Positions 1-64,000 of a stretch of DNA of 64,000 nucleotides are shown in pieces. Made by a program: the position numbers and the translations under genes. Position 1 is the first letter of the stretch, and every line of letters begins with the position of its first letter. Below the pieces are notes generated by a model, which saw nothing but the letters and a program-made list of their open reading frames with translations, had not been told where the DNA came from and did no database searches. Source of the DNA: Actinotalea sp. JY-7876 (GTDB taxonomy: Bacteria > Actinomycetota > Actinomycetes > Actinomycetales > Cellulomonadaceae); NCBI RefSeq assembly GCF_014042015.1, contig NZ_CP059493.1, positions 1,984,001 through 2,048,000 on the forward strand, read 5' to 3'.

Positions 1-37
1 GCGCCGTCGCGGCCGCCGTGGGTCGGCTGCCCTCGCC

Positions 38-43
38 TAGGCT
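38..43 (+). promoter_or_regulatory. -10 element of the polyprenyl synthase gene
   Basis: TAGGCT followed by a 6-base spacer and a GTG start, so the transcript would begin at or next to the start codon. Any -35 would lie at the window edge and cannot be judged. Confidence 0.55.
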
Positions 44-49
44 GGCCGC

Positions 50-1204
50 GTGCAGCCGCCCCACCCGCTCCCCGGCACCGGCCCGACCACCGGCGACGAC
101 GTCCCCGGTGCGGCCACCGCGATCGCTCGCGTGCGGCCCGGCGTGGAGGCCGCCCTGCACGCCCACCTCGAGGACCTCGCCGCCGAGCTCGACGGCATCG
201 GCCCGGACGCCGCGGCCCTGGTGGAGGCCATGACGGCGATGCTCGCCGGGGGCAAGCGCATGCGGGCCGCCCTGTGCTACTGGTCCTGGCGCGCGCACGG
301 GGGCGACGCGGACGACCCGGTGCAGGAGGCGGCGGCGCTGCGCTGCGGCGCGGCCCTCGAGCTCTTCCAGGCGGCCGCCCTGTTCCACGACGACGTCATG
401 GACGGCTCGGACACCCGGCGCGGACGTCCGTCGGCCCACCGCGCCTTCGAGGCGCGCCACGTCGAGCAGGGATGGTCCGGCCCGGCCCACCGGTTCGGGG
501 AGTCGGCCGCGATCCTGCTCGGCGACCTCGCCCTCATCGCGTGCGACCGCGAGCTCACGGCCGCGACCACGCCGCTCGCCCCCGAGCGCGCGCGCGCCGT
601 CCGCGCCGTCTTCGACACGATGCGCACCGAGGTCACGGTGGGCCAGTACCTCGACGTCCTCGCGCAGACGCTGCCCTGGGGCACCGACCCGGCCGCCGAC
701 GAGGCCCGGGCCCGGGAGGTGGTGCGCGCCAAGAGCGCCCGGTACAGCGTCGAGCACCCCCTCACGCTCGGCGCGACCCTCGCCGGGGCGGGACCCGACG
801 CCCTCGCGCGGTGCCGCGAGGTCGGCCTGCCGCTCGGCGAGGCGTTCCAGCTGCGCGACGACGTGCTGGGCGTCTTCGGCGAGCCGGCCGCCACGGGCAA
901 GCCCGCCGGCGACGACCTGCGCGAGGGCAAGCGCACGGTGCTCGTCGCGCGCGCGCTCGGGGCGGCCTCCGCCGCCGACCGGGCCCTCGTGCTGGAGCAC
1001 CTCGGGCGTCAGGACCTCACCGAGCTGGACGTCGAGCGGCTCCGGGCGACCCTGCGCGGGTCCGGCGCCGTCGACGCGGTCGAGGCGCTCATCGACGACC
1101 TCGCCGACCCGCCCCTGCGGACCCTGGCCGCCTCGGACCTCGAGCCGGAGGGGCGCGACATGCTCGTCGCCCTCGGCGCCGCCCTGGTCCGCCGCCGCGC
1201 CTGA
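50..1204 (+). CDS. Polyprenyl (isoprenyl) diphosphate synthase
   Basis: Trans-type prenyltransferase of 384 residues that condenses isopentenyl diphosphate with an allylic diphosphate in the cytosol. The first aspartate-rich motif reads DDVMDGSD at 114-121, followed by the usual RRG; the second, DDVLG, starts at 270. GGKRMR at 67-72 is the family's substrate-binding GGKR motif. The GTG start sits 6 bases after a TAGGCT hexamer. It lies beside an Rv2175c-like gene and a PknL-type kinase, as idsA2 (Rv2173) does in M. tuberculosis. Product chain length (C20 or longer) cannot be read from sequence. A convergent neighbour begins 40 bp downstream. Confidence 0.9.
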   Translation: MQPPHPLPGTGPTTGDDVPGAATAIARVRPGVEAALHAHLEDLAAELDGIGPDAAALVEAMTAMLAGGKRMRAALCYWSWRAHGGDADDPVQEAAALRCGAALELFQAAALFHDDVMDGSDTRRGRPSAHRAFEARHVEQGWSGPAHRFGESAAILLGDLALIACDRELTAATTPLAPERARAVRAVFDTMRTEVTVGQYLDVLAQTLPWGTDPAADEARAREVVRAKSARYSVEHPLTLGATLAGAGPDALARCREVGLPLGEAFQLRDDVLGVFGEPAATGKPAGDDLREGKRTVLVARALGAASAADRALVLEHLGRQDLTELDVERLRATLRGSGAVDAVEALIDDLADPPLRTLAASDLEPEGRDMLVALGAALVRRRA

Positions 1205-1244
1205 GGGCGGGTCGCCCGCGCGGCGCGGTCGGAGGACCGGAGGG

Positions 1245-1634
1245 CTAGAGGGCCAGCGCCTGGGCGCGCCGGCGGATCTCCGTCTTGTGCCCCGCGCGCA
1301 GCGCGTCCACCGGCGTCGAGGGCCGCGTGGCGCCCGTGCCCAGCGACTCGAGCGAGGGGTCAGGCGTGAACAGCCACGCGACCGTCTCCTCGTCCGAGAA
1401 CCCGGCGTCGCGCAGCAGGACGAGCGTGCCCTGCAGCGACGGCACGACCTCCCAGCCCGACGCCGTCTCGATGAGGAACTTCGCGGGCACCGCCAGGATG
1501 CGCCGCTCCCCCTGGCGCACGGCCAGGAGCTTGTCCTCCTGCAGCAGGCGCCGCACCTTGCCCACGTCCGTGCCGAGCCGCTCGGCGACGTCGGGAAGGG
1601 GGAGCCACTCGTCGACCAGGTCCTCGAAAGTCAC
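1245..1634 (-). CDS. Rv2175c-family winged-helix DNA-binding protein
   Basis: 129 residues. The N-terminal third (LPLPDVAERLGTDVGKVRRL region, residues 12-31) is a helix-turn-helix, followed by a small beta hairpin and a C-terminal domain typical of the actinobacterial Rv2175c family. In M. tuberculosis Rv2175c binds DNA and is phosphorylated by the neighbouring kinase PknL; a PASTA kinase is likewise encoded two genes away here, so a kinase-substrate relation is inferred. The GTG start at 1634 lies 6 bases after a TAGGCT hexamer on the minus strand. Target genes are unknown. Confidence 0.85.
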   Translation of the reverse strand: MTFEDLVDEWLPLPDVAERLGTDVGKVRRLLQEDKLLAVRQGERRILAVPAKFLIETASGWEVVPSLQGTLVLLRDAGFSDEETVAWLFTPDPSLESLGTGATRPSTPVDALRAGHKTEIRRRAQALAL

Positions 1635-1640
1635 CTCCCC

Positions 1641-1646
1641 AGCCTA
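1641..1646 (-). promoter_or_regulatory. -10 element of the Rv2175c-like gene
   Basis: Reads TAGGCT on the minus strand, 6 bases from the GTG at 1634. Confidence 0.55.
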
Positions 1647-1712
1647 CGGTCACCCGCCCGGACCATGCCGTCGCCTTCCGTCGGCGAGCCGGGCGCGGTA
1701 GTTTTCACATCT

Positions 1713-1727
1713 GTCACACCAGTAACA
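1713..1727 (+). promoter_or_regulatory. Candidate MtrA operator upstream of the LysM transglycosylase
   Basis: Two direct hexamers, GTCACA at 1713-1718 and GTAACA at 1722-1727, have a 9-bp period inside an unusually AT-rich patch (about 1700-1740). This resembles the direct-repeat site reported for the actinobacterial response regulator MtrA, whose targets include secreted cell-wall enzymes. The same patch holds the inverted repeat CCAGTaacACTGG (1719-1731). Assignment rests on motif resemblance and the type of downstream gene only. Confidence 0.45.
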
Positions 1728-1806
1728 CTGGCAACTTCAGCCCCTCAGGCACCGCAATGGCTCCGGGGGACGGCCGGTCGCACTCCGCTCAACCGAAGGT
1801 GAAGCC

Positions 1807-2979
1807 ATGTCGAACGCCGCCGCTCTGCGGTCCCCGTCCCCCACGCGCCGCGTGGCCGGGGGGACCGGCATGACCGTCGCCCTGGCCGTCGCGGGCGTCG
1901 CCGCGGGTGCCACCAGCGCGCACGCGCAGGACTACGAGGTGCGCTCGGGCGACACGGTGAGCCACATCGCCCAGCGGACCTCGACCAGCGTGAGCGCCAT
2001 CGTCGCCGCGAACGGCCTCGACGCCCGGGCGTCGATCCGTGCCGGCCAGCGCCTCGTCATCCCCACCGCGACGGCAGCGGCACCGGCAGCCGTCCCGGCA
2101 GCCCCCGCGGTGACCACGCACCACGTGGTCCGCGGCGACACCGTCTCCGGGCTCGCGACGCGCTACGGGACGACGACGGCCTCGATCGTCGCCGCGAACG
2201 GCCTGGGCGCCGACGCCATGATCCGCATCGGTCAGGCCCTGACCATCCCGAGCGGCTCCGCCCCGGCCGCCCCCGCGGCGGCCGCGCCCGTCGCCGCGCC
2301 GCCCAGCACCACCGGCCACACCGTCGTGGCGGGCGAGACGGTCTCCGGCATCGCGACGCGGTACGGCACGACGACGTCGGCGATCATCAGCGCCAACGGG
2401 CTGGGCGCCGACGCGTTCATCCGCGCGGGCCAGACGCTCCAGGTCCCCGGTGCGGGCGCCGCGACCGCCCCGGCGGCCGCGCCGACCACCCAGCTGGTCG
2501 GGAACACGTTCGCGGGGCGGACCTACCCGCAGGCCACCGTGGACTCGGCGAACGCCAACAAGGCGGCGCTCCTCGCGGCCGGCGTGCCCAGCAAGGCCGA
2601 TATGCAGGCGCTGGTCGTCAGCACGGCGCGCACGATGGGCGTCGACCCGGCGCTCGCGCAGGCGATCGCCTTCCAGGAGTCGGGCTTCAACCAGGCGGCC
2701 GTCTCCCCCGCCAACGCGATCGGCACGATGCAGGTCATCCCGACCTCCGGCGCCTGGGCCTCCGACCTCGTGGGGCGGCCCCTGAACCTGCTCGACCCCC
2801 GGGACAACGTCACGGCGGGCGTGGCCATCCTCAAGCAGCTCGTCGCGACGAGCCCCGACCTGCCGACCGCCATCGCGAGCTACTACCAGGGCCAGGCCGG
2901 CGTCCGGAAGTACGGCATGTACGCCGACACGCGGGTCTACGTCGCGAACATCCAGACGCACATGACGCGGTACGCCTGA
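1807..2979 (+). CDS. Secreted protein with three LysM domains and a transglycosylase domain
   Basis: 390 residues. A signal peptide ends near residue 40 (SAHA before QDYEV). Three LysM peptidoglycan-binding modules follow at about 41-86, 104-148 and 170-215, joined by Ala/Pro linkers. A lysozyme-like SLT domain spans about 270-385, with the likely catalytic glutamate E291 in FQESGFN and the family's GTMQVIP stretch. It should bind and cleave peptidoglycan outside the cell, for remodelling or resuscitation. GAAGGTGAAG just before the ATG is a plausible ribosome site, and the 172-bp upstream gap holds a candidate MtrA box. A PASTA kinase gene follows, so both neighbours act on the cell wall. 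Confidence 0.88.
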   Translation: MSNAAALRSPSPTRRVAGGTGMTVALAVAGVAAGATSAHAQDYEVRSGDTVSHIAQRTSTSVSAIVAANGLDARASIRAGQRLVIPTATAAAPAAVPAAPAVTTHHVVRGDTVSGLATRYGTTTASIVAANGLGADAMIRIGQALTIPSGSAPAAPAAAAPVAAPPSTTGHTVVAGETVSGIATRYGTTTSAIISANGLGADAFIRAGQTLQVPGAGAATAPAAAPTTQLVGNTFAGRTYPQATVDSANANKAALLAAGVPSKADMQALVVSTARTMGVDPALAQAIAFQESGFNQAAVSPANAIGTMQVIPTSGAWASDLVGRPLNLLDPRDNVTAGVAILKQLVATSPDLPTAIASYYQGQAGVRKYGMYADTRVYVANIQTHMTRYA

Positions 2980-3002
2980 CGGGTTCCGCGGACCGGCTTC
3001 CG

Positions 3003-3008
3003 TAGACT
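3003..3008 (+). promoter_or_regulatory. -10 element of the PASTA kinase gene
   Basis: TAGACT, then a 6-base spacer (gccgac) and the GTG at 3015; fixes the kinase start. Confidence 0.55.
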
Positions 3009-3014
3009 GCCGAC

Positions 3015-5015
3015 GTGGCAGCCACCCTCGCGGACCCCCTCCTCGGTCACCTGATCGACGGACGGTACGAGGTGCTCTCCCGGATCGCGCGGGGCGGCAT
3101 GGCGACCGTCTACCTCGCCGTCGACCGCCGCCTGGACCGCGAGGTCGCGATCAAGGTGATGCACCCCCACCTCGCGGAGGGCGGGACGGGCGCCGAGTTC
3201 GTCGCACGCTTCCGCCGCGAGGCGCGCGCCGCCGCCCGGCTCACGCACCCGGGGCTCGTCGGCGTCTTCGACCAAGGGCTCGACGGCGAGACGAGCTACC
3301 TGACGATGGAGTACGTCGAGGGCACCGACCTGCGTCGCCGCCTCACCGACGAGGGCGCCCTGACGGTCGGCGAGACCCTCGACACCCTCACGGCGATCCT
3401 CGACGCGCTGGCTGCCGCCCACCGCGTCGGGCTGGTCCACCGGGACGTCAAGCCCGAGAACGTGCTGCTGGCCACCGACGGGCGGATCAAGGTCGCCGAC
3501 TTCGGGCTCGCACGCGCCGTCACGGAGGTCACCGCGACGACCACCGGGACCGTGCTCGGCACCGTCGCGTACCTGGCACCGGAGCTGGTGGCGCACGGCA
3601 CCAGCGACACCCGCACGGACGTCTACGCCGTCGGGATCCTCGCGTACGAGATGCTCACCGGCACGCAGCCCTTCACGGGCGCGACGCCGATCCAGATCGC
3701 CTACCAGCACGTGAACTCCGACGTGCCCCCGCCCTCGGACGCGGTGACCTGGCTCCCCGCCGAGATCGACGAGCTCGTCGGCGCGCTGGCGGCGAGGGCG
3801 CCCGACGAGCGTCCCGTCGACGCCGCCGCGGCGCTCGAGCTCGTGCGCCGCACCCGGGAGTCGCTCGACGAGGCCACGCTCGCGCGGCGCGCCGACGTGA
3901 CGCCGACGGTGGTGGCGGCGCCGCCCCAGGAGGCGGCCGCTCCCCCGCCCGCCCCCGCCGACCCCCACGCGACGCAGACGCTCGACGTCGCCGGCCGGCG
4001 CCCGACGGGACGCGCGCCCGCGCCGGACGACGACCAGCCGGGATTCGGCCGGACCATGGCCCTGCCCATCGGCACGGGCCTCGCCGAGCCGGACGTCCTC
4101 GTGCCGCGGTCGCGGCGCCGCCACCGGCTCGGGCTCGTCGCCGTGGTGCTGGGCGTGCTGCTGCTGGCCGGCGCCGGGATCTGGTGGTACGCCGCCGAGG
4201 GACCGGGCGCCTACACAACGGTCCCGCAGGGCCTCGAGGGCGCGCCGGTGGCCGAGGCCGAGGCGGTGCTCGCCCAGGCGGGGCTCGACGTGAGCCAGGA
4301 CGAGGCCTTCGACCCGGTCGTCCCGGTCGACCACGTCGTCTCCGCCGACCCGGCCCCGGGCGACCGGGTGCGCAAGGACGGCACCGTGGCCCTGGTCGTC
4401 TCCCTCGGGCCCGACCTGCGGACGGTCCCGGAGGGGCTCGTCGGGGCGCCGGCCGCCGACGTCGTCGCCGCGCTCGAGGCCGCCGGGTTCACCGTGCCCG
4501 AGCCCGGCCGCGAGCACCACGACGAGGTCCCGCTCGACCACGTCATCAGCGTGGGCGCCGAGCCGCTCAGCGAGCTCCCCGTCGGCACCGAGGTGCCGGT
4601 GGTCGTGTCCGACGGCCGCGCGCCGGTCGAGGTCATCAGCGTGGTCGGCGTCGAGCGCGACGCCGCGATCCAGGAGCTCTCCGACCGCGGGCTCACGGTC
4701 GTCGAGGCCACCGACTTCTCGATGGACCACCCGGCGGGCACCGTCATGGCGCAGAGCCTGGAGCCCGGCTCGCAGGCGCTGCGGCTCGACGAGATCACGA
4801 TCACCGTCTCGCAGGGGCCGCCGCTCGCAGCGGTGCCCGAGATCCCCTACGGCGCGGTGGTCAGCGACGCTCGCGCGACGCTCGAGGCCGCCGGTTTCCG
4901 CGTCGAGACGGCACGGGCCGCCCCGTACTTCGGGCTCAACCGGGTGCTCGGGCAGGACCCGGCCGCTGGCACGCAGGCGCCGCTCGGCAGCGTCGTGACC
5001 CTCACCATCACCTGA
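3015..5015 (+). CDS. pknL: PASTA-domain Ser/Thr protein kinase (PknL type)
   Basis: 666-residue membrane receptor kinase. The cytosolic Hanks-type domain (about 15-280) has the glycine loop at RIARGGMATVY, the VAIK lysine, catalytic D144 in HRDVKPEN, DFGLA, and a TATTTGT activation loop typical of PknB-like autophosphorylation. An Ala/Pro-rich juxtamembrane stretch leads to one membrane helix at about 372-393, then four extracellular PASTA repeats (about 397-666) that bind muropeptides. All catalytic residues are intact, unlike the kinase-like protein near 58 kb. Its position beside an Rv2175c homologue and ahead of aroG matches mycobacterial pknL; corynebacterial PknL also carries PASTA domains. 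Start chosen from the hexamer 6 bases upstream of GTG. Confidence 0.92.
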   Translation: MAATLADPLLGHLIDGRYEVLSRIARGGMATVYLAVDRRLDREVAIKVMHPHLAEGGTGAEFVARFRREARAAARLTHPGLVGVFDQGLDGETSYLTMEYVEGTDLRRRLTDEGALTVGETLDTLTAILDALAAAHRVGLVHRDVKPENVLLATDGRIKVADFGLARAVTEVTATTTGTVLGTVAYLAPELVAHGTSDTRTDVYAVGILAYEMLTGTQPFTGATPIQIAYQHVNSDVPPPSDAVTWLPAEIDELVGALAARAPDERPVDAAAALELVRRTRESLDEATLARRADVTPTVVAAPPQEAAAPPPAPADPHATQTLDVAGRRPTGRAPAPDDDQPGFGRTMALPIGTGLAEPDVLVPRSRRRHRLGLVAVVLGVLLLAGAGIWWYAAEGPGAYTTVPQGLEGAPVAEAEAVLAQAGLDVSQDEAFDPVVPVDHVVSADPAPGDRVRKDGTVALVVSLGPDLRTVPEGLVGAPAADVVAALEAAGFTVPEPGREHHDEVPLDHVISVGAEPLSELPVGTEVPVVVSDGRAPVEVISVVGVERDAAIQELSDRGLTVVEATDFSMDHPAGTVMAQSLEPGSQALRLDEITITVSQGPPLAAVPEIPYGAVVSDARATLEAAGFRVETARAAPYFGLNRVLGQDPAAGTQAPLGSVVTLTIT

Positions 5016-5025
5016 GCCCCGACGC

Positions 5026-5066
5026 ACGTCGGCCCCCGCACCGCCGCAGCGGTCGGGGGCCGACGT
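5026..5066. terminator. Bidirectional hairpin between pknL and aroG
   Basis: A perfect 13-bp stem (5026-5038 with 5054-5066) is extended inward by a second 5-bp stem (5040-5044 with 5049-5053) and a CGCA loop. It lies in the gap between convergent genes. There is no T tract, as is common in high-GC actinobacteria. Confidence 0.75.
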
Positions 5067-5075
5067 CGTCCGGTG

Positions 5076-6428
5076 TCAGGCCTGGCGGATCATCTCCGCC
5101 ACCTGGAACGCCATCTCGAGCGACTGCTGGTGGTTCAGGCGCGGGTCCACGAGGGTCTCGTAGCGCAGGGCCAGGCCCGCGTCGTCGATCTCCTCGCTGC
5201 CGCCGAGGACCTCGGTGACGTCGCCGCCCGTGAGCTCGACGTGCACGCCGCCGGGCACGGTGCCCAGGCCGCGGTGGACCTCGAAGAACCCGCGCACCTC
5301 GTCGAGCACGTCCTCGAGGCGGCGGGTCTTGTAGCCGCTCGCGGACGTGATCGTGTTGCCGTGCATCGGGTCGCACACCCACGTGACCGGGCGCCCGGAG
5401 GCGTGCACCTTCTCCACGAGACCCGGCAGGGCGTCGCGGATGCGCGACGCACCCATGCGGGTGATGAAGGTCAGCCGGCCGGGGACGTCCGCCGGGTTGA
5501 GCCGGTCCATCAGCGCGAGCGCGTCGTCGGCCGACGTCGTCGGGCCGAGCTTCACGCCGATCGGGTTGCGCACGCGGGACAGGAAGTCCACGTGGGCCCC
5601 GTCGAGCTGGCGCGTCCGCTCGCCGATCCACAGGAAGTGCGCCGAGCAGTCGTACGGCGTGCCCGTGCGCGAGTCGATCCGCGTCAGGGCCCGCTCGTAG
5701 TCGAGCAGGAGCGCCTCGTGGCTCGAGAAGAACTCGACGGTGCGCAGGGCGTCGAAGTCGGCGCCGCACGCCGCCATGAACCGGATCGCGCGGTCGATCT
5801 GCGCGGCGGTCTCCTCGTAGCGCGCGTAGGCCGGGTTCGCCAGGAAACCGCGGTTCCACTCGTGCACCCGGCGCAGGTCGGCGAAGCCGCCCGTCGTGAA
5901 CGCGCGGATGAGGTTGAGCGTCGCCGACGAGCGGTGGTACGCGTCGACCAGGCGGTGCGGGTCCGGCACGCGCGCCTCGGGCGTGAACGGGTGACCGTTG
6001 ACGGCGTCGCCGCGGTACGCGGGCAGCGTCACGCCCTCGCGCGTCTCGTCGTCCGAGCTGCGCGGCTTGGCGTACTGCCCGGCCATCCGGCCCATCTTGA
6101 TCACGGGCAGGCTCGCGCCGTACGTGAGGACGACGGCCATCTGGAGGATCGTCTTGATCTTGTTCCGGATGTTGTCGGCGGTGGCCTCGGCGAACGTCTC
6201 GGCGCAGTCCCCGCCCTGGAGCAGGAAGGCCTCACCGCGCCCGGCGGCCGCCAGGCGCGCCGTGAGCACGTCCGCCTCGCCGGCGAACACCAGCGGAGGC
6301 AGGGCGGCGAGCTCGCCCGTGGCGGCCGCGACGACGTCGGCGTCGGGCCACAGCGGCTGCTGCCGCGCGGGCAGGTCGCGCCACGCGTCCAGCCCCGAGA
6401 CGACCGTGGGGTCGGGCTCGACGCTCAT
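5076..6428 (-). CDS. aroG: Class II 3-deoxy-D-arabino-heptulosonate 7-phosphate (DAHP) synthase
   Basis: 450 residues. Catalyses the first shikimate-pathway step, joining phosphoenolpyruvate and erythrose 4-phosphate. It is the plant/mycobacterial class II type, with GGDCAE near the N terminus, EFFSSHEALLLDYE, TRMGASRIRD, and the metal-site stretch CDPMHGNT. The ATG at 6428 overlaps the stop of the phosphofructokinase gene (ATGA), so the two are almost certainly one transcript with coupled translation. The genuine start is that internal ATG, although the frame stays open upstream. A strong hairpin lies just past the stop. Confidence 0.95.
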   Translation of the reverse strand: MSVEPDPTVVSGLDAWRDLPARQQPLWPDADVVAAATGELAALPPLVFAGEADVLTARLAAAGRGEAFLLQGGDCAETFAEATADNIRNKIKTILQMAVVLTYGASLPVIKMGRMAGQYAKPRSSDDETREGVTLPAYRGDAVNGHPFTPEARVPDPHRLVDAYHRSSATLNLIRAFTTGGFADLRRVHEWNRGFLANPAYARYEETAAQIDRAIRFMAACGADFDALRTVEFFSSHEALLLDYERALTRIDSRTGTPYDCSAHFLWIGERTRQLDGAHVDFLSRVRNPIGVKLGPTTSADDALALMDRLNPADVPGRLTFITRMGASRIRDALPGLVEKVHASGRPVTWVCDPMHGNTITSASGYKTRRLEDVLDEVRGFFEVHRGLGTVPGGVHVELTGGDVTEVLGGSEEIDDAGLALRYETLVDPRLNHQQSLEMAFQVAEMIRQA

Positions 6429-7645
6429 GACGCGGATGCCGGGACCAGCGGCTGGCCGATGCCCTCGAGGAGCGAGCCGAACCACGGCGCCGACACGTCG
6501 AACGCCTTGCCGCCGGCGATGCGCGGGAACGCGATGGCCTTGAGCCGGTCCCCGTCCTCCTCGTCGTGCCCGATCACGCCGGACTCGCCCCGCAGGGCGC
6601 ACTCGACGGCGTAGTCCGTCATCGACTTGATGAGGCGCAGGTCCTCGGGATTCGCCGCCGCGGCGCGCGAGTAGTAGCCGCTCTTCTGCACCATCGTCTT
6701 CTCGGCGCCGAGCAGCTCGGCGAACTGCTTCGCGAACCACTGGCCCGGGTTGATGGTGTCGAGCTTGACGTGACCGAAGGGGTCGCGCTGGACCTGCTCG
6801 CCGGCCGCCTCGAGCTGCGCCACGATCTCGTGCATGCCGGCGCCCTCGGACAGGAAGATGTTGACGTTGCCGACGGTGTCCATGACCTCGCGCAGGCGCG
6901 CGGCCTCGCCCTCGATGTCGATCGCGAGCTCGGGCAGGAAGACGGCGTGGATGTCCCAGCGCTCGCGCGACAGGCCGATGCTCGGGACCCACTCCTGGGT
7001 GTCGAGCCAGCGGCGGTACTCCGCCGCCGCCGCCGCCGTGAGCCACCCGCAGTGCCGCCCCATGACCTCGTGCACGATGAGCATGCGGTTGCCCGAGCGG
7101 TGCTCACCGATGATGTTGCGCGCGAAGCCGGCCGCCTCCTCCGCGGCCGTCCAGGCGCCCAGCGACTGCTTGATCGGCACGACGTCGTTGTCGATCGTCT
7201 TGGGCAGCCCGACGACGGTCAGCTCGTAGTCGTTCTCGTGCAGGTAGGCCGCGAGGTCCGCCGCCGTCGTGTTCGTGTCGTCCCCGCCGATCGTGTGCAG
7301 GACGTCGACGCCGTCGGCCTTGAGCTGCTCGGCCGCGACGTGCAGGGGGTCCTGGCCCTCGCGCACCAGGCCGCGCTTGACGCAGTCCTTCGCGTTGGTG
7401 AGCTTGACGCGCGAGTTGCCGATCGGGCTGCCGCCGAAGCGGTGCAGGATCCCGGCCTTGGCGCGCGCCTCGTCGTCGACGACGACCTTGGTGCCGGTGA
7501 GCAGGCCGTGGTAGCCGTGCTGGTAGGCGATCAGCTCGACGTCGGGGGCGATCTCCGTGTAGCGCTCGATGAGCCCTCCGACGGCGGAGGACAGGCACGG
7601 GGCGAAGCCGCCCGCGGTCAGCAGGGCGACACGACGAACCGACAT
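6425..7645 (-). CDS. pfp: Pyrophosphate-dependent 6-phosphofructokinase
   Basis: 406 residues. Interconverts fructose 6-phosphate and fructose 1,6-bisphosphate. Residues 120-124 read GGDDT, where the extra aspartate replaces the glycine of ATP-using enzymes, and PKTIDND lies at 148-154 with the pyrophosphate-type lysine. Both features mark PPi rather than ATP as phosphoryl donor in the PFK-A family. The reaction would be reversible. GAAGGTGAG precedes the ATG. The four-base overlap with aroG is discussed as a finding. Confidence 0.92.
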   Translation of the reverse strand: MSVRRVALLTAGGFAPCLSSAVGGLIERYTEIAPDVELIAYQHGYHGLLTGTKVVVDDEARAKAGILHRFGGSPIGNSRVKLTNAKDCVKRGLVREGQDPLHVAAEQLKADGVDVLHTIGGDDTNTTAADLAAYLHENDYELTVVGLPKTIDNDVVPIKQSLGAWTAAEEAAGFARNIIGEHRSGNRMLIVHEVMGRHCGWLTAAAAAEYRRWLDTQEWVPSIGLSRERWDIHAVFLPELAIDIEGEAARLREVMDTVGNVNIFLSEGAGMHEIVAQLEAAGEQVQRDPFGHVKLDTINPGQWFAKQFAELLGAEKTMVQKSGYYSRAAAANPEDLRLIKSMTDYAVECALRGESGVIGHDEEDGDRLKAIAFPRIAGGKAFDVSAPWFGSLLEGIGQPLVPASAS

Positions 7646-7753
7646 CTCGGACTCACCTTCTCGTTGATCTGCACAGGGCCCCCACGAGCGTGGGAGCCGA
7701 CCGGCGGCGCAGCGGCGGGCCCTCGGTCGTGGCGGTCGCCGTGGGCGACACGC

Positions 7754-8554
7754 TCATCCTACTGAGGGCGGGACCTCGTCCTGGGGCGGGACCGGAACCT
7801 GGACGTCGGGCACCGGACGCCCGCCGGGGGCGTGCGGGCGCTCGTCGGCGGGCGCGGCCTCGTCGGGGCTGTGACCGGCCGCGATGCGCGCCTTGGCGGT
7901 CGCCGCGTAGAGGTCGACGTACTCCTGGCCCGAGAGGCTCATGAGCGCGTACATGATCTCGTCCGTCACCGAGCGCAGGATGAACCTGTCGTTCTCCATG
8001 CCCTTGTACCGGCTGAAGTCGAGCGGCTCGCCGATGACGATCCCGATGCGCATCGGCTTGGGGATCACCTGCCCGATCGGCTGCGCGACGTTGGTCCCCA
8101 CCATGGCCACGGGGATGACGGGGACGCCCGCCTCCAGGGCGAGCCGGGCCACACCCGTCTTGCCGCGGTACAGGCGCCCGTCCGGGCTGCGCGTGCCCTC
8201 GGGGTAGATCCCGAAGAGGCTGCCCTCCTGCAGGATCCGCAGCCCGGTGTTGAGGGCTGCCTCACCGGCCTTGCCGCCCCCGCGGTCCACCGGCACCGTG
8301 CCGACCCCGCGGAAGAAGCCCGCCTTGAGCCGGCCCTTGATGCCGGTGCCGTTGAAGTACTCCGCCTTGGCGATGAACTGGATCTTCCGCGACAGGACGA
8401 GGGGCAGCACGAAGGAGTCGATCACCGCGAGGTGGTTGCTCGCGAGGATCGCCCCTCCGGTCTCCGGCACGTTCTCGATCCCCCGCACCCACGGACGGAA
8501 CATCCCGAGCAGGAGCGGACCGGGCGCCACGTGCTTCATCAGCCAGTAGAACAA
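7754..8554 (-). CDS. plsC: 1-acyl-sn-glycerol-3-phosphate acyltransferase (PlsC family)
   Basis: 266 residues, peripheral membrane enzyme of phospholipid synthesis, equivalent in position to Rv2182c. It has the acyltransferase block I NHxxxxD (SNHLAVIDS, about 40-48), block III YPEGTRS and a proline-rich C-terminal tail of about 40 residues. The start codon appears to be TTG at 8554, with GGAGG seven bases before it; the next option, ATG at 8539, lacks such spacing. Separate from the pfp-aroG unit by 108 bp. Confidence 0.88.
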   Translation of the reverse strand: MFYWLMKHVAPGPLLLGMFRPWVRGIENVPETGGAILASNHLAVIDSFVLPLVLSRKIQFIAKAEYFNGTGIKGRLKAGFFRGVGTVPVDRGGGKAGEAALNTGLRILQEGSLFGIYPEGTRSPDGRLYRGKTGVARLALEAGVPVIPVAMVGTNVAQPIGQVIPKPMRIGIVIGEPLDFSRYKGMENDRFILRSVTDEIMYALMSLSGQEYVDLYAATAKARIAAGHSPDEAAPADERPHAPGGRPVPDVQVPVPPQDEVPPSVG

Positions 8555-8608
8555 GCGTCACCTCCGCTGCTGCGCTCGCGCGACCCACGCGCAGCGACCC
8601 CACGACTC

Positions 8609-8614
8609 TAGAGT
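8609..8614 (+). promoter_or_regulatory. -10 element of the small membrane-protein gene
   Basis: TAGAGT plus a 7-base spacer to ATG at 8622. An in-frame GTG at 8613 falls inside this hexamer and is therefore unlikely to be the start. Confidence 0.5.
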
Positions 8615-8621
8615 GCTCAGC

Positions 8622-9242
8622 ATGGGTGGACGTCCGCACGACGCCGAAGAACCCCACGGAACGTCACCCGAACCGGGCGACGACCGGGGGGCGGACGGTC
8701 CGGTACCCACCGGCGCTGGCGCCGGCGACGGGAAGGCCGACGGCCCCGAGGGCACGGCCGGCCCGCACGAGTCCTCGGACACGGACATCGAGGCGCGCTG
8801 GGCCGAGATCGTGGCGCAGCTCGGCGACCTGGGTGCCGCCCCGCGCGACGCCGACGCCCAGGCGCCACCGGAACGCCCGCACCGCCGGTCCACCGACGCC
8901 CCGCCGGACGTCCCCGCCGACGCGCCGGAGGCGGACCGGCGCCCGCCGGACCCCTCGACACCACGCTCCTGGAGCCCCGACCCCGACGTCGAGGCGGCGG
9001 AGGAGCACTTCCAGCCGCCGGACCCCGGGCCCGTGCTCGGCGGCGACCCGCTGCTGACGATGGCCTGGGGCGCCGTCGCGGGCGTCCCGCTGCTCATGCT
9101 CGTCGCGGTCGTCGCCTGGCAGGACCTTCCCGCGCTCGTGCTGCAGGTCGCCGGCGCCGCCTTCGTCGCCGCCGTCGGCCTGCTCCTGTGGCGCATGCCG
9201 CACCGCCGGGACGACGACGACGGGCCGGGCGCCGTCGTCTGA
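8622..9242 (+). CDS. Conserved membrane protein with long disordered N terminus
   Basis: 206 residues, function unknown. Residues 1 to about 140 are rich in Pro, Asp, Glu and Gly and look disordered. Two hydrophobic helices follow (roughly 146-165 and 170-190), then a short basic and acidic tail (PHRRDDDD). Comparable two-helix proteins with acidic leaders sit next to glucokinase genes in other actinobacteria, but no activity is known to me. Divergent from plsC and convergent with the glucokinase gene. Confidence 0.7.
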   Translation: MGGRPHDAEEPHGTSPEPGDDRGADGPVPTGAGAGDGKADGPEGTAGPHESSDTDIEARWAEIVAQLGDLGAAPRDADAQAPPERPHRRSTDAPPDVPADAPEADRRPPDPSTPRSWSPDPDVEAAEEHFQPPDPGPVLGGDPLLTMAWGAVAGVPLLMLVAVVAWQDLPALVLQVAGAAFVAAVGLLLWRMPHRRDDDDGPGAVV

Positions 9243-9295
9243 GGGGCCTGGTGTCTGAGGGGGCGGTCGCCCGGGCCGGCGCGCCGGTCCCGGCG

Positions 9296-10240
9296 TCAGA
9301 GCCGGGCGAGGTCCGCGGCGCCCACGATGCCGGCGTCGTTGCCCATGGCGGCGAGCTCGATGCGCGCCTCCGGCCGGAAACCGCGTCCCGAGAGCTGGGA
9401 CAGGAAGGCCGCCCGGGCGGGCTCGAGGAGCAGGTCCCCGGCCGCGCCGACGCCTCCGCCGATCACCACGAGCGCCGGGTCCAGCAGCGCCGCGACCGAG
9501 GCCGAGCCCTCGCCGATCCAGCGGCCGAGCTCGGCCAGCAGCTCGACGGAGAGCGGGTCGCCCTCCTTGGCCGCCACGGTCACCGACGGGCCGCTGATCG
9601 CGTCCGGGCGGCCGTCGGCGAGCTCGACGAGCCGGGTCGCGCGGTCCGGGTGGGCCGACGCGGCGGCCCGGGCCTCGCGCACCAGGGCGCTGCCCGACGC
9701 GTACTGCTCCCAACAGCCGTGCAGGCCGCACCCGCACTGGTGGCCCTGCGGGACCACGCGCAGGTGACCGACCTCGGCGGCCACGCCCCACGCACCCCGC
9801 ACCAGGCGGCCGCCCACGACCAGGGCGCCGCCCAGGCCCGTGCCGACCGTGAGCAGCAGCATGTCGTCGACCTCGCGCCCGACGCCGAACTGGAACTCCG
9901 CCCAGCCCGCGGCGTTGGCGTCGTTCTCCACGACGATCCGCACGTCGTCGGCCACGAGCTCGGCGATCCGCTCGCGCAGGGGGTAGTCGCGCCAGGCGAT
10001 GTTGGCGCCGAACAGCGCCGTCGAGCGGTCCGAGCCGATGAAGCCCGCCGCCGCGACGCCCAGGGCGCTCACCTCGTAGCCGGCCGCCAGCTCGGTGTAC
10101 AGGTCGGCGACGGCGCGGTCGATCTCCGCCGCGTCACCGGCGACCGTCTTCCGCTTCGCCTTGGCGACGATCCTGCCGTCCTCGTCGACCACGCCCGCCG
10201 CGATCTTCGTGCCGCCGATGTCCACACCGATCGCGTACAT
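9296..10240 (-). CDS. glk: ROK-family glucokinase
   Basis: 314 residues. Phosphorylates glucose with ATP. DIGGTK at 7-12 is the phosphate-binding loop; ENDANAA and GTGLGG follow; the ROK zinc site appears as GH then QCGCGLHGCWEQ (His plus three Cys). No N-terminal helix-turn-helix is present, so this is an enzyme rather than a NagC-type repressor. The ATG is preceded by AAGGA. Position between a plsC-like and a fadD15-like gene resembles glkA of Streptomyces. Confidence 0.92.
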   Translation of the reverse strand: MYAIGVDIGGTKIAAGVVDEDGRIVAKAKRKTVAGDAAEIDRAVADLYTELAAGYEVSALGVAAAGFIGSDRSTALFGANIAWRDYPLRERIAELVADDVRIVVENDANAAGWAEFQFGVGREVDDMLLLTVGTGLGGALVVGGRLVRGAWGVAAEVGHLRVVPQGHQCGCGLHGCWEQYASGSALVREARAAASAHPDRATRLVELADGRPDAISGPSVTVAAKEGDPLSVELLAELGRWIGEGSASVAALLDPALVVIGGGVGAAGDLLLEPARAAFLSQLSGRGFRPEARIELAAMGNDAGIVGAADLARL

Positions 10241-10356
10241 GTCCGTCCTTGCTCGAGATGGGCCTGAGCCGCGAGAAACCCTCGGTGCAGGCTACCGAGC
10301 CTCACGCGATCGGGGGCAGGACGCCCGGCCTGCGTCCGCGCGCCCCGGGGAGTGGG

Positions 10357-10362
10357 TAGGGT
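10357..10362 (+). promoter_or_regulatory. Candidate -10 element for the acyl-CoA synthetase gene
   Basis: TAGGGT, 33 bases before the ATG at 10396. Transcription would start near 10369, leaving a short leader with a GGAG ribosome site at about 10388. Confidence 0.4.
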
Positions 10363-10395
10363 CTGCACACCCATCCGTCTGCCACTGGAGCCAGC

Positions 10396-12213
10396 ATGGA
10401 CGAGTTCGCCACCCCCCGCCTCGTCGAGGTCTCGCCGTCCGAGAACCTCAACACCCTCCTCGCAGCACGCGTGGCCGACCTCCCGGACGCAACGCTGATC
10501 GAGCACAAGACCACGCCCGACGGACCCTGGATCCCCCTGTCCGCGCGGGAGTTCGACGCCGAGGTCGTCGCTGTCGCCAAGGGCCTCGTGGCCCGCGGCA
10601 TCCAGCCCGGCGACCACGTCGGCATCATGAGCCGCACGCGCTACGAGTGGACCCTCCTCGACTTCGCCGTCTGGGCGGTCGGCGCGATCCCGGTGCCGCT
10701 GTACGAGACGTCGTCGGCCGAGCAGATCGTCTGGATCCTCACCGACGCCGACGTCCGCCTCCTCGTCGTGGAGACGGCGGCGCTCGCCGCGACCGTGGCG
10801 GGTGTGCGCGACCAGGCGCCGACGCTCGAGGACGTCCTGGTGATCGACGACGGCGCCATCGGGGCGCTGACCGAGGCGGGTGCGGGGACGCCCGACGCCG
10901 AGATCGAGCGGCGGCGCGCGCTGGCCGTCGGGTCGGACATCGCGACCCTCATCTACACCTCGGGGACCACCGGACGTCCCAAGGGCGCCGAGCTCACGCA
11001 CGCCAACTTCGTCAGCCTGACGCGCAACGCGGTCGCGCGTCTCGGCAGCGAGGTGTGCCCGCCCGGGTCCCGGACCCTGCTCTTCATGCCGCTGGCGCAC
11101 GTCTTCGCGCGTTTCATCGAGGTGCTGGTCATCCCGGCCGGCGCCGTCCTGGGCCACGCCCCGGACACCAAGACGCTGGTCCCGGACCTGGGCTCCTTCA
11201 AGCCGACGTTCATCCTCTCCGTGCCGCGCGTGTTCGAGAAGGTCTACAACTCCTCGGAGCAGAAGGCCGCCGCAGGCGGCAAGCGCGGGATCTTCCAGCG
11301 CGCCGCGAAGACGGCGATCGTCTACTCGCGCGCGCTGGACGAACCGCGCGGCCCGAGCCCGTGGCTCCGCCTGCAGCACAAGGTCGCGGACGTCCTGGTG
11401 CTGAAGAAGATCCGCGCGGCGCTCGGCGGCCAGGCCCAGTGGGCCATCTCCGGCGGCGCCCCGCTCGGCGAGCGCCTCGGGCACTTCTACCGCGGTGTCG
11501 GGCTCAACGTGCTCGAGGGCTACGGGCTCACCGAGACGACCGCGCCGGCCACGGTCTCCGTCCCCGACGGCGTCAAGATCGGCACCGTCGGCCCGCCGCT
11601 GCCCGGGCTCGCGGTGCGCGTCGCTGCCGACGGCGAGATCCTCGTGCGCGGCGACGGCGTCTTCGTCGGCTACCACAACAACGCCCAGGCGACGGCCGAG
11701 GCGTTCACCGACGGCTGGTTCCGGACCGGGGACCTGGGGTCGATGGACGAGGACGGCCACCTGCGCATCACCGGCCGCAAGAAGGAGATCATCGTCACGG
11801 CCGCGGGCAAGAACGTGGCGCCGGCCGTGCTCGAGGACCGGCTGCGTGGGCACCCGCTCGTGAGCCAGGTCGTCGTCGTCGGCGACCAGAAGCCCTTCAT
11901 CGGCGCGCTCGTCACGCTCGACGCCGAGGCGCTTCCCGGGTGGCTGGCGACGCACGGGCTGCCGGAGCTCACGGTGGCCGAGGCCGCTGCGCACCCCCAG
12001 GTGCGCGCCGCGCTGGACCGGGCGGTCGAGCGGACCAACGCCGCGGTCTCCCGCGCCGAGTCGATCCGGAAGTTCACGATCCTGACGACCGACTTCACCG
12101 TGGCGAACGACTACCTGACGCCGTCGCTCAAGGTGAAGCGTGCGCGCGTCATCGCCGACTTCACGGACGAGATCGAGGCGATCTACGCCGGCGCGCCGCA
12201 GCACACCGCCTGA
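10396..12213 (+). CDS. fadD15: Long-chain fatty acid-CoA ligase (FadD15 type)
   Basis: 605 residues. Adenylate-forming enzyme that activates fatty acids to acyl-CoA. The AMP-binding P-loop reads [11 protein letters not shown], with the adenine motif GYGLTETTA and the hinge region [18 protein letters not shown] carries the conserved C-terminal lysines. Length and order of motifs match the FadD15 group. A GGAG ribosome site lies 8 bases before the ATG. Transcription probably ends at the hairpin at 12264-12305. Substrate chain length is not determinable here. Confidence 0.93.
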
Positions 12214-12215
12214 CC

Positions 12216-12260
12216 GCATCCCCGCCTGGCGGCATCCCCGCCTGACCGCATCCCCGCCTG
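12216..12260 (+). repeat. Three tandem copies of a 16-bp unit
   Basis: GCATCCCCGCCTG occurs at 12216, 12232 and 12248, exactly 16 bases apart, immediately after the fadD15 stop codon and just before the terminator hairpin. Only the joining bases vary (GCG or ACC). Non-coding. Confidence 0.85.
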
Positions 12261-12263
12261 ATG

Positions 12264-12305
12264 GCACACCGTGCGGGCGCCGACCACGGCGCCCGCACGG
12301 TGTGC
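12264..12305. terminator. 19-bp perfect hairpin between convergent genes
   Basis: 12264-12282 pairs without mismatch with 12287-12305 around an ACCA loop. Serves fadD15 on plus and the small Cys-rich gene on minus. Confidence 0.85.
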
Positions 12306-12341
12306 GTGCGCGTGGGCCCGTCCCGGCGGTCGGACGCCGCG

Positions 12342-12599
12342 TCAGACGGCGCGCACCAGCCGCAGCGGCGGGACGAGTCCCGAGCGGGCCAGCACCGCGA
12401 GGGCGGCGCGCTCGGCGTCGTCCAGGTCGGGTGCGCCCACCCCGGCGGCGGCCTCGGGCGCGGCCCGGGCGGACCAGGCGTCCTGAGCCGCCTGGTCCGG
12501 CACGGCGGCCCCGGCGCGCACCGGGATGGTCAGGAAGGTCACCACGCAGTCGGTGCACGCGTCGCCGCGCACCGTGCAGGTCCCGCAGTCGATGATCAT
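12342..12599 (-). CDS. Small conserved cysteine-rich protein
   Basis: 85 residues. The N terminus holds four cysteines in about 20 residues (DCGTC, then DACTDCV), a pattern suggesting a metal or Fe-S site. A short protein with this opening is common next to nuclease and respiratory genes in actinobacteria, but I know of no function. The start is taken at ATG 12599 rather than the longer in-frame 12629, because TACCGT lies 7 bases upstream and the conserved region begins here. Divergent from the nuclease gene, with 89 bp between the two starts. Confidence 0.75.
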   Translation of the reverse strand: MIIDCGTCTVRGDACTDCVVTFLTIPVRAGAAVPDQAAQDAWSARAAPEAAAGVGAPDLDDAERAALAVLARSGLVPPLRLVRAV

Positions 12600-12606
12600 G
12601 CGCCGG

Positions 12607-12612
12607 ACGGTA
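12607..12612 (-). promoter_or_regulatory. -10 element of the Cys-rich protein gene
   Basis: TACCGT on the minus strand with a 7-base spacer to ATG 12599. Confidence 0.55.
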
Positions 12613-12675
12613 CGTGCGACCTCCGACACGCAGCCCGCCGCGGCGTTGCGCCGGGGTCGTGTCGGTGCCCGCGCC

Positions 12676-12681
12676 TACCGT
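12676..12681 (+). promoter_or_regulatory. -10 element of the nuclease gene
   Basis: TACCGT with a 7-base spacer (cacgacc) to ATG 12689; the same hexamer and spacing as the divergent gene, so the pair may be co-regulated. Confidence 0.55.
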
Positions 12682-12688
12682 CACGACC

Positions 12689-14707
12689 ATGCACCTCGTC
12701 CCGCGCTCCACGTCCCCGTTCGCTGCCGCCGGTCCGGCCGCGGCGGTAGGGCGCGAGCAGGGCGCGGCGCCGGCCGGACCGGGCGTGCAGCTCACGCTCG
12801 ACGCCGTCGGGACGCCGCTGTCCGAGGTGACCTTCGTCGTGGTGGACCTCGAGACCACCGGCGGCACCCCGGCGACGGCGGCGATCACGGAGATCGGCGC
12901 GGTCAAGGTGCGCGGTGGGCGCGTGCTCGGCGAGTTCCAGACGCTGGTGGACCCCGGCGGCCCCGTGCCGGCCTTCATCGCGACGCTGACGGGCATCACG
13001 ACGTCGATGGTCCGCGAGGCGCCCCGCATCGGGCAGGTGCTGCCGAGCTTCCTGGAGTTCGCGCGCGGCGCCGTCCTCGTGGCGCACAACGCCGCGTTCG
13101 ACGTCGGCTTCCTCAAGGCGGCGGCCGCGGACCACGGCTACGCCTGGCCCGGCAACCAGGTCGTCGACACGGTCGCCCTCGCGCGGCGCGCCGTGACACG
13201 CGACGAGGTGCCGAACCACAAGCTCTCGACCCTCGCGGCGTACTTCCGGGCGACGGTCACGCCGGACCACCGCGCGCTGTCCGACGCCCGAGCCACCGTC
13301 GACGTGCTCCACGCGCTCCTCGGGCGCCTCGGCCCGCTCGGGATCACGCACCTCGAGGACCTCGCGACAGCGACCGACCCCGTGCCCGCCGCCCGGCGCC
13401 GCAAGCGCCACCTGGCCGACGGCCTGCCGGACGCGCCGGGCGTCTACCAGTTCCGCGACGCCCGCGGGGAGATCCTCTACGTCGGCACGGCCACGTCGCT
13501 GCGCACGCGGGTGCGCAGCTACTTCACGGCGGCGGAGCACCGGCGCCGCATGAACGAGATGGTCGCGCTGGCCGAGGAGGTGGTGCCGATCGTCTGCGGC
13601 ACCGTGCTGGAGGCGCGGGTACGCGAGCTGCGCCTCATCGCCGAGCACTCCCCGCGCTACAACCGACGCTCCCGCTTCCCCGAGCGGATGCCGTGGGTCC
13701 GGCTCACCGTGGAGCCCTACCCCCGGCTGAGCATCGTCCGCGACGTCCGGGGCGACGGCGGCCCGACCGCGGGACCCGAGGCGCACATCGGTCCGTTCGC
13801 CAGCCGCGGTGCAGCCCAGCAGGCGATCGACGCCCTGCACGCGACGTTCGCGCTGCGGCAGTGCTCCGGCCGGCTCCCCCGCGTGCCGTCGGCCGACGCC
13901 AGCCCCTGCGCCCTCGCGGGCATGGGCCGGTGCGGCGCGCCCTGCACCGGTGGCCAGGACGTCGAGGCCTACACCGCCGTCGTCGACGCGGTGCGCCACG
14001 CGATGCTCCTCGACCCCGCGCCCGTCGTCAGTGCCCACGCGACCCGCATCGCGCAGCTGACGGCCACCGAGCGGTTCGAGGAGGCCGCCGCGTGGCGCGA
14101 CCAGCTCGCCGCCTTCCTGCGGGGTGCCTCACGGGCCCAGCGCTCGCGCCGCGCGGCCGGCCACGCGCAGCTCGTCGCCGCCCGCGTCCGCGACGGCGGC
14201 GGGTGGGAGGTCGCCGTGGTCCGTCACGGCCGGCTCTCGGCGACCACCGCGACCCCGCCCGGCGCCGACCCGCGACCGCACATCGCGGCGCTCGTGGCGA
14301 CCGCCGAGCACGTCGCGCCGCCGTGCCTGCCCGCGTCCGCCGCCCACCCGGAGGAGACCGACCTGGTGCTCGACTGGCTGGAGGAGCCGGGCGTCCGCCT
14401 CGTCGAGGCCGGGGAGGGCTGGGCGTGCCCGGTACGGGGCGCCGAGGCGTTCCGCTCCCCGGCCGCGACAGCATCCGCCGTGGCCGCCGCCGTCGCCCGC
14501 CGCACGCCACCGGTGACCGCCCTCGTCCCGGCGGCCGAGGTCAGGGACACCGCAGACGAAGCGGCCTGGGAGGGCGTCGCCCGGGACGGCATGGCCCGGG
14601 ACGACACCGCCCGGGACGACGTGGACGCCCCGGTCCGGGCCGACGCGCACACCGCCGACGCCGACGCCCGCGTGCGCTCGGACGCGCAGGTCAGCGGGAC
14701 GGCATGA
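12689..14707 (+). CDS. DnaQ-like exonuclease fused to a UvrC-like GIY-YIG nuclease
   Basis: 672 residues. The N-terminal DEDDh exonuclease (about 45-220) has VVVDLETTG with the first acidic pair, a middle HNAAFD and a late HRALSDARAT. A GIY-YIG domain (about 250-330) begins PGVYQFRD and continues ILYVGTATSLRTRV. A cysteine-bearing region resembling UvrC (CSGRLP then GRCGAPC) and a UVR-like stretch follow. The last 40 or so residues are repetitive, ARDD- and ADA-rich. Same architecture as Rv2191 and likely in DNA repair, though its substrate is unknown. The start is set by the hexamer 7 bases upstream; a longer frame from 12614 would run through the promoter. Confidence 0.88.
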   Translation: MHLVPRSTSPFAAAGPAAAVGREQGAAPAGPGVQLTLDAVGTPLSEVTFVVVDLETTGGTPATAAITEIGAVKVRGGRVLGEFQTLVDPGGPVPAFIATLTGITTSMVREAPRIGQVLPSFLEFARGAVLVAHNAAFDVGFLKAAAADHGYAWPGNQVVDTVALARRAVTRDEVPNHKLSTLAAYFRATVTPDHRALSDARATVDVLHALLGRLGPLGITHLEDLATATDPVPAARRRKRHLADGLPDAPGVYQFRDARGEILYVGTATSLRTRVRSYFTAAEHRRRMNEMVALAEEVVPIVCGTVLEARVRELRLIAEHSPRYNRRSRFPERMPWVRLTVEPYPRLSIVRDVRGDGGPTAGPEAHIGPFASRGAAQQAIDALHATFALRQCSGRLPRVPSADASPCALAGMGRCGAPCTGGQDVEAYTAVVDAVRHAMLLDPAPVVSAHATRIAQLTATERFEEAAAWRDQLAAFLRGASRAQRSRRAAGHAQLVAARVRDGGGWEVAVVRHGRLSATTATPPGADPRPHIAALVATAEHVAPPCLPASAAHPEETDLVLDWLEEPGVRLVEAGEGWACPVRGAEAFRSPAATASAVAAAVARRTPPVTALVPAAEVRDTADEAAWEGVARDGMARDDTARDDVDAPVRADAHTADADARVRSDAQVSGTA

Positions 14708-14741
14708 TGAGGACCACGGACACCGAGGGAAAGGCTCACCC

Positions 14742-15023
14742 ATGATCACCGCCGTCGTCCTCATCGACGCCGACCCCGCCCGCATCCCGGAGATCGCGAC
14801 GGAGGTGGCGGAGGTGGCCGGCGTCACCGAGGTGTACTCGGTGACCGGGGAGGTGGACCTCATCGCGATGGTGCGGGTCCGCGAGCACGACGACCTGGCC
14901 GACGTCATCGCCGACCGCCTCAGCAAGGTCGACGGCGTGCTGCGCACGCAGACCTACATCGCCTTCCGCGCGTACTCGGAGCACGACCTCGAGTCGGCCT
15001 TCGACCTGGGTCTGGGCGACTGA
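14742..15023 (+). CDS. Stand-alone Lrp/AsnC ligand-binding (RAM) domain protein
   Basis: 93 residues consisting only of the alpha/beta RAM fold (opening MITAVVLIDAD, with VYSVTGEVDLIAMVRV in the core). No helix-turn-helix is encoded, so it cannot act as a classical Lrp. Such proteins form oligomers that bind amino acids and may pair with full-length Lrp members. AGGGAAAGG precedes the ATG. It lies just upstream of, and convergent with, trpD, which would fit amino-acid sensing, but that link is inference. Confidence 0.85.
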   Translation: MITAVVLIDADPARIPEIATEVAEVAGVTEVYSVTGEVDLIAMVRVREHDDLADVIADRLSKVDGVLRTQTYIAFRAYSEHDLESAFDLGLGD

Positions 15024-15028
15024 GCCCA

Positions 15029-15052
15029 GCCGCCTCAGGCCTGGGAGGCGGC
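15029..15052. terminator. Hairpin between the RAM-domain gene and trpD
   Basis: GCCGCCTC (15029-15036) pairs with GAGGCGGC (15045-15052) around an 8-base loop. It overlaps the trpD stop codon. Confidence 0.55.
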
Positions 15053-16120
15053 GACCCAGCGGTCGAGCACGCGCAGCGCGTGACCGCCGTCCACGGACTC
15101 CGTCGCGTGGCGCAGCCCCGCGGCGAGCCGCTCGACGAGCGTGCCCGAGCCCGTGCCCGCGAGCGTGCCGTCGGCCACCAGGGCGGCCGCGGCGTTGAGC
15201 AGCACGGTCTGCCGCACCGGCCCCGGGTCGCCCGCCAGGACGCGCCGCGCGACGTCGGCGTTCGCCGCGGCGTCGCCGCCGCGCAGGTCGGCGGCCTGGA
15301 TCGCGTCGAGCCCGAGGTCGGCCGCCGGGTCGATCGTCGTGCGCTCCACGAGGCCGTCGCGCACCCACCAGACGTCGGCCGGGCCGGTTGCGGCGAGCTC
15401 GTCCATGCCCTCGAAGCCCCGGAAGACCAGCGCGGACGTCCCGCGCGCGGCGAGCACCCCGGCCATCAGGCCGGCCATCCGCGCGTCCGGTACGCCGATC
15501 GCGGCCGCCGGCGGCTGGGCCGGGTTGGTGAGCGGCCCGAGGAAGTTGAAGATGGTCGGCACCGCCAGGCCGCGGCGTGCCGGGGCGGCGTGCCGCATCG
15601 ACGGGTGGAAGACCATCGCGAAGCAGAACGTGATGCCGACCTCGTCCACGAGCTCCGCGACGCGCTCGGGCGACTGGTCCAGGCGCACGCCCAGCGCCTC
15701 GAGGACATCGGCACCGCCCGTCGACGACGAGGCCGCCCGGTTGCCGTGCTTGACCACGCGCACGCCCGTGCCCGCGACGACGAGCGACGCCATCGTGGAG
15801 ATGTTCACCGTGTGCATGAGGTCGCCGCCCGTGCCGACGATGTCGACCGCTCGCCCGGGCACCGAGATGCGCCGCGCGTGCTCCAGCATGACCTCCGTCA
15901 GGGCGGTGAGCTCGGCGACCGTCTCCCCCTTCGCCCGCAGGGCGACGAGGAAGCCGGCGAGCTGCACGGGCTCGGCGTCACCGCTCATCACCTGGTCCAT
16001 CGCCCACGCGGCCTCGGGCACGCTGAGGTCCTGACCGGCGATCAGCCGCGTGAGGAGTCCCGGCCACGTGGGCGTGGCCCGGGCGACGCGCGCGCCGTCC
16101 GACCCCGGGGTTGCCGTCAT
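15035..16120 (-). CDS. trpD: Anthranilate phosphoribosyltransferase
   Basis: 361 residues. Second step of tryptophan synthesis, transferring phosphoribosyl from PRPP to anthranilate. PRPP-binding GTGGD, the anthranilate-site [18 protein letters not shown] and the acidic metal stretch are present. It stands alone rather than in a trp operon, as in mycobacteria (Rv2192c). It starts 10 bp after the stop of the receiver-like gene, so the two are probably co-transcribed. Confidence 0.94.
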
Positions 16121-16130
16121 CCCGGCGACG

Positions 16131-16589
16131 TCACGCGGCGGACGCGGGACGCAGCAGCCCGGCGACGGCCGCCTGCACGGCGATCGGGTCGAGCGGCCGG
16201 GTCACGACGCCGTCGGGCTGCGCCCACGAGGCGAGCCAGGCGTCGGCCGCGCGGCCCAGGAGCACCAGGACCGGCGGGCACTGGTAGACCTCGTCCTTGA
16301 CCTGCCGGCACAGACCGATGCCGCCCGACTTGCCGGCCTCGCCGTCGAGCACGAGGAGGTCCAGGCCGCCCGCGTCCACCGTCGCGATGACGATCTCCGG
16401 GGTGGCGACCTCGACCCACTCCACCGGGGGGAGGTCCTTGGCGATGCGGCGGCCGACGGCCAGCTTCACCTGCTCGCGCGTCTCCGCGTGGTCGCTGTAG
16501 AGCAGGACGCGCAGGGTCTGCGGAGCACCACCGCGCTCAACCACATCCCACTCGCCGTCGTGCTGCTCGCTCGTGACCGTGCCGCCCAT
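16131..16589 (-). CDS. Degenerate response-regulator receiver protein
   Basis: 152 residues with a single CheY-like fold and no output domain. The acidic site (D33 in YSDHAET) and a candidate phospho-acceptor D82 in VLDGEA are kept. The usual Thr/Ser after beta-4 is replaced ([10 protein letters not shown]), and the switch lysine before proline is R131 (VTRPLDP). A homologous orphan protein commonly sits between trpD and the cytochrome oxidase genes in actinobacteria. It is probably a pseudo-receiver working by protein contacts. ATG 16589 is chosen; other in-frame starts exist upstream. Confidence 0.7.
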
Positions 16590-16718
16590 GCCGCCCTCAC
16601 CCGTTCTCGACGCCGGCGCCTGCTCTGGCACCACGTGCATCTTGGCACGGCGGCCTGCCGACGGGGCCGCCTCGGCGCGTCGTGGAGGGAGTGTGATCGA
16701 GTCGTGTCGTGCTCGGGG

Positions 16719-16734
16719 TGGGTCTTTGGACCCA
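16719..16734. promoter_or_regulatory. Inverted repeat in the -35 region of ctaE
   Basis: TGGGTCtttgGACCCA, a perfect 6+6 dyad, covers where a -35 box would lie for the ctaE -10 at 16753. Candidate regulator site for the ctaE-qcrCAB operon; no regulator can be named. Confidence 0.35.
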
Positions 16735-16752
16735 TGGAGCCTCAACCTCCGC

Positions 16753-16758
16753 CATAAT
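16753..16758 (+). promoter_or_regulatory. -10 element of the ctaE-qcrCAB operon
   Basis: CATAAT, the closest match to the consensus in the window, with a 6-base spacer to the GTG at 16765. Confidence 0.55.
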
Positions 16759-16764
16759 GACGAG

Positions 16765-17403
16765 GTGTCATCCGCAACGGCTGCCCCTGTCACGCGCCCA
16801 CATCTGAGCGTCAACCGCCCGAACCCCGTGTCGGTCGGCACGATCGTGTGGCTCGCGAGCGAGCTGATGTTCTTCGCGGCTCTGTTCGCGATGTACTTCA
16901 CGATCCGCTCGACGATCCCCGAGCTGTGGGCGGAGGAGACGCAGAAGCTCAGCATCCCCTTCGCCACGGCGAACACGATCGTCCTCGTGCTCAGCTCCAT
17001 CACGTGCCAGATGGGCGTGTGGGCGGCCGAGCGGTTCCAGCCGCGACGGACCGGGAGCCTGCTCCAGATCCGCCGCTGGGGCATGAACGAGTGGATGACC
17101 CTCACCTACGTGATGGGCGCGGTCTTCATCGGCGGCCAGGTTTTCGAGTACGCCGAGCTCGTGAGCCACGGCGTGACGATCTCCTCGAGCCCGTACGGGT
17201 CGGTCTTCTACCTCACGACCGGCTTCCACGGCCTGCACGTCGTCGGCGGCCTCATCGCCTTCCTCGCGCTGCTCGGCCGCTCGTTCTCCGCGAAGCGCTT
17301 CGGCCACCACGAGGCGACGACGGCGATCGTCGTCTCCTACTACTGGCACTTCGTCGACGTCGTGTGGATCGCGCTGTTCGGCGCGATCTACCTGATCCAG
17401 TGA
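16765..17403 (+). CDS. ctaE: Cytochrome c oxidase subunit III
   Basis: 212 residues, five predicted membrane helices, no metal. The opening stretch ends in [19 protein letters not shown], typical of actinobacterial subunit III, and the C-terminal part has the conserved HGLHV and [11 protein letters not shown] stretches. GTG at 16765 is the start; the frame stays open further upstream but would overlap the -10. First gene of ctaE-qcrCAB, the oxidase-bc1 supercomplex order typical of actinobacteria. Confidence 0.93.
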
Positions 17404-17494
17404 CGCACCGCGGCCGCTGCCCGCAGCCCACCACCGCAGACCAGCACCGCACGCTCGCACCGGCGATGTGCACCGACGAGATGAGGAACGCTTC

Positions 17495-18274
17495 GTGAAG
17501 GCCATCGCCGCTCGCAGGAACCACCGGTTCGCCCCGGTGATCCTGCTCCTGCTGGCGCTGCTCGCCACCGGAGGGCTCTACGCCGCCCTCGCGCCGAGCG
17601 CCGTCAGCGCCACCGCTCCGAGCGAGTCCGACGTCGAGGCCGGCAAGGCGCTGTTCCAGGCGAACTGCGCGACCTGCCACGGCCCCTCGGCCGAGGGCCG
17701 CGACGGTGTCCCCTCGCTCATCGGCGTCGGTGCCGCGTCGGTGGACTTCCAGGTCTCGACCGGCCGCATGCCGATGCAGCAGAACGGCCCGCAGGCCCCC
17801 GCCAAGCCGCCGCAGTTCGACCAGGAGCAGATCCAGCAGCTCGCCGCCTACGTGGCCTCGCTGGGCCCCGGCCCGGCGATCCCCGCCAAGGACCAGGTCG
17901 ACCCCGCGGGCGGCGACGCCGCCAACGGCATGGCGCTCTTCCGCACCAACTGCGCGATGTGCCACGGCTCCATCGGCAAGGGCGGCGCCCTGTCCGAGGG
18001 CAAGTACGCCCCGTCGCTGTCCGGGAGCACGCCCACGCAGATCTACGAGGCGATGCTGACCGGGCCGCAGTCGATGCCCGTGTTCAACGACGCGAACCTC
18101 TCCCCCGATGACAAGCAGGACATCATCGCGTTCCTCGAGGAGCAGAAGGCCGGCGCACCCGGCGGCACCGACCTGGGCTCCGTCGGCCCCGTGGTCGAGG
18201 GCCTGTGGGTGTGGGTCGCGGGCCTTGGCCTGCTCATCGCGTGCTCGGTGTGGATCGGAGCGAAGTCCTCATGA
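17495..18274 (+). CDS. qcrC: Cytochrome bc1 complex diheme cytochrome c subunit
   Basis: 259 residues. One N-terminal helix anchors two cytochrome c domains with heme sites CATCH and CAMCH, and a second membrane helix sits near the C terminus (GLWVWVAGLGLLIACSVWIG). The diheme form replaces soluble cytochrome c by passing electrons directly from bc1 to aa3 oxidase. GTG 17495 is used because GAGGAA lies 8 bases before it. The stop overlaps the qcrA start (ATGA). Confidence 0.94.
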   Translation: MKAIAARRNHRFAPVILLLLALLATGGLYAALAPSAVSATAPSESDVEAGKALFQANCATCHGPSAEGRDGVPSLIGVGAASVDFQVSTGRMPMQQNGPQAPAKPPQFDQEQIQQLAAYVASLGPGPAIPAKDQVDPAGGDAANGMALFRTNCAMCHGSIGKGGALSEGKYAPSLSGSTPTQIYEAMLTGPQSMPVFNDANLSPDDKQDIIAFLEEQKAGAPGGTDLGSVGPVVEGLWVWVAGLGLLIACSVWIGAKSS

Positions 18275-19299
18275 CGACCGACAACAGCGGCGGCGAGCTC
18301 ACCGTCCAGCGCGACGAGCAGGGTCTGCCGGAGCGCTTCGAGAACCCGGGGCTCCCCCCGCACCGCGACCGCATGGCGGACCACGACCCGGCGGCCGCCA
18401 AGCGCGCCGAGCGGCAGGTCGTCGTCCTGTTCCTGCTGTCCATCGTCGGCACGATCGGCACGCTCGTCGCGTACTTCCTGGTGCGGCCGGGCGAGACGGT
18501 CGAGAGCATGCGTCTGTCGAACCTGCTGCTGGGGATCGGCCTGTTCCTGGCCATGTTCACCATCGGCGCCGGCGCCGTGCACTGGGCCAAGGTCCTCATG
18601 TCCGACCACGAGCGGTCCGAGCAGCGTCACCCGCAGCGCAGCGACGCAGCGGTCCGGGCCGAGGCCGTCCAGCAGCTCAAGGACGGCGTCGAGGACTCCG
18701 GCATCCAGCGGCGCGGCGTCCTCAAGGGCGCCGTCGTGACCGCCCTCGCCCTCGCGCCGCTCAGCGTCGCGGTCCCCCTGATCGGCGACGTCGGGGGCAA
18801 CTGGGACATCAACGCCTTCCGCCACACGGTGTGGCGCAAGGGCAAGCGCCTCACGCGTGACCCCTCCGGCAAGCCCATCCGCGCGGCCGACGTGACGATC
18901 GGCTCGGTCTTCCACGTCATCCCGGAGGGCCTGCGCGAGGAGTCGCACTGGATCGAGGAGAAGGCCAAGGCCGTCGTCCTCATGGTCCGGATCGACCCGC
19001 AGGTGCTCAAGGAGGCCGAGGACAAGAAGGACTGGTCCTACGAGGGCATCGTCGCCTACTCGAAGATCTGCACCCACGTGGGCTGCCCCGTGGCGCTCTA
19101 CGAGCAGCAGACGCACCACCTGCTGTGCCCGTGCCACCAGAGCACCTTCGACATGGCGGACGGCGCGAAGGTCGTCTTCGGCCCCGCCAGCCGCGCGCTG
19201 CCCCAGCTGCCGATCACGGTCGACGACGAGGGCTACCTGGTCGCGCAGAGCGACTTCCACGAACCGATCGGCCCGAGCTACTGGGAGCGGCTGAAGTGA
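18271..19299 (+). CDS. qcrA: Cytochrome bc1 complex Rieske iron-sulfur subunit
   Basis: 342 residues. Three membrane helices in the N-terminal half, the actinobacterial form, are followed by a Rieske domain. The [2Fe-2S] ligands are C267 and H269 in CTHVGC and C286 and H289 in CPCH, with the structural disulfide cysteines C272 and C288. Overlaps qcrC by four bases upstream and qcrB by four bases (GTGA) downstream, so translation of the three is coupled. Confidence 0.95.
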   Translation: MTTDNSGGELTVQRDEQGLPERFENPGLPPHRDRMADHDPAAAKRAERQVVVLFLLSIVGTIGTLVAYFLVRPGETVESMRLSNLLLGIGLFLAMFTIGAGAVHWAKVLMSDHERSEQRHPQRSDAAVRAEAVQQLKDGVEDSGIQRRGVLKGAVVTALALAPLSVAVPLIGDVGGNWDINAFRHTVWRKGKRLTRDPSGKPIRAADVTIGSVFHVIPEGLREESHWIEEKAKAVVLMVRIDPQVLKEAEDKKDWSYEGIVAYSKICTHVGCPVALYEQQTHHLLCPCHQSTFDMADGAKVVFGPASRALPQLPITVDDEGYLVAQSDFHEPIGPSYWERLK

Positions 19300-21032
19300 G
19301 CACTCGAGCAACCGGGGCCCAGCGCACCGCTGGCGGTGCCGCCGACTACCTGGACCAGCGCACGGGCATCAGCCTGGCGGTGAAGAGCTTCGCCCGGAAG
19401 ATCTTCCCGGACCACTGGTCCTTCCTCCTGGGCGAGATCGCCCTCTACTCGTTCGTGGTCCTGCTCATCACGGGCTTCTTCCTCACCATGTTCTTCGTGC
19501 CCAGCATGGGGCTCATCGAGTACGAGGGGCCGTTCGCGCCGATGAACGGCGTGGAGATGTCCGAGGCCTTCGCCTCGACGCTCGACCTGTCGTTCGAGGT
19601 GACCGGCGGCCTGCTCATGCGCCAGATCCACCACTGGGCGGCGCTGATGTTCATGGCGTCGATCGTCACGCACATGATGCGCGTGTTCTTCACGGGTGCC
19701 TTCCGCAAGCCCCGCGAGGTCAACTGGCTCGTCGGCTTCGTCCTGATGATCCTCGGCCTCGCGGCCGGCTTCACGGGCTACTCGCTGCCGGACGACGTGC
19801 TCTCGGGCAACGGCCTGCGCATCACCGACGGCGTCGTGAAGTCGATCCCGCTCGTCGGCGCCTACCTGTCGTACTTCATCTTCGGCGGCGAGTTCCCGGG
19901 CGAGCACATCATCCCGCGCCTGTTCACGCTGCACATCCTGCTCGTGCCCGCGCTGATCCTCGCGCTCGTCGGGCTGCACCTCTTCCTGGTGGTGCTGCAC
20001 AAGCACACGCACTTCCCCGGGCCGGGTCGCACGGACCGCAACGTCGTCGGCTTCCCCCTGTTCCCGGTGTACGTCGCCAAGGCCGGTGGCTTCTTCTTCA
20101 TCGTGTTCGGCGTGCTCGCCCTGATGGGCGGGACCCTGAGCATCAACCCCGTCTGGAACTACGGCCCGTACGACCCCTCACCGGTCGCGGCGGGCGCACA
20201 ACCGGACTGGTACATGCTCTTCCTCGAGGGTGCGCTCCGCCTCATGCCAGGTCAGGGCACCGAGTGGGTGATCGGCGGGTACACCCTGTCGCTGAACGTG
20301 CTGGTCCCGGCCGTGGTCGTGCCCGGGGTGCTGTTCACCCTGCTCGCGGCCTACCCGTTCATTGAGGCGTGGGCCACGGGCGACAAGCGCGAGCACCACG
20401 TGCTCGACCGGCCGCGGAACGCGCCGGTGCGCACGGCGGTCGGCGTCGCGATCCTCATGGCGTTCTTCATCCTCATCCTGGCGGGCTCGAACGACATCAT
20501 CGCGACGCACTTCGGGATGTCGATCAACGACATCACGTGGGCGTTCCGCATCCTGTTCTTCGTGGCACCGGTCGTGGCGTTCGTGGTCACCAAGCGCCTG
20601 TGCCTCGGCCTGCAGCGCAAGGACCGCGAGATCGTCCTGCACGGCCAGGAGACGGGGCGCATCGTGCGGTTCGCGAACGGCGAGTACGTCGAGGTCCACG
20701 AGCCGCTCGACGAGTACGAGCGCTGGATCCGCGTCCAGTACGAGCCCCGGCGCCCGCTGGAGCTCGCGCCGGCCGAGGACGAGCGCGGCGTGCGCCGCAA
20801 GGGCTACCGCAAGGACGCCCTGCGGGCGCGGGTCTCGCGGTTCTTCTACGAGGACCGGGTCGAGCCCGTCACACCCGCCGAGCTCGCGGCCGCGCACTCG
20901 CACGGAGAGCACGACGCCCTGCCCGCCGGCGAGGAGACCGCCCAGGTCGGCGCGGGTACGGGCGGGCGCCACAGCGCGGCCGAGGCACCGCTCGGCACCG
21001 ACGCCTCGAACGGCCCCGTCCAGGGCCACTGA
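19296..21032 (+). CDS. qcrB: Cytochrome bc1 complex cytochrome b subunit
   Basis: 578 residues. Core cytochrome b of eight or nine helices, with heme-b histidines in the RQIHHWAA and HMMRVFFTG region and the later LHILLVPALILALVGLH helix. The C-terminal 120 or so residues are a cytosolic extension, ending in an acidic, His-containing tail (AAAHSHGEHDALPAG). It starts at the GTG inside the qcrA stop. Carries the quinol-oxidation site. Hairpin at 21070-21111 probably ends the operon. Confidence 0.95.
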   Translation: MSTRATGAQRTAGGAADYLDQRTGISLAVKSFARKIFPDHWSFLLGEIALYSFVVLLITGFFLTMFFVPSMGLIEYEGPFAPMNGVEMSEAFASTLDLSFEVTGGLLMRQIHHWAALMFMASIVTHMMRVFFTGAFRKPREVNWLVGFVLMILGLAAGFTGYSLPDDVLSGNGLRITDGVVKSIPLVGAYLSYFIFGGEFPGEHIIPRLFTLHILLVPALILALVGLHLFLVVLHKHTHFPGPGRTDRNVVGFPLFPVYVAKAGGFFFIVFGVLALMGGTLSINPVWNYGPYDPSPVAAGAQPDWYMLFLEGALRLMPGQGTEWVIGGYTLSLNVLVPAVVVPGVLFTLLAAYPFIEAWATGDKREHHVLDRPRNAPVRTAVGVAILMAFFILILAGSNDIIATHFGMSINDITWAFRILFFVAPVVAFVVTKRLCLGLQRKDREIVLHGQETGRIVRFANGEYVEVHEPLDEYERWIRVQYEPRRPLELAPAEDERGVRRKGYRKDALRARVSRFFYEDRVEPVTPAELAAAHSHGEHDALPAGEETAQVGAGTGGRHSAAEAPLGTDASNGPVQGH

Positions 21033-21069
21033 GGTGCAGGACGACTGAAGATCGACCACAGTGAGCACC

Positions 21070-21111
21070 AGGGCTCGCTGCGCGGCGCACTCGCGCCGCG
21101 CGGCGAGCCCT
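21070..21111. terminator. Terminator of the ctaE-qcrCAB operon
   Basis: A 19-bp stem (21070-21088 with 21093-21111, one G-U pair at 79/102) closes on an ACTC loop. Confidence 0.8.
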
Positions 21112-21196
21112 GACCGCATCGGCCCACCGCCGGTGCCCGCACGACAGCATGACCGAGCCGTCGCGAACCCCGCGACCTGACCGGAGGAGCCGATCC

Positions 21197-21826
21197 ATGG
21201 CCCAGTACGCCCTGCCCGACCTGCCCTACGACTACGCGGCGCTGGAGCCGCACATCTCGGGGCGCATCATGCAGCTGCACCACGACAAGCACCACGCGAC
21301 CTACGTGGCGGGCGCGAACACGGCCCTCGAGAAGCTCGCCGAGGCCCGCGAGAAGGGCGACTTCGCCGCGATCAACCTGCACGAGAAGAACCTGGCCTTC
21401 AACCTCGGCGGCCACGTCAACCACTCGGCGTTCTGGCAGAACCTCTCCCCCGAGGGCGGCGACCGGCCCGTGGGCGAGCTCGCGGCCGCGATCGACGAGT
21501 TCTTCGGCTCGTTCGACGGGTTCCAGGCGCACTTCGCCGCCACGGCGCTGGGTATCCAGGGCTCCGGCTGGGCCATCCTCGCGTGGGACTCGGTCGGCCA
21601 GAAGCTCGGCATCTTCCAGCTCTACGACCAGCAGGGCAACATCCCGCTGGGCATCGTCCCGATCGTGCTGCTGGACATGTGGGAGCACGCCTTCTACCTC
21701 GACTACGTCAACGTCAAGGCGGACTACGTCAAGGCGTGGTGGAACATCGTCAACTGGGCCGACGCCGGTGCGCGCTTCGAGCGGGCCCGGACCCAGACGC
21801 AGGGCCTCATCGTCCCCTTCGCCTGA
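21197..21826 (+). CDS. sodA: Superoxide dismutase (Fe/Mn family)
   Basis: 209 residues. Converts superoxide to oxygen and peroxide. The four metal ligands are visible: a histidine of QLHHDKHH (H28), H76 in HVNHSAFW, D160 and H164 in DMWEHAFY. Iron or manganese cannot be decided from this alone. CGGAGGAG lies 8 bases before the ATG. Its place between the bc1 and oxidase operons, which leak superoxide, fits its role. Confidence 0.95.
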
Positions 21827-21940
21827 GCTCCACCCCTCCCCGGAGGGTGATCGACCCCGCGGGCGCGGGCGCGCACACAGCGCGCCCGCGCCCGCCGTCG
21901 TCCCGCCACCGCACGACGCCCTCGCCCCACGACCCCGCTC

Positions 21941-21993
21941 GCCCGGTTCTGGCACCCATCCCGCGCGTGGACACCCGGATCGGTGCCAAAACG
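21941..21993 (+). repeat. Palindromic intergenic repeat, copy 1
   Basis: Begins GCCCGGTTCTGGCACC and ends CGGTGCCAAAACG. The two ends are near-complementary, and inner CATCC and CCGGAT arms can also pair. Differs from copy 2 at only a handful of positions. Confidence 0.85.
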
Positions 21994-22112
21994 TCCGCGC
22001 GAGCGGCGGCCGCGGCGGACGAGGCCACGCACAAGACCGACGCCCGGCCGCGTGGACGGCGGGACCCTGGGACGTCGAGACCGCGCGCCAGCTACCCCCG
22101 CGATGAGCGCAC

Positions 22113-22166
22113 GCCCGGTTTTGGCACCCATCCGGCGCGTGGACACCCGGATCGGTGCCAGAACCG
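22113..22166 (+). repeat. Palindromic intergenic repeat, copy 2
   Basis: Direct repeat of the element 172 bp upstream. Ends GGTTTTGGCACC and GGTGCCAGAACC are complementary except at one base, giving a long cruciform with inner arms CATCCGG/CCGGATCGG. Confidence 0.85.
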
Positions 22167-22190
22167 CGGAGAGAGGGCGGGCCGGGGACG

Positions 22191-22230
22191 ACGACGCCCG
22201 CCCGCCCCCTGAGGGGCGGACGGGCGTCGT
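22191..22230. terminator. Terminator of the ctaCDF operon
   Basis: An 18-bp stem (22191-22208 with 22213-22230, one mismatch) around a CTGA loop, 34 bp past the ctaF stop on the minus strand. Confidence 0.8.
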
Positions 22231-22263
22231 GGTCGGCGCGCGGTTCGGTGCGCGCGCTCAGTG

Positions 22264-22662
22264 TCAGTGGGCGTGCTGTCCGCGGGAGAACTCGAAGACC
22301 CAGCCGACGAGGCCGATGGCACCGAGGCCGGCGCCGATGGCCAGCAGCCACCAGCCGATCGCGAGCGACGCGAACGCGACGGCCGCGCCCGCGGCGAGGA
22401 CCAGGGGCCACCAGCTCCACGGGCTGAAGACGCCCTGCTCGCCGGCACCCTGCTCGATGTCGGCGTACGGGTCGTCCTCGGGACGCGCGTCGATCTTGCG
22501 CGAGAGGATCGCCAGGTACCCGCCCACCATGGCGACGAGCCCGGCGGTGAGGAACAGGCAGGCCACGCCGACCGGCTCCCACCGGCTCCAGAAGCCGTAG
22601 ACGACCCCGACGAGGATGAAGAAGGGGACGAAGGCCAGGAACAGTCGCGTCTCGAACTTCAT
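22264..22662 (-). CDS. ctaF: Cytochrome c oxidase subunit IV (actinobacterial)
   Basis: 132 residues with four predicted helices in two pairs separated by a hydrophilic loop ([14 protein letters not shown], about residues 57-70). Corresponds to Rv2199c and the actinobacterial aa3 oxidase accessory subunit. The ATG at 22662 overlaps the ctaD stop by four bases. Last gene of ctaC-ctaD-ctaF. Confidence 0.92.
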
Positions 22663-24503
22663 CGCTGGTCCTCGTCCTTCGCGTTGCCACCGTCGGTCAC
22701 GTCGTCGCCGGGCTCCGGGCGCCGACCCTCGTCGACGATCGTCGCCGACGACTGCTCGGGCTCGGCGTCGCCGGTCGCCAGCCGCTCGGCCGCCAGGGAC
22801 GTCTGCCCGCGGCGGTCGCCCTCCCAGTCCAGCGGCCCGGCGTCGGGCTCGACGTGGTCCATGGCCGCGACCTCGGGGTGGTGCAGGTCGAAGGCCGGGC
22901 GCTCGGACCGGATGCGCGGCAGCGACGTGAAGTTGTGCCGCGGCGGCGGGCACGACGTCGCCCACTCGAGCGAGTTCCCGTAGCCCCACGGGTCGTCGAC
23001 CGTGACCGTCGGCGCCTTGCGCCAGGTCACGTAGACGTTCCACAGGAACGGCAGCGTGGACGCGGCCAGGACCATCGAGCCGATCGTCGAGACCTGGTTC
23101 ATCCAGGTGAAGCCGTCCTCCGGCATGTAGTCGGCGTAGCGCCGCGGCATGCCCTGCGCACCGAGCCAGTGCTGGATGAGGAACGTCGCGTGGAAGCCGA
23201 AGAACAGCAGCCAGAAGTGGATCTTGCCGAGACGCTCGTCGAGCATCTTGCCGGTGAACTTGGGCCACCAGAAGTAGAAGCCGGCGAACATCGCGAACAC
23301 GACGGTGCCGAACACCACGTAGTGGAAGTGGGCCACGACGAAGTACGTGTCGGAGACGTGGAAGTCGAGCGCCGGGCTGGACAGGATCACGCCGGTCAGA
23401 CCGCCGAAGAGGAAGGTGACCAGGAACCCGAGCGACCACAGCATGGGCGTCTCGAACGTCAGCTTCCCGCGCCACATCGTGCCGATCCAGTTGAAGAACT
23501 TCACACCGGTCGGTACCGCGATGAGCATGGTCATGAGCGCGAAGAACGGCAGCAGGACGGCGCCCGTGACGTACATGTGGTGCGCCCACACGGTGACGGA
23601 CAGGGCCGCGATCGCGATCGTCGCGTAGACCAGGCCCTTGTAGCCGAAGAGCGGCTTGCGGCTGAACACCGGGAAGATCTCGGAGACGATGCCGAAGAAC
23701 GGCAGCGCGATGATGTAGACCTCGGGGTGCCCGAAGAACCAGAACAGGTGCTGCCACAGGATGGCGCCCCCGTGCTCCGGGTTGAACACCTGCGAGCCGA
23801 AGCGCCGGTCGGAGCCGAGCGCGAACAGCGCCGCCGCAAGCGGCGGGAACGCCATGAGCACGAGCAGGCTCGTCACCAGGGTGTTCCAGGTGAAGATCGG
23901 CATCCGGAACATCGTCATGCCGGGGGCACGCATGGTCAGGATCGTGGTGATGAAGTTGACCGCACCGAGGATCGTCCCGAAGCCACCGAGCGCGAGGCCG
24001 AAGACCCAGAGGTCACCGCCGAGCCCTGGCGAGTACGTCGTCGTCGACAGCGGTGTGTACGCGAACCAGCCGAACGACGCGGCACCCTGCGGGGTGAAGA
24101 AGCCGGAGACCGCGATGAGGCCGCCGAACAGGTAGAACCAGTACGCCAGCATGTTCAGGCGCGGGAACGCGACGTCGGGCGCGCCGATCTGGAGCGGCAT
24201 GATCACGTTGGCGAAGCCCGCGAACAGCGGCGTCGCGAACAGCAGCAGCATGATCGTGCCGTGCATCGTGAAGAGCTGGTTGTACTGCTCCTTGCTCTGC
24301 ACGATCTGGATCCCCGGCTCGAAGAGCTCGGCGCGGATCACCAGGGCCATGAGCCCCGCGATGCAGAAGAAGAAGAACGACGAGATCAGGTACAGGTAAC
24401 CGATCGTCTTGTGGTCGGTCGACGTGATCCAGCGGACGATCGCCCGGCCACGTCCCTGGTGGCGGGGAGTGAGCCCCGGCACCGTCTCGACTGCCGCGGC
24501 CAT
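22659..24503 (-). CDS. ctaD: Cytochrome c oxidase subunit I
   Basis: 614 residues. Twelve-helix catalytic subunit that binds heme a and the heme a3-CuB centre. [14 protein letters not shown] opens the first helix. The CuB histidine and cross-linked tyrosine lie in [11 protein letters not shown], the His-His pair in WAHHMY, and the heme histidines in HFHYV. The C-terminal tail of about 60 residues is hydrophilic. Start and ctaC stop overlap as TGATG. In M. tuberculosis ctaD is elsewhere, so the ctaCDF grouping differs from that backbone. Confidence 0.96.
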
Positions 24504-25387
24504 CAGCCCTCTCCCGTCGGGATCGCGTTGTCGTCGCCGCGGTTCTGCGTGCGATCGAGGTCGGAGCCGAGGAAGCCGGTCTGGCCGGCCTCACGCAGCT
24601 CCTCCATCTGGGCGTCGTACTCCTCGCGCGAGACCACCGCGACGTTGAAGAGCATCCCGGAGTGGAACTCGCCGCAGAACTCGGCGCACTTGCCGGCGTA
24701 GACGCCCTCGGCGGTCGGCACGACCTGGAAGACGTTCGGACGGCCGGGGATCATGTCCTTCTTGTAGAGGAAGGCGGGGACCCAGAACGAGTGCACGACG
24801 TCGCGCGAGGTCAGGTGGATCTCCACCCGCTCGTCGACCGGCAGGTACAGGGTCGGCACCTCGTCCGGGTTGCCGGGCGCGCCCACGTCGATCGTGTGCA
24901 CGCCGGTCTCGTAGACGTTGTCGTCGAGGTAGTTGAAGTCCCAGCTCCACTGCTTGCCGACCACCTGGACGGTGAGGTCGGGCTCGGCGCTGATGTCCTC
25001 GATCGCCGCGGTGTCGCGCTCCGTGTAGAAGTACAGGACACCGATCATGAGGATCGGGAGGATCACGTACATGATCTCGAGCGGCACGTGGTACCGGAGC
25101 TGGACCGGGAGCGTGTCGTCGTCGCGCCGCTTCCGGTAGACCGCGACGCACCACAGGATCAGGCCCCAGGTGATGAGCCCGACGATGAGGGCCGCGATCC
25201 AGGATCCGGTCCACAGCGTGGTGATGCGCTCGGTCATGTTGGTGACCTGCTCGCCGTCCTCCCGACCCGGGAGGTAGCCCCTCTGGGCCTCGGCGGAGCA
25301 GCCGGTCGCGACCAGCGTCACGACGACGGCGAGCGCCGAGAGACGGGCGACGCCCGACCGGCGTCGACGGGGGTGTTGCGCGTCCAA
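24503..25387 (-). CDS. ctaC: Cytochrome c oxidase subunit II (lipoprotein)
   Basis: 294 residues. N terminus is a lipoprotein signal with lipobox VATGC (Cys at about 30). Two membrane helices follow, then the extracellular cupredoxin domain whose CuA ligands appear in [12 protein letters not shown], with GKQWSWDF as the conserved aromatic electron-entry patch. The apparent start is TTG at 25387 with GAGAGG seven bases upstream; no ATG or GTG is available before the signal sequence. Head of the minus-strand operon. Confidence 0.93.
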
Positions 25388-25467
25388 GGGGTGCCTCTCG
25401 TGTCATGCGGCCTCGGTCGGGCGGCACCGTGGGCGCGCCTACCGGGACTTTCGTCCTCGACGGGATC

Positions 25468-25473
25468 ACCCTA
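25468..25473 (-). promoter_or_regulatory. Candidate -10 for the ctaCDF operon
   Basis: TAGGGT on the minus strand about 80 bases before the ctaC start, giving a leader of about 75 nt. Best hexamer in the gap. Confidence 0.35.
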
Positions 25474-25518
25474 GCGTGCGTGGGACGGCCTGCAGGTCGG
25501 GCGGCACGCCGTGACGGC

Positions 25519-25524
25519 TACCGT
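25519..25524 (+). promoter_or_regulatory. -10 element of the cysteine-desulfurase-like gene
   Basis: TACCGT followed by 7 bases and the GTG at 25532. Picks 25532 over the upstream in-frame GTG at 25511. Confidence 0.5.
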
Positions 25525-25531
25525 GACGCAC

Positions 25532-26698
25532 GTGACTCCAGCACCGGCGCCCCCGCACGGGCACGGCCGCGCCCGGACCCACCTGGACGCCGCCGGGCGC
25601 GCGCCCGTGCATCCCGCGGCCCGCGAGGCGTACGACGCCGCGCTCGCCGAGGGCTGGGCCGACCCGCGACGCCTGCACGCCGAGGGACGCCGGGCGCGGC
25701 TCCTGCTCGAGCAGGCGCGCGAGTCGCTCGCCGCGGCCCTCGGCTGCCGCACCGCCGAGCTGCACCTCGTGGCGAACCACACGACGGCGCTGCACGCCGG
25801 GGTCCGGGCCGTCGCCCGCGGGCGGCGCCGCGTCGGACGCGCCGTCGTCGCCTCGGCCGTGGAACGCGCGGCCGTCCTCGCCGCGGGGCGCTGGGTCGCC
25901 GGCGACGCGCTCACGCTCGTCGGCGTGGACCGCCACGGCCGCGTCGACGTCGACGCGTTCGCGGCGGCGCTGACCTCCGACGGCGTGGCCGTCGCCGCCC
26001 TGCAGCACGCGAACGGTGAGGTGGGGACCCTTCAGCCCCTCGCGGCCGCGCACGAGGCGGCCCGCGCGGCGGGAGTGCCGCTGCTCGTGGACGCCGGTTC
26101 GAGCGTCGGCCACGTGCCCGTGCCCGACGCCTGGGACCTCCTCGCCGCCGACCCCGGCGACTGGGGCGCGCCCCCCGGCGTCGGGCTGCTCGCGGTGCGC
26201 GCGCGCGTCCGGGCGACGCCCGACGCGCCGGAGGACGAGGACGCGTGGAGCCCCGGCGGCGTCAATGTCCCGGCCGCCTTCGCCGCCGCCGTCTCGCTCC
26301 AGGCCGTCCTCGCCGAGCGCGACGAGGCCGACGCGCGCCGCCGCCGGCTGGTCGACCGGGTGCGGGCGGCGGCCGCCGCCGTCCCCGACGTGGACGTGGT
26401 GGGCGATCCCGTCGACCGTCTCCCCCACGTCCTGACGTTCTCGTGCCTCTACGTCGACGGCGAGGCGATCGTGGGCGAGCTCGACCGGCGCGGCTTCGCG
26501 GTCGGCTCGGGCTCGGCCTGCACGTCCAGCGCGCTCGAGCCGAGCCACGTGCTCGCCGCGATGGGTGCGCTGACCCACGGCAACATCCGGCTCACGCTGC
26601 CGGCACGCGTGGACGCCACGGACGTCGAGCGCTTCGTGGCCGAGCTGCCGCACGCCGTCGCCGCCGTGCGCGACGCCGCGGGGGTGGTCGGGCTGTGA
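25532..26698 (+). CDS. Cysteine-desulfurase-like protein lacking the PLP lysine
   Basis: 388 residues with the fold of class V aminotransferases (IscS/NifS). The mobile catalytic cysteine is kept as C330 in GSGSACTSSALEPSHVL. HANGEVGTLQP (N161) and LLVDAGSSVGH (D187) match cofactor-pocket segments, although the usual glutamine after the aspartate is serine. The cofactor lysine motif (normally SxHKxxGPKG) is replaced by ADPGDWGAPPGVG at about 206-218, and the whole protein contains no lysine. It therefore cannot form the normal PLP aldimine. The next gene, overlapping by GTGA, encodes a TusA sulfur carrier. I infer a sulfur-relay or scaffold role; a conventional desulfurase is unlikely. Confidence 0.8.
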   Translation: MTPAPAPPHGHGRARTHLDAAGRAPVHPAAREAYDAALAEGWADPRRLHAEGRRARLLLEQARESLAAALGCRTAELHLVANHTTALHAGVRAVARGRRRVGRAVVASAVERAAVLAAGRWVAGDALTLVGVDRHGRVDVDAFAAALTSDGVAVAALQHANGEVGTLQPLAAAHEAARAAGVPLLVDAGSSVGHVPVPDAWDLLAADPGDWGAPPGVGLLAVRARVRATPDAPEDEDAWSPGGVNVPAAFAAAVSLQAVLAERDEADARRRRLVDRVRAAAAAVPDVDVVGDPVDRLPHVLTFSCLYVDGEAIVGELDRRGFAVGSGSACTSSALEPSHVLAAMGALTHGNIRLTLPARVDATDVERFVAELPHAVAAVRDAAGVVGL

Positions 26699-26961
26699 CG
26701 GGCGCCGACGGCGGGCGCCCGGACGACGTCGTCCGCGTGGACGCGCGCGGGCTGCGCTGCCCGCTGCCCGTGATCCGCCTGGCGGCCGCGGCGAGGGACC
26801 TGGTGCCGGGCACGCTCGTCGAGGTGCTCTGGACGGACCCCGCGGCGCGCAACGACGTGCCCGCCTGGGCCAGGATGCGCGGCCACGCCGTCGAGGAGCC
26901 GGAGCCCGGCGGCCCGCCCGGCGCCACGCGCGTCCGGCTCGGCGGACCCACCGCCGACTGA
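26695..26961 (+). CDS. tusA: TusA-family sulfur carrier protein
   Basis: 88 residues. The conserved motif DARGLRCPLPVIRLA places the persulfide-carrying cysteine at C22. TDPAARNDVPAWARMRGH is the usual second half of the family. Starts inside the stop of the desulfurase-like gene, so the two are made together; in some actinobacteria the two domains are fused. Likely receives or donates sulfur in that pair. Ends at a hairpin shared with the convergent Fe-S gene. Confidence 0.9.
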   Translation: MTGADGGRPDDVVRVDARGLRCPLPVIRLAAAARDLVPGTLVEVLWTDPAARNDVPAWARMRGHAVEEPEPGGPPGATRVRLGGPTAD

Positions 26962-26980
26962 ACGGGCCCGGGCACGACGA

Positions 26981-27005
26981 AGGGCCGGCACCAGGTGCCG
27001 GCCCT
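26981..27005. terminator. Hairpin between tusA and the ErpA-type gene
   Basis: AGGGCCGGCA (26981-26990) pairs perfectly with TGCCGGCCCT (26996-27005), loop CCAGG. Confidence 0.75.
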
Positions 27006-27043
27006 CCGAGGTCGTCAGGACGCCGCGGCGCCCAGGGGTGGCC

Positions 27044-27394
27044 TCAGGCGAACGAGCCGCCGCACGCGCAGGAGCTGCCCGCGTTCGGGTTGTCGATCGT
27101 GAAGCCCTGCTTCTCGATCGTGTCCGCGAAGTCGATCTTCGCGCCGTCGAGGTACGGGACGCTCATGCGGTCCACGACGACCTCGACGCCGTCGTAGTCG
27201 CGCACCGCGTCGCCGTCGAGCAGGCGCTCGTCGAAGTACAGCTGGTAGATCAGGCCGGAGCAGCCGCCGGGCTGGACGGCGACGCGCAGGCGCAGGTCGT
27301 CGCGGCCCTCCTGCTCGAGCAGCGTGCGGACCTTGTCGGCCGCGACCTCGCTCAGGTCGACGCCGTGGGTGGCGGTCTCGGTGGTCTCGCTCAT
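27044..27394 (-). CDS. erpA: A-type iron-sulfur cluster insertion protein
   Basis: 116 residues, HesB/IscA fold. Three conserved cluster cysteines: C45 in GGCSGLIY, and C109 and C111 in SSCACGGSF. Delivers Fe-S clusters to apoproteins in the cytosol; homologous in place to Rv2204c. GGAG lies close before the ATG. Nearby Fe-S clients include NadA and the Rieske protein. Confidence 0.92.
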   Translation of the reverse strand: MSETTETATHGVDLSEVAADKVRTLLEQEGRDDLRLRVAVQPGGCSGLIYQLYFDERLLDGDAVRDYDGVEVVVDRMSVPYLDGAKIDFADTIEKQGFTIDNPNAGSSCACGGSFA

Positions 27395-27487
27395 GGTGTC
27401 TCCACGGGTTCTCGGGGCGGCAGCCCGGTCAACGGCTCAGGACTCGAACGGCTCACGGCTGGCACGGCGGTGGCCGTCGTCCTGGCC

Positions 27488-27511
27488 AACAGCGGACGGC
27501 GTGCCGCTGTT
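27488..27511. promoter_or_regulatory. Inverted repeat between glycerate kinase and erpA
   Basis: AACAGCGG (27488-27495) and CCGCTGTT (27504-27511) form an 8-bp stem with an 8-base loop. It could end glycerate kinase transcripts. A TAGGCT hexamer on the minus strand (27515-27520) would place an erpA transcription start within it, so an operator is also possible. Confidence 0.45.
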
Positions 27512-27525
27512 CCCAGCCTACGTCC

Positions 27526-28704
27526 TCAGCGTGACCACGTCCGCGCCACGCGCTCGGTGCGTGCCGCGAGCGTGCCGGCGGGGTCCGCCAGCGCGGCGGG
27601 GACCTGCTCGGGCCGCTCGGCGACCGCGTACGCCCCGGCGAGCCCGGCGGCCCCCCACTCGCGGCGGCCGATGAGGACCTGCCCCGCGACGGCGACCACG
27701 GGCACCCCGTGCGCCAACCCCGCGTCGGCCACCGCCTGCACGACCTTGCCGTGCAGCGACTGCCAGTCGAGCGCCCCCTCCCCCGTGACGACGAGGTCCG
27801 CGGCTGCCACGGCGTCCGAGAGCCCGACGGCGTCCGCGACGACCTGGGCGCCGGAGGTCACGCGCGCGCCGAGCACCGCCAGCGCGAAGCCGAGGCCGCC
27901 CGCGGCGCCCGCCCCCGGCAGCTGCGCGAGGGCGCGCCCGGCGCCGCGGGAGGCCGGGGACGCGAGCAGGTCGCGGCGCACGCCGTCGCGCGCGAGCTCG
28001 GCGCCGACGAGGTCGGCGAAGTGACCCAGCGCGCGCTCCAGGTCCTGCGCCTGCTCGGGCGTGGCGCCCTTCTGCCCCGCGAACCCCGCGCTCGCGCCGT
28101 GCAGCCCGAGCAGCGGGACGTCCACGTCCGTGGCCGCGACGAGGTCGACCGACGCCGTGCGGCGGCGCAGGTCCGCCAGACCGGCGAGGTCGGCAGCCGT
28201 CGTCGCGCCCAGGCCGCCGCCGCCGCCGCGGAGCACCGCCCCGCTCACGCCGAGGCCGGCGAGCAGGCCGGCACCCGCGTCGTTGGTCGCGGACCCTCCC
28301 AGGCCGACGACGACCCGCCGCGCGCCCAGGTCCAGGGCCGCCGCGAGCAGGCGACCGAGCCCGAACGAGCTCGTCACCGTCGGGTCGCGCCGGTCGGCGG
28401 GCACGAGGTGCAGGCCGACCGCCTGCGCGGACTCCAGGTAGGCGACCGGTCCGTCGTCGCCCGCGACGACCAGGACGGGCGCCGGGGTGTCCTCGCCGAG
28501 CGGTCCGGGCACGGTGACGGGCACCAGCTCGCCGCCGAGCGCGGCGCGGACCGTCTCGAGGAAGCCGGGGCCGCCGTCGGCGAGCGGGAGCCGGACCACC
28601 TCGTCGTGCGGCGCCCCGCGGCCCCACCCCGTCGCCATCGCGTCGGCGGCGGCACGCGCGGTCAGCGTCCCGGTGAAGCAGTCGGGGGCCAGGAGGATGC
28701 GCAC
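27526..28704 (-). CDS. Glycerate kinase
   Basis: 392 residues, GlxK/GarK family. Phosphorylates D-glycerate with ATP. Opens RILLAPDCFTGTLTA; GLGGSATNDAGAG is the characteristic glycine-rich segment, with VVTGEGALDWQS and a HGK stretch towards the C terminus. Equivalent in place to Rv2205c. GTG 28704 is the first start at the conserved N terminus. Divergent from nadA, with 42 bp between the two starts. Confidence 0.9.
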   Translation of the reverse strand: MRILLAPDCFTGTLTARAAADAMATGWGRGAPHDEVVRLPLADGGPGFLETVRAALGGELVPVTVPGPLGEDTPAPVLVVAGDDGPVAYLESAQAVGLHLVPADRRDPTVTSSFGLGRLLAAALDLGARRVVVGLGGSATNDAGAGLLAGLGVSGAVLRGGGGGLGATTAADLAGLADLRRRTASVDLVAATDVDVPLLGLHGASAGFAGQKGATPEQAQDLERALGHFADLVGAELARDGVRRDLLASPASRGAGRALAQLPGAGAAGGLGFALAVLGARVTSGAQVVADAVGLSDAVAAADLVVTGEGALDWQSLHGKVVQAVADAGLAHGVPVVAVAGQVLIGRREWGAAGLAGAYAVAERPEQVPAALADPAGTLAARTERVARTWSR

Positions 28705-28746
28705 CGGCACATCCTGCCCCAGGTGCCCCTGTGCGAAGATCCCGCC

Positions 28747-29985
28747 GTGAGCACCGTCACCCCCGCCGTCCCCGCCGCCGCGCCCGCGTTCGCGGAGCCC
28801 GCGGCCTCCGCGGCCCTGCTGCTCCTGGGCGCACGCTCGGACCTCGCGTCCGAGCGCGGCGTCGAGTGCGCCGGCGCCCTGCCGGACCCGTCCGACCCCG
28901 ACCTGGTCGAGCGCGCCCGCGTGGCGCGCGCGGCGCTCGGGGACCGGGCCTTCGTGCTCGGGCACCACTACCAGCGCGACGAGGTCATCGCCTTCGCCGA
29001 CGTCACCGGGGACTCCTTCAAGCTCGCGCGCGACGCCGCGGCACGGCCCGACGCCGAGCACATCGTCTTCTGCGGCGTCCACTTCATGGCCGAGTCCGCG
29101 GACATCCTCACCTCCGACGACCAGGCCGTCGTCCTGCCCGACCTGGCCGCCGGCTGCTCCATGGCGGACATGGCCGCCATCGGCCAGGTGGAGGAGGCGT
29201 GGGACGTGCTCACCGACGCGGGCGTGGCCGGGCGCACCGTGCCGGTGACCTACATGAACTCGACGGCGGCGATCAAGGCCTTCACCGGACGGCACGGCGG
29301 GACGGTGTGCACGTCGTCCAACGCTGAGGTCGCCCTGCGGTGGGCGTTCGACCGCGTCGGCGGGCGGGACGGCGACGGGGCGGTCCTGTTCATGCCCGAC
29401 CAGCACCTCGGGCGCAACACCGCCGTCCGCGATCTCGGGCTCGACCTGGACGACTGCGTCGTGTACGACCCGCGCCGCCCCGGCGGCGGGCTGAGCGAGG
29501 CCGAGCTCGCCGGGGCCCGGATGATCCTGTGGCGCGGCCACTGCTCGGTGCACGGCCGCTTCTCGGCGCAGAACGTCGCCGACGTCCGCGCCGCCGTCCC
29601 GGGCGTCACCGTGCTGGTCCACCCCGAGTGCAAGCACGAGGTGGTCGCGGCCGCGGACATGGTCGGCTCGACCGAGTACATCATCCGGGCGCTGGACGCC
29701 GCGGAGCCGGGCTCCGCCTGGGCGATCGGCACCGAGCTCAACCTCGTGCGCCGGCTGGCCCGGCAGCACCCCGAGCTCTCGGTGCACTACCTGGACTCCA
29801 CCGTCTGCTTCTGCTCGACGATGAACCGCATCGACCTGCCGCACCTCGTGTGGACCCTGGAGTCGCTCGCGGCGGGCCGCCTCGTCAACCGGGTGGTCGT
29901 CGACCCCGACGACGCCCACTGGGCCCGCGTCGCGCTGGACCAGATGCTCGCGCTGCCGGTCCGCCCGGCCCCGGCCACCCCGTGA
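28747..29985 (+). CDS. nadA: Quinolinate synthase
   Basis: 412 residues. Condenses iminoaspartate with dihydroxyacetone phosphate to quinolinate for NAD synthesis. It is a [4Fe-4S] enzyme: conserved Cys in GCSMADMA, in VHPECKHEV and in VCFCSTMNR; GHHYQRDEV and CGVHFMAESA are family motifs. No nadB or nadC lies in the window. Its neighbours include an Fe-S assembly gene. The GTG start lies in a 42-bp divergent gap without a convincing ribosome site. Stop overlaps the next gene (GTGA). Confidence 0.95.
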   Translation: MSTVTPAVPAAAPAFAEPAASAALLLLGARSDLASERGVECAGALPDPSDPDLVERARVARAALGDRAFVLGHHYQRDEVIAFADVTGDSFKLARDAAARPDAEHIVFCGVHFMAESADILTSDDQAVVLPDLAAGCSMADMAAIGQVEEAWDVLTDAGVAGRTVPVTYMNSTAAIKAFTGRHGGTVCTSSNAEVALRWAFDRVGGRDGDGAVLFMPDQHLGRNTAVRDLGLDLDDCVVYDPRRPGGGLSEAELAGARMILWRGHCSVHGRFSAQNVADVRAAVPGVTVLVHPECKHEVVAAADMVGSTEYIIRALDAAEPGSAWAIGTELNLVRRLARQHPELSVHYLDSTVCFCSTMNRIDLPHLVWTLESLAAGRLVNRVVVDPDDAHWARVALDQMLALPVRPAPATP

Positions 29986-30512
29986 CGCGTCAGCTGCGGC
30001 TCGCGCTCGGCGTCAGGTTCCCCCGCCCGGCCGTCCCCGGCCGGACGCTGCTCGAGCCGTCGGTGACCACGCTGCGCGTGACCCCCGCGGACCTCGACAT
30101 GTACCTGCACGTCAACAACGGCGTGTACCTGCAGATGATGGACATGGCCCGCACCAACCTCCTGGCGGACCTGGGCGCGCTGCCGCTGCTCGCGCAGCGC
30201 GGCTGGTACCCGGTCGTCGTGGCGACGACCATGACGTACCGCCGCTCGCTGCGGCTCGGCCAGCGGTTCACGATCACGTCGCGGGTCCTGGGCTGGGACC
30301 CGCGCGTCGTCTACCTCGACCAGGTCTTCGAGCGGGACGGCGAGCACGTGGCCCGCGGCGTCGTCGCGGGCCGGTTCCTCGCGCGCGGCGGCGGCCGCGT
30401 CGCGGCACCGGACGTGGCCGCGCTGCTCGGCCACGACGGGCCGAGCCCCGCCGTCCCGGCGCAGGTCAGCGCCTGGGCCGACGCGTTCGACGTCGCGCAC
30501 CGCCCCGCCTGA
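29982..30512 (+). CDS. Acyl-CoA thioesterase-like hot-dog protein
   Basis: 176 residues. DLDMYLHVNNGVYLQMMDMART is split by the catalytic-type aspartate of the YbgC/FadM/THEM thioesterase group. The rest forms one hot-dog domain followed by a short tail. Hydrolysis of acyl-CoA is inferred from the fold; the substrate is unknown. It is translationally coupled to nadA, with no obvious metabolic connection. Confidence 0.75.
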   Translation: MTRQLRLALGVRFPRPAVPGRTLLEPSVTTLRVTPADLDMYLHVNNGVYLQMMDMARTNLLADLGALPLLAQRGWYPVVVATTMTYRRSLRLGQRFTITSRVLGWDPRVVYLDQVFERDGEHVARGVVAGRFLARGGGRVAAPDVAALLGHDGPSPAVPAQVSAWADAFDVAHRPA

Positions 30513-30557
30513 GCGCGACCGCGGCGCCGCGGCCGCGCGCCCCCCGGCCCGCAGGCC

Positions 30558-30563
30558 TACGCT
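30558..30563 (+). promoter_or_regulatory. -10 element of the channel-FUSC fusion gene
   Basis: TACGCT, a 6-base spacer, then GTG 30570. Confidence 0.55.
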
Positions 30564-30569
30564 CCTGAG

Positions 30570-33500
30570 GTGGAGACCATCTGGCTGGTCCTCGGCGTCG
30601 TCGTGCTGGCTGCCACGCTGGTCGACGTCTTCCTCACCGCGCTCAACTACGACGAGGCGGGCTACCTGGCGGGCCGGGTCGCCAGCTGGCAGTGGCGTGC
30701 GCTGCGGCGCGTCACGCGCCGGCTGCCGCGACGCTGGCGGCCCCTGGCGCTGCGCCAGGTCACCGGGCTGCAGCTCATCGCCACCATCGTGGTGTGGCTC
30801 TTCGGGGTCATCACCGGCTTCGGGCTGATCTACCTCGGGCAGATGACCCGCGGCGCGTTCTCCGTCACCGGCACCGGGGCCCGGCTCGACCTCTTCGACG
30901 CGCTCTACTTCAGCGCGGCACAGCTCGCGACCGTCGGCGGCTCGGCGCTCACGGCGGAGACCGACGTCCTGCGGTTCCTCAGCATCGCCGAGTCGCTCAC
31001 CGGTGTGCTGCTGCTGTCCCTGGTGCTCACGTTCCTCCTCGGCGTCTACGACGTGATCGGCGACCTCAACGCCCTGTGCCAGCAGTTCGTGCCCGCCGAA
31101 CGAGGGGCCGGGTCGGCGGTCGCCACGCTCGCGCCGTACATCCGGGGCGAGGAGGTGCAAGGCCTCGACGGGCACCTCGACGGCGTCGCCGGCGCGCTGG
31201 GCAGCTACGTCTCCGGGCTGCGCCTGCACCACGCCGCCTACTACTTCCAGAGCGGGCAGGACCGGTTCGCGCTCCCCTACGCGCTGCGCATGGTCGGGGA
31301 CACGCTCGGCGCGCTGCGCTGGGGCCTGCCGTCCGGGCACCCCGCCACGAGCGAGCCCGCGCTCGTCCCGCTCACCTTCCAGCTGCTCGAGCTCGGGGAC
31401 TACCTCCAGCGGCGCCACGGCTGGCGGAGCGAGGCGGTCCCGTCCGTGGTCACCGCCGAGGAGTTCGCGCGGCAGGTCCGGGCCGATCTCCCCCGTCGTC
31501 CGGACGACGATGCCTGGGTGGCGCGCTTCGTGCACGTCGACCGCGACATGGCACGGCTCGCCGGGGTCGAGCCCCTCGCCGACGTGGACGACGCGTACCG
31601 CCGGTACAGCGCGTGGCTGCCCTTCGCCTACCGCACGCAGCAGACGACGCTCGCCGTCAGCACGGACCTCGACTACCGGCCCATGATCGTCAGCGACGAG
31701 CCGGTCTCGATCCTCCACGGGGAGGGCTCGCTCGCGCTGCGCCGCCTCGAGGGCGACGACGCCCTGCCGTCGGCGGCGCCGCCGCCGGCGCCGCCCGGGC
31801 CGCGCGGCCGGCTGTCCCGGTGGCAGGCCTTCGTCGACGAGCACGTGGCCCAGGTGGACCCCGGCTACGTCAGGCTGCGCGCCGCGAGCCGGGCGGTGCT
31901 CGCCGCGGTGCTCGGCGCGGCGTCCCTCGCGCTCGTGTTCCGCGCGACGGACGTGACCGGCGCGACGTCGGCCGCGATCTTCGGCGGCTTCGTCGGGATG
32001 CTGGGCACCGGTGTCTCGGCGGGACGCACGCGCCGGGCCCGCCAGATGACGAGCCTCCTGCTCCTCGTGCCGGTGGGCCTCGTGGTGGTGCTCGGCGCGC
32101 TGGCCTCGGGCTCGCGCCTCCTGACCGCCGTGCTCCTGGTGGGCGTCGCGCTCGTGGGCGTGTGGGTCGGACGGTTCGGGCCGCGGTGGGCGGCCCTGGG
32201 CCGGATCGCCTTCCTCGTCTACTACTTCGCCCTCATCCTGCGCCTCGAGCTCGCCGACGCCCCGCTGTACGCCGCCGCCGCCGTGACGGGGGTCCTGTGG
32301 GCCTACGTCATCAGCCACGTCGTGCTGCCCGACAGGCCCCGCCAGACGCTGCAGGCGGGCATCGACGGGCTCGGCCTGCACCTGGTCGCCTCCATGGGCA
32401 CGCTGGTCGACGCCGTCTCCTCGGGCCGGTGGGACCCGGACATCGGCCGGCGGGTCGCCGTGGACACCCGTCGGCTGCACCGGACCGCGGCCTTCCTGGC
32501 GGGGACGCTGGCCTCCGACGAGGAGGCGGGCGTCGACCCGGTGCGCAGCGCCGAGCTGCGGCTGCGCCTCTTCGACCTCGAGCTGGCGTCCGTCAACCTG
32601 ACGATGGCCGCCCGGGCGGTCACGGGCACCGCGTACTCGCTCGAGATGCGCGGCCGGCTGGCCGGGCGGCTCGCGCTGCTCCAGGCCCACCTGGCCGCCA
32701 CGACGGGACGCGCGGGCATCCCCGGTGCGGCGCCGTCGGGACCGCCGCCGAACCTCGAGCCGTGGCCCGCCGGGCCGGCCCCGGCCACGTGGCCGGGACC
32801 GGCACGCGCCCTGCACGAGGCGGCCGAGGAGCTCTACCGGGCGACCGACCGGCTCCACGGCGCCGAGGAGGCCGCTCTGGCCGGGACCGCGCCGCCCCGG
32901 CCCGACGTCGACCTCGACGTCGACGATGGCGCGCTCCTGGAGCTCGAGCGCGCCACCGCGGGCCCCCCGGAGCCCGCCGAGGGCCGCGGCATGGCGCCGA
33001 CGACCAGGCGCGCCCTGCAGGCCGCCGTCGCCACGGGCGTCGCGCTGGCCGCCGGCGAGCTCGTCTCGACCACGCACCAGTACTGGGCCACGCTCGCGGC
33101 CTACCAGGTGCTGGGCGGCACCGACGGCGAGACGTTCGTCAAGGGGGCCCAGCGGGTCGCCGGGACCGTGGCCGGTGCGGTGGTCGGGTTCACGATCGCC
33201 CTCAGCACCGGCTCGGACCCCGCCGTGCTCTTCCCGGTGCTCGTGGTGGCGGCCTTCGCCTCGACCTACTACCGCCCCGTCTCCCAGGCCGTGTCGACCT
33301 TCTGGGCGACCATGATCTTCGCCATGATCTACGAGTTCCTCGGGCGCCTGACGACGCTCGCGATCGAGATCCGCGTGCTCGAGACCCTCTTCGGTGCCGT
33401 GGTCGCGCTCCTGGTCGCCTGGTGGGTGTTCCCCACGCGCACCCGGACCAAGCTGAACGCGGACGCCGGGCGGCTCGCGGCCGACGTCGAGACGGTCGTC

Positions 33501-34013
33501 CTCGGCAGCCTGGAGCGCATGGCGGGCAACGAGGCGATCTCGCGCGCCGCGATCGACGACCGCCTCCTGGTCGTCAACCAGGACGTCCGCAGCGTCACCT
33601 CGACGGCCGCGCCCCTGCGCCGGTCGGCCGGCGCGCTGGAGGCCGGGGGCGTCGAGGCCCAGCTCACCACCGTCTGGGCGCTGACCTCGCACACCCGCCA
33701 CCTGGCGCGGGCGGTGCAGTACGCCGTGGGCGTCGGCACGGAGCTGACGCCGCAGGAGTGGCGCGGGCTGCGCGACGTCACGAGCCAGAACTTCGCGGCC
33801 CTGAGGGACACCCTCGCCGACCGGCTGCCCGGTCCGCTACGGGAGGACCTGGGCCTCGAGCGGCGGGACGCCTCCGGCGGGCCCGCGGCGCGGACCGACG
33901 ACCTCGTCCTGCACGAGCTGGAGCGGATCAACCAGACCGTCACGCTGCTGGTCAGCATGGTCTCCCCGGGGGCGGGCGCCGGCGCGGCGCCCGCCGACGC
34001 CGCGGCCCGCTGA
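30570..34013 (+). CDS. K+-channel-like pore fused to tandem FUSC transport domains
   Basis: 1147-residue membrane protein in three parts. Residues 1-165 look like a two-helix ion channel: an outer helix, a second helix near 68-90, a pore loop with LFDALYFSAAQLATVGGS, and an inner helix (about 138-160). The selectivity-filter position reads TVGGS (121-125) where K+ channels have TVGYG. A soluble helical stretch follows. First FUSC-type helix bundle at about 430-590, second at about 810-960, each followed by a cytosolic helical domain. FUSC proteins export aromatic acids or other organic anions, so an exporter with a built-in pore or sensor is inferred. Stands alone upstream of the urease operon. 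Confidence 0.8.
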   Translation: METIWLVLGVVVLAATLVDVFLTALNYDEAGYLAGRVASWQWRALRRVTRRLPRRWRPLALRQVTGLQLIATIVVWLFGVITGFGLIYLGQMTRGAFSVTGTGARLDLFDALYFSAAQLATVGGSALTAETDVLRFLSIAESLTGVLLLSLVLTFLLGVYDVIGDLNALCQQFVPAERGAGSAVATLAPYIRGEEVQGLDGHLDGVAGALGSYVSGLRLHHAAYYFQSGQDRFALPYALRMVGDTLGALRWGLPSGHPATSEPALVPLTFQLLELGDYLQRRHGWRSEAVPSVVTAEEFARQVRADLPRRPDDDAWVARFVHVDRDMARLAGVEPLADVDDAYRRYSAWLPFAYRTQQTTLAVSTDLDYRPMIVSDEPVSILHGEGSLALRRLEGDDALPSAAPPPAPPGPRGRLSRWQAFVDEHVAQVDPGYVRLRAASRAVLAAVLGAASLALVFRATDVTGATSAAIFGGFVGMLGTGVSAGRTRRARQMTSLLLLVPVGLVVVLGALASGSRLLTAVLLVGVALVGVWVGRFGPRWAALGRIAFLVYYFALILRLELADAPLYAAAAVTGVLWAYVISHVVLPDRPRQTLQAGIDGLGLHLVASMGTLVDAVSSGRWDPDIGRRVAVDTRRLHRTAAFLAGTLASDEEAGVDPVRSAELRLRLFDLELASVNLTMAARAVTGTAYSLEMRGRLAGRLALLQAHLAATTGRAGIPGAAPSGPPPNLEPWPAGPAPATWPGPARALHEAAEELYRATDRLHGAEEAALAGTAPPRPDVDLDVDDGALLELERATAGPPEPAEGRGMAPTTRRALQAAVATGVALAAGELVSTTHQYWATLAAYQVLGGTDGETFVKGAQRVAGTVAGAVVGFTIALSTGSDPAVLFPVLVVAAFASTYYRPVSQAVSTFWATMIFAMIYEFLGRLTTLAIEIRVLETLFGAVVALLVAWWVFPTRTRTKLNADAGRLAADVETVVLGSLERMAGNEAISRAAIDDRLLVVNQDVRSVTSTAAPLRRSAGALEAGGVEAQLTTVWALTSHTRHLARAVQYAVGVGTELTPQEWRGLRDVTSQNFAALRDTLADRLPGPLREDLGLERRDASGGPAARTDDLVLHELERINQTVTLLVSMVSPGAGAGAAPADAAAR

Positions 34014-34064
34014 GCGCACGCTCGGCAGATCCGCCCGTCCCTTTCGACCGAATCGCGCCCAGCA

Positions 34065-34094
34065 CTGTCGCATCCGGCGAGGGCGTCGTATGGT
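34065..34094 (+). promoter_or_regulatory. Candidate promoter of the urease operon
   Basis: -10 TATGGT at 34089-34094, with a weak -35 CTGTCG at 34065-34070 (18-base spacing). Transcription would start near 34101, giving a leader of about 50 nt. A 10-bp palindrome CTTCCGGAAG (34132-34141) includes most of the ribosome site. Confidence 0.45.
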
Positions 34095-34151
34095 CGAGAA
34101 ACGACTTCTGGCGGCCCCCGCGCCATTCCAACTTCCGGAAGGCGTGGACTC

Positions 34152-34457
34152 ATGGACCTCACTCCTCGTGAGATCGAGAAGCTGTACGTGTACCAGGTCG
34201 CAGAGATCGGACGACGTCGTCGGGAACGCGGCACGAAGCTGAATCTCAGCGAAGCGCAGGCACTGATCTGCGAGGCGATTCTCGAAGGCGCCCGCGACGG
34301 CAAGTCCGTCGCCGAGTGCATGGAGCTCGGAAAGCACGTGGTCGCCGAGACCGACTGCATGCCCGGGGTGCGAGAGCGGCTGCCGCTGCTCCAGGTCGAA
34401 GCGACCTTCCCGGACGGCAGCAAGCTCGTCTCGTGCCACGACCCCGTGGCGGCCTGA
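34152..34457 (+). CDS. ureA: Urease gamma subunit
   Basis: 101 residues, full length. MDLTPREIEKLYVY and the EAILEGARDGKSVAE and MELGKHVV segments are characteristic. Part of the trimeric UreABC unit that splits urea to ammonia and carbamate. GGAAGG stands 9 bases before the ATG. The next gene is not ureB but a chelatase-like gene starting 3 bp after the stop. Confidence 0.97.
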   Translation: MDLTPREIEKLYVYQVAEIGRRRRERGTKLNLSEAQALICEAILEGARDGKSVAECMELGKHVVAETDCMPGVRERLPLLQVEATFPDGSKLVSCHDPVAA

Positions 34458-34460
34458 GAG

Positions 34461-35324
34461 ATGTCGCTGGCCGACGAGGCCACCCGGCTGCTGCTCGTCG
34501 CAGGCCACGAGAGCGACGGCGGGATCGGCCTCGAGCCGCTCCTCGACGCCCTGCCCGGCGCGGTGGTCGCGACCGCCGGGCGACGCCTGCACGACGCCGT
34601 CACCCGCGCCCTGACCGAGGGTGCGGAGCGCGTCGCCGTGCTGCCGATGACGTGGGGCCGCGACCCGGTGATGGTGGCCGACGCGGCGAAGACGCTGCGC
34701 TGGCTGGACGCCGGAGCCGGTCGCGGACGCCTCGCGCTGTGCGACGACTTCGGCACGATCGACCACCTGGTCGCCGCGCTGCGGCGTGCGGCGACCCGCA
34801 CCGCCGCGGCGGAGCCGGGCGCCGCGATGGTGGTCGTCGCACGCGCCGCCGACCCCTTCGACGACGCCGAGCTGTACCGCGTGGCCCACCTGGTGCGCAC
34901 GCACGGCGCCGGGGTCCCGGTCGAGGTGGCGTGCGTGGCCGGCCCGGGTGACCTGGCCGACGTCGTGCACCGCACGCGACTGCTGGGCGCCCGCGGCGTG
35001 GTGCTCGTTCCGGCAGGGTTCGGACTGCCGGACGGCGTCGACGGGTTCGCCGGGACCACGTCCTACGGACCTCTCGTCTCGCGCGCGGCCGTCCTGGAGG
35101 TCGTCCGCCGCCGGCGCGACGCCGCACTGCACGCGCTGGAGCACGGGCGGACCGGCATCGAGGCCGGCCTGCTCGCCGACCACGGCCACGGCTACGCCCA
35201 CTCCCACGGGATCGACGGCGATGCCGGGCACGGCCACCCGCACGGGCACGGCCACCCGCACGAGCACCCGCACGGCACCGTGCCGGCCGGGTTCGAGCTG
35301 GCGGAGAGCCGGCCGAGCGGCTGA
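34461..35324 (+). CDS. CbiX-type chelatase-fold protein with His-rich tail, in urease operon
   Basis: 287 residues. Two CbiX/SirB-like half domains (about 8-110 and 121-225). The N-terminal metal-site histidine is kept ([10 protein letters not shown]16). The second one, expected in a PxFLxxGxH motif, is not evident; that place reads P62-MTWGRD. The second half has the [17 protein letters not shown] stretch seen in two-domain chelatases. Residues 241-271 form a tail with 12 histidines in HGH, HPH and HEH pairs, like the nickel-binding tail of some UreE proteins. It lies 3 bp after ureA, and the operon has no ureE. I infer a nickel chaperone or store for urease maturation. A cobalt or siroheme role is less likely, since no tetrapyrrole genes are near. 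Confidence 0.75.
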
Positions 35325-35332
35325 GGGCCCAG

Positions 35333-35360
35333 GTCCGGTGCGAGGGGGCGCGCACCGGAC
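35333..35360 (+). other. Hairpin inside the urease operon
   Basis: GTCCGGTGCG (35333-35342) pairs perfectly with CGCACCGGAC (35351-35360). It lies in the only sizeable gap of the operon (109 bp), before ureB. Partial terminator, RNA processing site or stability element are all possible. Confidence 0.55.
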
Positions 35361-35433
35361 GGACGACGACGCACGGCAGCACACACGCCCCCGCGGCATG
35401 CATGGATCACCCAGCAACCCGGAGGGCACGACG

Positions 35434-35874
35434 ATGCTAGGCAGCCCGAAGTACCACCACAGCGACGATGACATCGAGATCAACGCCGGGCGACCCACGG
35501 TCACCCTGACGGTGACCAACACGGGTGACCGCGGCATCCAGGTCGGGTCCCACTTCCACTTCTTCGAGGTCAACCGCGCCCTGCGGTTCGACCGCGAGCT
35601 GGCCTACGGGATGCACCTCGACATCCCGGCCGGCACCGGCGTCCGCATCGAGCCGGGCGACTCGCGCGAGGTCACGCTGACCGCCTACGCGGGCAGCCGG
35701 CGGGTCATCGGGTTCAACAACCTCGTCGACGGCGGCCTGGACGCGCGCCAGACCCGCATCGACGCCTTCGCACGCCTGGCGGCGGGCGGCTTCCAGAACG
35801 AGCCGTCGGGGTCGTCCTCCGCCGGTGACCAGGGCGCTCCGCGCACCGACTCCGCCAAGACGAAGGACAGCTGA
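35434..35874 (+). CDS. ureB: Urease beta subunit
   Basis: 146 residues. The conserved core ([25 protein letters not shown] onward) is followed by [10 protein letters not shown] and then a 35-residue Gly/Ser/charged tail longer than in the usual 101-residue subunit. ATG 35434 is chosen because GGAGGG lies 8 bases before it; an ATG at 35398 is in frame but has no such site. The stop overlaps the ureC start as TGATG. Confidence 0.93.
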
Positions 35875-37598
35875 TGGCCATCATCTCGCGCAAGCAGTAC
35901 GTCGACCTGTTCGGCCCGACCACCGGCGACCGGGTCCACCTCGCGGACTCCAACCTCGTGATCCAGATCGAGAAGGACTACAACGAGGGCAACTACGGCG
36001 ACGAGGTCGTCTACGGCGGCGGCAAGACCGCGCGCGACGGCATGGCGGCGGACCCGCAGGTCACCAGCGCCACGGGCGGCCTGGACCTGGTCATCACGAA
36101 CGTCATCGTGCTCGACCCGATCCTCGGCGTCGTCAAGGGCGACATCGGGATCAAGGACGGCAAGATCGTCGGGATCGGCAAGTCCGGGAACCCGCACGTG
36201 CAGCGCGGGGTCGACCCGCGGCTCGTCGTGGGCGCGGTCACGGAGGTCATCGCCGGCGAGCACCTCATCGCCACGGCGGGCGGCATCGACAGCCACGTCC
36301 ACTACATCTCGCCGCAGCAGGGGCACGCGGCCCTGTCCAACGGCATCACCACCCTCTTCGGCGGGGGCACCGGCCCGACGGACGCGACGAACGGCGTGAC
36401 CACCACGCCCGGCGCCTGGCACCTGCACCGGATGCTCCAGGCGGCCGAGGACATGCCGGTCAACATGGGCTTCCACGGCAAGGGCAACGGCTCGCTGCCC
36501 GGCCCGCTCATCGAGCAGATCCGGGCGGGGGCGTCCTCGCTCAAGGTCCACGAGGACTGGGGCGCCACCCCGGCGGCCCTGGACAACGCCCTGACGGTCG
36601 CGGACGAGTTCGACGTCCAGCTCTCCGTGCACACCGACAGCCTCAACGAGTCGGGGTACGTGGAGGACACGCTGTCGGCGATCAACGGCCGGACGATCCA
36701 CACGTACCACACCGAGGGAGCGGGCGGCGGGCACGCGCCGGACATCATGAAGGCGGCCAGCCACCCCAACGTGCTGCCGTCCTCGACCAACCCGACCCTG
36801 CCGTACACGGTCAACTCGGTCGACGAGCTGCTCGACATGGTCATGGTCTGCCACCACCTGTCGCACGACATCCCGGAGGACGTCGCCTTCGCGGACTCGC
36901 GCGTGCGCGCCGAGACGATCTCCGCGGAGACCGTGCTGCACGACGAGGGCGTCCTGTCGATGTTCTCCTCGGACTCGCAGGCCATGGGGCGCATCGGGGA
37001 GTCGTTCATGCGCGCCTTCCAGACGGCGCACCACAACAAGGACAAGCGCGGGTCGCTGCCGGAGGACTCCGCGGCGAACGACAACTTCCGGGTCCTGCGC
37101 TACCTGGCGAAGATGACGATCAACCCGGCCATCACGCAGGGGGTCTCCGACTACATCGGCTCCCTCGAGGACGGCAAGATCGCCGACATCGTCCTGTGGT
37201 CGGTGAGCGGGTTCGCCGCCAAGCCCAAGATGGTCATCAAGGGCGGCCTCATCAACTGGGCGCTCATGGGCGAGCCGAACTCCTCGCTCCCCACCCCGCA
37301 GCCGGTCTTCTACCGGCCGATGTTCGGGGCGTGGGGCAAGGCGACGCAGGCGACCCGCGTGTCGTTCATGTCGCAGGCAGCCATCGACCTCGGCGTCCCC
37401 GAGCGGCTGGGCCTGGAGAGCCAGGTGCTGCCCGTGCGGCGGTGCCGCGGGATCGGCAAGGCGCACATGGTGCGCAACGACCGCACGCCCGTGATCGACG
37501 TCGACCCGGAGACCTACAAGGTCACCTACGACGGGACGCCGGCGCACATCGAACCCGCCCAGTCGCTGCCGATGACCCAGCTCTTCTTCCTGGCCTAG
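35874..37598 (+). CDS. ureC: Urease alpha (catalytic) subunit
   Basis: 574 residues with an intact dinickel site. H141 and H143 are in DSHVHYIS, the carbamylated lysine is K224 in [10 protein letters not shown]253 and H279 complete the histidine ligands, and D367 is in SSDSQAMGR. The mobile-flap pair C326-H327 is present. All positions are shifted by seven from the Klebsiella enzyme. It should be fully active once nickel is inserted by UreDFG. Confidence 0.98.
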
Positions 37599-37604
37599 GC
37601 AGCC

Positions 37605-38297
37605 ATGAGCACCGACCCGCTCGGCCTCCTGGTCAGCCTCCAGCTCTCGGACTCCGCGTTCCCGAGCGGCTTCTACACGATGTCGCACGGGCTCGAGGGG
37701 TTCAGCCAGGCGAAGCTGGTCAGCCAGGGCGGTGTCGGTGCCCTGCTGGAGGACCTGCTGGTCCACTCTGTGGGGCCCGGCGACGCGACGGCCCTGGCAC
37801 GCGCCCACGACGCCGCGGCCGCCGGCGACTGGGAGGGCGTGCGGGTGGTCGACCGGACGCTCTACGCGTCGAAGCTCAACGGCGAGATGCGCCGCGCATC
37901 GGTGCGCAGCGGGCACCAGCTCACCGACGTCGCACGGGAGGCGCTCGGCGGGCCGGAGCTGGACGAGTGGGCCCGGGGGCTCGCGGCCAAGGAGTCCCCG
38001 GGCTGCCAGCCCGTCGCCACGGCCGTCGCGTACGCGGCGGCCGGGGTGGGGGCCGAGCAGGCGGTCGTGTGCGACATGTCGGCGTTCGCCGTGAGCTTCC
38101 TCGGCGCCGCGCTGCGCCTGCGCCTGGCCGACCACCGGCAGGTCCAGGTGATGCTCCACGCCGTCGGACCGGTGATCGCGGCGCAGGCCGCCGCCGCGGT
38201 CGACCGGCCGCTGGAGGACCTCGGCGGGTGCGTCCCGATGGCCGACGTCATGTCCGCCCAGCACGAGCGCGCCGACGCCCGGCTCTTCGCGAGCTGA
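37605..38297 (+). CDS. ureF: Urease accessory protein UreF
   Basis: 230 residues, all-helical. LQLSDSAFPSGFYTMSHGLE is the conserved opening; the C-terminal part carries the LEDLGGCVPMADV region. UreF acts in the UreD-UreF-UreG complex, gating GTP hydrolysis and nickel transfer. It begins 6 bp after ureC. In many operons ureE lies between ureC and ureF; here nothing does. Confidence 0.93.
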   Translation: MSTDPLGLLVSLQLSDSAFPSGFYTMSHGLEGFSQAKLVSQGGVGALLEDLLVHSVGPGDATALARAHDAAAAGDWEGVRVVDRTLYASKLNGEMRRASVRSGHQLTDVAREALGGPELDEWARGLAAKESPGCQPVATAVAYAAAGVGAEQAVVCDMSAFAVSFLGAALRLRLADHRQVQVMLHAVGPVIAAQAAAAVDRPLEDLGGCVPMADVMSAQHERADARLFAS

Positions 38298-38336
38298 GCG
38301 GGCGCACCACCACGACGGATCGAACGAAGGAGACCC

Positions 38337-38969
38337 ATGAGCGAGAACGTGCTGAGGATCGGGATCGGCGGCCCCGTCGGCTCCGGCAAGACGGCGCTGG
38401 CCGAGGCGCTGGTCCCCCGGCTCCTGGCCGCCGGGCGGCAACCGGCGGTCATCACCAACGACATCTACACCCAGGAGGACGCGCAGCACGTGCGGCGTGA
38501 GCTCGCGGGGGTCCTCGACCCGGCCCGCGTGGTGGGCGTGGAGACCGGCGCGTGCCCGCACACCGCTGTCCGGGACGACCCGACGATGAACCTCGCGGCC
38601 GGCGCCGAGATGCTGGAGCGGTTCCCGGACGTCGACACGCTCCTCTACGAGTCCGGTGGCGACAACCTGACCCTGACCTTCTCCCCCGCCCTCGCGGACG
38701 TCTTCGTCTTCGTGCTGGACACCTCGGAGGGCGAGAAGATGCCGCGCAAGCGTGGCCCCGGCATCACCGACTCGGACATCCTGGTGATCAACAAGGTCGA
38801 CATCGCGCAGTACGTCCGCACGAACCTCGACGTCATGGAGTCCGACGCCCTGCGCGTGCGCAGCGGCAAGCCGGTGGTGCTCACCAACGCACTGACGGGC
38901 GACGGCCTCGAGCGGCTCCAGGACGAGATCATGGCGGTCTGGCACGGCCGCAGGTCCGCGCTGGTCTGA
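38337..38969 (+). CDS. ureG: Urease accessory GTPase UreG
   Basis: 210 residues. P-loop GPVGSGKT at 12-19; nickel-binding C73-P-H75 motif in ETGACPHTA; ESGGDNLT and INKVD (guanine specificity) present. The N terminus is short and has no His-rich stretch, so extra nickel storage is not in this protein. AAGGAGA lies 5 bases before the ATG. Powers nickel delivery to UreC. Confidence 0.96.
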   Translation: MSENVLRIGIGGPVGSGKTALAEALVPRLLAAGRQPAVITNDIYTQEDAQHVRRELAGVLDPARVVGVETGACPHTAVRDDPTMNLAAGAEMLERFPDVDTLLYESGGDNLTLTFSPALADVFVFVLDTSEGEKMPRKRGPGITDSDILVINKVDIAQYVRTNLDVMESDALRVRSGKPVVLTNALTGDGLERLQDEIMAVWHGRRSALV

Positions 38970-39982
38970 TGGCCACCGAGACGCTGGTGCCGGCCCCGCC
39001 CGCCGTGCCCGCCCCGCCGGCCCAGGCCCCCGTGCGCCCGTACGGCGGGCACCGGGTCCAGCCGGGGCACTACGAGCCCCGGCGGGTGCCGCCGGAGGTC
39101 GCGCGGTACGCCGGCGTGCTCGACACGCTGGCCGTCGGGAGCCCCGGCAAGGTCGGCGTGCTGCAGCTGGGGTTCGCGCTGGGCGCCCACGGGACGGAGC
39201 TGGTGGAGCACTACCAGAAGTCGCCGCTGCAGATCATGCACCCGCTCTACTACGACCCGCAGCGGCCGGACATGCCCTACACCTACCTGATGTCGACCGG
39301 TGCGGGGATCCTCCAGGGCGACCGCCTGCGGACCGACCTCACCTTCGGCGCGGGCACGTCCGCGCACGTCACGACGTCGGCCTACACCAAGGTGCTCAAG
39401 ATGGAGCACGACTACGCCGTGGCCCAGGTGAACCTCGACGTGGGGCCCGACGCCTACGTCGAGTACCTGCCGGACCCGGCCATCCTGTTCACCGACGCCA
39501 GGCTCTACCAGCGCACAGCCGTGACGGTGGCGGAGTCGGCGACGCTCCTCGCCGGGGAGACCGTCGTCGCGGGGCGGCTGGGCCGCGGCGAGCGCCACCG
39601 GTACACCGTCCTGGCGTCGGACTTCGAGGCCCGTCGGCCGGACGGCACCCTCCTCGCGCTCGACCGCGTCCGCCTGGCCCCGGTCGCCGGCGCGTCGGGC
39701 GGGCCCGCGGTCATGGGCGGCCACGACGTGCTCTCGATGCTCTACGTGCTCACCCGCCGGGCGCCGGCCGCGGAGCTGAGCGACCTTCTGCACGACGAGC
39801 TCGCCGCGACGTTCGCCGGCGCGCTGCGCCTCGGGGTCAGCACGCTGCCCGACGACTCCGGGGTCTGGGTGCGGATGCTCGGGGACGAGACCAGGACGGT
39901 CACTCTCGCGGCGACCGCCGCCTGGCGCGCCCTGCGCCTGCACCTCACCGGGCTGCCTGCGCCCACGGTCCGCAAGACCTGA
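38969..39982 (+). CDS. ureD: Urease accessory protein UreD (UreH)
   Basis: 337 residues. A 35-residue proline-rich leader precedes the conserved core, with the family motif LMSTGAGILQGDRL (about 109-122) and TTSAYTKVLKM, as in UreD scaffolds that dock on urease and provide the nickel tunnel. The start overlaps the ureG stop as TGATG. The frame continues to a stop at 39982 in a single block. Confidence 0.92.
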   Translation: MATETLVPAPPAVPAPPAQAPVRPYGGHRVQPGHYEPRRVPPEVARYAGVLDTLAVGSPGKVGVLQLGFALGAHGTELVEHYQKSPLQIMHPLYYDPQRPDMPYTYLMSTGAGILQGDRLRTDLTFGAGTSAHVTTSAYTKVLKMEHDYAVAQVNLDVGPDAYVEYLPDPAILFTDARLYQRTAVTVAESATLLAGETVVAGRLGRGERHRYTVLASDFEARRPDGTLLALDRVRLAPVAGASGGPAVMGGHDVLSMLYVLTRRAPAAELSDLLHDELAATFAGALRLGVSTLPDDSGVWVRMLGDETRTVTLAATAAWRALRLHLTGLPAPTVRKT

Positions 39983-40019
39983 CGAGGGCGGCCGCGCGGC
40001 GGCCGCCGAGGAGGACGGC

Positions 40020-40955
40020 ATGGCATCGACAGGAGCAACGGCGCAAGCGCCCGGTACCGGCACCGCACTGACCGGGCGGGCCTTCGCCCACGGACTGTCC
40101 CAGATCTTCTTCCAGGCGAACGTCTGGACGGGTCTGCTCATCCTGGCGGCGTTCGTCGTCGCCGACGTGCGCATGGCCGTCCTCGTGGTGATCGGCACCC
40201 TGGTCTCGACCGCGACGGGTGCGCTCATGGGCGCGCGCCGGCAGGACCTGCGGATCGGCATGCAGGGCTACAACGGGGCCCTGCTCGGCGCCGCGGTCTT
40301 CGCCGCGATGGGCGGCGCGCAGGCGTGGTCGTACGTGGCCACGGTGGTCGGCGCCGTCCTCTGCGCGCCGGTGATGTGGCTCTTCGTGCGGCTCTTCGCC
40401 ACGAGGCCGCTCGCGCGGTTCGACCTGCCGGCGACGACGGCACCGTTCTGCACGGTCGCGGGCGTGGTCTACGCCGTCACCATGAGCCTGCACGTGAGCT
40501 CGACGCCCCAGCACGTCCCGGACGAGGTCGGCCGGTCCTTCCTGCGGTCGCTGCTCACGAACGTCTCCGAGGTCGTGCTCGTCGAGAGCGTCTGGGCCGG
40601 GGCGCTCATCCTGCTCGGCCTCTTCATCGCCTCGTGGCGGGTCGGGGTGGCGGCGGTCCTCGGCAGCGTCGTCGGAAGCCTGTGCGCGCTCGCCCTGGGC
40701 GAGAGCAGCGAGACGATCGGGAGCGGCCTGGCGAACTACTCCGGCGTCCTGACCGCCATCGCGCTCGCCGTCGTCTTCCTGCGCAGCACCGTGGCGGCGT
40801 GGCTCTACGCGACCCTGGGCGCGGCGCTGACCGCCGTCCTGACCCTGCTCCTCACCGACGCCACGAGCGCACCGCACTACACGTGGCCCTACATCCTGAC
40901 CACCTGGGTCCTGCTGGTCGTCGCGGCCTTCGTGCCGGCGCTGCGCCGCACATGA
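40020..40955 (+). CDS. Urea transporter (UT family)
   Basis: 311 residues, about ten helices. Two inverted halves are visible: MQGYNGALLGAA in the first and GSGLANYSGVLTAIA in the second, with the urea-slot motif LPATTAPF. Forms a urea channel at the membrane and feeds the urease encoded just upstream. GGAGGA lies 5 bases before the ATG. 37 bp after ureD, so probably the last gene of the operon. Confidence 0.92.
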   Translation: MASTGATAQAPGTGTALTGRAFAHGLSQIFFQANVWTGLLILAAFVVADVRMAVLVVIGTLVSTATGALMGARRQDLRIGMQGYNGALLGAAVFAAMGGAQAWSYVATVVGAVLCAPVMWLFVRLFATRPLARFDLPATTAPFCTVAGVVYAVTMSLHVSSTPQHVPDEVGRSFLRSLLTNVSEVVLVESVWAGALILLGLFIASWRVGVAAVLGSVVGSLCALALGESSETIGSGLANYSGVLTAIALAVVFLRSTVAAWLYATLGAALTAVLTLLLTDATSAPHYTWPYILTTWVLLVVAAFVPALRRT

Positions 40956-40998
40956 GACGCGTGGTCGGCCGCCCGCCCCGTGGGAGCGAGGTGGGCGT

Positions 40999-41811
40999 GT
41001 GCAGATCACGATGAGCGACGTGCACGTGCGCGGCCGCCGCGCCGTGATGCTGGAGCTCGGCGGCCTGACCCTCACCACGGGCCAGGCCGTCCTCCTGGCG
41101 GGCGAGCCGGGGCAGGGCCTGACGGCGCTGGCCCTCGCCGCGACCGGGCGCCTGTCCCCCTTCGACGGCACCGTGACCCTCGTCGACGACGACGGCGCGA
41201 CGACCACCGACCCGGCCGAGCTGCGCCGGGTCACGGCGGTGGTCGACCTCCCCGGCGTCTCCGAGCCGGACGACGCCGTCCCGCTCGGCACGGTGGTCGC
41301 GGAGGACCTCGCGCTCGCCCGCGTGCCCGCGGGGCCCGGGGCCACCCGGCGCTGGCTCGCCGAGCACGACCTGAGCGACCGTGCCGGCCTGCGCGTCGAC
41401 GACATCCCCGGCGACCTGCGCACCGAGCTCCTCGCGACGCTGGCCGCCGAGCGGCCCGATGTCAGGTTCCTCGTGCTGACCATGCCCGAGCGCCACGGCG
41501 GCGAGCCGGCGCGGTGGTGGCAGCTCGCCCAGGAGCTCGCCGCGCTCGGCTACGGCGTCCTGGTGCAGTGCAGCCGCTCCTGCGCGCGGGACCTGGGCGC
41601 TGACGTGCCCCCGGCCCGGAGCGAGGCCGACGCGCCGGCCCCCGTCGAGGCGCTGCGCACGACGCCGCCCGCCGCGCCCGCGCGACCGCGCACCGGTGCG
41701 CCCGAGAGCACGGACCCGACCCAGCTGCTCGACGCCGCCGACGAGCCGGAGCCGGCGCCGCGCCGCCGTCGACGCGCAGGGCGCGCGACGCGGGACGGAC
41801 GGGAAGGGTGA
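40999..41811 (+). CDS. ABC-ATPase-like protein with lost Walker A lysine
   Basis: 270 residues. The N-terminal 190 follow the outline of an ABC nucleotide-binding domain, including a GEPGQGLT loop at 35-42. The invariant Walker A lysine is leucine (L41), no LSGGQ signature is present, and the Walker B position reads LVLTMPE instead of LLLDEP. The protein has no lysine at all. The last 80 residues are Pro/Ala-rich and end in an Arg-rich patch. Coupled to a YhgE/Pip gene by GTGA. ATP hydrolysis looks unlikely; a structural partner of the membrane protein is inferred. Confidence 0.7.
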   Translation: MQITMSDVHVRGRRAVMLELGGLTLTTGQAVLLAGEPGQGLTALALAATGRLSPFDGTVTLVDDDGATTTDPAELRRVTAVVDLPGVSEPDDAVPLGTVVAEDLALARVPAGPGATRRWLAEHDLSDRAGLRVDDIPGDLRTELLATLAAERPDVRFLVLTMPERHGGEPARWWQLAQELAALGYGVLVQCSRSCARDLGADVPPARSEADAPAPVEALRTTPPAAPARPRTGAPESTDPTQLLDAADEPEPAPRRRRRAGRATRDGREG

Positions 41812-43901
41812 CCGCCGTCCACCTGGCGATGTCGGAGCTCCGCCGCGTGTGGGCGGGGACGCTGCCACGCCTGGCCGTGCTGGCGATGATGATCATCCCC
41901 TCGCTCTACTCCGGCCTGTACCTCTTCGCCAACGAGGACCCCTACGGTCGTCTCGAGACGGTGCCGGCGGCGCTCGTCGTCCTGGACCGCGGCGCCACCA
42001 GCGAGAACGCGACCGACGGCACCTCGCGCGAGGTCGACTACGGCGAGCGCGTCGCCTCGCGCCTGCTCGACGGCGACGGCGGCTTCGGGTGGGTGCGGAC
42101 CTCGCAGTCCGACGCGGAGGCCGGCGTCCGGTCGGGCCGCTTCGACTCCGCCCTGATCATCGGCCCCACGTTCTCGCAGGACCTCGTCTCGTCGGCGCGC
42201 TTCCAGCCGCAGCAGGCGAGCCTGACCCTCCTGACCAACGACGCCAACAACTACCTCGCGACGACGATCGCGGACACGATCGTGGGCAAGGTCCGGGACT
42301 CCATCGCGGAGGAGGTCGGCACCGAGGCCGCCGACACCTTCCTGCGGGGCTTCGCCTCGATCCACACCAACCTCTCGAGCGCCGTGCAGGGCGCGCAGGA
42401 GCTCGAGTCGGGCGCCGCCCGCCTGTCCCAGGGCACGGTGGAGCTCGTCACGGGCACGGCCGAGCTCGCGACGGGCGCGCAGCAGACCGCGAGCGGCGCC
42501 GCGGAGCTGGCGGCCGGCGCCGACCGGCTCGCCGCGGGCGCGAGCACGCTGGCGTCGGGCGCGGGCACGCTGGCGGACGGGCTGGCGACGCTGCGCAGCC
42601 GGACCGCGGACCTCCCGGCCCAGACGGCCGCGCTCGCCGTCGGCGCCGGCGAGGTCGCGGGCGGTGCGGCCGAGGCGGCGCACGTCGGCCGAGAGGCGGT
42701 CACGACCACGCGCGAGGCCGTCGCCGCGCTCGACACGGCCCGCACGGACCTCGAGGCGGCGCTGGGGCCGCTCGTGGCCGAGGGGCGCCTGACCGAGGCG
42801 GAGGCGGCCGAGATCCGGGCGCTCCTCGAGGACTCCCGGGCGCCCGTGGCCTCGCTCGTGACGCAGGTCGAGGACGCCTCCGGCCGGCTGGACGAGCTGA
42901 GCGACGGCGCGGCCCAGGTCGCCACCGGCGCGCGCGAGCTCGCGGACGCGAGCCCGGCCCTCACGCAGGGCATCGCCACCGCGGCACAGGGAGGCCAGGA
43001 GGTGGCGGCGGGCGCGGCCGAGGTGAGCTCCGGGGCGGCCACCCTCGCGAGAGACCTGTGCACGCTGGCCGCCGGCACGACCCAGGTCTCGGACGGCGCC
43101 GCGCGGCTCGCGTCGTCGAGCGTGACGCTGCGCGACGGCACGTCCGAGCTCGGCTCCGGCGTCACGCAGCTGCGCGAGGGTCTGCAGCAGGGGCTCACCC
43201 GCATCCCGGACCTGGACCCTGACACCGAGCGCGAGACGGCGCGCACGATCGGCAACCCCGTCGAGGTGGTCAGCGACACGATGGCGCGGGCGGGCACCTA
43301 CGGCGCGGGGCTCGCACCGTTCTTCATGTCGCTGGCCACGTGGATCGGCGCCTACATGCTGTTCCTCCTCGTGCGCGGGCTGTCGTCGCGCGCGCTCTCC
43401 GCCGGCGCACCCGCGGCGTGGGCCGCGCTGGGCGGCTGGATCCCGCCGGCGCTGATCGGCGTCGGGCAGGTCGTGGTGATGTTCTCCCTGGTCGCGTTCG
43501 CGCTCGACATCCGACCCGTCCACCCGATCGGCACGCTCCTGCTGCTCCTGCTCGCCTCGGCGACCTTCGTCGCGGTGCTCCAGGCGCTGAACGTGTGGCT
43601 CGGAACCGTGGGACAGTTCCTCGGCCTCGTCCTCATGCTCGTCCAGCTGGTCACGGCCGGCGGGACGTTCCCCTGGCAGACCATCCCGGAGCCCCTGCGC
43701 TCGCTGCACCGGGTGTTGCCGATGTCGTACACGGTCGAAGGGCTGCGGCAGACGCTCTACGGCGGCGACCTGGGGACGGTCGCGCGGGACGTGGCCGTGC
43801 TCGTCGCGGTCCTCGTCGTGGCGCTGGGCGCGACGACGTACGCGGCCTACCGGCAGCGGGTGTGGAGCCCGGCGCGGCTCCAGCCGGAGCTCGTCCTGTA
43901 G
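41808..43901 (+). CDS. YhgE/Pip-family membrane protein
   Basis: 697 residues. A first helix (IIPSLYSGLYLF region) leads to a large extracellular part, and five helices follow near the C terminus (about 500-690). The extracellular middle (about 195-460) is a long run of 7-residue-like repeats of the type GAxxLAxGAxxL, probably a coiled coil. Family members serve as phage-infection or export-related proteins, with ABC-2-like C-terminal domains. Translation starts inside the stop of the ABC-like gene. Confidence 0.82.
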   Translation: MTAVHLAMSELRRVWAGTLPRLAVLAMMIIPSLYSGLYLFANEDPYGRLETVPAALVVLDRGATSENATDGTSREVDYGERVASRLLDGDGGFGWVRTSQSDAEAGVRSGRFDSALIIGPTFSQDLVSSARFQPQQASLTLLTNDANNYLATTIADTIVGKVRDSIAEEVGTEAADTFLRGFASIHTNLSSAVQGAQELESGAARLSQGTVELVTGTAELATGAQQTASGAAELAAGADRLAAGASTLASGAGTLADGLATLRSRTADLPAQTAALAVGAGEVAGGAAEAAHVGREAVTTTREAVAALDTARTDLEAALGPLVAEGRLTEAEAAEIRALLEDSRAPVASLVTQVEDASGRLDELSDGAAQVATGARELADASPALTQGIATAAQGGQEVAAGAAEVSSGAATLARDLCTLAAGTTQVSDGAARLASSSVTLRDGTSELGSGVTQLREGLQQGLTRIPDLDPDTERETARTIGNPVEVVSDTMARAGTYGAGLAPFFMSLATWIGAYMLFLLVRGLSSRALSAGAPAAWAALGGWIPPALIGVGQVVVMFSLVAFALDIRPVHPIGTLLLLLLASATFVAVLQALNVWLGTVGQFLGLVLMLVQLVTAGGTFPWQTIPEPLRSLHRVLPMSYTVEGLRQTLYGGDLGTVARDVAVLVAVLVVALGATTYAAYRQRVWSPARLQPELVL

Positions 43902-43910
43902 GCGGGCGGC

Positions 43911-44705
43911 CTAGGCCCCCAGCTCGCCGAGCTGCCCGGTCTCGCCCATCTCGGTCAGCGCCTCCGGTGACTCCGGGAGCACCTGGCCGCCGTCGACGAC
44001 GATGCCCTGGCCCGTGACGTAGCGCGCGCCGTCGGAGGCGAGGAAGGCCACCACCGCCCCGATGTCCGCCGGCTCGGCCAGGTAGCCGAGCGGGACCGAG
44101 CGGGACATCTGGTCGCGGTACTCCTGGCCGAGCGCCAGGAGCCCGGGGGTCAGGACGTTCCCGGGGAGCACGGCGTTCACGGTGATGCCCGCCGGGGCCA
44201 GCTCGATCGCGGCCGAGCGGACGAACCCCATCTGCGCGGCCTTGGTCGCCCCGTAGTGGGACCACCCCGGGTACCCGGTGACGTTGCCCGTGATCGAGCT
44301 CGTCACGACGACCCGCCCGCGCCCCGAGGCGGTGAGCGCCGGCACGGCGGCCTGGACCGCGTGGACGGTGCCCTTGACGTTGATGTCGAAGATCTCGTCG
44401 AGGTCGTCGTCGCTCATCGTGGCGATCCGGGCCTGCGGGTAGACGCCGGCGTTCGCGGCCAGCACGGACAGCCCGCCCAGCTCGGCCTCGACCCGGGCCA
44501 CGACGTCGCGGCACGCCCGCGCGTCGCGCACGTCCAGCACGTGCGCCGGGACGCCGCGCTCCCGCGCCTGGGCGCACTCCTCCTCGGTCAGGCCCGTGAC
44601 GGCGACGCGCGCACCCTGGGCGGCCAGGACGTCGGCGATCCCGCGGCCGATCCCGAGGGTCCCCCCGGTGACGAGCGCCGTCCGGCCCTCGAGCAGTGAC
44701 GTCAT
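43911..44705 (-). CDS. Short-chain dehydrogenase/reductase
   Basis: 264 residues, classical SDR. TGGTLGIGRG binds NAD(P); the catalytic Ser, Tyr and Lys are in SSITG and YGATK; NAG and PGNV follow. The aspartate/threonine pattern at the end of beta-2 is ambiguous for NADH or NADPH. FabG-like, substrate unknown. AGAGGA precedes ATG 44705. Convergent with the YhgE gene (9 bp apart). Confidence 0.88.
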   Translation of the reverse strand: MTSLLEGRTALVTGGTLGIGRGIADVLAAQGARVAVTGLTEEECAQARERGVPAHVLDVRDARACRDVVARVEAELGGLSVLAANAGVYPQARIATMSDDDLDEIFDINVKGTVHAVQAAVPALTASGRGRVVVTSSITGNVTGYPGWSHYGATKAAQMGFVRSAAIELAPAGITVNAVLPGNVLTPGLLALGQEYRDQMSRSVPLGYLAEPADIGAVVAFLASDGARYVTGQGIVVDGGQVLPESPEALTEMGETGQLGELGA

Positions 44706-44749
44706 CGTCGGTCCTCTCGTCGTGGGCCGCACGCAGCGCGCGCGGCGGG

Positions 44750-45127
44750 CTAGGCCTGGGCGCCCCAGCGGTACCCGAGGTAGGCGAGCGCGACGCAGAC
44801 CACGAGGACGCCCACCCCGTAGGCGAACGCGGTCCCGTAGCGCCGCTCCCGGATGAGCTGCACCGCCTCGTAGCTCGCGGTGCTGAACGTCGTGTAGCCC
44901 CCGAGGAAGCCGGTCCCGATCACCGCGCTCATCTCGGTGGACGCGATCCGGCTCACGACCAGCCCGGTCAGCGCCCCGAGCACGAGCGACCCCGTCATGT
45001 TGATGATCGCGGTCGGCCACGGGAACGCCGAGGTGGTCCGCGCCCGGATGGCGGCGTCGACCACGTAGCGCACGCCGGCGCCCAGGCCCCCGGCGAGGAC
45101 CAGCAGGACGAACGCGCCCGCGGTCAC
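44750..45127 (-). CDS. crcB: Fluoride ion channel FluC (second copy)
   Basis: 125 residues, four helices. GAGVRYVVD in helix 1, INMTGS in helix 2 and GTGFLGGYTTFST with the FluC phenylalanine box in helix 3. Exports fluoride as a dimer. Together with the upstream copy it probably makes an antiparallel heterodimer. Starts in the stop of its partner (GTGA). Confidence 0.92.
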   Translation of the reverse strand: MTAGAFVLLVLAGGLGAGVRYVVDAAIRARTTSAFPWPTAIINMTGSLVLGALTGLVVSRIASTEMSAVIGTGFLGGYTTFSTASYEAVQLIRERRYGTAFAYGVGVLVVCVALAYLGYRWGAQA

Positions 45128-45567
45128 GCGACACCCTCCCCGGTCCGGGTCGGCCCGCGCAGGCGGGCGCCCAGGGCGATGCCCGCGAACGTCGCCGCGG
45201 CCCCCAGGAGCACGGTGCCCAGGACGTACGCCGCGCCGAGGTCGAGGCGCGAGCGGTCGAGGAGCACCGCGGTGTCCGTGGCGAGCGAGCTGTACGTCGT
45301 CAGGCCGCCGCAGAACCCGGTGCCCAGGAGCAGCTTGAGCCGACTGACGACCGCCTCCCCCGGCGCGCGTCGCGCGAGGCCCTCGTACAGGAACCCCAGG
45401 AGGAACGCGCCCACGACGTTGACGAGCGTGATGACGACCGGGACCCCGTCGACGTCGGGCACGGCGAGGGACAGCCCCTCGCGGGCGGCGACGCCGAAGA
45501 ACCCGCCCAGCACGACCAGGCCGAACGACGCCGCACTGATCCGGGCGCGGCCCGGGGCGGCGTTCAC
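45124..45567 (-). CDS. crcB: Fluoride ion channel FluC (first copy)
   Basis: 147 residues, four helices. VARREGLSL-type helix 1, LVNVVGAFLLGF in helix 2 and GTGFCGGLTTYSSL in helix 3, where the usual phenylalanine-serine pair is tyrosine-serine. The differences from the second copy are the divergence expected of a heteromeric pair. GTG 45567 overlaps the stop of a 38-codon upstream frame. Confidence 0.9.
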   Translation of the reverse strand: MNAAPGRARISAASFGLVVLGGFFGVAAREGLSLAVPDVDGVPVVITLVNVVGAFLLGFLYEGLARRAPGEAVVSRLKLLLGTGFCGGLTTYSSLATDTAVLLDRSRLDLGAAYVLGTVLLGAAATFAGIALGARLRGPTRTGEGVA

Positions 45568-45680
45568 GGCGGCGTCACCGGGCCGCCCGCGCGCGCGGGC
45601 GCGCTCAGCCCTCGCCTGTTCAGCCCTCGCCCACTCACCGCGATGTCCAGCCGCTCGCGGAGCACGGCCCCCCTGCTCAT
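45564..45680 (-). CDS. Possible 38-residue leader protein upstream of the fluC pair
   Basis: An ATG at 45680 lies 6 bases after TACCGT, and the frame ends in the GTGA that starts fluC. The product is Arg-rich (RGLNRRGL) with no membrane helix or known domain. The promoter spacing and the coupling to fluC argue that it is translated. It may be a regulatory leader rather than a functional protein. Confidence 0.45.
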   Translation of the reverse strand: MSRGAVLRERLDIAVSGRGLNRRGLSAPARAGGPVTPP

Positions 45681-45686
45681 CTCCTG

Positions 45687-45692
45687 ACGGTA
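45687..45692 (-). promoter_or_regulatory. -10 element of the fluC operon
   Basis: TACCGT on the minus strand, 6 bases from the ATG at 45680; the transcript would be leaderless for the small upstream frame. Confidence 0.45.
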
Positions 45693-45732
45693 TGCCCGTG
45701 GCGCGCAGGGTGCCACCGGCGGCGACCGGTGC

Positions 45733-47142
45733 TCAGGCGCCGGCGATCCGGCTGAGCAGCAGCGCCTCCGCGAGCACGACGCGCTCGAGCTCGGCGAGGT
45801 CGACCGACTCGTCGGCGCCGTGCGCGCGCGAGTCGGGGTCCTCGACGCCCGTGACGAGGATCGCGGCGTCGGGGAAGACCTCGAGCAGGTCCGCGATGAA
45901 GGGGATCGAGCCGCCGATCCCGATGTCCACGGGCGCGGTACCCCACGCGTCCGCGAACGCCTGGCGCGCGACGCGCATGGCGGGCGAGTCGGCGGGCGCC
46001 TGGAACGCCTTGCCGAGGTCCCCCACCTGGACGTCGACCCGCGCACCGAAGGGCGCGTGCGTCACGAGGTGGTCGCGCAGCGCCTCGAACGCCGCCTCGG
46101 GGTCCTGCCCGGCCGCGATCCGCAGCGAGAGCTTGGCGCGCGCGCTCGGCGCGATGGTGTTCGACGCCCGGTCCACCGGGGTCGCGTCGAACCCGATCAC
46201 CGAGAGCGCGGGCTTGCTCCAGAGCCGACCCGTGAGCGTGCCCGTGCCGGCGAGCCGCACCCCGGGCAGCACCGAGGCGTCCGCACGGAACACGTCCTCG
46301 TCGTAGTCGACGGTGGGCTCGGGTCCGCTCACCAGGCCCTGCACCGCGACACTCCCGTCGTCGTCGTGCAGCGTCGCGATGAGGCGGGCGAGCAGCGTCG
46401 GCGCGTCGAGGATCGCCCCGCCGTACATGCCGGAGTGGACGGCGTGCTCCACGACGCCGACCTCCACGACGCAGTCGACGAGCCCGCGCAGGCTCGTCGT
46501 CAGGGCGGGCACGCCCACGCGCCAGTTCGAGGAGTCCGCGACCACGATGACGTCCGCCGCGAGCAGGGTCTGGTGCGTCCGCAGGAAGTCGACGAAGGTC
46601 GGCGAGCCGATCTCCTCCTCGCCCTCCACGAACACCGTGACGCCGACGGCGAGATCCTCCCCCAGGGCACGCAGCGCGCCCAGGTGCGCCACGACGCCGG
46701 CCTTGTCGTCCGCCGCGCCGCGGCCGAACAGGCGCCCGTCCCGCTCCGTCGGCTCGAACGGGGCGCTCGACCAGGCCTCCGGCTCGCCCGGCGGCTGCAC
46801 GTCGTGGTGCGCGTAGAGCAGCACGGTCGGGGCGCCCGCCGGGGCCGGACGGCGCGCCACGACGGCGGGGCGGCTGACGACGCCGTCGGGCCTCGTGGCG
46901 GTCAGCACCTGCACCTCCGGCATGCCCGCGTCGCGCAGGAGCGCCGCGACGGCCCGCGCGCTCTCGGCGACGTGCGCCTGGTCGAAGCTGGCGGCGGAGA
47001 CACTCGGGATCCGCACCAGTGCCTCGAGGTCGGCGCGCAGGGCGCCGAACCCGTCCGCGACACGCTGCGCGAGCGTCGCGACGTCGGGCCCGGCGGGCGG
47101 GGCGGAGGCGGTGCGGTCGGGTGTCATCGAGTCGTCGGTCAC
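45733..47142 (-). CDS. M20-family dipeptidase
   Basis: 469 residues, cytosolic dizinc peptidase. Metal ligands: LLYAHHDVQPPG, RGAADDKAG and VEGEEEIGSP (catalytic Glu, then metal Glu), with the C-terminal His in DSRAHGADE. It cleaves dipeptides or acylated amino acids; the length fits the carnosinase-like dipeptidase branch rather than DapE. GTG 47142 is fixed by TAGCGT 6 bases upstream. Confidence 0.88.
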   Translation of the reverse strand: MTDDSMTPDRTASAPPAGPDVATLAQRVADGFGALRADLEALVRIPSVSAASFDQAHVAESARAVAALLRDAGMPEVQVLTATRPDGVVSRPAVVARRPAPAGAPTVLLYAHHDVQPPGEPEAWSSAPFEPTERDGRLFGRGAADDKAGVVAHLGALRALGEDLAVGVTVFVEGEEEIGSPTFVDFLRTHQTLLAADVIVVADSSNWRVGVPALTTSLRGLVDCVVEVGVVEHAVHSGMYGGAILDAPTLLARLIATLHDDDGSVAVQGLVSGPEPTVDYDEDVFRADASVLPGVRLAGTGTLTGRLWSKPALSVIGFDATPVDRASNTIAPSARAKLSLRIAAGQDPEAAFEALRDHLVTHAPFGARVDVQVGDLGKAFQAPADSPAMRVARQAFADAWGTAPVDIGIGGSIPFIADLLEVFPDAAILVTGVEDPDSRAHGADESVDLAELERVVLAEALLLSRIAGA

Positions 47143-47148
47143 GCGTCC

Positions 47149-47154
47149 ACGCTA
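47149..47154 (-). promoter_or_regulatory. -10 element of the M20 dipeptidase gene
   Basis: TAGCGT on the minus strand, 6 bases before GTG 47142. Back to back with the promoter at 47169. Confidence 0.55.
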
Positions 47155-47168
47155 CCCGCGCGCTCGAC

Positions 47169-47174
47169 TACCCT
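47169..47174 (+). promoter_or_regulatory. -10 element of the DUF3043 gene
   Basis: TACCCT, 6 bases before GTG 47181. The two divergent start codons are only 38 bp apart. Confidence 0.55.
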
Positions 47175-47180
47175 GGGCGT

Positions 47181-47771
47181 GTGCTGTCCCGCAACCGCCC
47201 CGCGTCCACGCCCGCCGAGCAGTCCGTGCCGCCGGAGCCGACGTCGGCGTCCGGGAGCGGCAAGGGGCGCCCGACGCCCAAGCGCAAGGAGGCGGAGGCG
47301 GCGCGGCGCAAGCCGCTGGTCCCGGCCGACCGCAAGGCCGCCGCGAAGGCGGCACGCGCCGCGTCCAGGGCGGCCCGCGAACGTGAGCACCAGGCGCTGC
47401 AGACGGGCGACGACCGCTTCCTCCCGCCGCGCGACAAGGGACCGGTCCGCCGCTTCGTGCGCGACCACGTCGACGCGCGCCGCAACCTCGGCGAGTTCTT
47501 CCTGCCCGCCTCGATCGTCGTCGTCGTCGCGCTCATGTTCACCGGGCAGAACGCGGTCGCGAGCATCGTGGTCATCGTCGTGCTCTACACGTACGTCGCC
47601 GCCATGGTCCTCGACGCGATCCTGCTGGGCCGCAAGCTGCGCCAGCGCCTGACCGACAAGTTCGGCGAGGTGCAGCGCGGCGCGGTGATGTACGGCGTCC
47701 TCCGCGCCTTCCAGCTGCGCCGGACCCGGCTGCCGCGCACCCAGGTCAAGCGCGGCGAGTTCCCGGTCTGA
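47181..47771 (+). CDS. DUF3043 membrane protein
   Basis: 196 residues. The first 100 are Lys/Arg-rich (AAAKAARAASRAA) and end in PVRRFVRDHVDARRNLGEFF, the family signature. Two helices follow at about 113-132 and 136-155, then a basic tail. Conserved across actinobacteria, function unknown. Notably lysine-rich for this window. Confidence 0.82.
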   Translation: MLSRNRPASTPAEQSVPPEPTSASGSGKGRPTPKRKEAEAARRKPLVPADRKAAAKAARAASRAAREREHQALQTGDDRFLPPRDKGPVRRFVRDHVDARRNLGEFFLPASIVVVVALMFTGQNAVASIVVIVVLYTYVAAMVLDAILLGRKLRQRLTDKFGEVQRGAVMYGVLRAFQLRRTRLPRTQVKRGEFPV

Positions 47772-47806
47772 GCCCGGGGTCGGCGCACGGGTGCCGGCCG
47801 CTGCCG

Positions 47807-47812
47807 TAGATT
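47807..47812 (+). promoter_or_regulatory. -10 element of the aldo/keto reductase gene
   Basis: TAGATT and a 7-base spacer to ATG 47820. Confidence 0.55.
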
Positions 47813-47819
47813 CCGAGGT

Positions 47820-48830
47820 ATGGAACATCGCTACCTCGGGAACTCCGGCCTCAAGATCTCGGAGATCGCCTACGGCAACTGGCTCACGCACGGCTCGCAG
47901 GTCGAGAAGGACGCCGCGGTCGCGTGCGTGCACGCGGCCCTCGACGCCGGCATCACCACGTTCGACACGGCTGACGTCTACGCCAACGGCAAGGCCGAGT
48001 CCGTCCTCGGCAAGGCCCTCAAGGGCCAGCGACGCGCGTCGTACGAGCTCTTCACCAAGGTCTACTGGCCGACCGGCCCGGGTGGCCCCAACGACGTGGG
48101 ACTCTCGCGCAAGCACATCATGGAGTCGATCGACGCCTCGCTGACGCGGCTGCGGACCGACTACGTGGACCTCTACCAGGCGCACCGCTACGACACCGAG
48201 ACGCCGCTCGAGGAGACGATGCAGGCGTTCGCCGACGTCGTCCACCACGGCAAGGCGCTCTACATCGGCGTGAGCGAGTGGACGGCGGACCAGATCCGGG
48301 CCGGCCACGCGCTGGCGTCGGAGCTCGGCATCCAGCTCATCTCGAGCCAGCCGCAGTACTCGATGCTGTGGCGGGTCATCGAGGAGGAGGTCGTCCCGGC
48401 CTCCAGCGAGCTCGGCCTCTCCCAGATCGTGTGGTCCCCCATCGCCCAGGGCGTGCTGACCGGCAAGTACAAGCCCGGCCAGGAGCTGCCCGCCGGGTCG
48501 CGCGCGACGGACGAGAAGGGCGGCGCGCGCATGATCGGCCGCTTCATGAACGACGAGGTCCTGGGCGCCGTCCAGGGGCTCGCGCCGATCGCGCAGGAGC
48601 TGGATCTGACCATGGCGCAGCTCGCCGTCGCGTGGGTGCTGCAGAACGAGAACGTCGCCGCGGCGATCATCGGCGCGTCGCGTCCCGAGCAGGTGCACGA
48701 GAACGTCGCCGCCTCGGGCGTGACGATCCCGGCCGAGCTCATGACGCGCATCGACGAGGTGCTGGGCGACGTCGTCGTGCGCGACCCGGCGAAGACCGCC
48801 GAGGGTGCGCCGCAGAAGCGGCCCGCCTGA
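47820..48830 (+). CDS. Aldo/keto reductase (Kv-beta / YghZ type)
   Basis: 336 residues, TIM barrel using NADPH. Opens MEHRYLGNSGLKISEIAYGN; catalytic tetrad Asp and Tyr in FDTADVYANG, Lys in FTKVYW and His in YQAHRYD; C-terminal cofactor stretch IIGASRPEQ. Closest in pattern to the potassium-channel beta-subunit-like branch. Reduces aldehydes or ketones; no substrate is suggested by its neighbours. Confidence 0.9.
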   Translation: MEHRYLGNSGLKISEIAYGNWLTHGSQVEKDAAVACVHAALDAGITTFDTADVYANGKAESVLGKALKGQRRASYELFTKVYWPTGPGGPNDVGLSRKHIMESIDASLTRLRTDYVDLYQAHRYDTETPLEETMQAFADVVHHGKALYIGVSEWTADQIRAGHALASELGIQLISSQPQYSMLWRVIEEEVVPASSELGLSQIVWSPIAQGVLTGKYKPGQELPAGSRATDEKGGARMIGRFMNDEVLGAVQGLAPIAQELDLTMAQLAVAWVLQNENVAAAIIGASRPEQVHENVAASGVTIPAELMTRIDEVLGDVVVRDPAKTAEGAPQKRPA

Positions 48831-48843
48831 CCCAGGCACCCCG

Positions 48844-49485
48844 TCAGGCCGGGGCGGCCTCGACCGACGTCGAGGGCGCCCCGCCCTGCGGGGGCGTGGT
48901 GCCGCGCGGCGCCATGAGGAAGCGCGGCATGAGCGCGTGCACGACCGGCCCGATGCCCAGCGCGTACGCGAGGGTGCCGAGGCCCACCGTCCCGCCGAGC
49001 AGCCAGCCCGCCGCGACGACGAGCACCTCGATGCCCGAGCGGACGAGGCGGACCGGCCAGTCCGTGCGCGCCACCACGCCCGTCATCAGCCCGTCGCGCG
49101 GCCCGGGGCCGAGGCGGGTGCCGATGTAGCAAGCCGTCGCGAGCCCGTTGAGCCCGATGCCCGCCACCGTCATGGCGATCGCCGCCGCCACCGGCAGCGG
49201 CTGCGGCAGGAGCGCGAGGACGGCGAGGAACGGGTCGACGAGGACCCCGATGACCAGCACGTTGGCGACGGTCCCGATCCCGGGTCGCTGGCGCAGCGGG
49301 ATCCAGCACAGCAGCACGACGCCGCTCACCGCGACGGTCACGGTGCCGAAGGTCCAGCCGAGACGCTCCGAGAGCCCTTCGCTCAGCACGTCCCACGGCA
49401 TGTTGCCGAGACCGGCCCGGACGAGCGTCGCGATGGACACCGCGTAGAGGACCAGACCGACGAGGAGCTGCAGGGAGCGGCGCAC
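48844..49485 (-). CDS. YczE/YitT-like membrane protein
   Basis: 213 residues, five or six helices. GLGNMPWDVLSEGLS and TRLGPGPRDGLMTG are hallmark segments of YczE proteins. The last 25 residues are polar. Role unclear; in Bacillus YczE affects antibiotic production. GTG 49485 lies 6 bases after TACCGT. Confidence 0.82.
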   Translation of the reverse strand: MRRSLQLLVGLVLYAVSIATLVRAGLGNMPWDVLSEGLSERLGWTFGTVTVAVSGVVLLCWIPLRQRPGIGTVANVLVIGVLVDPFLAVLALLPQPLPVAAAIAMTVAGIGLNGLATACYIGTRLGPGPRDGLMTGVVARTDWPVRLVRSGIEVLVVAAGWLLGGTVGLGTLAYALGIGPVVHALMPRFLMAPRGTTPPQGGAPSTSVEAAPA

Positions 49486-49491
49486 GGGGTC

Positions 49492-49497
49492 ACGGTA
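49492..49497 (-). promoter_or_regulatory. -10 element of the YczE-like gene
   Basis: TACCGT on the minus strand, 6 bases before GTG 49485. Confidence 0.55.
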
Positions 49498-49528
49498 CGT
49501 CCGGCCCGGCGCGCGGGGCGCCGGGTGC

Positions 49529-49738
49529 TCAGCCCGTGCGCAGGGGCAGGGCCGGTGCCGCGGGGTGGCCCTCCTGCAGGAGCTGCGCCGACGCGACGCC
49601 CTGACCGGCGAGGTGGCGCCATTGCTCGCCGAGCCACGACTCCGCGTCGAACCGGTTGGTGAACGCCGGGCTCAGCGGCCGGTCGAGCGGCACGTCCTGC
49701 GCGTCGAGGAAGCGCCACTCCCACTGCACCCGGGTCAC
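49529..49738 (-). CDS. Small conserved protein coupled to pyrD
   Basis: 69 residues, no signal peptide or helix of membrane type. It has a Trp-rich opening (VQWEWRFLD) and the segment AESWLGEQWRHLAGQGV. Similar short proteins occur widely in actinobacteria, with no known role. Starts in the GTGA that ends pyrD, so it is co-translated with it. Confidence 0.72.
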   Translation of the reverse strand: MTRVQWEWRFLDAQDVPLDRPLSPAFTNRFDAESWLGEQWRHLAGQGVASAQLLQEGHPAAPALPLRTG

Positions 49739-50763
49739 CGCGCCACCGCGGTCGACCAGCGGCCGGCGAGGGCTCGGTTCAGCCGGGCCGCCCAGAACGG
49801 CCCCTCGTAGACGAACCCCGTGTAGCCCTGGACCAGGTCGGCGCCGGCCTCCCGGTACGCCAGGGCGTCCGCGGGCGTCGTGATCCCGCCCACGCCGAGG
49901 ACGACGGCGCCGGCGGGCAGCCGCTCGCGCAGGCGCCGGACGACGGCGAGGCCGCGCTCGCGGACGGGAGGGCCGGAGAGGCCGCCCTCGCCCAGCGTGT
50001 GCGCGATGGTCGTGTTGACGGCGACCACTCCCGCCAGGCCCAGCTCGGCGGCCAGGTCCGCGACGGCGTCGACGTCGTCGTCCGAGAGGTCCGGGGCGAT
50101 CTTCACCAGCAGCGGCGCCGTGGCGCCGACCTCGGCCGCCGCGTCCTGGACGGCACGCAGGACGGGGCGCAGCTGCTCGACGGCCTGGAGCGAGCGCAGC
50201 CCCGGCGTGTTCGGCGACGACACGTTGACCACCAGGTAGTCGGCGAGCGGGGCGAGCAGCCGCGCGCTGGCGGCGTAGTCCGCCGCGGCCTCCGACGCCG
50301 GTGTGACCTTGCTCTTGCCGATGTTCACGCCGACGACGACGCCGCGCGACCAGGCCGCCGCCCGCACGCGCCGCAGCCGCGCGGCGACGGCCTCGGCGCC
50401 CTCGTTGTTGAAGCCCATGCGGTTGCGCACCGCGCGCCGATCGACGTGGCGCCACAGCCGCGGGCGGTCGTTGCCGGGCTGCGGCAGCGCCGTGACGGTG
50501 CCGACCTCGACGAAGCCGAAGCCGATCATCGTCAGGCCGCGGATGCCGCGGGCGTCCTTGTCGAAGCCGGCGGCGAGGCCGAACGGGCCGGGCACGCGCA
50601 GCCCGAGCACCTCGAGGGCCGGCCCCGGCGGCGCACACCTGCGGGCGACGACCGACCGCAGGCCAGGGACCGCCGCGACGCCCCGCACGACGGCGAACCC
50701 GAGGTGGTGCGCGCGCTCCGGGTCGATCCGCCGGAACACCTGGTCGAACAGCAGCCGGTACAC
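49735..50763 (-). CDS. pyrD: Dihydroorotate dehydrogenase (quinone)
   Basis: 342 residues, class 2 enzyme of pyrimidine synthesis at the membrane, passing electrons to quinone. The amphipathic N terminus (YRLLFDQVFRRIDPERAHHLGF) is the membrane anchor typical of class 2; AAGFDKDARGI, VEVGTVT, NRMGFNNEG and VNVSSPNTPGLR (catalytic Ser) follow. GTG 50763 is set by TAGGTT 7 bases upstream. Confidence 0.95.
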   Translation of the reverse strand: MYRLLFDQVFRRIDPERAHHLGFAVVRGVAAVPGLRSVVARRCAPPGPALEVLGLRVPGPFGLAAGFDKDARGIRGLTMIGFGFVEVGTVTALPQPGNDRPRLWRHVDRRAVRNRMGFNNEGAEAVAARLRRVRAAAWSRGVVVGVNIGKSKVTPASEAAADYAASARLLAPLADYLVVNVSSPNTPGLRSLQAVEQLRPVLRAVQDAAAEVGATAPLLVKIAPDLSDDDVDAVADLAAELGLAGVVAVNTTIAHTLGEGGLSGPPVRERGLAVVRRLRERLPAGAVVLGVGGITTPADALAYREAGADLVQGYTGFVYEGPFWAARLNRALAGRWSTAVAR

Positions 50764-50770
50764 GGCCCTC

Positions 50771-50776
50771 AACCTA
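50771..50776 (-). promoter_or_regulatory. -10 element of pyrD, overlapping the upstream stop codon
   Basis: TAGGTT on the minus strand. Its first three bases are the TAG stop of the preceding gene. Confidence 0.5.
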
Positions 50777-51205
50777 GCGCCGGGGCCCGGCGGCCGACCC
50801 GCGCGTCCGGACGAGCCACGCCAGCCCCAGGGCGGGCAGCACGAGCGGCACGAACCCGTAGCCGGCGCCGAAGCGCGACCACACGGTGTCGTCAGGGAAC
50901 AGGTCGGGCGCCAGCACGGACAGCAGCCCGACGACCACCACCCCCACCGCCTCGAAGACGACGGCGGCCCACGCCACCCGGCGCCAGCCGCCGGTGCCAC
51001 GGGCCAGTGCCACGGTCGCCACCAGGTACACGAGGCCGGCGACGGCCGAGAGGGTGTACGCCAGGGGTGCCGCCTCCAGGTCGCGGCCGATCTGCACCGC
51101 CGAGCGGGCCGTCGCCGCGACCGCGAGGACGCCGTAGACCAGGACGAGCAGGCGCCCCGGACCGGAGCCCGTCGGCCGGGCGGCGGGCGCGTCGGCCGCG
51201 CTCAC
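50774..51205 (-). CDS. Small four-helix membrane protein
   Basis: 143 residues. A short polar N terminus is followed by four hydrophobic helices (about 20-36, 49-67, 77-99 and 118-135). No recognised motif. Starts in the GTGA at the end of the next membrane gene; together they look like a two-protein unit. Confidence 0.7.
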   Translation of the reverse strand: MSAADAPAARPTGSGPGRLLVLVYGVLAVAATARSAVQIGRDLEAAPLAYTLSAVAGLVYLVATVALARGTGGWRRVAWAAVVFEAVGVVVVGLLSVLAPDLFPDDTVWSRFGAGYGFVPLVLPALGLAWLVRTRGSAAGPRR

Positions 51206-51579
51206 GCCGCTCCCACGGCCGGCACGCCGGTCCAGACCTGGACGCAGCGGTACGTGAGGAACGCGACGGTCAGCGAGGCGACGAGGAGCACGACCGAGCT
51301 CCAGCGGCTGCGCTCGGTGAAGGCCCAGGCGGCCGCGACGGGGAGCACGAAGAGCGTCGTGACGAGGTAGCCCCAGAAGGTCGGGGCGTCGGCGGGGCCG
51401 TCCCCGGTCACGGCGCGCACGGCGGCGACGAGCACCTGCACCAGGAGCAGCGCCTCGACGACGCCCCCGAACAGGAGCTGGCGCAGGATCACGGGCTGGT
51501 CCCGTGCGGTGCGCCAGCCGGCCCACCCCGCGAGCACCACGGACAGGGCCACGACCAGCAGGACGAGGGGGGACCACAC
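51202..51579 (-). CDS. Small four-helix membrane protein, partner of the preceding gene
   Basis: 125 residues with four helices (about 3-22, 34-54, 72-90 and 93-112). Function not recognised. GTG 51579 is preferred over the in-frame ATG at 51612: TATCCT lies 7 bases before the GTG, while the ATG overlaps the divergent gene's -10. Confidence 0.7.
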   Translation of the reverse strand: MWSPLVLLVVALSVVLAGWAGWRTARDQPVILRQLLFGGVVEALLLVQVLVAAVRAVTGDGPADAPTFWGYLVTTLFVLPVAAAWAFTERSRWSSVVLLVASLTVAFLTYRCVQVWTGVPAVGAA

Positions 51580-51586
51580 GCGGACG

Positions 51587-51592
51587 AGGATA
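51587..51592 (-). promoter_or_regulatory. -10 element of the small membrane-protein pair
   Basis: TATCCT on the minus strand with a 7-base spacer to GTG 51579. Confidence 0.5.
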
Positions 51593-51606
51593 CGTGGCCG
51601 CGCGGC

Positions 51607-51612
51607 TAGCAT
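51607..51612 (+). promoter_or_regulatory. -10 element of the leucyl aminopeptidase gene
   Basis: TAGCAT, 6 bases before GTG 51619; divergent from the element at 51587. Confidence 0.55.
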
Positions 51613-51618
51613 CGGCGG

Positions 51619-53106
51619 GTGGCCACACTCACCCTCACGTCCAAGGACCCCGCCCGCCTCGATGTCGACGCGCTGGTCGTCGCCGTCGCGCGCCGCGCCG
51701 GGACGACCCCCGCGCCCGCGGTGGCGCTCGTCGGCGCCGACGACCTCCCGGACGCGCTGCGCGCGCTCGTGGGCCAGGCGGCGGCGCTCGGCCTGACCGG
51801 CGAGGCCGACTCCCTCGTCCGCGTCCCCTCGGGCGGTGCCGTGGCGGCCCCGGTCGTCGCCCTCGTGGGCGTCGGCGAGCTGGCCGACGGCGCCACGCCG
51901 TCCGCCGAGGCGCTGCGTCGCGCCGCGGGCGCCGCGACGCGCCAGCTCACGGGCGTGACGTCCGTCGGCCTGGGACTGCCCGCCGCCGACGCGGAGCAGG
52001 TGGCCGCCGTCGCCGAGGGCGCGCTGCTCGGCGCCTACGCGTTCGACCGCTACCGCTCCCTGCCCGCCGGGGCACGGCCCGCGGCCCGGATCGAGCTGTC
52101 GACCCCGCGGGCCCGCGAGGGCGCGGCGAAGGACGCGGCGGCGCGCGCCGCCGTCGTCGCGGACGCGGTCCACGGCGTGCGCGACCTGGTCAACACCTCC
52201 CCGCTCGACCTCTTCCCGGCCGCCTTCGCCGACGCCGCCAAGGCCGCGGCCAAGGGCACCAAGGTCAAGGTCACCGTGCTGGACGAGAAGGCGCTCGCCG
52301 CGGGCGGCTACGGCGGGCTCGTCGCCGTCGGCCAGGGCTCGTCCCGGCCGCCGCGGCTGGTCAAGCTCACCTACGCGCCCTCGCGCCCCACCCGCTCGGT
52401 CGCGATCGTCGGCAAGGGCATCACGTTCGACTCGGGCGGCCTGTCCATCAAGCCCGCGAAGGGCATGGAGGCCATGAAGTCCGACATGGCGGGCGCCGCG
52501 GCCGTGCTGCACACCGTGCTCGCCGCGGCGGCGCTCGAGCTGCCGGTCAAGGTCACCGGCTGGCTGTGCCTCGCCGAGAACATGCCCTCGGGGACGGCCC
52601 AGCGCCCCTCCGACGTCATCACGCAGCGCGGCGGCACGACCGTCGAGGTGCTCAACACCGACGCCGAGGGCCGCCTGGTCCTCGCCGACGGCCTCGTCGC
52701 GGCCTGCGAGGAGAAGCCGGACACGGTCCTGGACATCGCCACGCTGACCGGCGCCCAGATGGTCGCGCTCGGCGCGCGCGTCTCCGCGGTCATGGGCACC
52801 GACGAGGTCCGGGCCCACGTGGTCCGCGCGGCCGAGGAGTCCGGCGAGCAGTTCTGGCCCATGCCGCTGCCGTCCGAGCTCCGCGCGAGCCTGAAGTCGC
52901 AGGTCGCCGACCTGGCGAACATCGGCGACCGCTTCGGCGGCATGCTCGTGGCCGGGCTGTTCCTGCGCGAGTTCGTCGGCAGCACGCCGTGGGCGCACCT
53001 CGACATCGCGGGCCCCGCGTTCAACGAGGCCTCGGCCCACGGCTACACGCCGGTCGGCGGCACCGGCGTGGGCGTGCGCACGCTGCTGCGGCTGCTCGAG
53101 TCCTGA
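51619..53106 (+). CDS. pepA: Leucyl aminopeptidase (M17 family)
   Basis: 495 residues. The variable N-terminal domain (1-170) is followed by the catalytic domain with dizinc ligands in VGKGITFDSGG, KSDMAGAAAV and the NTDAEGRLVLADGL signature. Releases N-terminal amino acids from peptides. Corresponds to Rv2213 (pepB) and marks the return to the conserved gene order. Short polar C terminus. Confidence 0.95.
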   Translation: MATLTLTSKDPARLDVDALVVAVARRAGTTPAPAVALVGADDLPDALRALVGQAAALGLTGEADSLVRVPSGGAVAAPVVALVGVGELADGATPSAEALRRAAGAATRQLTGVTSVGLGLPAADAEQVAAVAEGALLGAYAFDRYRSLPAGARPAARIELSTPRAREGAAKDAAARAAVVADAVHGVRDLVNTSPLDLFPAAFADAAKAAAKGTKVKVTVLDEKALAAGGYGGLVAVGQGSSRPPRLVKLTYAPSRPTRSVAIVGKGITFDSGGLSIKPAKGMEAMKSDMAGAAAVLHTVLAAAALELPVKVTGWLCLAENMPSGTAQRPSDVITQRGGTTVEVLNTDAEGRLVLADGLVAACEEKPDTVLDIATLTGAQMVALGARVSAVMGTDEVRAHVVRAAEESGEQFWPMPLPSELRASLKSQVADLANIGDRFGGMLVAGLFLREFVGSTPWAHLDIAGPAFNEASAHGYTPVGGTGVGVRTLLRLLES

Positions 53107-53112
53107 CGGGCG

Positions 53113-53442
53113 TCAGCGGCGCACGCGCCGACGCGCGTTCCAGTCGCGCATGCGCTGCGGGTAGCCGGTGAGCTGGACGTCGTAGCAGGGGATGCCGAGG
53201 TCCCGGGCGATCGCGTACGCGGTCCTCGGGTCCGGCACCCGGCGCCGCGTCCACTCGCCGGTCGTCGCGATGAGCACGACGGTGGTCTGCGTGACGGAGG
53301 TGACCGGCTCGACGTAGGCCTCGACGCCGACGCGGGTGCGGACGAACTCGGCGAGGTGCTGGAGCGTCGCCTGCTGCGCCTCCTTGGCGGAGGGTGCGGG
53401 CGCGCCGGCGCCGGAGGGCCCGCGGCGGCGGAAGAGTCGCAT
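53113..53442 (-). CDS. Conserved small protein of unknown function
   Basis: 109 residues with basic ends (MRLFRRRG and NARRRVRR). The middle contains TTVVLIATTGEWTRRRVPD and YDVQLTGYPQRMRDW, suggesting one small alpha/beta domain. It sits between pepA and lpd. I do not recognise the family. ATG 53442 lies 6 bases after TACGCT. Convergent with pepA. Confidence 0.72.
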   Translation of the reverse strand: MRLFRRRGPSGAGAPAPSAKEAQQATLQHLAEFVRTRVGVEAYVEPVTSVTQTTVVLIATTGEWTRRRVPDPRTAYAIARDLGIPCYDVQLTGYPQRMRDWNARRRVRR

Positions 53443-53448
53443 CGACAC

Positions 53449-53454
53449 AGCGTA
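53449..53454 (-). promoter_or_regulatory. -10 element of the 109-residue protein gene
   Basis: TACGCT on the minus strand, 6 bases before ATG 53442. Confidence 0.5.
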
Positions 53455-53484
53455 CGGCGGGCGCCGCGTCGCGAGCAGGGCGTG

Positions 53485-53501
53485 AAGTCGTAGGACGACT
53501 T
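53485..53501. promoter_or_regulatory. Candidate GntR/FadR-type operator upstream of lpd
   Basis: AAGTCGTaggACGACTT, a perfect 7+3+7 dyad. Its core TCGTAGGACGA matches the TnGTnnnACnA pattern described for FadR-subfamily GntR regulators. It could act on lpd or the divergent small gene. No GntR gene is in the window. Confidence 0.45.
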
Positions 53502-53536
53502 GTCGCGCTGATCACACCGGCTCGCCGGTCCTGCGG

Positions 53537-53566
53537 TTCACGTCCCCTCGCGGGGAGTGACAAGAT
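53537..53566 (+). promoter_or_regulatory. Candidate lpd promoter
   Basis: -35 TTCACG (53537-53542) and -10 CAAGAT (53561-53566), 18-base spacing; a leader of about 35 nt carries the GAGGAGA ribosome site. Confidence 0.35.
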
Positions 53567-53605
53567 GACCGGAGCACCCCCGTCTTATCGAGGAGAGACA
53601 CCATC

Positions 53606-54988
53606 GTGGCTGACAGCCCCACCGTCTTCGACATCGTCGTCCTGGGCGGAGGGAGCGGCGGCTACGCCGCCGCCCTGCGCGCCACCGAGCTGGGGCTGAG
53701 CGTCGCGCTCGTCGAGGCCGAGAAGCTGGGTGGCACCTGCCTGCACTGGGGCTGCATCCCCACCAAGGCGCTGCTGCACGCCGCGGAGCTCGCCGACGGC
53801 GCCCGCGAGAGCGAGAAGTTCGGCGTCAAGGCGACGTTCGAGGGCATCGACATGGCGGGTGTCCACGCCTACAAGGACGGCGTCGTCGGCCGCCTGTACA
53901 AGGGCCTCCAGGGCCTGGTGAAGGCGCACGGCATCACCTACGTCGAGGGCTACGGGCGCCTGGTCGGCCCGGACACGGTCGAGGTCGACGGCACGCGCTA
54001 CCAGGGCCGCAACATCATCCTGGCGACGGGCTCCTACGCCCGGTCGCTGCCCGGCCTGGAGATCGGCGGCCGGATCATGACGTCGGACCAGGCGCTCACG
54101 CTGGACCGCGTGCCCCAGTCCGCGATCATCCTCGGCGGCGGCGTCATCGGCTCGGAGTTCGCGAGCGTCTGGAAGTCGTTCGGCGCGGACGTCACGATCA
54201 TCGAGGCGCTCCCCCACCTCGTGCCCAACGAGGACGAGTCGCTGAGCAAGGCCTTCGAGCGCGCCTACCGGAAGCGCAAGATCAACTTCTCGACCGGTGT
54301 GCGGTTCAGCAGCGCCACGCAGGACGACCAGTGCGTGCACGTCACGCTCGAGGACGGCAAGACGTTCGACGCCGAGGTGCTCCTCGTGGCCGTCGGCCGC
54401 GGGCCGCGCACCGACGGCCTCGGCTACGGCGAGCAGGGCGTCACGCTCGACCGCGGCTTCGTCATCACGAACGAGCGCCTGCACACCGGCGTCGGCAACA
54501 TCTACGCCGTCGGCGACATCGTGCCCGGCCTGCAGCTCGCGCACCGCGGGTTCGCGCAGGGCATCTTCGTCGCCGAGGAGATCGCCGGGCTCAAGCCCGC
54601 GGCGATCGTCGAGTCGGGCATCCCGCGCGTGACCTACTCCGAGCCCGAGGTGGCGTCGGTCGGCGTCACCGAGGCGAAGGCCAAGGAGCTCCACGGCGCG
54701 GACAACGTCGAGGTGCTCGAGTACAACCTCGGGGGCAACGGCAAGAGCCAGATCCTCGGTACCGCGGGATTCGTCAAGCTGGTCCGCCAGAAGGACGGGC
54801 CCGTCGTCGGGGTGCACATGATCGGTGCGCGGGTCGGCGAGCTCATCGCCGAGGGCCAGCTCATCGTGAACTGGGAGGCCTACCCGGAGGACGTGGCAGG
54901 CCTCATCCACGCGCACCCCACCCAGAACGAGGCGATCGGCGAGGCCTTCCTCGCGCTCGCCGGCAAGCCCCTGCACGCCCACAACTGA
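53606..54988 (+). CDS. lpdA: Dihydrolipoyl dehydrogenase (E3)
   Basis: 460 residues. Reoxidises lipoyl groups of 2-oxoacid dehydrogenase complexes with NAD+. FAD loop [13 protein letters not shown], redox pair in [14 protein letters not shown], second nucleotide loop [12 protein letters not shown], and the C-terminal [12 protein letters not shown] with the catalytic His-Glu. GAGGAGA precedes GTG 53606. It lies 25 bp before the E2 gene, forming an E3-E2 operon. Confidence 0.95.
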
Positions 54989-55013
54989 CCCCCATCGAAG
55001 GAGACGCGAGGTC

Positions 55014-56948
55014 ATGTCTGACTCCGTGCTGATGCCCGCTCTCGGCGAGAGCGTGACCGAGGGCACCGTGACCCGGTGGCTCAAGCAGGTGGGCGACGAG
55101 GTGGCGGTCGACGAGCCGCTGCTCGAGGTGTCCACCGACAAGGTCGACACCGAGATCCCCTCGCCCTTCGCGGGCACCCTGACCGAGATCCTCGTCCAGG
55201 AGGACGAGACGGTGGAGGTCGGCACCGCGCTGGCCACCATCGGCGCCGCCGGCGAGTCGGGCGGCTCGGACGAGCAGCCCGCCGACCAGGGTTCCGACCA
55301 GGGCTCCCAGGACCAGGGCTCCGGCGACGACGGCGCCCAGGACCAGGCGCCGTCGGCCGACGAGCAGCAGGCCGCCCAGGTTCCCGAGGAGATCACCGAG
55401 GCGCCCGCGACGCCCGCGACGCAGGACGAGCCGGTCCAGCCGCAGCAGTCCGGCGGCTCGGGCGGTGGCGCCACCCAGGACGTGACGATGCCCGCGCTCG
55501 GCGAGAGCGTCACCGAGGGCACCGTGACGCGCTGGCTGAAGCAGGTCGGTGAGGAGGTCGCCGTCGACGAGCCGCTGCTCGAGGTCTCGACCGACAAGGT
55601 CGACACCGAGATCCCGTCTCCCGTCGCCGGCACGCTGGTCGAGATCCTCGTCCAGGAGGACGAGACGGTCGACGTCGGCACGGCGCTGGCCCGCGTGGGC
55701 TCGGCCGACTCCGGCGGTTCCGCGACGGTCGCGCAGGCCGGCGGCGAGCAGGCCGACGCGCAGCCCGCCCAGGAGCAGGCGGCACCCGCGGAGCAGCCCG
55801 AGGAGCAGGCGGCCGCGCAGACGGCCTCCACGCCCGAGGAGCCGGCGCAGCAGGAGTCCCAGGTGACCCCGCCCCAGCCCTCGGCCGAGGCCAAGGCCCA
55901 GGAGCGCTCGCCCGAGACGGCGGCGCCGGGCCAGCCCGCGTACGAGGCCGCCCCGGCCGCATCCTCGAGCGCCCCGGCGCCGTCCGGCGGTGGCACGGGC
56001 TACCTGACGCCGCTGGTGCGCAAGCTCGCTGCCGAGAAGGGCGTCGACCTGTCCACGCTCACGGGTACGGGCGTCGGCGGACGCATCCGCAAGGAGGACG
56101 TCCTCGAGGCGGCCGCCAAGGCGGAGCAGGAGCGCGCCGCGAAGGCCGAGCAGGAGCGCGCCTCGCAGCAGCAGGCCGCCCCGGCGTCGTCCGCTCCGGC
56201 GGCGAAGGCCGCCCCGGCGACCGTCTCCCCGCTGCGCGGCACGACCGAGAAGGCGAGCCGCCTGCGGCAGATCATCGCCTCGCGGATGGTCGAGTCGCTC
56301 CAGACGATGGCGCAGCTCACCACCGTCGTCGAGGTGGACGTGACCAAGGTCGCCCGCCTGCGGGCCAAGGCGAAGGGCGACTTCGCGGCTCGCGAGGGCG
56401 TCAACCTCACGTTCCTGCCGTTCTTCGTGCTGGCGGCCACGGAGGCCCTCAAGGCGCACCCCAAGGTCAACGGGGTGCTCGAGGGCAACCAGATCACGTA
56501 CCACGGCGAGGAGAACGTCGGCATCGCGGTCGACACCGAGCGCGGCCTGGTCGTGCCGGTCATCCGCGGCGCGGGCGACCTCAACCTGGCCGGCATCGCG
56601 CGGAAGATCGCGGACCTGGCGTCCCGGACGCGCGACAACAAGATCAAGCCGGACGAGCTGAGCGGCGCGACCTTCACCGTGACCAACACGGGCTCCGGCG
56701 GCGCGCTGTTCGACACCCCGATCGTGCCCGTCGGCACCTCGGCGATCCTCGGCACGGGCTCGATCGTCAAGCGCCCGGTCGTGGCGAGCGACCCCGACGG
56801 CGTGGAGTACATCGCCGTGCGGTCGGTGTGCTACCTCGCCCTGTCGTACGACCACCGCCTGGTGGACGGCGCCGACGCGTCGCGCTACCTCATGTCGGTC
56901 AAGAAGCGGATCGAGGAGGGCGACTTCGAGGCCGAGGTCGGGCTCTGA
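55014..56948 (+). CDS. sucB: 2-oxoacid dehydrogenase E2 acyltransferase with two lipoyl domains
   Basis: 644 residues. Two lipoyl domains (about 3-78 and 158-233), each with lysine in STDKVDTE, are nearly identical. They are followed by acidic Gln/Ala linkers, a peripheral-subunit-binding domain ([17 protein letters not shown], about 327-365) and the catalytic domain ending in [16 protein letters not shown]. Corresponds to Rv2215 (dlaT/sucB); whether it serves pyruvate, 2-oxoglutarate or both complexes cannot be told from sequence. AAGGAGACG lies upstream of the ATG. The duplicated lipoyl DNA is a gene-internal repeat. Confidence 0.94.
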
Positions 56949-56958
56949 GCTGCGCGGC

Positions 56959-56989
56959 GACGCCCCGGACCCTCGCGGTCCGGGGCGTC
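56959..56989. terminator. Terminator of the lpd-sucB operon
   Basis: A 13-bp perfect stem (56959-56971 with 56977-56989) with a CTCGC loop, 10 bp past the stop. Confidence 0.8.
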
Positions 56990-57029
56990 GTCGTGTCCGC
57001 CCCCGGCCCCGCGACGCACGCCCCTGCCC

Positions 57030-57035
57030 TACGGT
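57030..57035 (+). promoter_or_regulatory. -10 element of the epimerase gene
   Basis: TACGGT and a 7-base spacer to ATG 57043. A GTG at 57034 overlaps the hexamer and is not used. Confidence 0.55.
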
Positions 57036-57042
57036 GAGCGGC

Positions 57043-57939
57043 ATGCACGTCGTCGTCGCCGGATCGCACGGCCTCATCGGCTCGGCCCTCGTGGAGCACC
57101 TCGCGACCCGCGGGCACCGGGTGCGCCGCCTCGTGCGGCGCGCGCCGGCCACGAGCCGAGAGATCGGCTGGGACCCCGACCGCGGCCGGCTCGACGCGGA
57201 GGAGCTGCGGGCGGCCGACGCCGTCGTCAACCTCGGCGGCGCCGGACTGGGCGACCGCCGCTGGACGCCCGCCTACCGGGCGACCATCCTCCGCAGCCGG
57301 ACGACGCCGACGGCGCTGCTCGCCCGCACCCTCGCGCGCCTCGACGACCGGCCGCGCGTGCTCCTCCAGGGCTCCGCCGTCGGGTTCTACGGCGACCGGG
57401 GGGACGAGGTGCTCACGGAGGCATCGGAGCCCGGGGAGGGCTTCCTGGTCGACGTCGTGCGCGCCTGGGAGGGGGCGGCGCGCCCCGCGCAGGACGCGGG
57501 CGTGCGCGTGGCGCACCTGCGCACGGGCATCGTCATGTCCCGCAGCGGCGGCTCCTTCGGGCGCCTCCTGCCCCTGCTGCGCCTCGGTGTCGGCGGGCCG
57601 CTCGGCGACGGCTCGGCCGTCTGGGCCTGGATCACCCTCGAGGACCAGGTCCGCGCGATCGAGCACCTGCTCACCGCCGACGTGCACGGTGCGGTCAACC
57701 TCACGGGGCCGTCCCCGGCCCGGGTCGGCGACGTGGTCGGCGCGGTGGCGCGCGCGCTGCGCCGGCCCGCGGTCGTCCGCGTGCCGCGCGTGGCGCTGCG
57801 CCTGGCGCTCGGCGAGTTCGCCGACGACGTGCTGTCCTCGCAGCGCGCCCTGCCGACCGTGCTCGCGACCAGCGGCTTCACGCACACGCACGCCACCCTC
57901 GACGCCGCCGCCGCGTGGACGGCCGGCCGGGGACGCTGA
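57043..57939 (+). CDS. TIGR01777-family NAD-dependent epimerase-like protein
   Basis: 298 residues. Extended SDR opening VVVAGSHGLIGSALVEHL with the TIGR01777 segments NLGGAGLGDRRW and GSAVGFYGDRGDEVLTE, and a C-terminal DUF1731-like part with VPRVALRLALGEFADDVLSSQRALP. Corresponds to Rv2216 and sits between the E2 gene and lipB as in mycobacteria; substrate unknown. Confidence 0.9.
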   Translation: MHVVVAGSHGLIGSALVEHLATRGHRVRRLVRRAPATSREIGWDPDRGRLDAEELRAADAVVNLGGAGLGDRRWTPAYRATILRSRTTPTALLARTLARLDDRPRVLLQGSAVGFYGDRGDEVLTEASEPGEGFLVDVVRAWEGAARPAQDAGVRVAHLRTGIVMSRSGGSFGRLLPLLRLGVGGPLGDGSAVWAWITLEDQVRAIEHLLTADVHGAVNLTGPSPARVGDVVGAVARALRRPAVVRVPRVALRLALGEFADDVLSSQRALPTVLATSGFTHTHATLDAAAAWTAGRGR

Positions 57940-57943
57940 CGGC

Positions 57944-59452
57944 TCACGCCGAGGGCGCCAGCACGGAGGCGACGCGCCACCCGCCCGCGGTGGGGCAGAC
58001 GCGCAGCACGACGGCCGCGGCGCCGCCGGCTGCCGGTGCGTCCGGCGCAGGCTCGGCCGGCACGGCGCCGACCGCGGCGGTCAGCGCGACGTCCGCACAG
58101 GCGGCACCCCCACCGGCGCCCCCACCGGCGCGGCCCGGGCGAGGGTCGACGCCGACCTGACGGCTCGGGACGCTGCTCGCGACGAGGGCCACGTCCGCCA
58201 CCTCGAGGCGCACTCCCCCGGGCGCGCCACCGCCGCGTCGCGCCGCGACGAGGTCCGCGGCGGCGGCCTGCGACCGCGGCACCGTGACCCGGGCGAGCCG
58301 GCCGCGGTCCGCCGCCAGGAGCGCCTCCGCGCGTTCGTGCGTGAGGCGCAGGGCCGCCGCGGCCGGCGGCAGCGTCACGGGGGCGACCCCGCCCGCAGCG
58401 GGATCGGCGCGGTACCCCGCCCCGGTCGCCTCGGACGACGCGGTCCCCCGCGGCGCCGTCGCCGGCACCGGACCGACCCGTCCGGCGCCCGTGGCGGCCG
58501 CGACGACCGCGGCGACCAGGACGGCGGTCGTCGCGGCCAGGAGCCTGAACCGCAGGGGATGACCGGCGCGGTGCCGCCCACGTGCCCGCCGGGGCCGCGG
58601 CTGCGTCCGCGCCGGGTCGGGCTCGGCCAGGCGACGCAGGCTCAGCTGCGCGAGGACGGCCGGGTCCACGGGCCGGATCGGCTCGGGCGGGCACGCCGCG
58701 AAGAGCAGGGCCGCGAGCTCGGCCGCCGTCGGCCGCGCCTCCGCGACGGGGTCGCCGGCCCGCCGCAGCACGTCGCGCACGGCGGTCCGGGCGGGATCAC
58801 CCACCCGGCCGCGCGCGTCCGGCGGGTCGGGCGGGCCGAGCAGGGCGATGCCGAGGCGGCCGAGGGCGTGCACGTCGCCCGCGGGCGTGGCGCCGCGGCT
58901 CCGCTCGGGCGCCGCGTACCCGACGGTGCCGCCCTCGAACGGGTCGTCGCCCAGGACGAGGTCGACCAGCACCGGCCGCCCGTCCTCGACGACGACGTTC
59001 GCCGGTGCCACGTCGCCGTGGGTCAGGCCACGCTCGTGCAGCGCCGCGAGCGCGTCGGCGAGCGGCACGAGCGCCGTGACGACCTCGCCGGCCCGCCATC
59101 CCGGCCGGGCGGCGAGGAGGGTGGCCAGGTCGTGCCCCGCCACGGCGTCGTGCAGCACCGCCAGGCGCCCGTCCGGCAGCACGAGCGCGCCGCTCACGGT
59201 GGCGACGTGCGGGTGGCGCACGGCGGCGAGCGCCGTCGCCCGCTCGTGCAGCCGGGCGGTGTGGGTCGCCGAACGCGTGACGACGAGCGTGACGACGCGT
59301 CGGACGTCGCCGAGCGGTCCGCCGGCCAGCGGCACGGCGCTCCACCGCGCGCCGGACGCGCCGGCACCGAGCGGTCCGGCCAGACGTAGGCCGGCCTCCG
59401 CCAGGGCGGCCGCGAGCCCTTCCGGGACGGTGGGGGCCGGGTCGTCGCTCAC
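57944..59452 (-). CDS. Membrane-anchored Ser/Thr pseudokinase
   Basis: 502 residues. The N-terminal 255 follow a Hanks kinase: glycine loop LGAGASGARW, catalytic-loop HGDVAPANV (D147 kept, following lysine replaced by A149) and a GYAAPERS end to the activation segment. DFG is replaced by DLV (164-166), and the beta-3 lysine is missing; there is no lysine in the whole protein. One helix at about 303-324 is followed by a 175-residue Ala-rich extracytoplasmic domain. Phosphotransfer looks impossible; a scaffold or ligand sensor, perhaps for the true kinase near 3 kb, is inferred. GTG 59452 is the only credible start. Confidence 0.75.
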   Translation of the reverse strand: MSDDPAPTVPEGLAAALAEAGLRLAGPLGAGASGARWSAVPLAGGPLGDVRRVVTLVVTRSATHTARLHERATALAAVRHPHVATVSGALVLPDGRLAVLHDAVAGHDLATLLAARPGWRAGEVVTALVPLADALAALHERGLTHGDVAPANVVVEDGRPVLVDLVLGDDPFEGGTVGYAAPERSRGATPAGDVHALGRLGIALLGPPDPPDARGRVGDPARTAVRDVLRRAGDPVAEARPTAAELAALLFAACPPEPIRPVDPAVLAQLSLRRLAEPDPARTQPRPRRARGRHRAGHPLRFRLLAATTAVLVAAVVAAATGAGRVGPVPATAPRGTASSEATGAGYRADPAAGGVAPVTLPPAAAALRLTHERAEALLAADRGRLARVTVPRSQAAAADLVAARRGGGAPGGVRLEVADVALVASSVPSRQVGVDPRPGRAGGGAGGGAACADVALTAAVGAVPAEPAPDAPAAGGAAAVVLRVCPTAGGWRVASVLAPSA

Positions 59453-59517
59453 GCCGCCATGCGACCACGCCCGGCGCCCGCCGGGGCGCTGTCCACAGGC
59501 CCGGCCCGGCGGAGCGG

Positions 59518-60561
59518 TCAGGCGACGGGCTCGTCGCGGCGGCTGACCGCGCTCACGCGCGCGGCGTCGAGCACCGCCGCCGTCCGGACGGCGTCGCGCG
59601 GGTCCACGGGCACCGGGCCGCCCGCGAGCCACGCGGCCACGGCGCGGTAGAAGTCCGCGTGTCCCCCCGGGGCCCGCGGCACGGGGCGGGTCTCGTCGCC
59701 GTGCACGAGCCACCCCGCCATGCCGTCGCCCGGGTCGAGCGCGGCGAACGGCGTCGGCTCCCCCTCGAACGACGTCACGAGGAAGGCGCCGGCCGAGCCC
59801 AGGACGCGCGTGCGGGGGCCCGGCGCACCCACCAGGCCGCCCGCCCACAGGTGGCTGACCGTGCCGGACGCGTGGCTCAGCGCCAGGAACACGTCGTCCT
59901 CGGTGGGGGTGGTCAGGGCGCGGAGCTCGCCGCGCACCGCCTCGACCGGGCCGAAGAGCTGGGTCGCCGAGTCGACGAGGTGGGACCCGAGGTCGAGCAG
60001 CAGCCCGCCGCCGTCGCCGACCGCGTTCTCCTTCCAGCGGTCCTTGGGCACGGGCCGCCACCGCTCCCAGCGGCGCTCGAAGCGGTGGACCGTGCCGAGG
60101 GCGCCGTCGTCGAGCAGGCGGCGCAGCGTGAGCTGCTCGCCGTCCCACCGCCGGTTCTGGAACACGGTCAGGCGACCGGCGCGGGCCTCGGCGAGGTCGA
60201 CCAGGTGCTGGGCGCCCTCCCGGTCGAGGGCCAGCGGCTTGTCGACCACCGTGGGCACGCCCGCCTCCAGCGCGGCACCCGCGTGCTCGAGGTGGCGGCC
60301 GGTCGGCGACGCGACGACCACGACGTCCAGGTCGGGCGCGGCGAGCAGCGCGTCGACGTCGCCGTGGACGCGCACGCCCGGCCAGTCCTGCCTCGCGGCA
60401 CGGACCCGGCCGGGGTCCCGCGTGACGACGTCCGTCACGCGGTGCCCCGCCTCGCGGAGCAGCCGGGCGTGGATCCCGCGCCCGGCGTCCCCGTACCCGA
60501 TCAGACCGACACGCGTTCCCGGCTGCCGGCCGTCTCGCGGGCCCCGATCTTCCTCTGCCAT
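59518..60561 (-). CDS. Gfo/Idh/MocA-family oxidoreductase
   Basis: 347 residues. Rossmann opening VGLIGYGDAGRGIHARLL, then VVVASPTGRHLEHA and the conserved VDKPLA lysine motif, with a C-terminal alpha/beta substrate domain. Acts on a sugar or inositol-like substrate that is not identifiable. ATG 60561 lies inside the 3' end of the MMPL gene, a 61-bp overlap that may shorten if a later start is used. Confidence 0.88.
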   Translation of the reverse strand: MAEEDRGPRDGRQPGTRVGLIGYGDAGRGIHARLLREAGHRVTDVVTRDPGRVRAARQDWPGVRVHGDVDALLAAPDLDVVVVASPTGRHLEHAGAALEAGVPTVVDKPLALDREGAQHLVDLAEARAGRLTVFQNRRWDGEQLTLRRLLDDGALGTVHRFERRWERWRPVPKDRWKENAVGDGGGLLLDLGSHLVDSATQLFGPVEAVRGELRALTTPTEDDVFLALSHASGTVSHLWAGGLVGAPGPRTRVLGSAGAFLVTSFEGEPTPFAALDPGDGMAGWLVHGDETRPVPRAPGGHADFYRAVAAWLAGGPVPVDPRDAVRTAAVLDAARVSAVSRRDEPVA

Positions 60562-62732
60562 GGCCACCACGATGCCGCACCGAGCTCGTGGATCACACCG
60601 GGCACGAGCAGCGTCCGGACGACCAGGGCGTCGATGAGGACGCCGAGCGCGACGAGGAACGCGAGCTGGACCAGGAAGAGCAGCGGCAGCACGGCGAGCG
60701 CCCCGAAGGTCGCGGCGAGCACGATCCCGGCGCTCGTGATGACGCCACCGGTGACCGTCAGGCCGCGCCGCACCCCCTCGCGGGTCCCGTGCACGAGCGA
60801 CTCCTCCCGCACCCGGGTCATGAGGAAGATCGAGTAGTCGATCCCGAGCGCGACCAGGAACACGAACGCGTACAGCGGCACCGAGGCGTCCGCGCCCGGC
60901 ATGTCGAGCACGTGGTTGAACACGAGCGCCGCGATGCCGATCGTCGCCCCGAAGGACAGCAGGTTCGCCAGGATCAGCACGACGGGCGCCACGAACGCGC
61001 GCAGCAGGAGGATCAGCACCACCAGGATGACCGCGAGGATCGTCGGCACGATGACCCGCAGGTCCCGCGCGCTCGTCACCTGCGTGTCCAGCCGCTCCGC
61101 GGCGGCACCGCCGACGAGCGTCCCGGGCGAGGCCTCGTGGGCGGCCTCGCGGATGTCCTCGACGACGAGCGTCGCCTCCTGGCTCTCGGACGACGCCTCG
61201 GTGACGACCTCGACGAGCACGCGGCCGTCGACGACCACGGGCGGGGCGGAGGGGTCGGCCGGACGTCCGCCGCCACCGCCCTCGGTGACCGGTGCCGCGG
61301 CGGCGACGCCGTCGACGTCGCCGACCGCGTCCAGGACGGCGTCGAGGTCCGCCTCGTCCACCACGACGGTGACGGGCTGCACCTGGCCGGCGTCGAAGTG
61401 CTCGGCCAGGTACTCCTCGCCCGCGACGGACTCGACCTCGGTGAGGAAGACGTCGGTGTCGCCGGTGCCCTCCGCCTCGAACGTCGGCACCCACAGGCAC
61501 GCGACCGCGAGCGCGACAGCCGTCGTGAGCCAGACGCGGCGCGGGTGGCGGCCGATCAGGCCGGAGATCCGGCCCCACACGCCGGAGCGTGCCTCGAGGT
61601 GCTCGAGCGACTCGGCGCCGCCGTCCGCGGCGTCCGCCTCCACGTGCGGGACGCGCGGCCAGAAGATGAAGCGCGAGCGGCGACCGGCCAGGAGCAGCAG
61701 GGCGGGCAGCAGCGTCATCGAGGCCAGGAACGCCGCCGCGATGCCGATGGCGGCCACCGGGCCCAGGCTCTGGTTGGAGCGCAGGTCGGACAGGAGCAGG
61801 CACAGGAGGCCGGCGATCACGGTGCCCGCGCTCGCGGCGATCGGCTCGATGGAGCCGCGGATCGCGCGGCGCATCGCGGTGAACGGCGACTCGATGCGAC
61901 GCAGCTCCTCGCGATAGCGCGCCACCAGGAGGAGCGAGTAGTCCGTGGCGGCGCCGACCACGAGGATGAACAGGATCCCCTGGCTCTGACCGTTGAGGAC
62001 GAGCACGTCGGCGGCGGCGAGCTCGTAGACGACGAGCGCGGCCGCGCACAGGCCGAACAGGGACGTGAACAGGACGGTGAACGGCAGGGACGGCGAGCGG
62101 TAGACGAGGACGAGGATGACGAAGACGACGGCGAGGGCGACGACGAGGAGCAGCCCGTCGATGCCGCCGAAGGCCGCGACGAGGTCGGCGATGGCACCGG
62201 CGGGGCCGGTGACCCACGCCTGGAGCCCGTCGGCTTCGAGCGTCTCGTCGACCGCGGCGCGCAGCTCGGTGACCACGAGGTTGACGGCCCGCTCCTCGCC
62301 GATCTGCTCGTTGGCCGCGTCCGCGTCGAGCACGACGGTGACCAGCGCGGCCTCGCCGTCCTCCGACGGGATGGCGAACGGCGGCGCCACGAGCAGGTCC
62401 TCGATCGTCGTGTCGTCCTCGAGCTCGATCCCCGGGATCTCCTCGGCGAACGCCTGGACGTCGGCCAGCTGCTCCGGTGTCAGCGCCCCGTCCCCGCGCA
62501 CGACGACCAGCGCGGGCAGCACGGCCTCCTCGCTGAACCCCTCGGCGGCGGCGGCGGCCTCGGTGGACTCGGCCCCCTCCGGCAGGAACGATGCGACGTC
62601 GTTCTCCTGGACGTCCGAGAGGCTGCCGATGGACATGCCGCCCAGGCCCGCCACGCCCAACCAGACGAGGATGACGGCGAGGATCCCGATCCCCCGGACG
62701 ACTCCGGCCCACCGGCCGCTTTTACTCAGCAT
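60501..62732 (-). CDS. MMPL-family RND-type transporter
   Basis: 743 residues, twelve helices in two halves. Each half has a periplasmic loop domain and an MMPL helix bundle; ILVVGAATDYSLLL and FVFLVALGIDYSIFLMTRV carry the proton-relay Asp-Tyr pairs. Exports lipids or drugs by proton drive. The ATG at 62732 lies inside an 18-bp palindrome, and a divergent MarR gene starts 72 bp away, so it is probably a MarR-controlled pump. Confidence 0.92.
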   Translation of the reverse strand: MLSKSGRWAGVVRGIGILAVILVWLGVAGLGGMSIGSLSDVQENDVASFLPEGAESTEAAAAAEGFSEEAVLPALVVVRGDGALTPEQLADVQAFAEEIPGIELEDDTTIEDLLVAPPFAIPSEDGEAALVTVVLDADAANEQIGEERAVNLVVTELRAAVDETLEADGLQAWVTGPAGAIADLVAAFGGIDGLLLVVALAVVFVILVLVYRSPSLPFTVLFTSLFGLCAAALVVYELAAADVLVLNGQSQGILFILVVGAATDYSLLLVARYREELRRIESPFTAMRRAIRGSIEPIAASAGTVIAGLLCLLLSDLRSNQSLGPVAAIGIAAAFLASMTLLPALLLLAGRRSRFIFWPRVPHVEADAADGGAESLEHLEARSGVWGRISGLIGRHPRRVWLTTAVALAVACLWVPTFEAEGTGDTDVFLTEVESVAGEEYLAEHFDAGQVQPVTVVVDEADLDAVLDAVGDVDGVAAAAPVTEGGGGGRPADPSAPPVVVDGRVLVEVVTEASSESQEATLVVEDIREAAHEASPGTLVGGAAAERLDTQVTSARDLRVIVPTILAVILVVLILLLRAFVAPVVLILANLLSFGATIGIAALVFNHVLDMPGADASVPLYAFVFLVALGIDYSIFLMTRVREESLVHGTREGVRRGLTVTGGVITSAGIVLAATFGALAVLPLLFLVQLAFLVALGVLIDALVVRTLLVPGVIHELGAASWWPWQRKIGARETAGSRERVSV

Positions 62733-62740
62733 GCTGAGTA
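62723..62740. promoter_or_regulatory. Candidate MarR operator overlapping the MMPL start codon
   Basis: TACTCAGCATGCTGAGTA, a perfect 18-bp palindrome, contains the MMPL ATG. Typical in size and symmetry for MarR-family sites. Confidence 0.6.
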
Positions 62741-62768
62741 TTGTTGACCTGACTAGCCTGGGCGACAA

Positions 62769-62791
62769 GTTGAACCGCCGTAGGTTGAACC
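62769..62791 (+). repeat. Direct repeat in the MMPL-marR intergenic region
   Basis: GTTGAACC occurs at 62769-62776 and 62784-62791. A TAGGTT hexamer (62781-62786) in this stretch is a possible marR -10. Confidence 0.5.
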
Positions 62792-62804
62792 AGAAGGGTC
62801 GGCA

Positions 62805-63416
62805 GTGACCTCTCGGACCGTGGACGGCGCACCGGAGGACCTCCGCAGCGCCGCCACCCAGCAGGCCTGGGGCGACGGTGCACCCGCCCCCGGGCAGCCG
62901 ATCCCTACCCACCGGTGGCCCACCGGCCGCCTCATCTCCGCGGTGGCGCGGCGCATCGAGCGCGACTGGAACGCCCACCTGGCGGCGTGGGACCTCAACC
63001 ACGCCTCCCTGCCGGTGCTGTTCCTGCTGGCCGCCGGCCCCCGGTCCCAGCGTGAGCTGGCCGCGGGCTCCGGGGTCACCGAGCAGACGATGAGCCGGAT
63101 CATCGCCCGCCTCGACCGCACCGGGTACATCGAGCGCCGCACGCACGCGAACGACCGCCGCCGCAACGACGTCGCCCTGACCGAGGAGGGCTTCCGCGCG
63201 CTGCAGGAGGCCGGTGACCCGCGCTTCGCCGAGGAGCTGAGCGTCCGCGGCCTGAGCGCGGAGCAGGTCGGGCAGCTGCGCGAGATCCTCGCCGTGATGA
63301 TGGCCGGGCACCCCCGGGCCTGGGACGTGCCGCCGGGCGAGGTCCCGGACGAGGCACCCGACGGCACGTCCGACGACGCGTGCCGGACGCCGCCGGCGCC
63401 GTCGGACGCCGGGTAG
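62805..63416 (+). CDS. MarR-family transcriptional regulator
   Basis: 203 residues. A disordered 40-residue leader precedes a winged helix: SQRELAAGSGVTEQTMSRIIARLDRTG is the recognition region and NDRRRNDVALTEEG the wing. The C-terminal 35 residues are acidic and Pro-rich. Expected to repress the divergent MMPL gene and release on a small ligand. AGAAGGG lies before GTG 62805. Its TAG stop forms the start of the lipB -10. Confidence 0.9.
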   Translation: MTSRTVDGAPEDLRSAATQQAWGDGAPAPGQPIPTHRWPTGRLISAVARRIERDWNAHLAAWDLNHASLPVLFLLAAGPRSQRELAAGSGVTEQTMSRIIARLDRTGYIERRTHANDRRRNDVALTEEGFRALQEAGDPRFAEELSVRGLSAEQVGQLREILAVMMAGHPRAWDVPPGEVPDEAPDGTSDDACRTPPAPSDAG

Positions 63417-63419
63417 CGT
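63414..63419 (+). promoter_or_regulatory. -10 element of lipB, overlapping the marR stop codon
   Basis: TAGCGT with a 6-base spacer to ATG 63426; its TAG is the marR stop. Confidence 0.55.
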
Positions 63420-63425
63420 CGCTCC

Positions 63426-64000
63426 ATGGACGTCGTGAGCCTGGACCTGGGCCGGCGCCTGGTCGACTACCACGAGGCGTGGGACCGCCAGCGCGCCGTG
63501 CACGCCGAGGTCGCGGACGGCGCGGCGCCCGACACGCTCCTGCTGGTCGAGCACGAGAGCGTCTACACCGCCGGCCGGCGCACCGCGTCGTGGGACCGGC
63601 CCGTCGACGGCACGCCGGTGGTCGACGTCGACCGCGGCGGGCGCATCACCTGGCACGGGCCCGGCCAGCTCGTCGCCTACCCGGTGGTCCGGCTCGCCGA
63701 GCCGGTCGACGTCGTCGCCTACGTGCGGGCGCTCGAGCAGGCCGTCATCGACACGTGCGCGGACCTCGGGCTGGCCGCGGTGCGCGTCGACGGCCGGTCC
63801 GGCGTCTGGTTCCCCGCCGACGATCGGGGCCGGCGCGACCGCAAGGTGGCCGCGATCGGCGTGCGCGTGGCGCGCGGCGTGACGATGCACGGGCTCGCGC
63901 TCAACTGCGACGCCGACCTCGCCTCGTTCGGGCGGATCGTGCCGTGCGGCATCGACGACGCCGACGTGACCACCCTGAGCGCCGAGACCGGGCGCCGCGT
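63426..64000 (+). CDS. lipB: Octanoyltransferase LipB (partial, runs off the window)
   Basis: First 191 codons. Moves octanoyl from acyl carrier protein to lipoyl domains, here presumably those of the E2 encoded 6 kb upstream. The motif [17 protein letters not shown], the catalytic lysine in RKVAAIGV and the acyl-binding cysteine in VPCGIDD are all present. The C-terminal end lies beyond position 64000. Synteny predicts lipA next. Confidence 0.94.

Follow-up and report, generated by a model that had tools for sequence, protein, structure and literature searches.

The window analyzed here, a 64,000-nucleotide stretch of the Actinotalea sp. JY-7876 genome (contig NZ_CP059493.1, positions 1,984,001 to 2,048,000), contains a urease operon on the forward strand whose order, as determined by Pfam matches, is ureA, a CbiX-like gene, ureB, ureC, ureF, ureG, ureD, and a urea transporter gene. 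The operon opens with the gamma subunit gene ureA (positions 34152 to 34457; Pfam Urease_gamma, 132 bits), whose stop at 34457 is followed 3 bp later by the ATG start of the CbiX-like gene (34461 to 35324). The latter codes for a His-tailed protein of 287 aa with a total of 20 histidines and 2 cysteines, 12 of the histidines being packed into residues 241 to 271 (35181 to 35273). Downstream lie the genes for the beta subunit UreB (35434 to 35874; Pfam Urease_beta, 143 bits) and the alpha subunit UreC (35874 to 37598; identified by Pfam and by its place in a UreC tree), followed by those for the accessory proteins UreF (37605 to 38297; Pfam UreF, 106 bits), UreG (38337 to 38969; Pfam cobW/HypB/UreG), and UreD (38969 to 39982; Pfam UreD, 167 bits) and for the transporter (40020 to 40955; Pfam UT, 218 bits). 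The UreG protein lacks a terminal His stretch, with one histidine in its tail and none at its N terminus. An earlier note, made from the letters of this stretch, had placed the gene 3 bp after ureA and ahead of ureB and had counted 12 histidines near its end; the open reading frame coordinates, the Pfam neighbors, and the residue count all agree with it. Pfam revealed no corrinoid-pathway neighbors in the operon of the window or in the homologous loci and no UreE_N or UreE_C domain in the CbiX-like protein, which also has no match over the cut-off in NCBIfam.

Pfam CbiX matches the protein at 20.9 bits, just under the cut-off of 22, and 13 of 27 family members reach an E value of 0.1 or lower. 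We compared a profile of 27 sequences of the CbiX-like urease family (A1) with a profile of 17 CbiX/SirB proteins whose genomes contain a CbiX-like urease gene as well (A2; chosen from 25 translated loci by setting aside near copies, cut or fused sequences, and the urease-linked gene). Using hhalign, the two matched with a probability of 95.9% and an E value of 5.6e-9 over 195 columns spanning both lobes, and removal of the tail left the E value at 7.5e-9. Among the controls, reversed A2 gave 0.04, five column shuffles gave 0.09 to 0.8, and profiles of UreG, UreF, UreD, and the urea transporter gave 0.09 to 0.55. The two CbiX/SirB-like halves perceived in the earlier note are thus recovered well clear of the decoys. 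By this profile comparison, the protein is a remote two-lobed relative of the CbiX/SirB class II chelatases and is predicted to adopt their two-lobed fold. A sequence search of solved structures returned five weak matches, of which the best was a designed TIM barrel and none was a chelatase.

In Bacillus subtilis SirB, the metal site is described as consisting of His10, Glu43, and His76 (PMC11301274). The first metal-site histidine of CbiX/SirB corresponds to H16 of the window protein (codon at 34506 to 34508), which falls outside the local hhalign match and was placed by its GHES motif; it is a histidine in 36 of 38 homologues. The second, which is invariant in A2, aligns through an ungapped stretch around P62 with residue 70 (V70; codon at 34668 to 34670), and this position is occupied by T (20 homologues), V (12), A (2), E (2), S (1), or R (1) and by histidine in none of the 38. 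The earlier observation of one conserved metal-site histidine with no clear second one holds across these homologues. A further histidine, H102, is present in 37 of 38 homologues.

The C-terminal region includes a conserved 10-residue motif (residues 240 to 249; 35178 to 35207) of the form HxHxxxHxH, after which comes a variable His tail. In the 38 homologues, H241 is conserved in 34, H243 in 36, H247 in 37, and H249 in 38, the last count including, as an alignment match within a decayed tail, the homologue from Cellulomonas iranensis (locus L018). The number of histidines after residue 236 ranges from 9 to 32 in 37 of 38 homologues and is 3 in L018. In all six close pairs compared, dN is lower than dS in both the core and the tail, with dN/dS ratios of about 0.18 to 0.27 in the core and 0.04 to 0.33 in the tail. 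A point against a role specific to nickel is that His-rich tails are also able to bind Zn, Co, or Cu.

A single scan across genome contigs retrieved 26 homologues from 11 actinobacterial genera. The gene lies between ureA and ureB in 25 of them, and ureC, ureF, ureG, and ureD follow downstream in 24 of these loci, the 25th (L024) ending with its contig inside ureC; such consistency indicates that the arrangement is not due to chance. The 26th homologue, from C. iranensis, belongs to a decayed urease locus, in which a ureA remnant, the gene devoid of its His motif, and then ureG occupy positions 7803 to 9597, with no space for ureB, ureC, or ureF in between. The contig ends shortly past ureG, and the draft genome has no UreC match. 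As read from the DNA, the UreG protein of this relic has Ser-Pro-His where that of the window has Cys-Pro-His. Additional matches come from a Streptomyces plasmid (L117) and from genome G563 (L120, cut inside ureC), both with the order urea transporter, ureA, gene, ureB, and ureC, and from a relic on an Embleya plasmid (L118), where a shortened ureA, a His-tailed copy of the gene, and then ureB lie at 6880 to 8290. The 14.5-kb Embleya locus has no match to ureC, ureF, ureG, or ureD, so loss of the urease does not immediately bring loss of the tail, a point against the nickel-carrier reading. Two plasmid matches carried no annotation.

The gene is rare at broader taxonomic scales: 4 of the 297 genomes searched in the order match strongly (three weak matches of 18 to 28 bits were not counted as members), as do, at an E value of 1e-10, 2 of 396 genomes of the phylum, both counts including the genome of JY-7876 itself. 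In the order, 86 genomes have UreC over the cut-off; the 30 loci with the highest UreC scores show no such insert between ureA and ureB, and the widest gap between the two matches was about 310 bp (L051). When the UreC protein of the window was used as the query, 63 of 221 genomes of the family matched, and their identities fell into two groups, one of 13 sequences at 78 to 100% (window included) and the other, with all remaining sequences, at 52 to 56%. In this sample, which was selected through UreC without regard to the gene (although at least three of the 13 genomes were already known from the homologue scan), the CbiX-like gene adjoins ureB in 13 of 13 ureases of the 78 to 100% clade. In a UreC tree of 84 rows, built by a quick method and with flags on some long branches, all 27 ureases accompanied by the gene group together in a single clade with an SH-aLRT value of 100; rows with UreE need two changes, as do rows with neither UreE nor the gene. 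L018 (no ureC), L024, and L074 (same genome as L001) were left out of this tree. Two divergent ureA-ureB-ureC loci, L115 and L116, whose UreC proteins are about 45% identical to that of the window and which have no ureG match within 11 kb, stand apart on a long branch.

The clade spans Cellulomonadaceae, Nocardioidaceae, Micrococcaceae, Microbacteriaceae, Nocardiaceae, Sanguibacteraceae, and Corynebacteriaceae. Its unity points to a single origin, and the CbiX-like gene seems to have joined the urease operon once; judged from this tree, the association of the protein with urease is that of one clade, and the genomes carrying the gene are not independent trials. None of the 18 same-genus genomes listed (G708 to G725) has a UreC match, suggesting that the species of the window may have gained the operon by transfer.

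The genome of JY-7876 is a single contig of 3.55 Mb with a completeness of 100%, and neither UreE_C nor UreE_N was found in it at an E value of 0.001. The operon had been described earlier as lacking ureE, and a ureE elsewhere in the genome had been named as evidence that would speak against the proposed role; at this threshold, the gene is missing from the entire genome. The earlier note also suggested counting how often ureE is absent beside CbiX-like urease genes, and UreE_N is missing in 26 of 26 genomes with such a gene. In the order at large, UreE_N exceeds the cut-off in only 18 of 80 urease-bearing genomes tested, and the CbiX-like gene is present in four of these 80, none with UreE. 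The 80 were taken from the 86 genomes with UreC over the cut-off, leaving out G040, G163, G185, and G194 (completeness under 90), G171 (90% complete, 4% contamination), and G295 (partial match). Since 62 of the 80 have no UreE_N over the cut-off, the missing ureE is a common state in the order and weak evidence by itself, and we rejected it as the main argument: the absence holds, but the weight originally placed on it does not. Within a single genus, Corynebacterium glutamicum yields a UreE match, serving as a control, and Corynebacterium halotolerans (L025) carries the gene and lacks UreE. HypB was rejected as the nickel donor, being over the cut-off in 2 of 27 genomes; in the genome of JY-7876, where none exceeds the cut-off, the single HypB match is UreG.

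A more informative pattern emerged from the location of the His-rich segment in each operon. According to Haas et al. (2009), genomes with ureG and without ureE, all but two, encode a UreG with a His-rich N or C terminus, and the complementarity of UreE and His-rich UreG has already been proposed there (PMC2770081). Our UreG set comprised one locus from each of 60 of the 86 genomes, L001 to L026, and the window, with L024 (contig end before ureG) and L115 and L116 (no ureG in 11 kb) left out of the count. Where both UreE and the gene are absent, 38 of 39 operons encode a UreG with at least four terminal histidines beyond the core; such a UreG occurs in none of the 16 operons with UreE and in none of the 29 with the gene. 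The one exception among the 39 is L112, whose UreG has 3 histidines; L098 (G134), in the same set, has a UreE_N match below the cut-off (E value of 9.8e-4). If only the C-terminal tail is considered, the corresponding counts are 32 of 39, 0 of 16, and 0 of 29, those for the N terminus being softer because the UreG start codons were chosen by rule. Beside the CbiX-like gene, UreG has 0 to 2 terminal histidines in all 29 rows, which represent 28 different genomes (L001 and L074 share one) and include the L018 relic as well as L006, whose UreG frame overruns the usual end and looks broken. The UreE proteins themselves bear a short FRHAEHSH-type end motif in 13 of 16 cases, and in the loci L070, L071, and L075 neither UreE nor UreG has a His-rich end. 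Taken together, these counts indicate that almost all of the operons examined retain one His-bearing carrier, be it UreE, UreG, or the CbiX-like protein, although, given the single origin of the gene, this split could partly be inheritance.

Eight of the 13 clade genomes hold a second urease of the kind with 52 to 56% UreC identity (L181 to L198), which offers a comparison with the host background held constant. In seven of the eight, the UreG of the second urease has 8 to 12 histidines in its C-terminal tail, and that of L191 has an N-terminal frame with an HDHDGHDHNH stretch; in the same eight genomes, some of which were covered by the UreE test, the UreG beside the CbiX-like gene has 0 to 2 histidines. 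The CbiX-like protein of L018, a genome without a UreC match, has lost its tail.

On the basis of these patterns, we suggest, with a probability of roughly 65%, that the CbiX-like protein serves one actinobacterial urease clade as its dedicated nickel carrier and derives from a duplicated class II chelatase of the CbiX/SirB type. It would be a repurposed chelatase, probably inactive, whose ring-metallating site has lost one of two histidines. The proposal of the earlier note that the protein replaces UreE as a nickel carrier, with the chelatase fold put to a new use, gains support from the distribution of the His segment, operon by operon, over UreE, UreG, and this protein. Under such a scheme, the tail would collect Ni2+, and the folded body would dock on UreG or on the UreD-UreF-UreG-apo-urease complex; nickel would then pass to UreG for GTP-driven insertion into urease, so that the protein would do the job of UreE or of the UreG His extension. 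It resembles UreE in its urease operon, its His-rich C terminus, and its putative carriage of nickel but differs in having no similarity to UreE_N or UreE_C and in being placed between ureA and ureB. Similarly, it recalls the His-stretch UreG in having a His-rich segment as a possible substitute for UreE (PMC2770081), with the difference that the segment is on a separate protein. More tentatively, and with somewhat less than even confidence, we propose that it represents a third class of urease nickel chaperone beside UreE and the His-tailed UreG, namely, a half-site pseudochelatase that docks on UreG and carries a four-His motif followed by a tail. In such a protein, H16 and the conserved H102 may allow the lobes to act as a gate for nickel.

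The main rival to a nickel carrier is a nickel store or buffer, which would hold or detoxify nickel for urease without docking on UreG. The variable length of the His tail suits storage, and for the similar tail of the Bacillus megaterium cobaltochelatase CbiX-L, a role as a metal store or delivery region has been proposed. That C-terminal extension combines an Fe-S center with a His-rich region and is described as unneeded for cobalt insertion (PMC7689651). CbiX-L is indeed the closest parallel, sharing with the urease-linked protein the two CbiX lobes, of which the N-terminal one contains metal-site histidine, and a C-terminal extension rich in histidine. However, CbiX-L keeps both His14 and His79, has an Fe-S center (PMC7689651), and belongs with cobalamin genes, whereas the urease-linked protein lacks the second histidine in 38 of 38 homologues and is found in a urease operon. 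The MXCXXC motif of the Fe-S center is absent in 38 of 38 homologues, which rules out identity with an Fe-S-bearing CbiX-L. We consider pure storage unlikely, as the strict place in the operon and the exchange with UreG and UreE, both of which act in insertion, speak against it, though not decisively.

Distinctly less probable is a working tetrapyrrole chelatase, inserting cobalt, nickel, or iron into sirohydrochlorin, that sits in the urease operon by happenstance. The fold family and the retention of H16 would be compatible with this, and SirB and CfbA, with which the protein shares its class II chelatase ancestry, include in CfbA an enzyme that handles nickel; these enzymes, however, use a His pair per metal site (PMC11301274), of which the urease-linked family keeps the first member only. 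The ferrochelatase HemH works with a His-Glu pair (PMC7689651), so that the loss of one histidine is no proof of inactivity. At an E value of 0.001, the genome of JY-7876 has no CbiX family match, and it is one of 10 genomes among 27 with no other CbiX/SirB match (in another, G308, the match is the urease-linked gene itself). Against this, a separate CbiX/SirB is present in the remaining 17 of the 27, indicating that the gene tracks urease and not the presence or absence of a chelatase, and the operon link is to urease only. Given these 17 genomes, we rejected a stand-in for a missing siroheme or cobalamin chelatase.

A structural part or assembly factor of urease, with metal binding as a secondary feature, would fit the place of the gene between two subunit genes and its presence in all 13 ureases that represent the clade in the family; we regard it as very improbable, since UreA, UreB, and UreC are complete without the CbiX-like protein and the conserved His motif and tail point to metal. 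The idea of a passenger gene inherited with the operon and without any role in urease, which could draw on the restriction to one clade, on an operon scattered over several families, and on the 18 listed same-genus genomes without a UreC match, has the least to commend it in view of the retention in all 13 clade ureases, the low dN/dS ratios of core and tail, and the exchange with other His carriers.

The finding bears on how nickel reaches a UreE-less urease; Haas et al. listed two genomes that have neither UreE nor a His-stretch UreG (PMC2770081). The CbiX-like family shows that a third protein, besides UreE and UreG, can bear the His-rich segment, and two putative carrier solutions coexist in eight genomes; it further suggests that a tetrapyrrole chelatase can be converted into a carrier that delivers metal to a protein. 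A His-rich urease nickel carrier is known as a function, but the CbiX-like carrier itself appears to be new: the earlier note knew of no description of this arrangement, and the open-access literature that we searched yielded none of a chelatase-like gene in a urease operon. Among the accounts found there, other alterations of the ureA-ureB junction include a ureA-ureB fusion and the arrangement of Acidihalobacter, where a cyanase gene separates ureA from ureB.

The urea transporter gene of the window is followed at 40999 to 43901 by an ABC ATPase-like open reading frame (below the Pfam cut-off) and an ABC2 membrane protein gene, and such a pair also trails the transporter in L002, L008, and L010. 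In 9 of 28 loci scanned (L004, L006, L007, L009, L013, L014, L017, L026, and L072), the operon is accompanied by an open reading frame for what is presumably, judging from a motif, a NiCoT-like nickel/cobalt permease, which favors the nickel-carrier reading; it lies at 13616 to 14809 in L004 and adjoins ureD in Arthrobacter loci. The same motif picks out no such frame in the window, a point against that reading. Farther downstream in the window, on the reverse strand at 44750 to 45567, two adjoining genes code for small membrane proteins that we take to resemble a CrcB-type fluoride channel pair.
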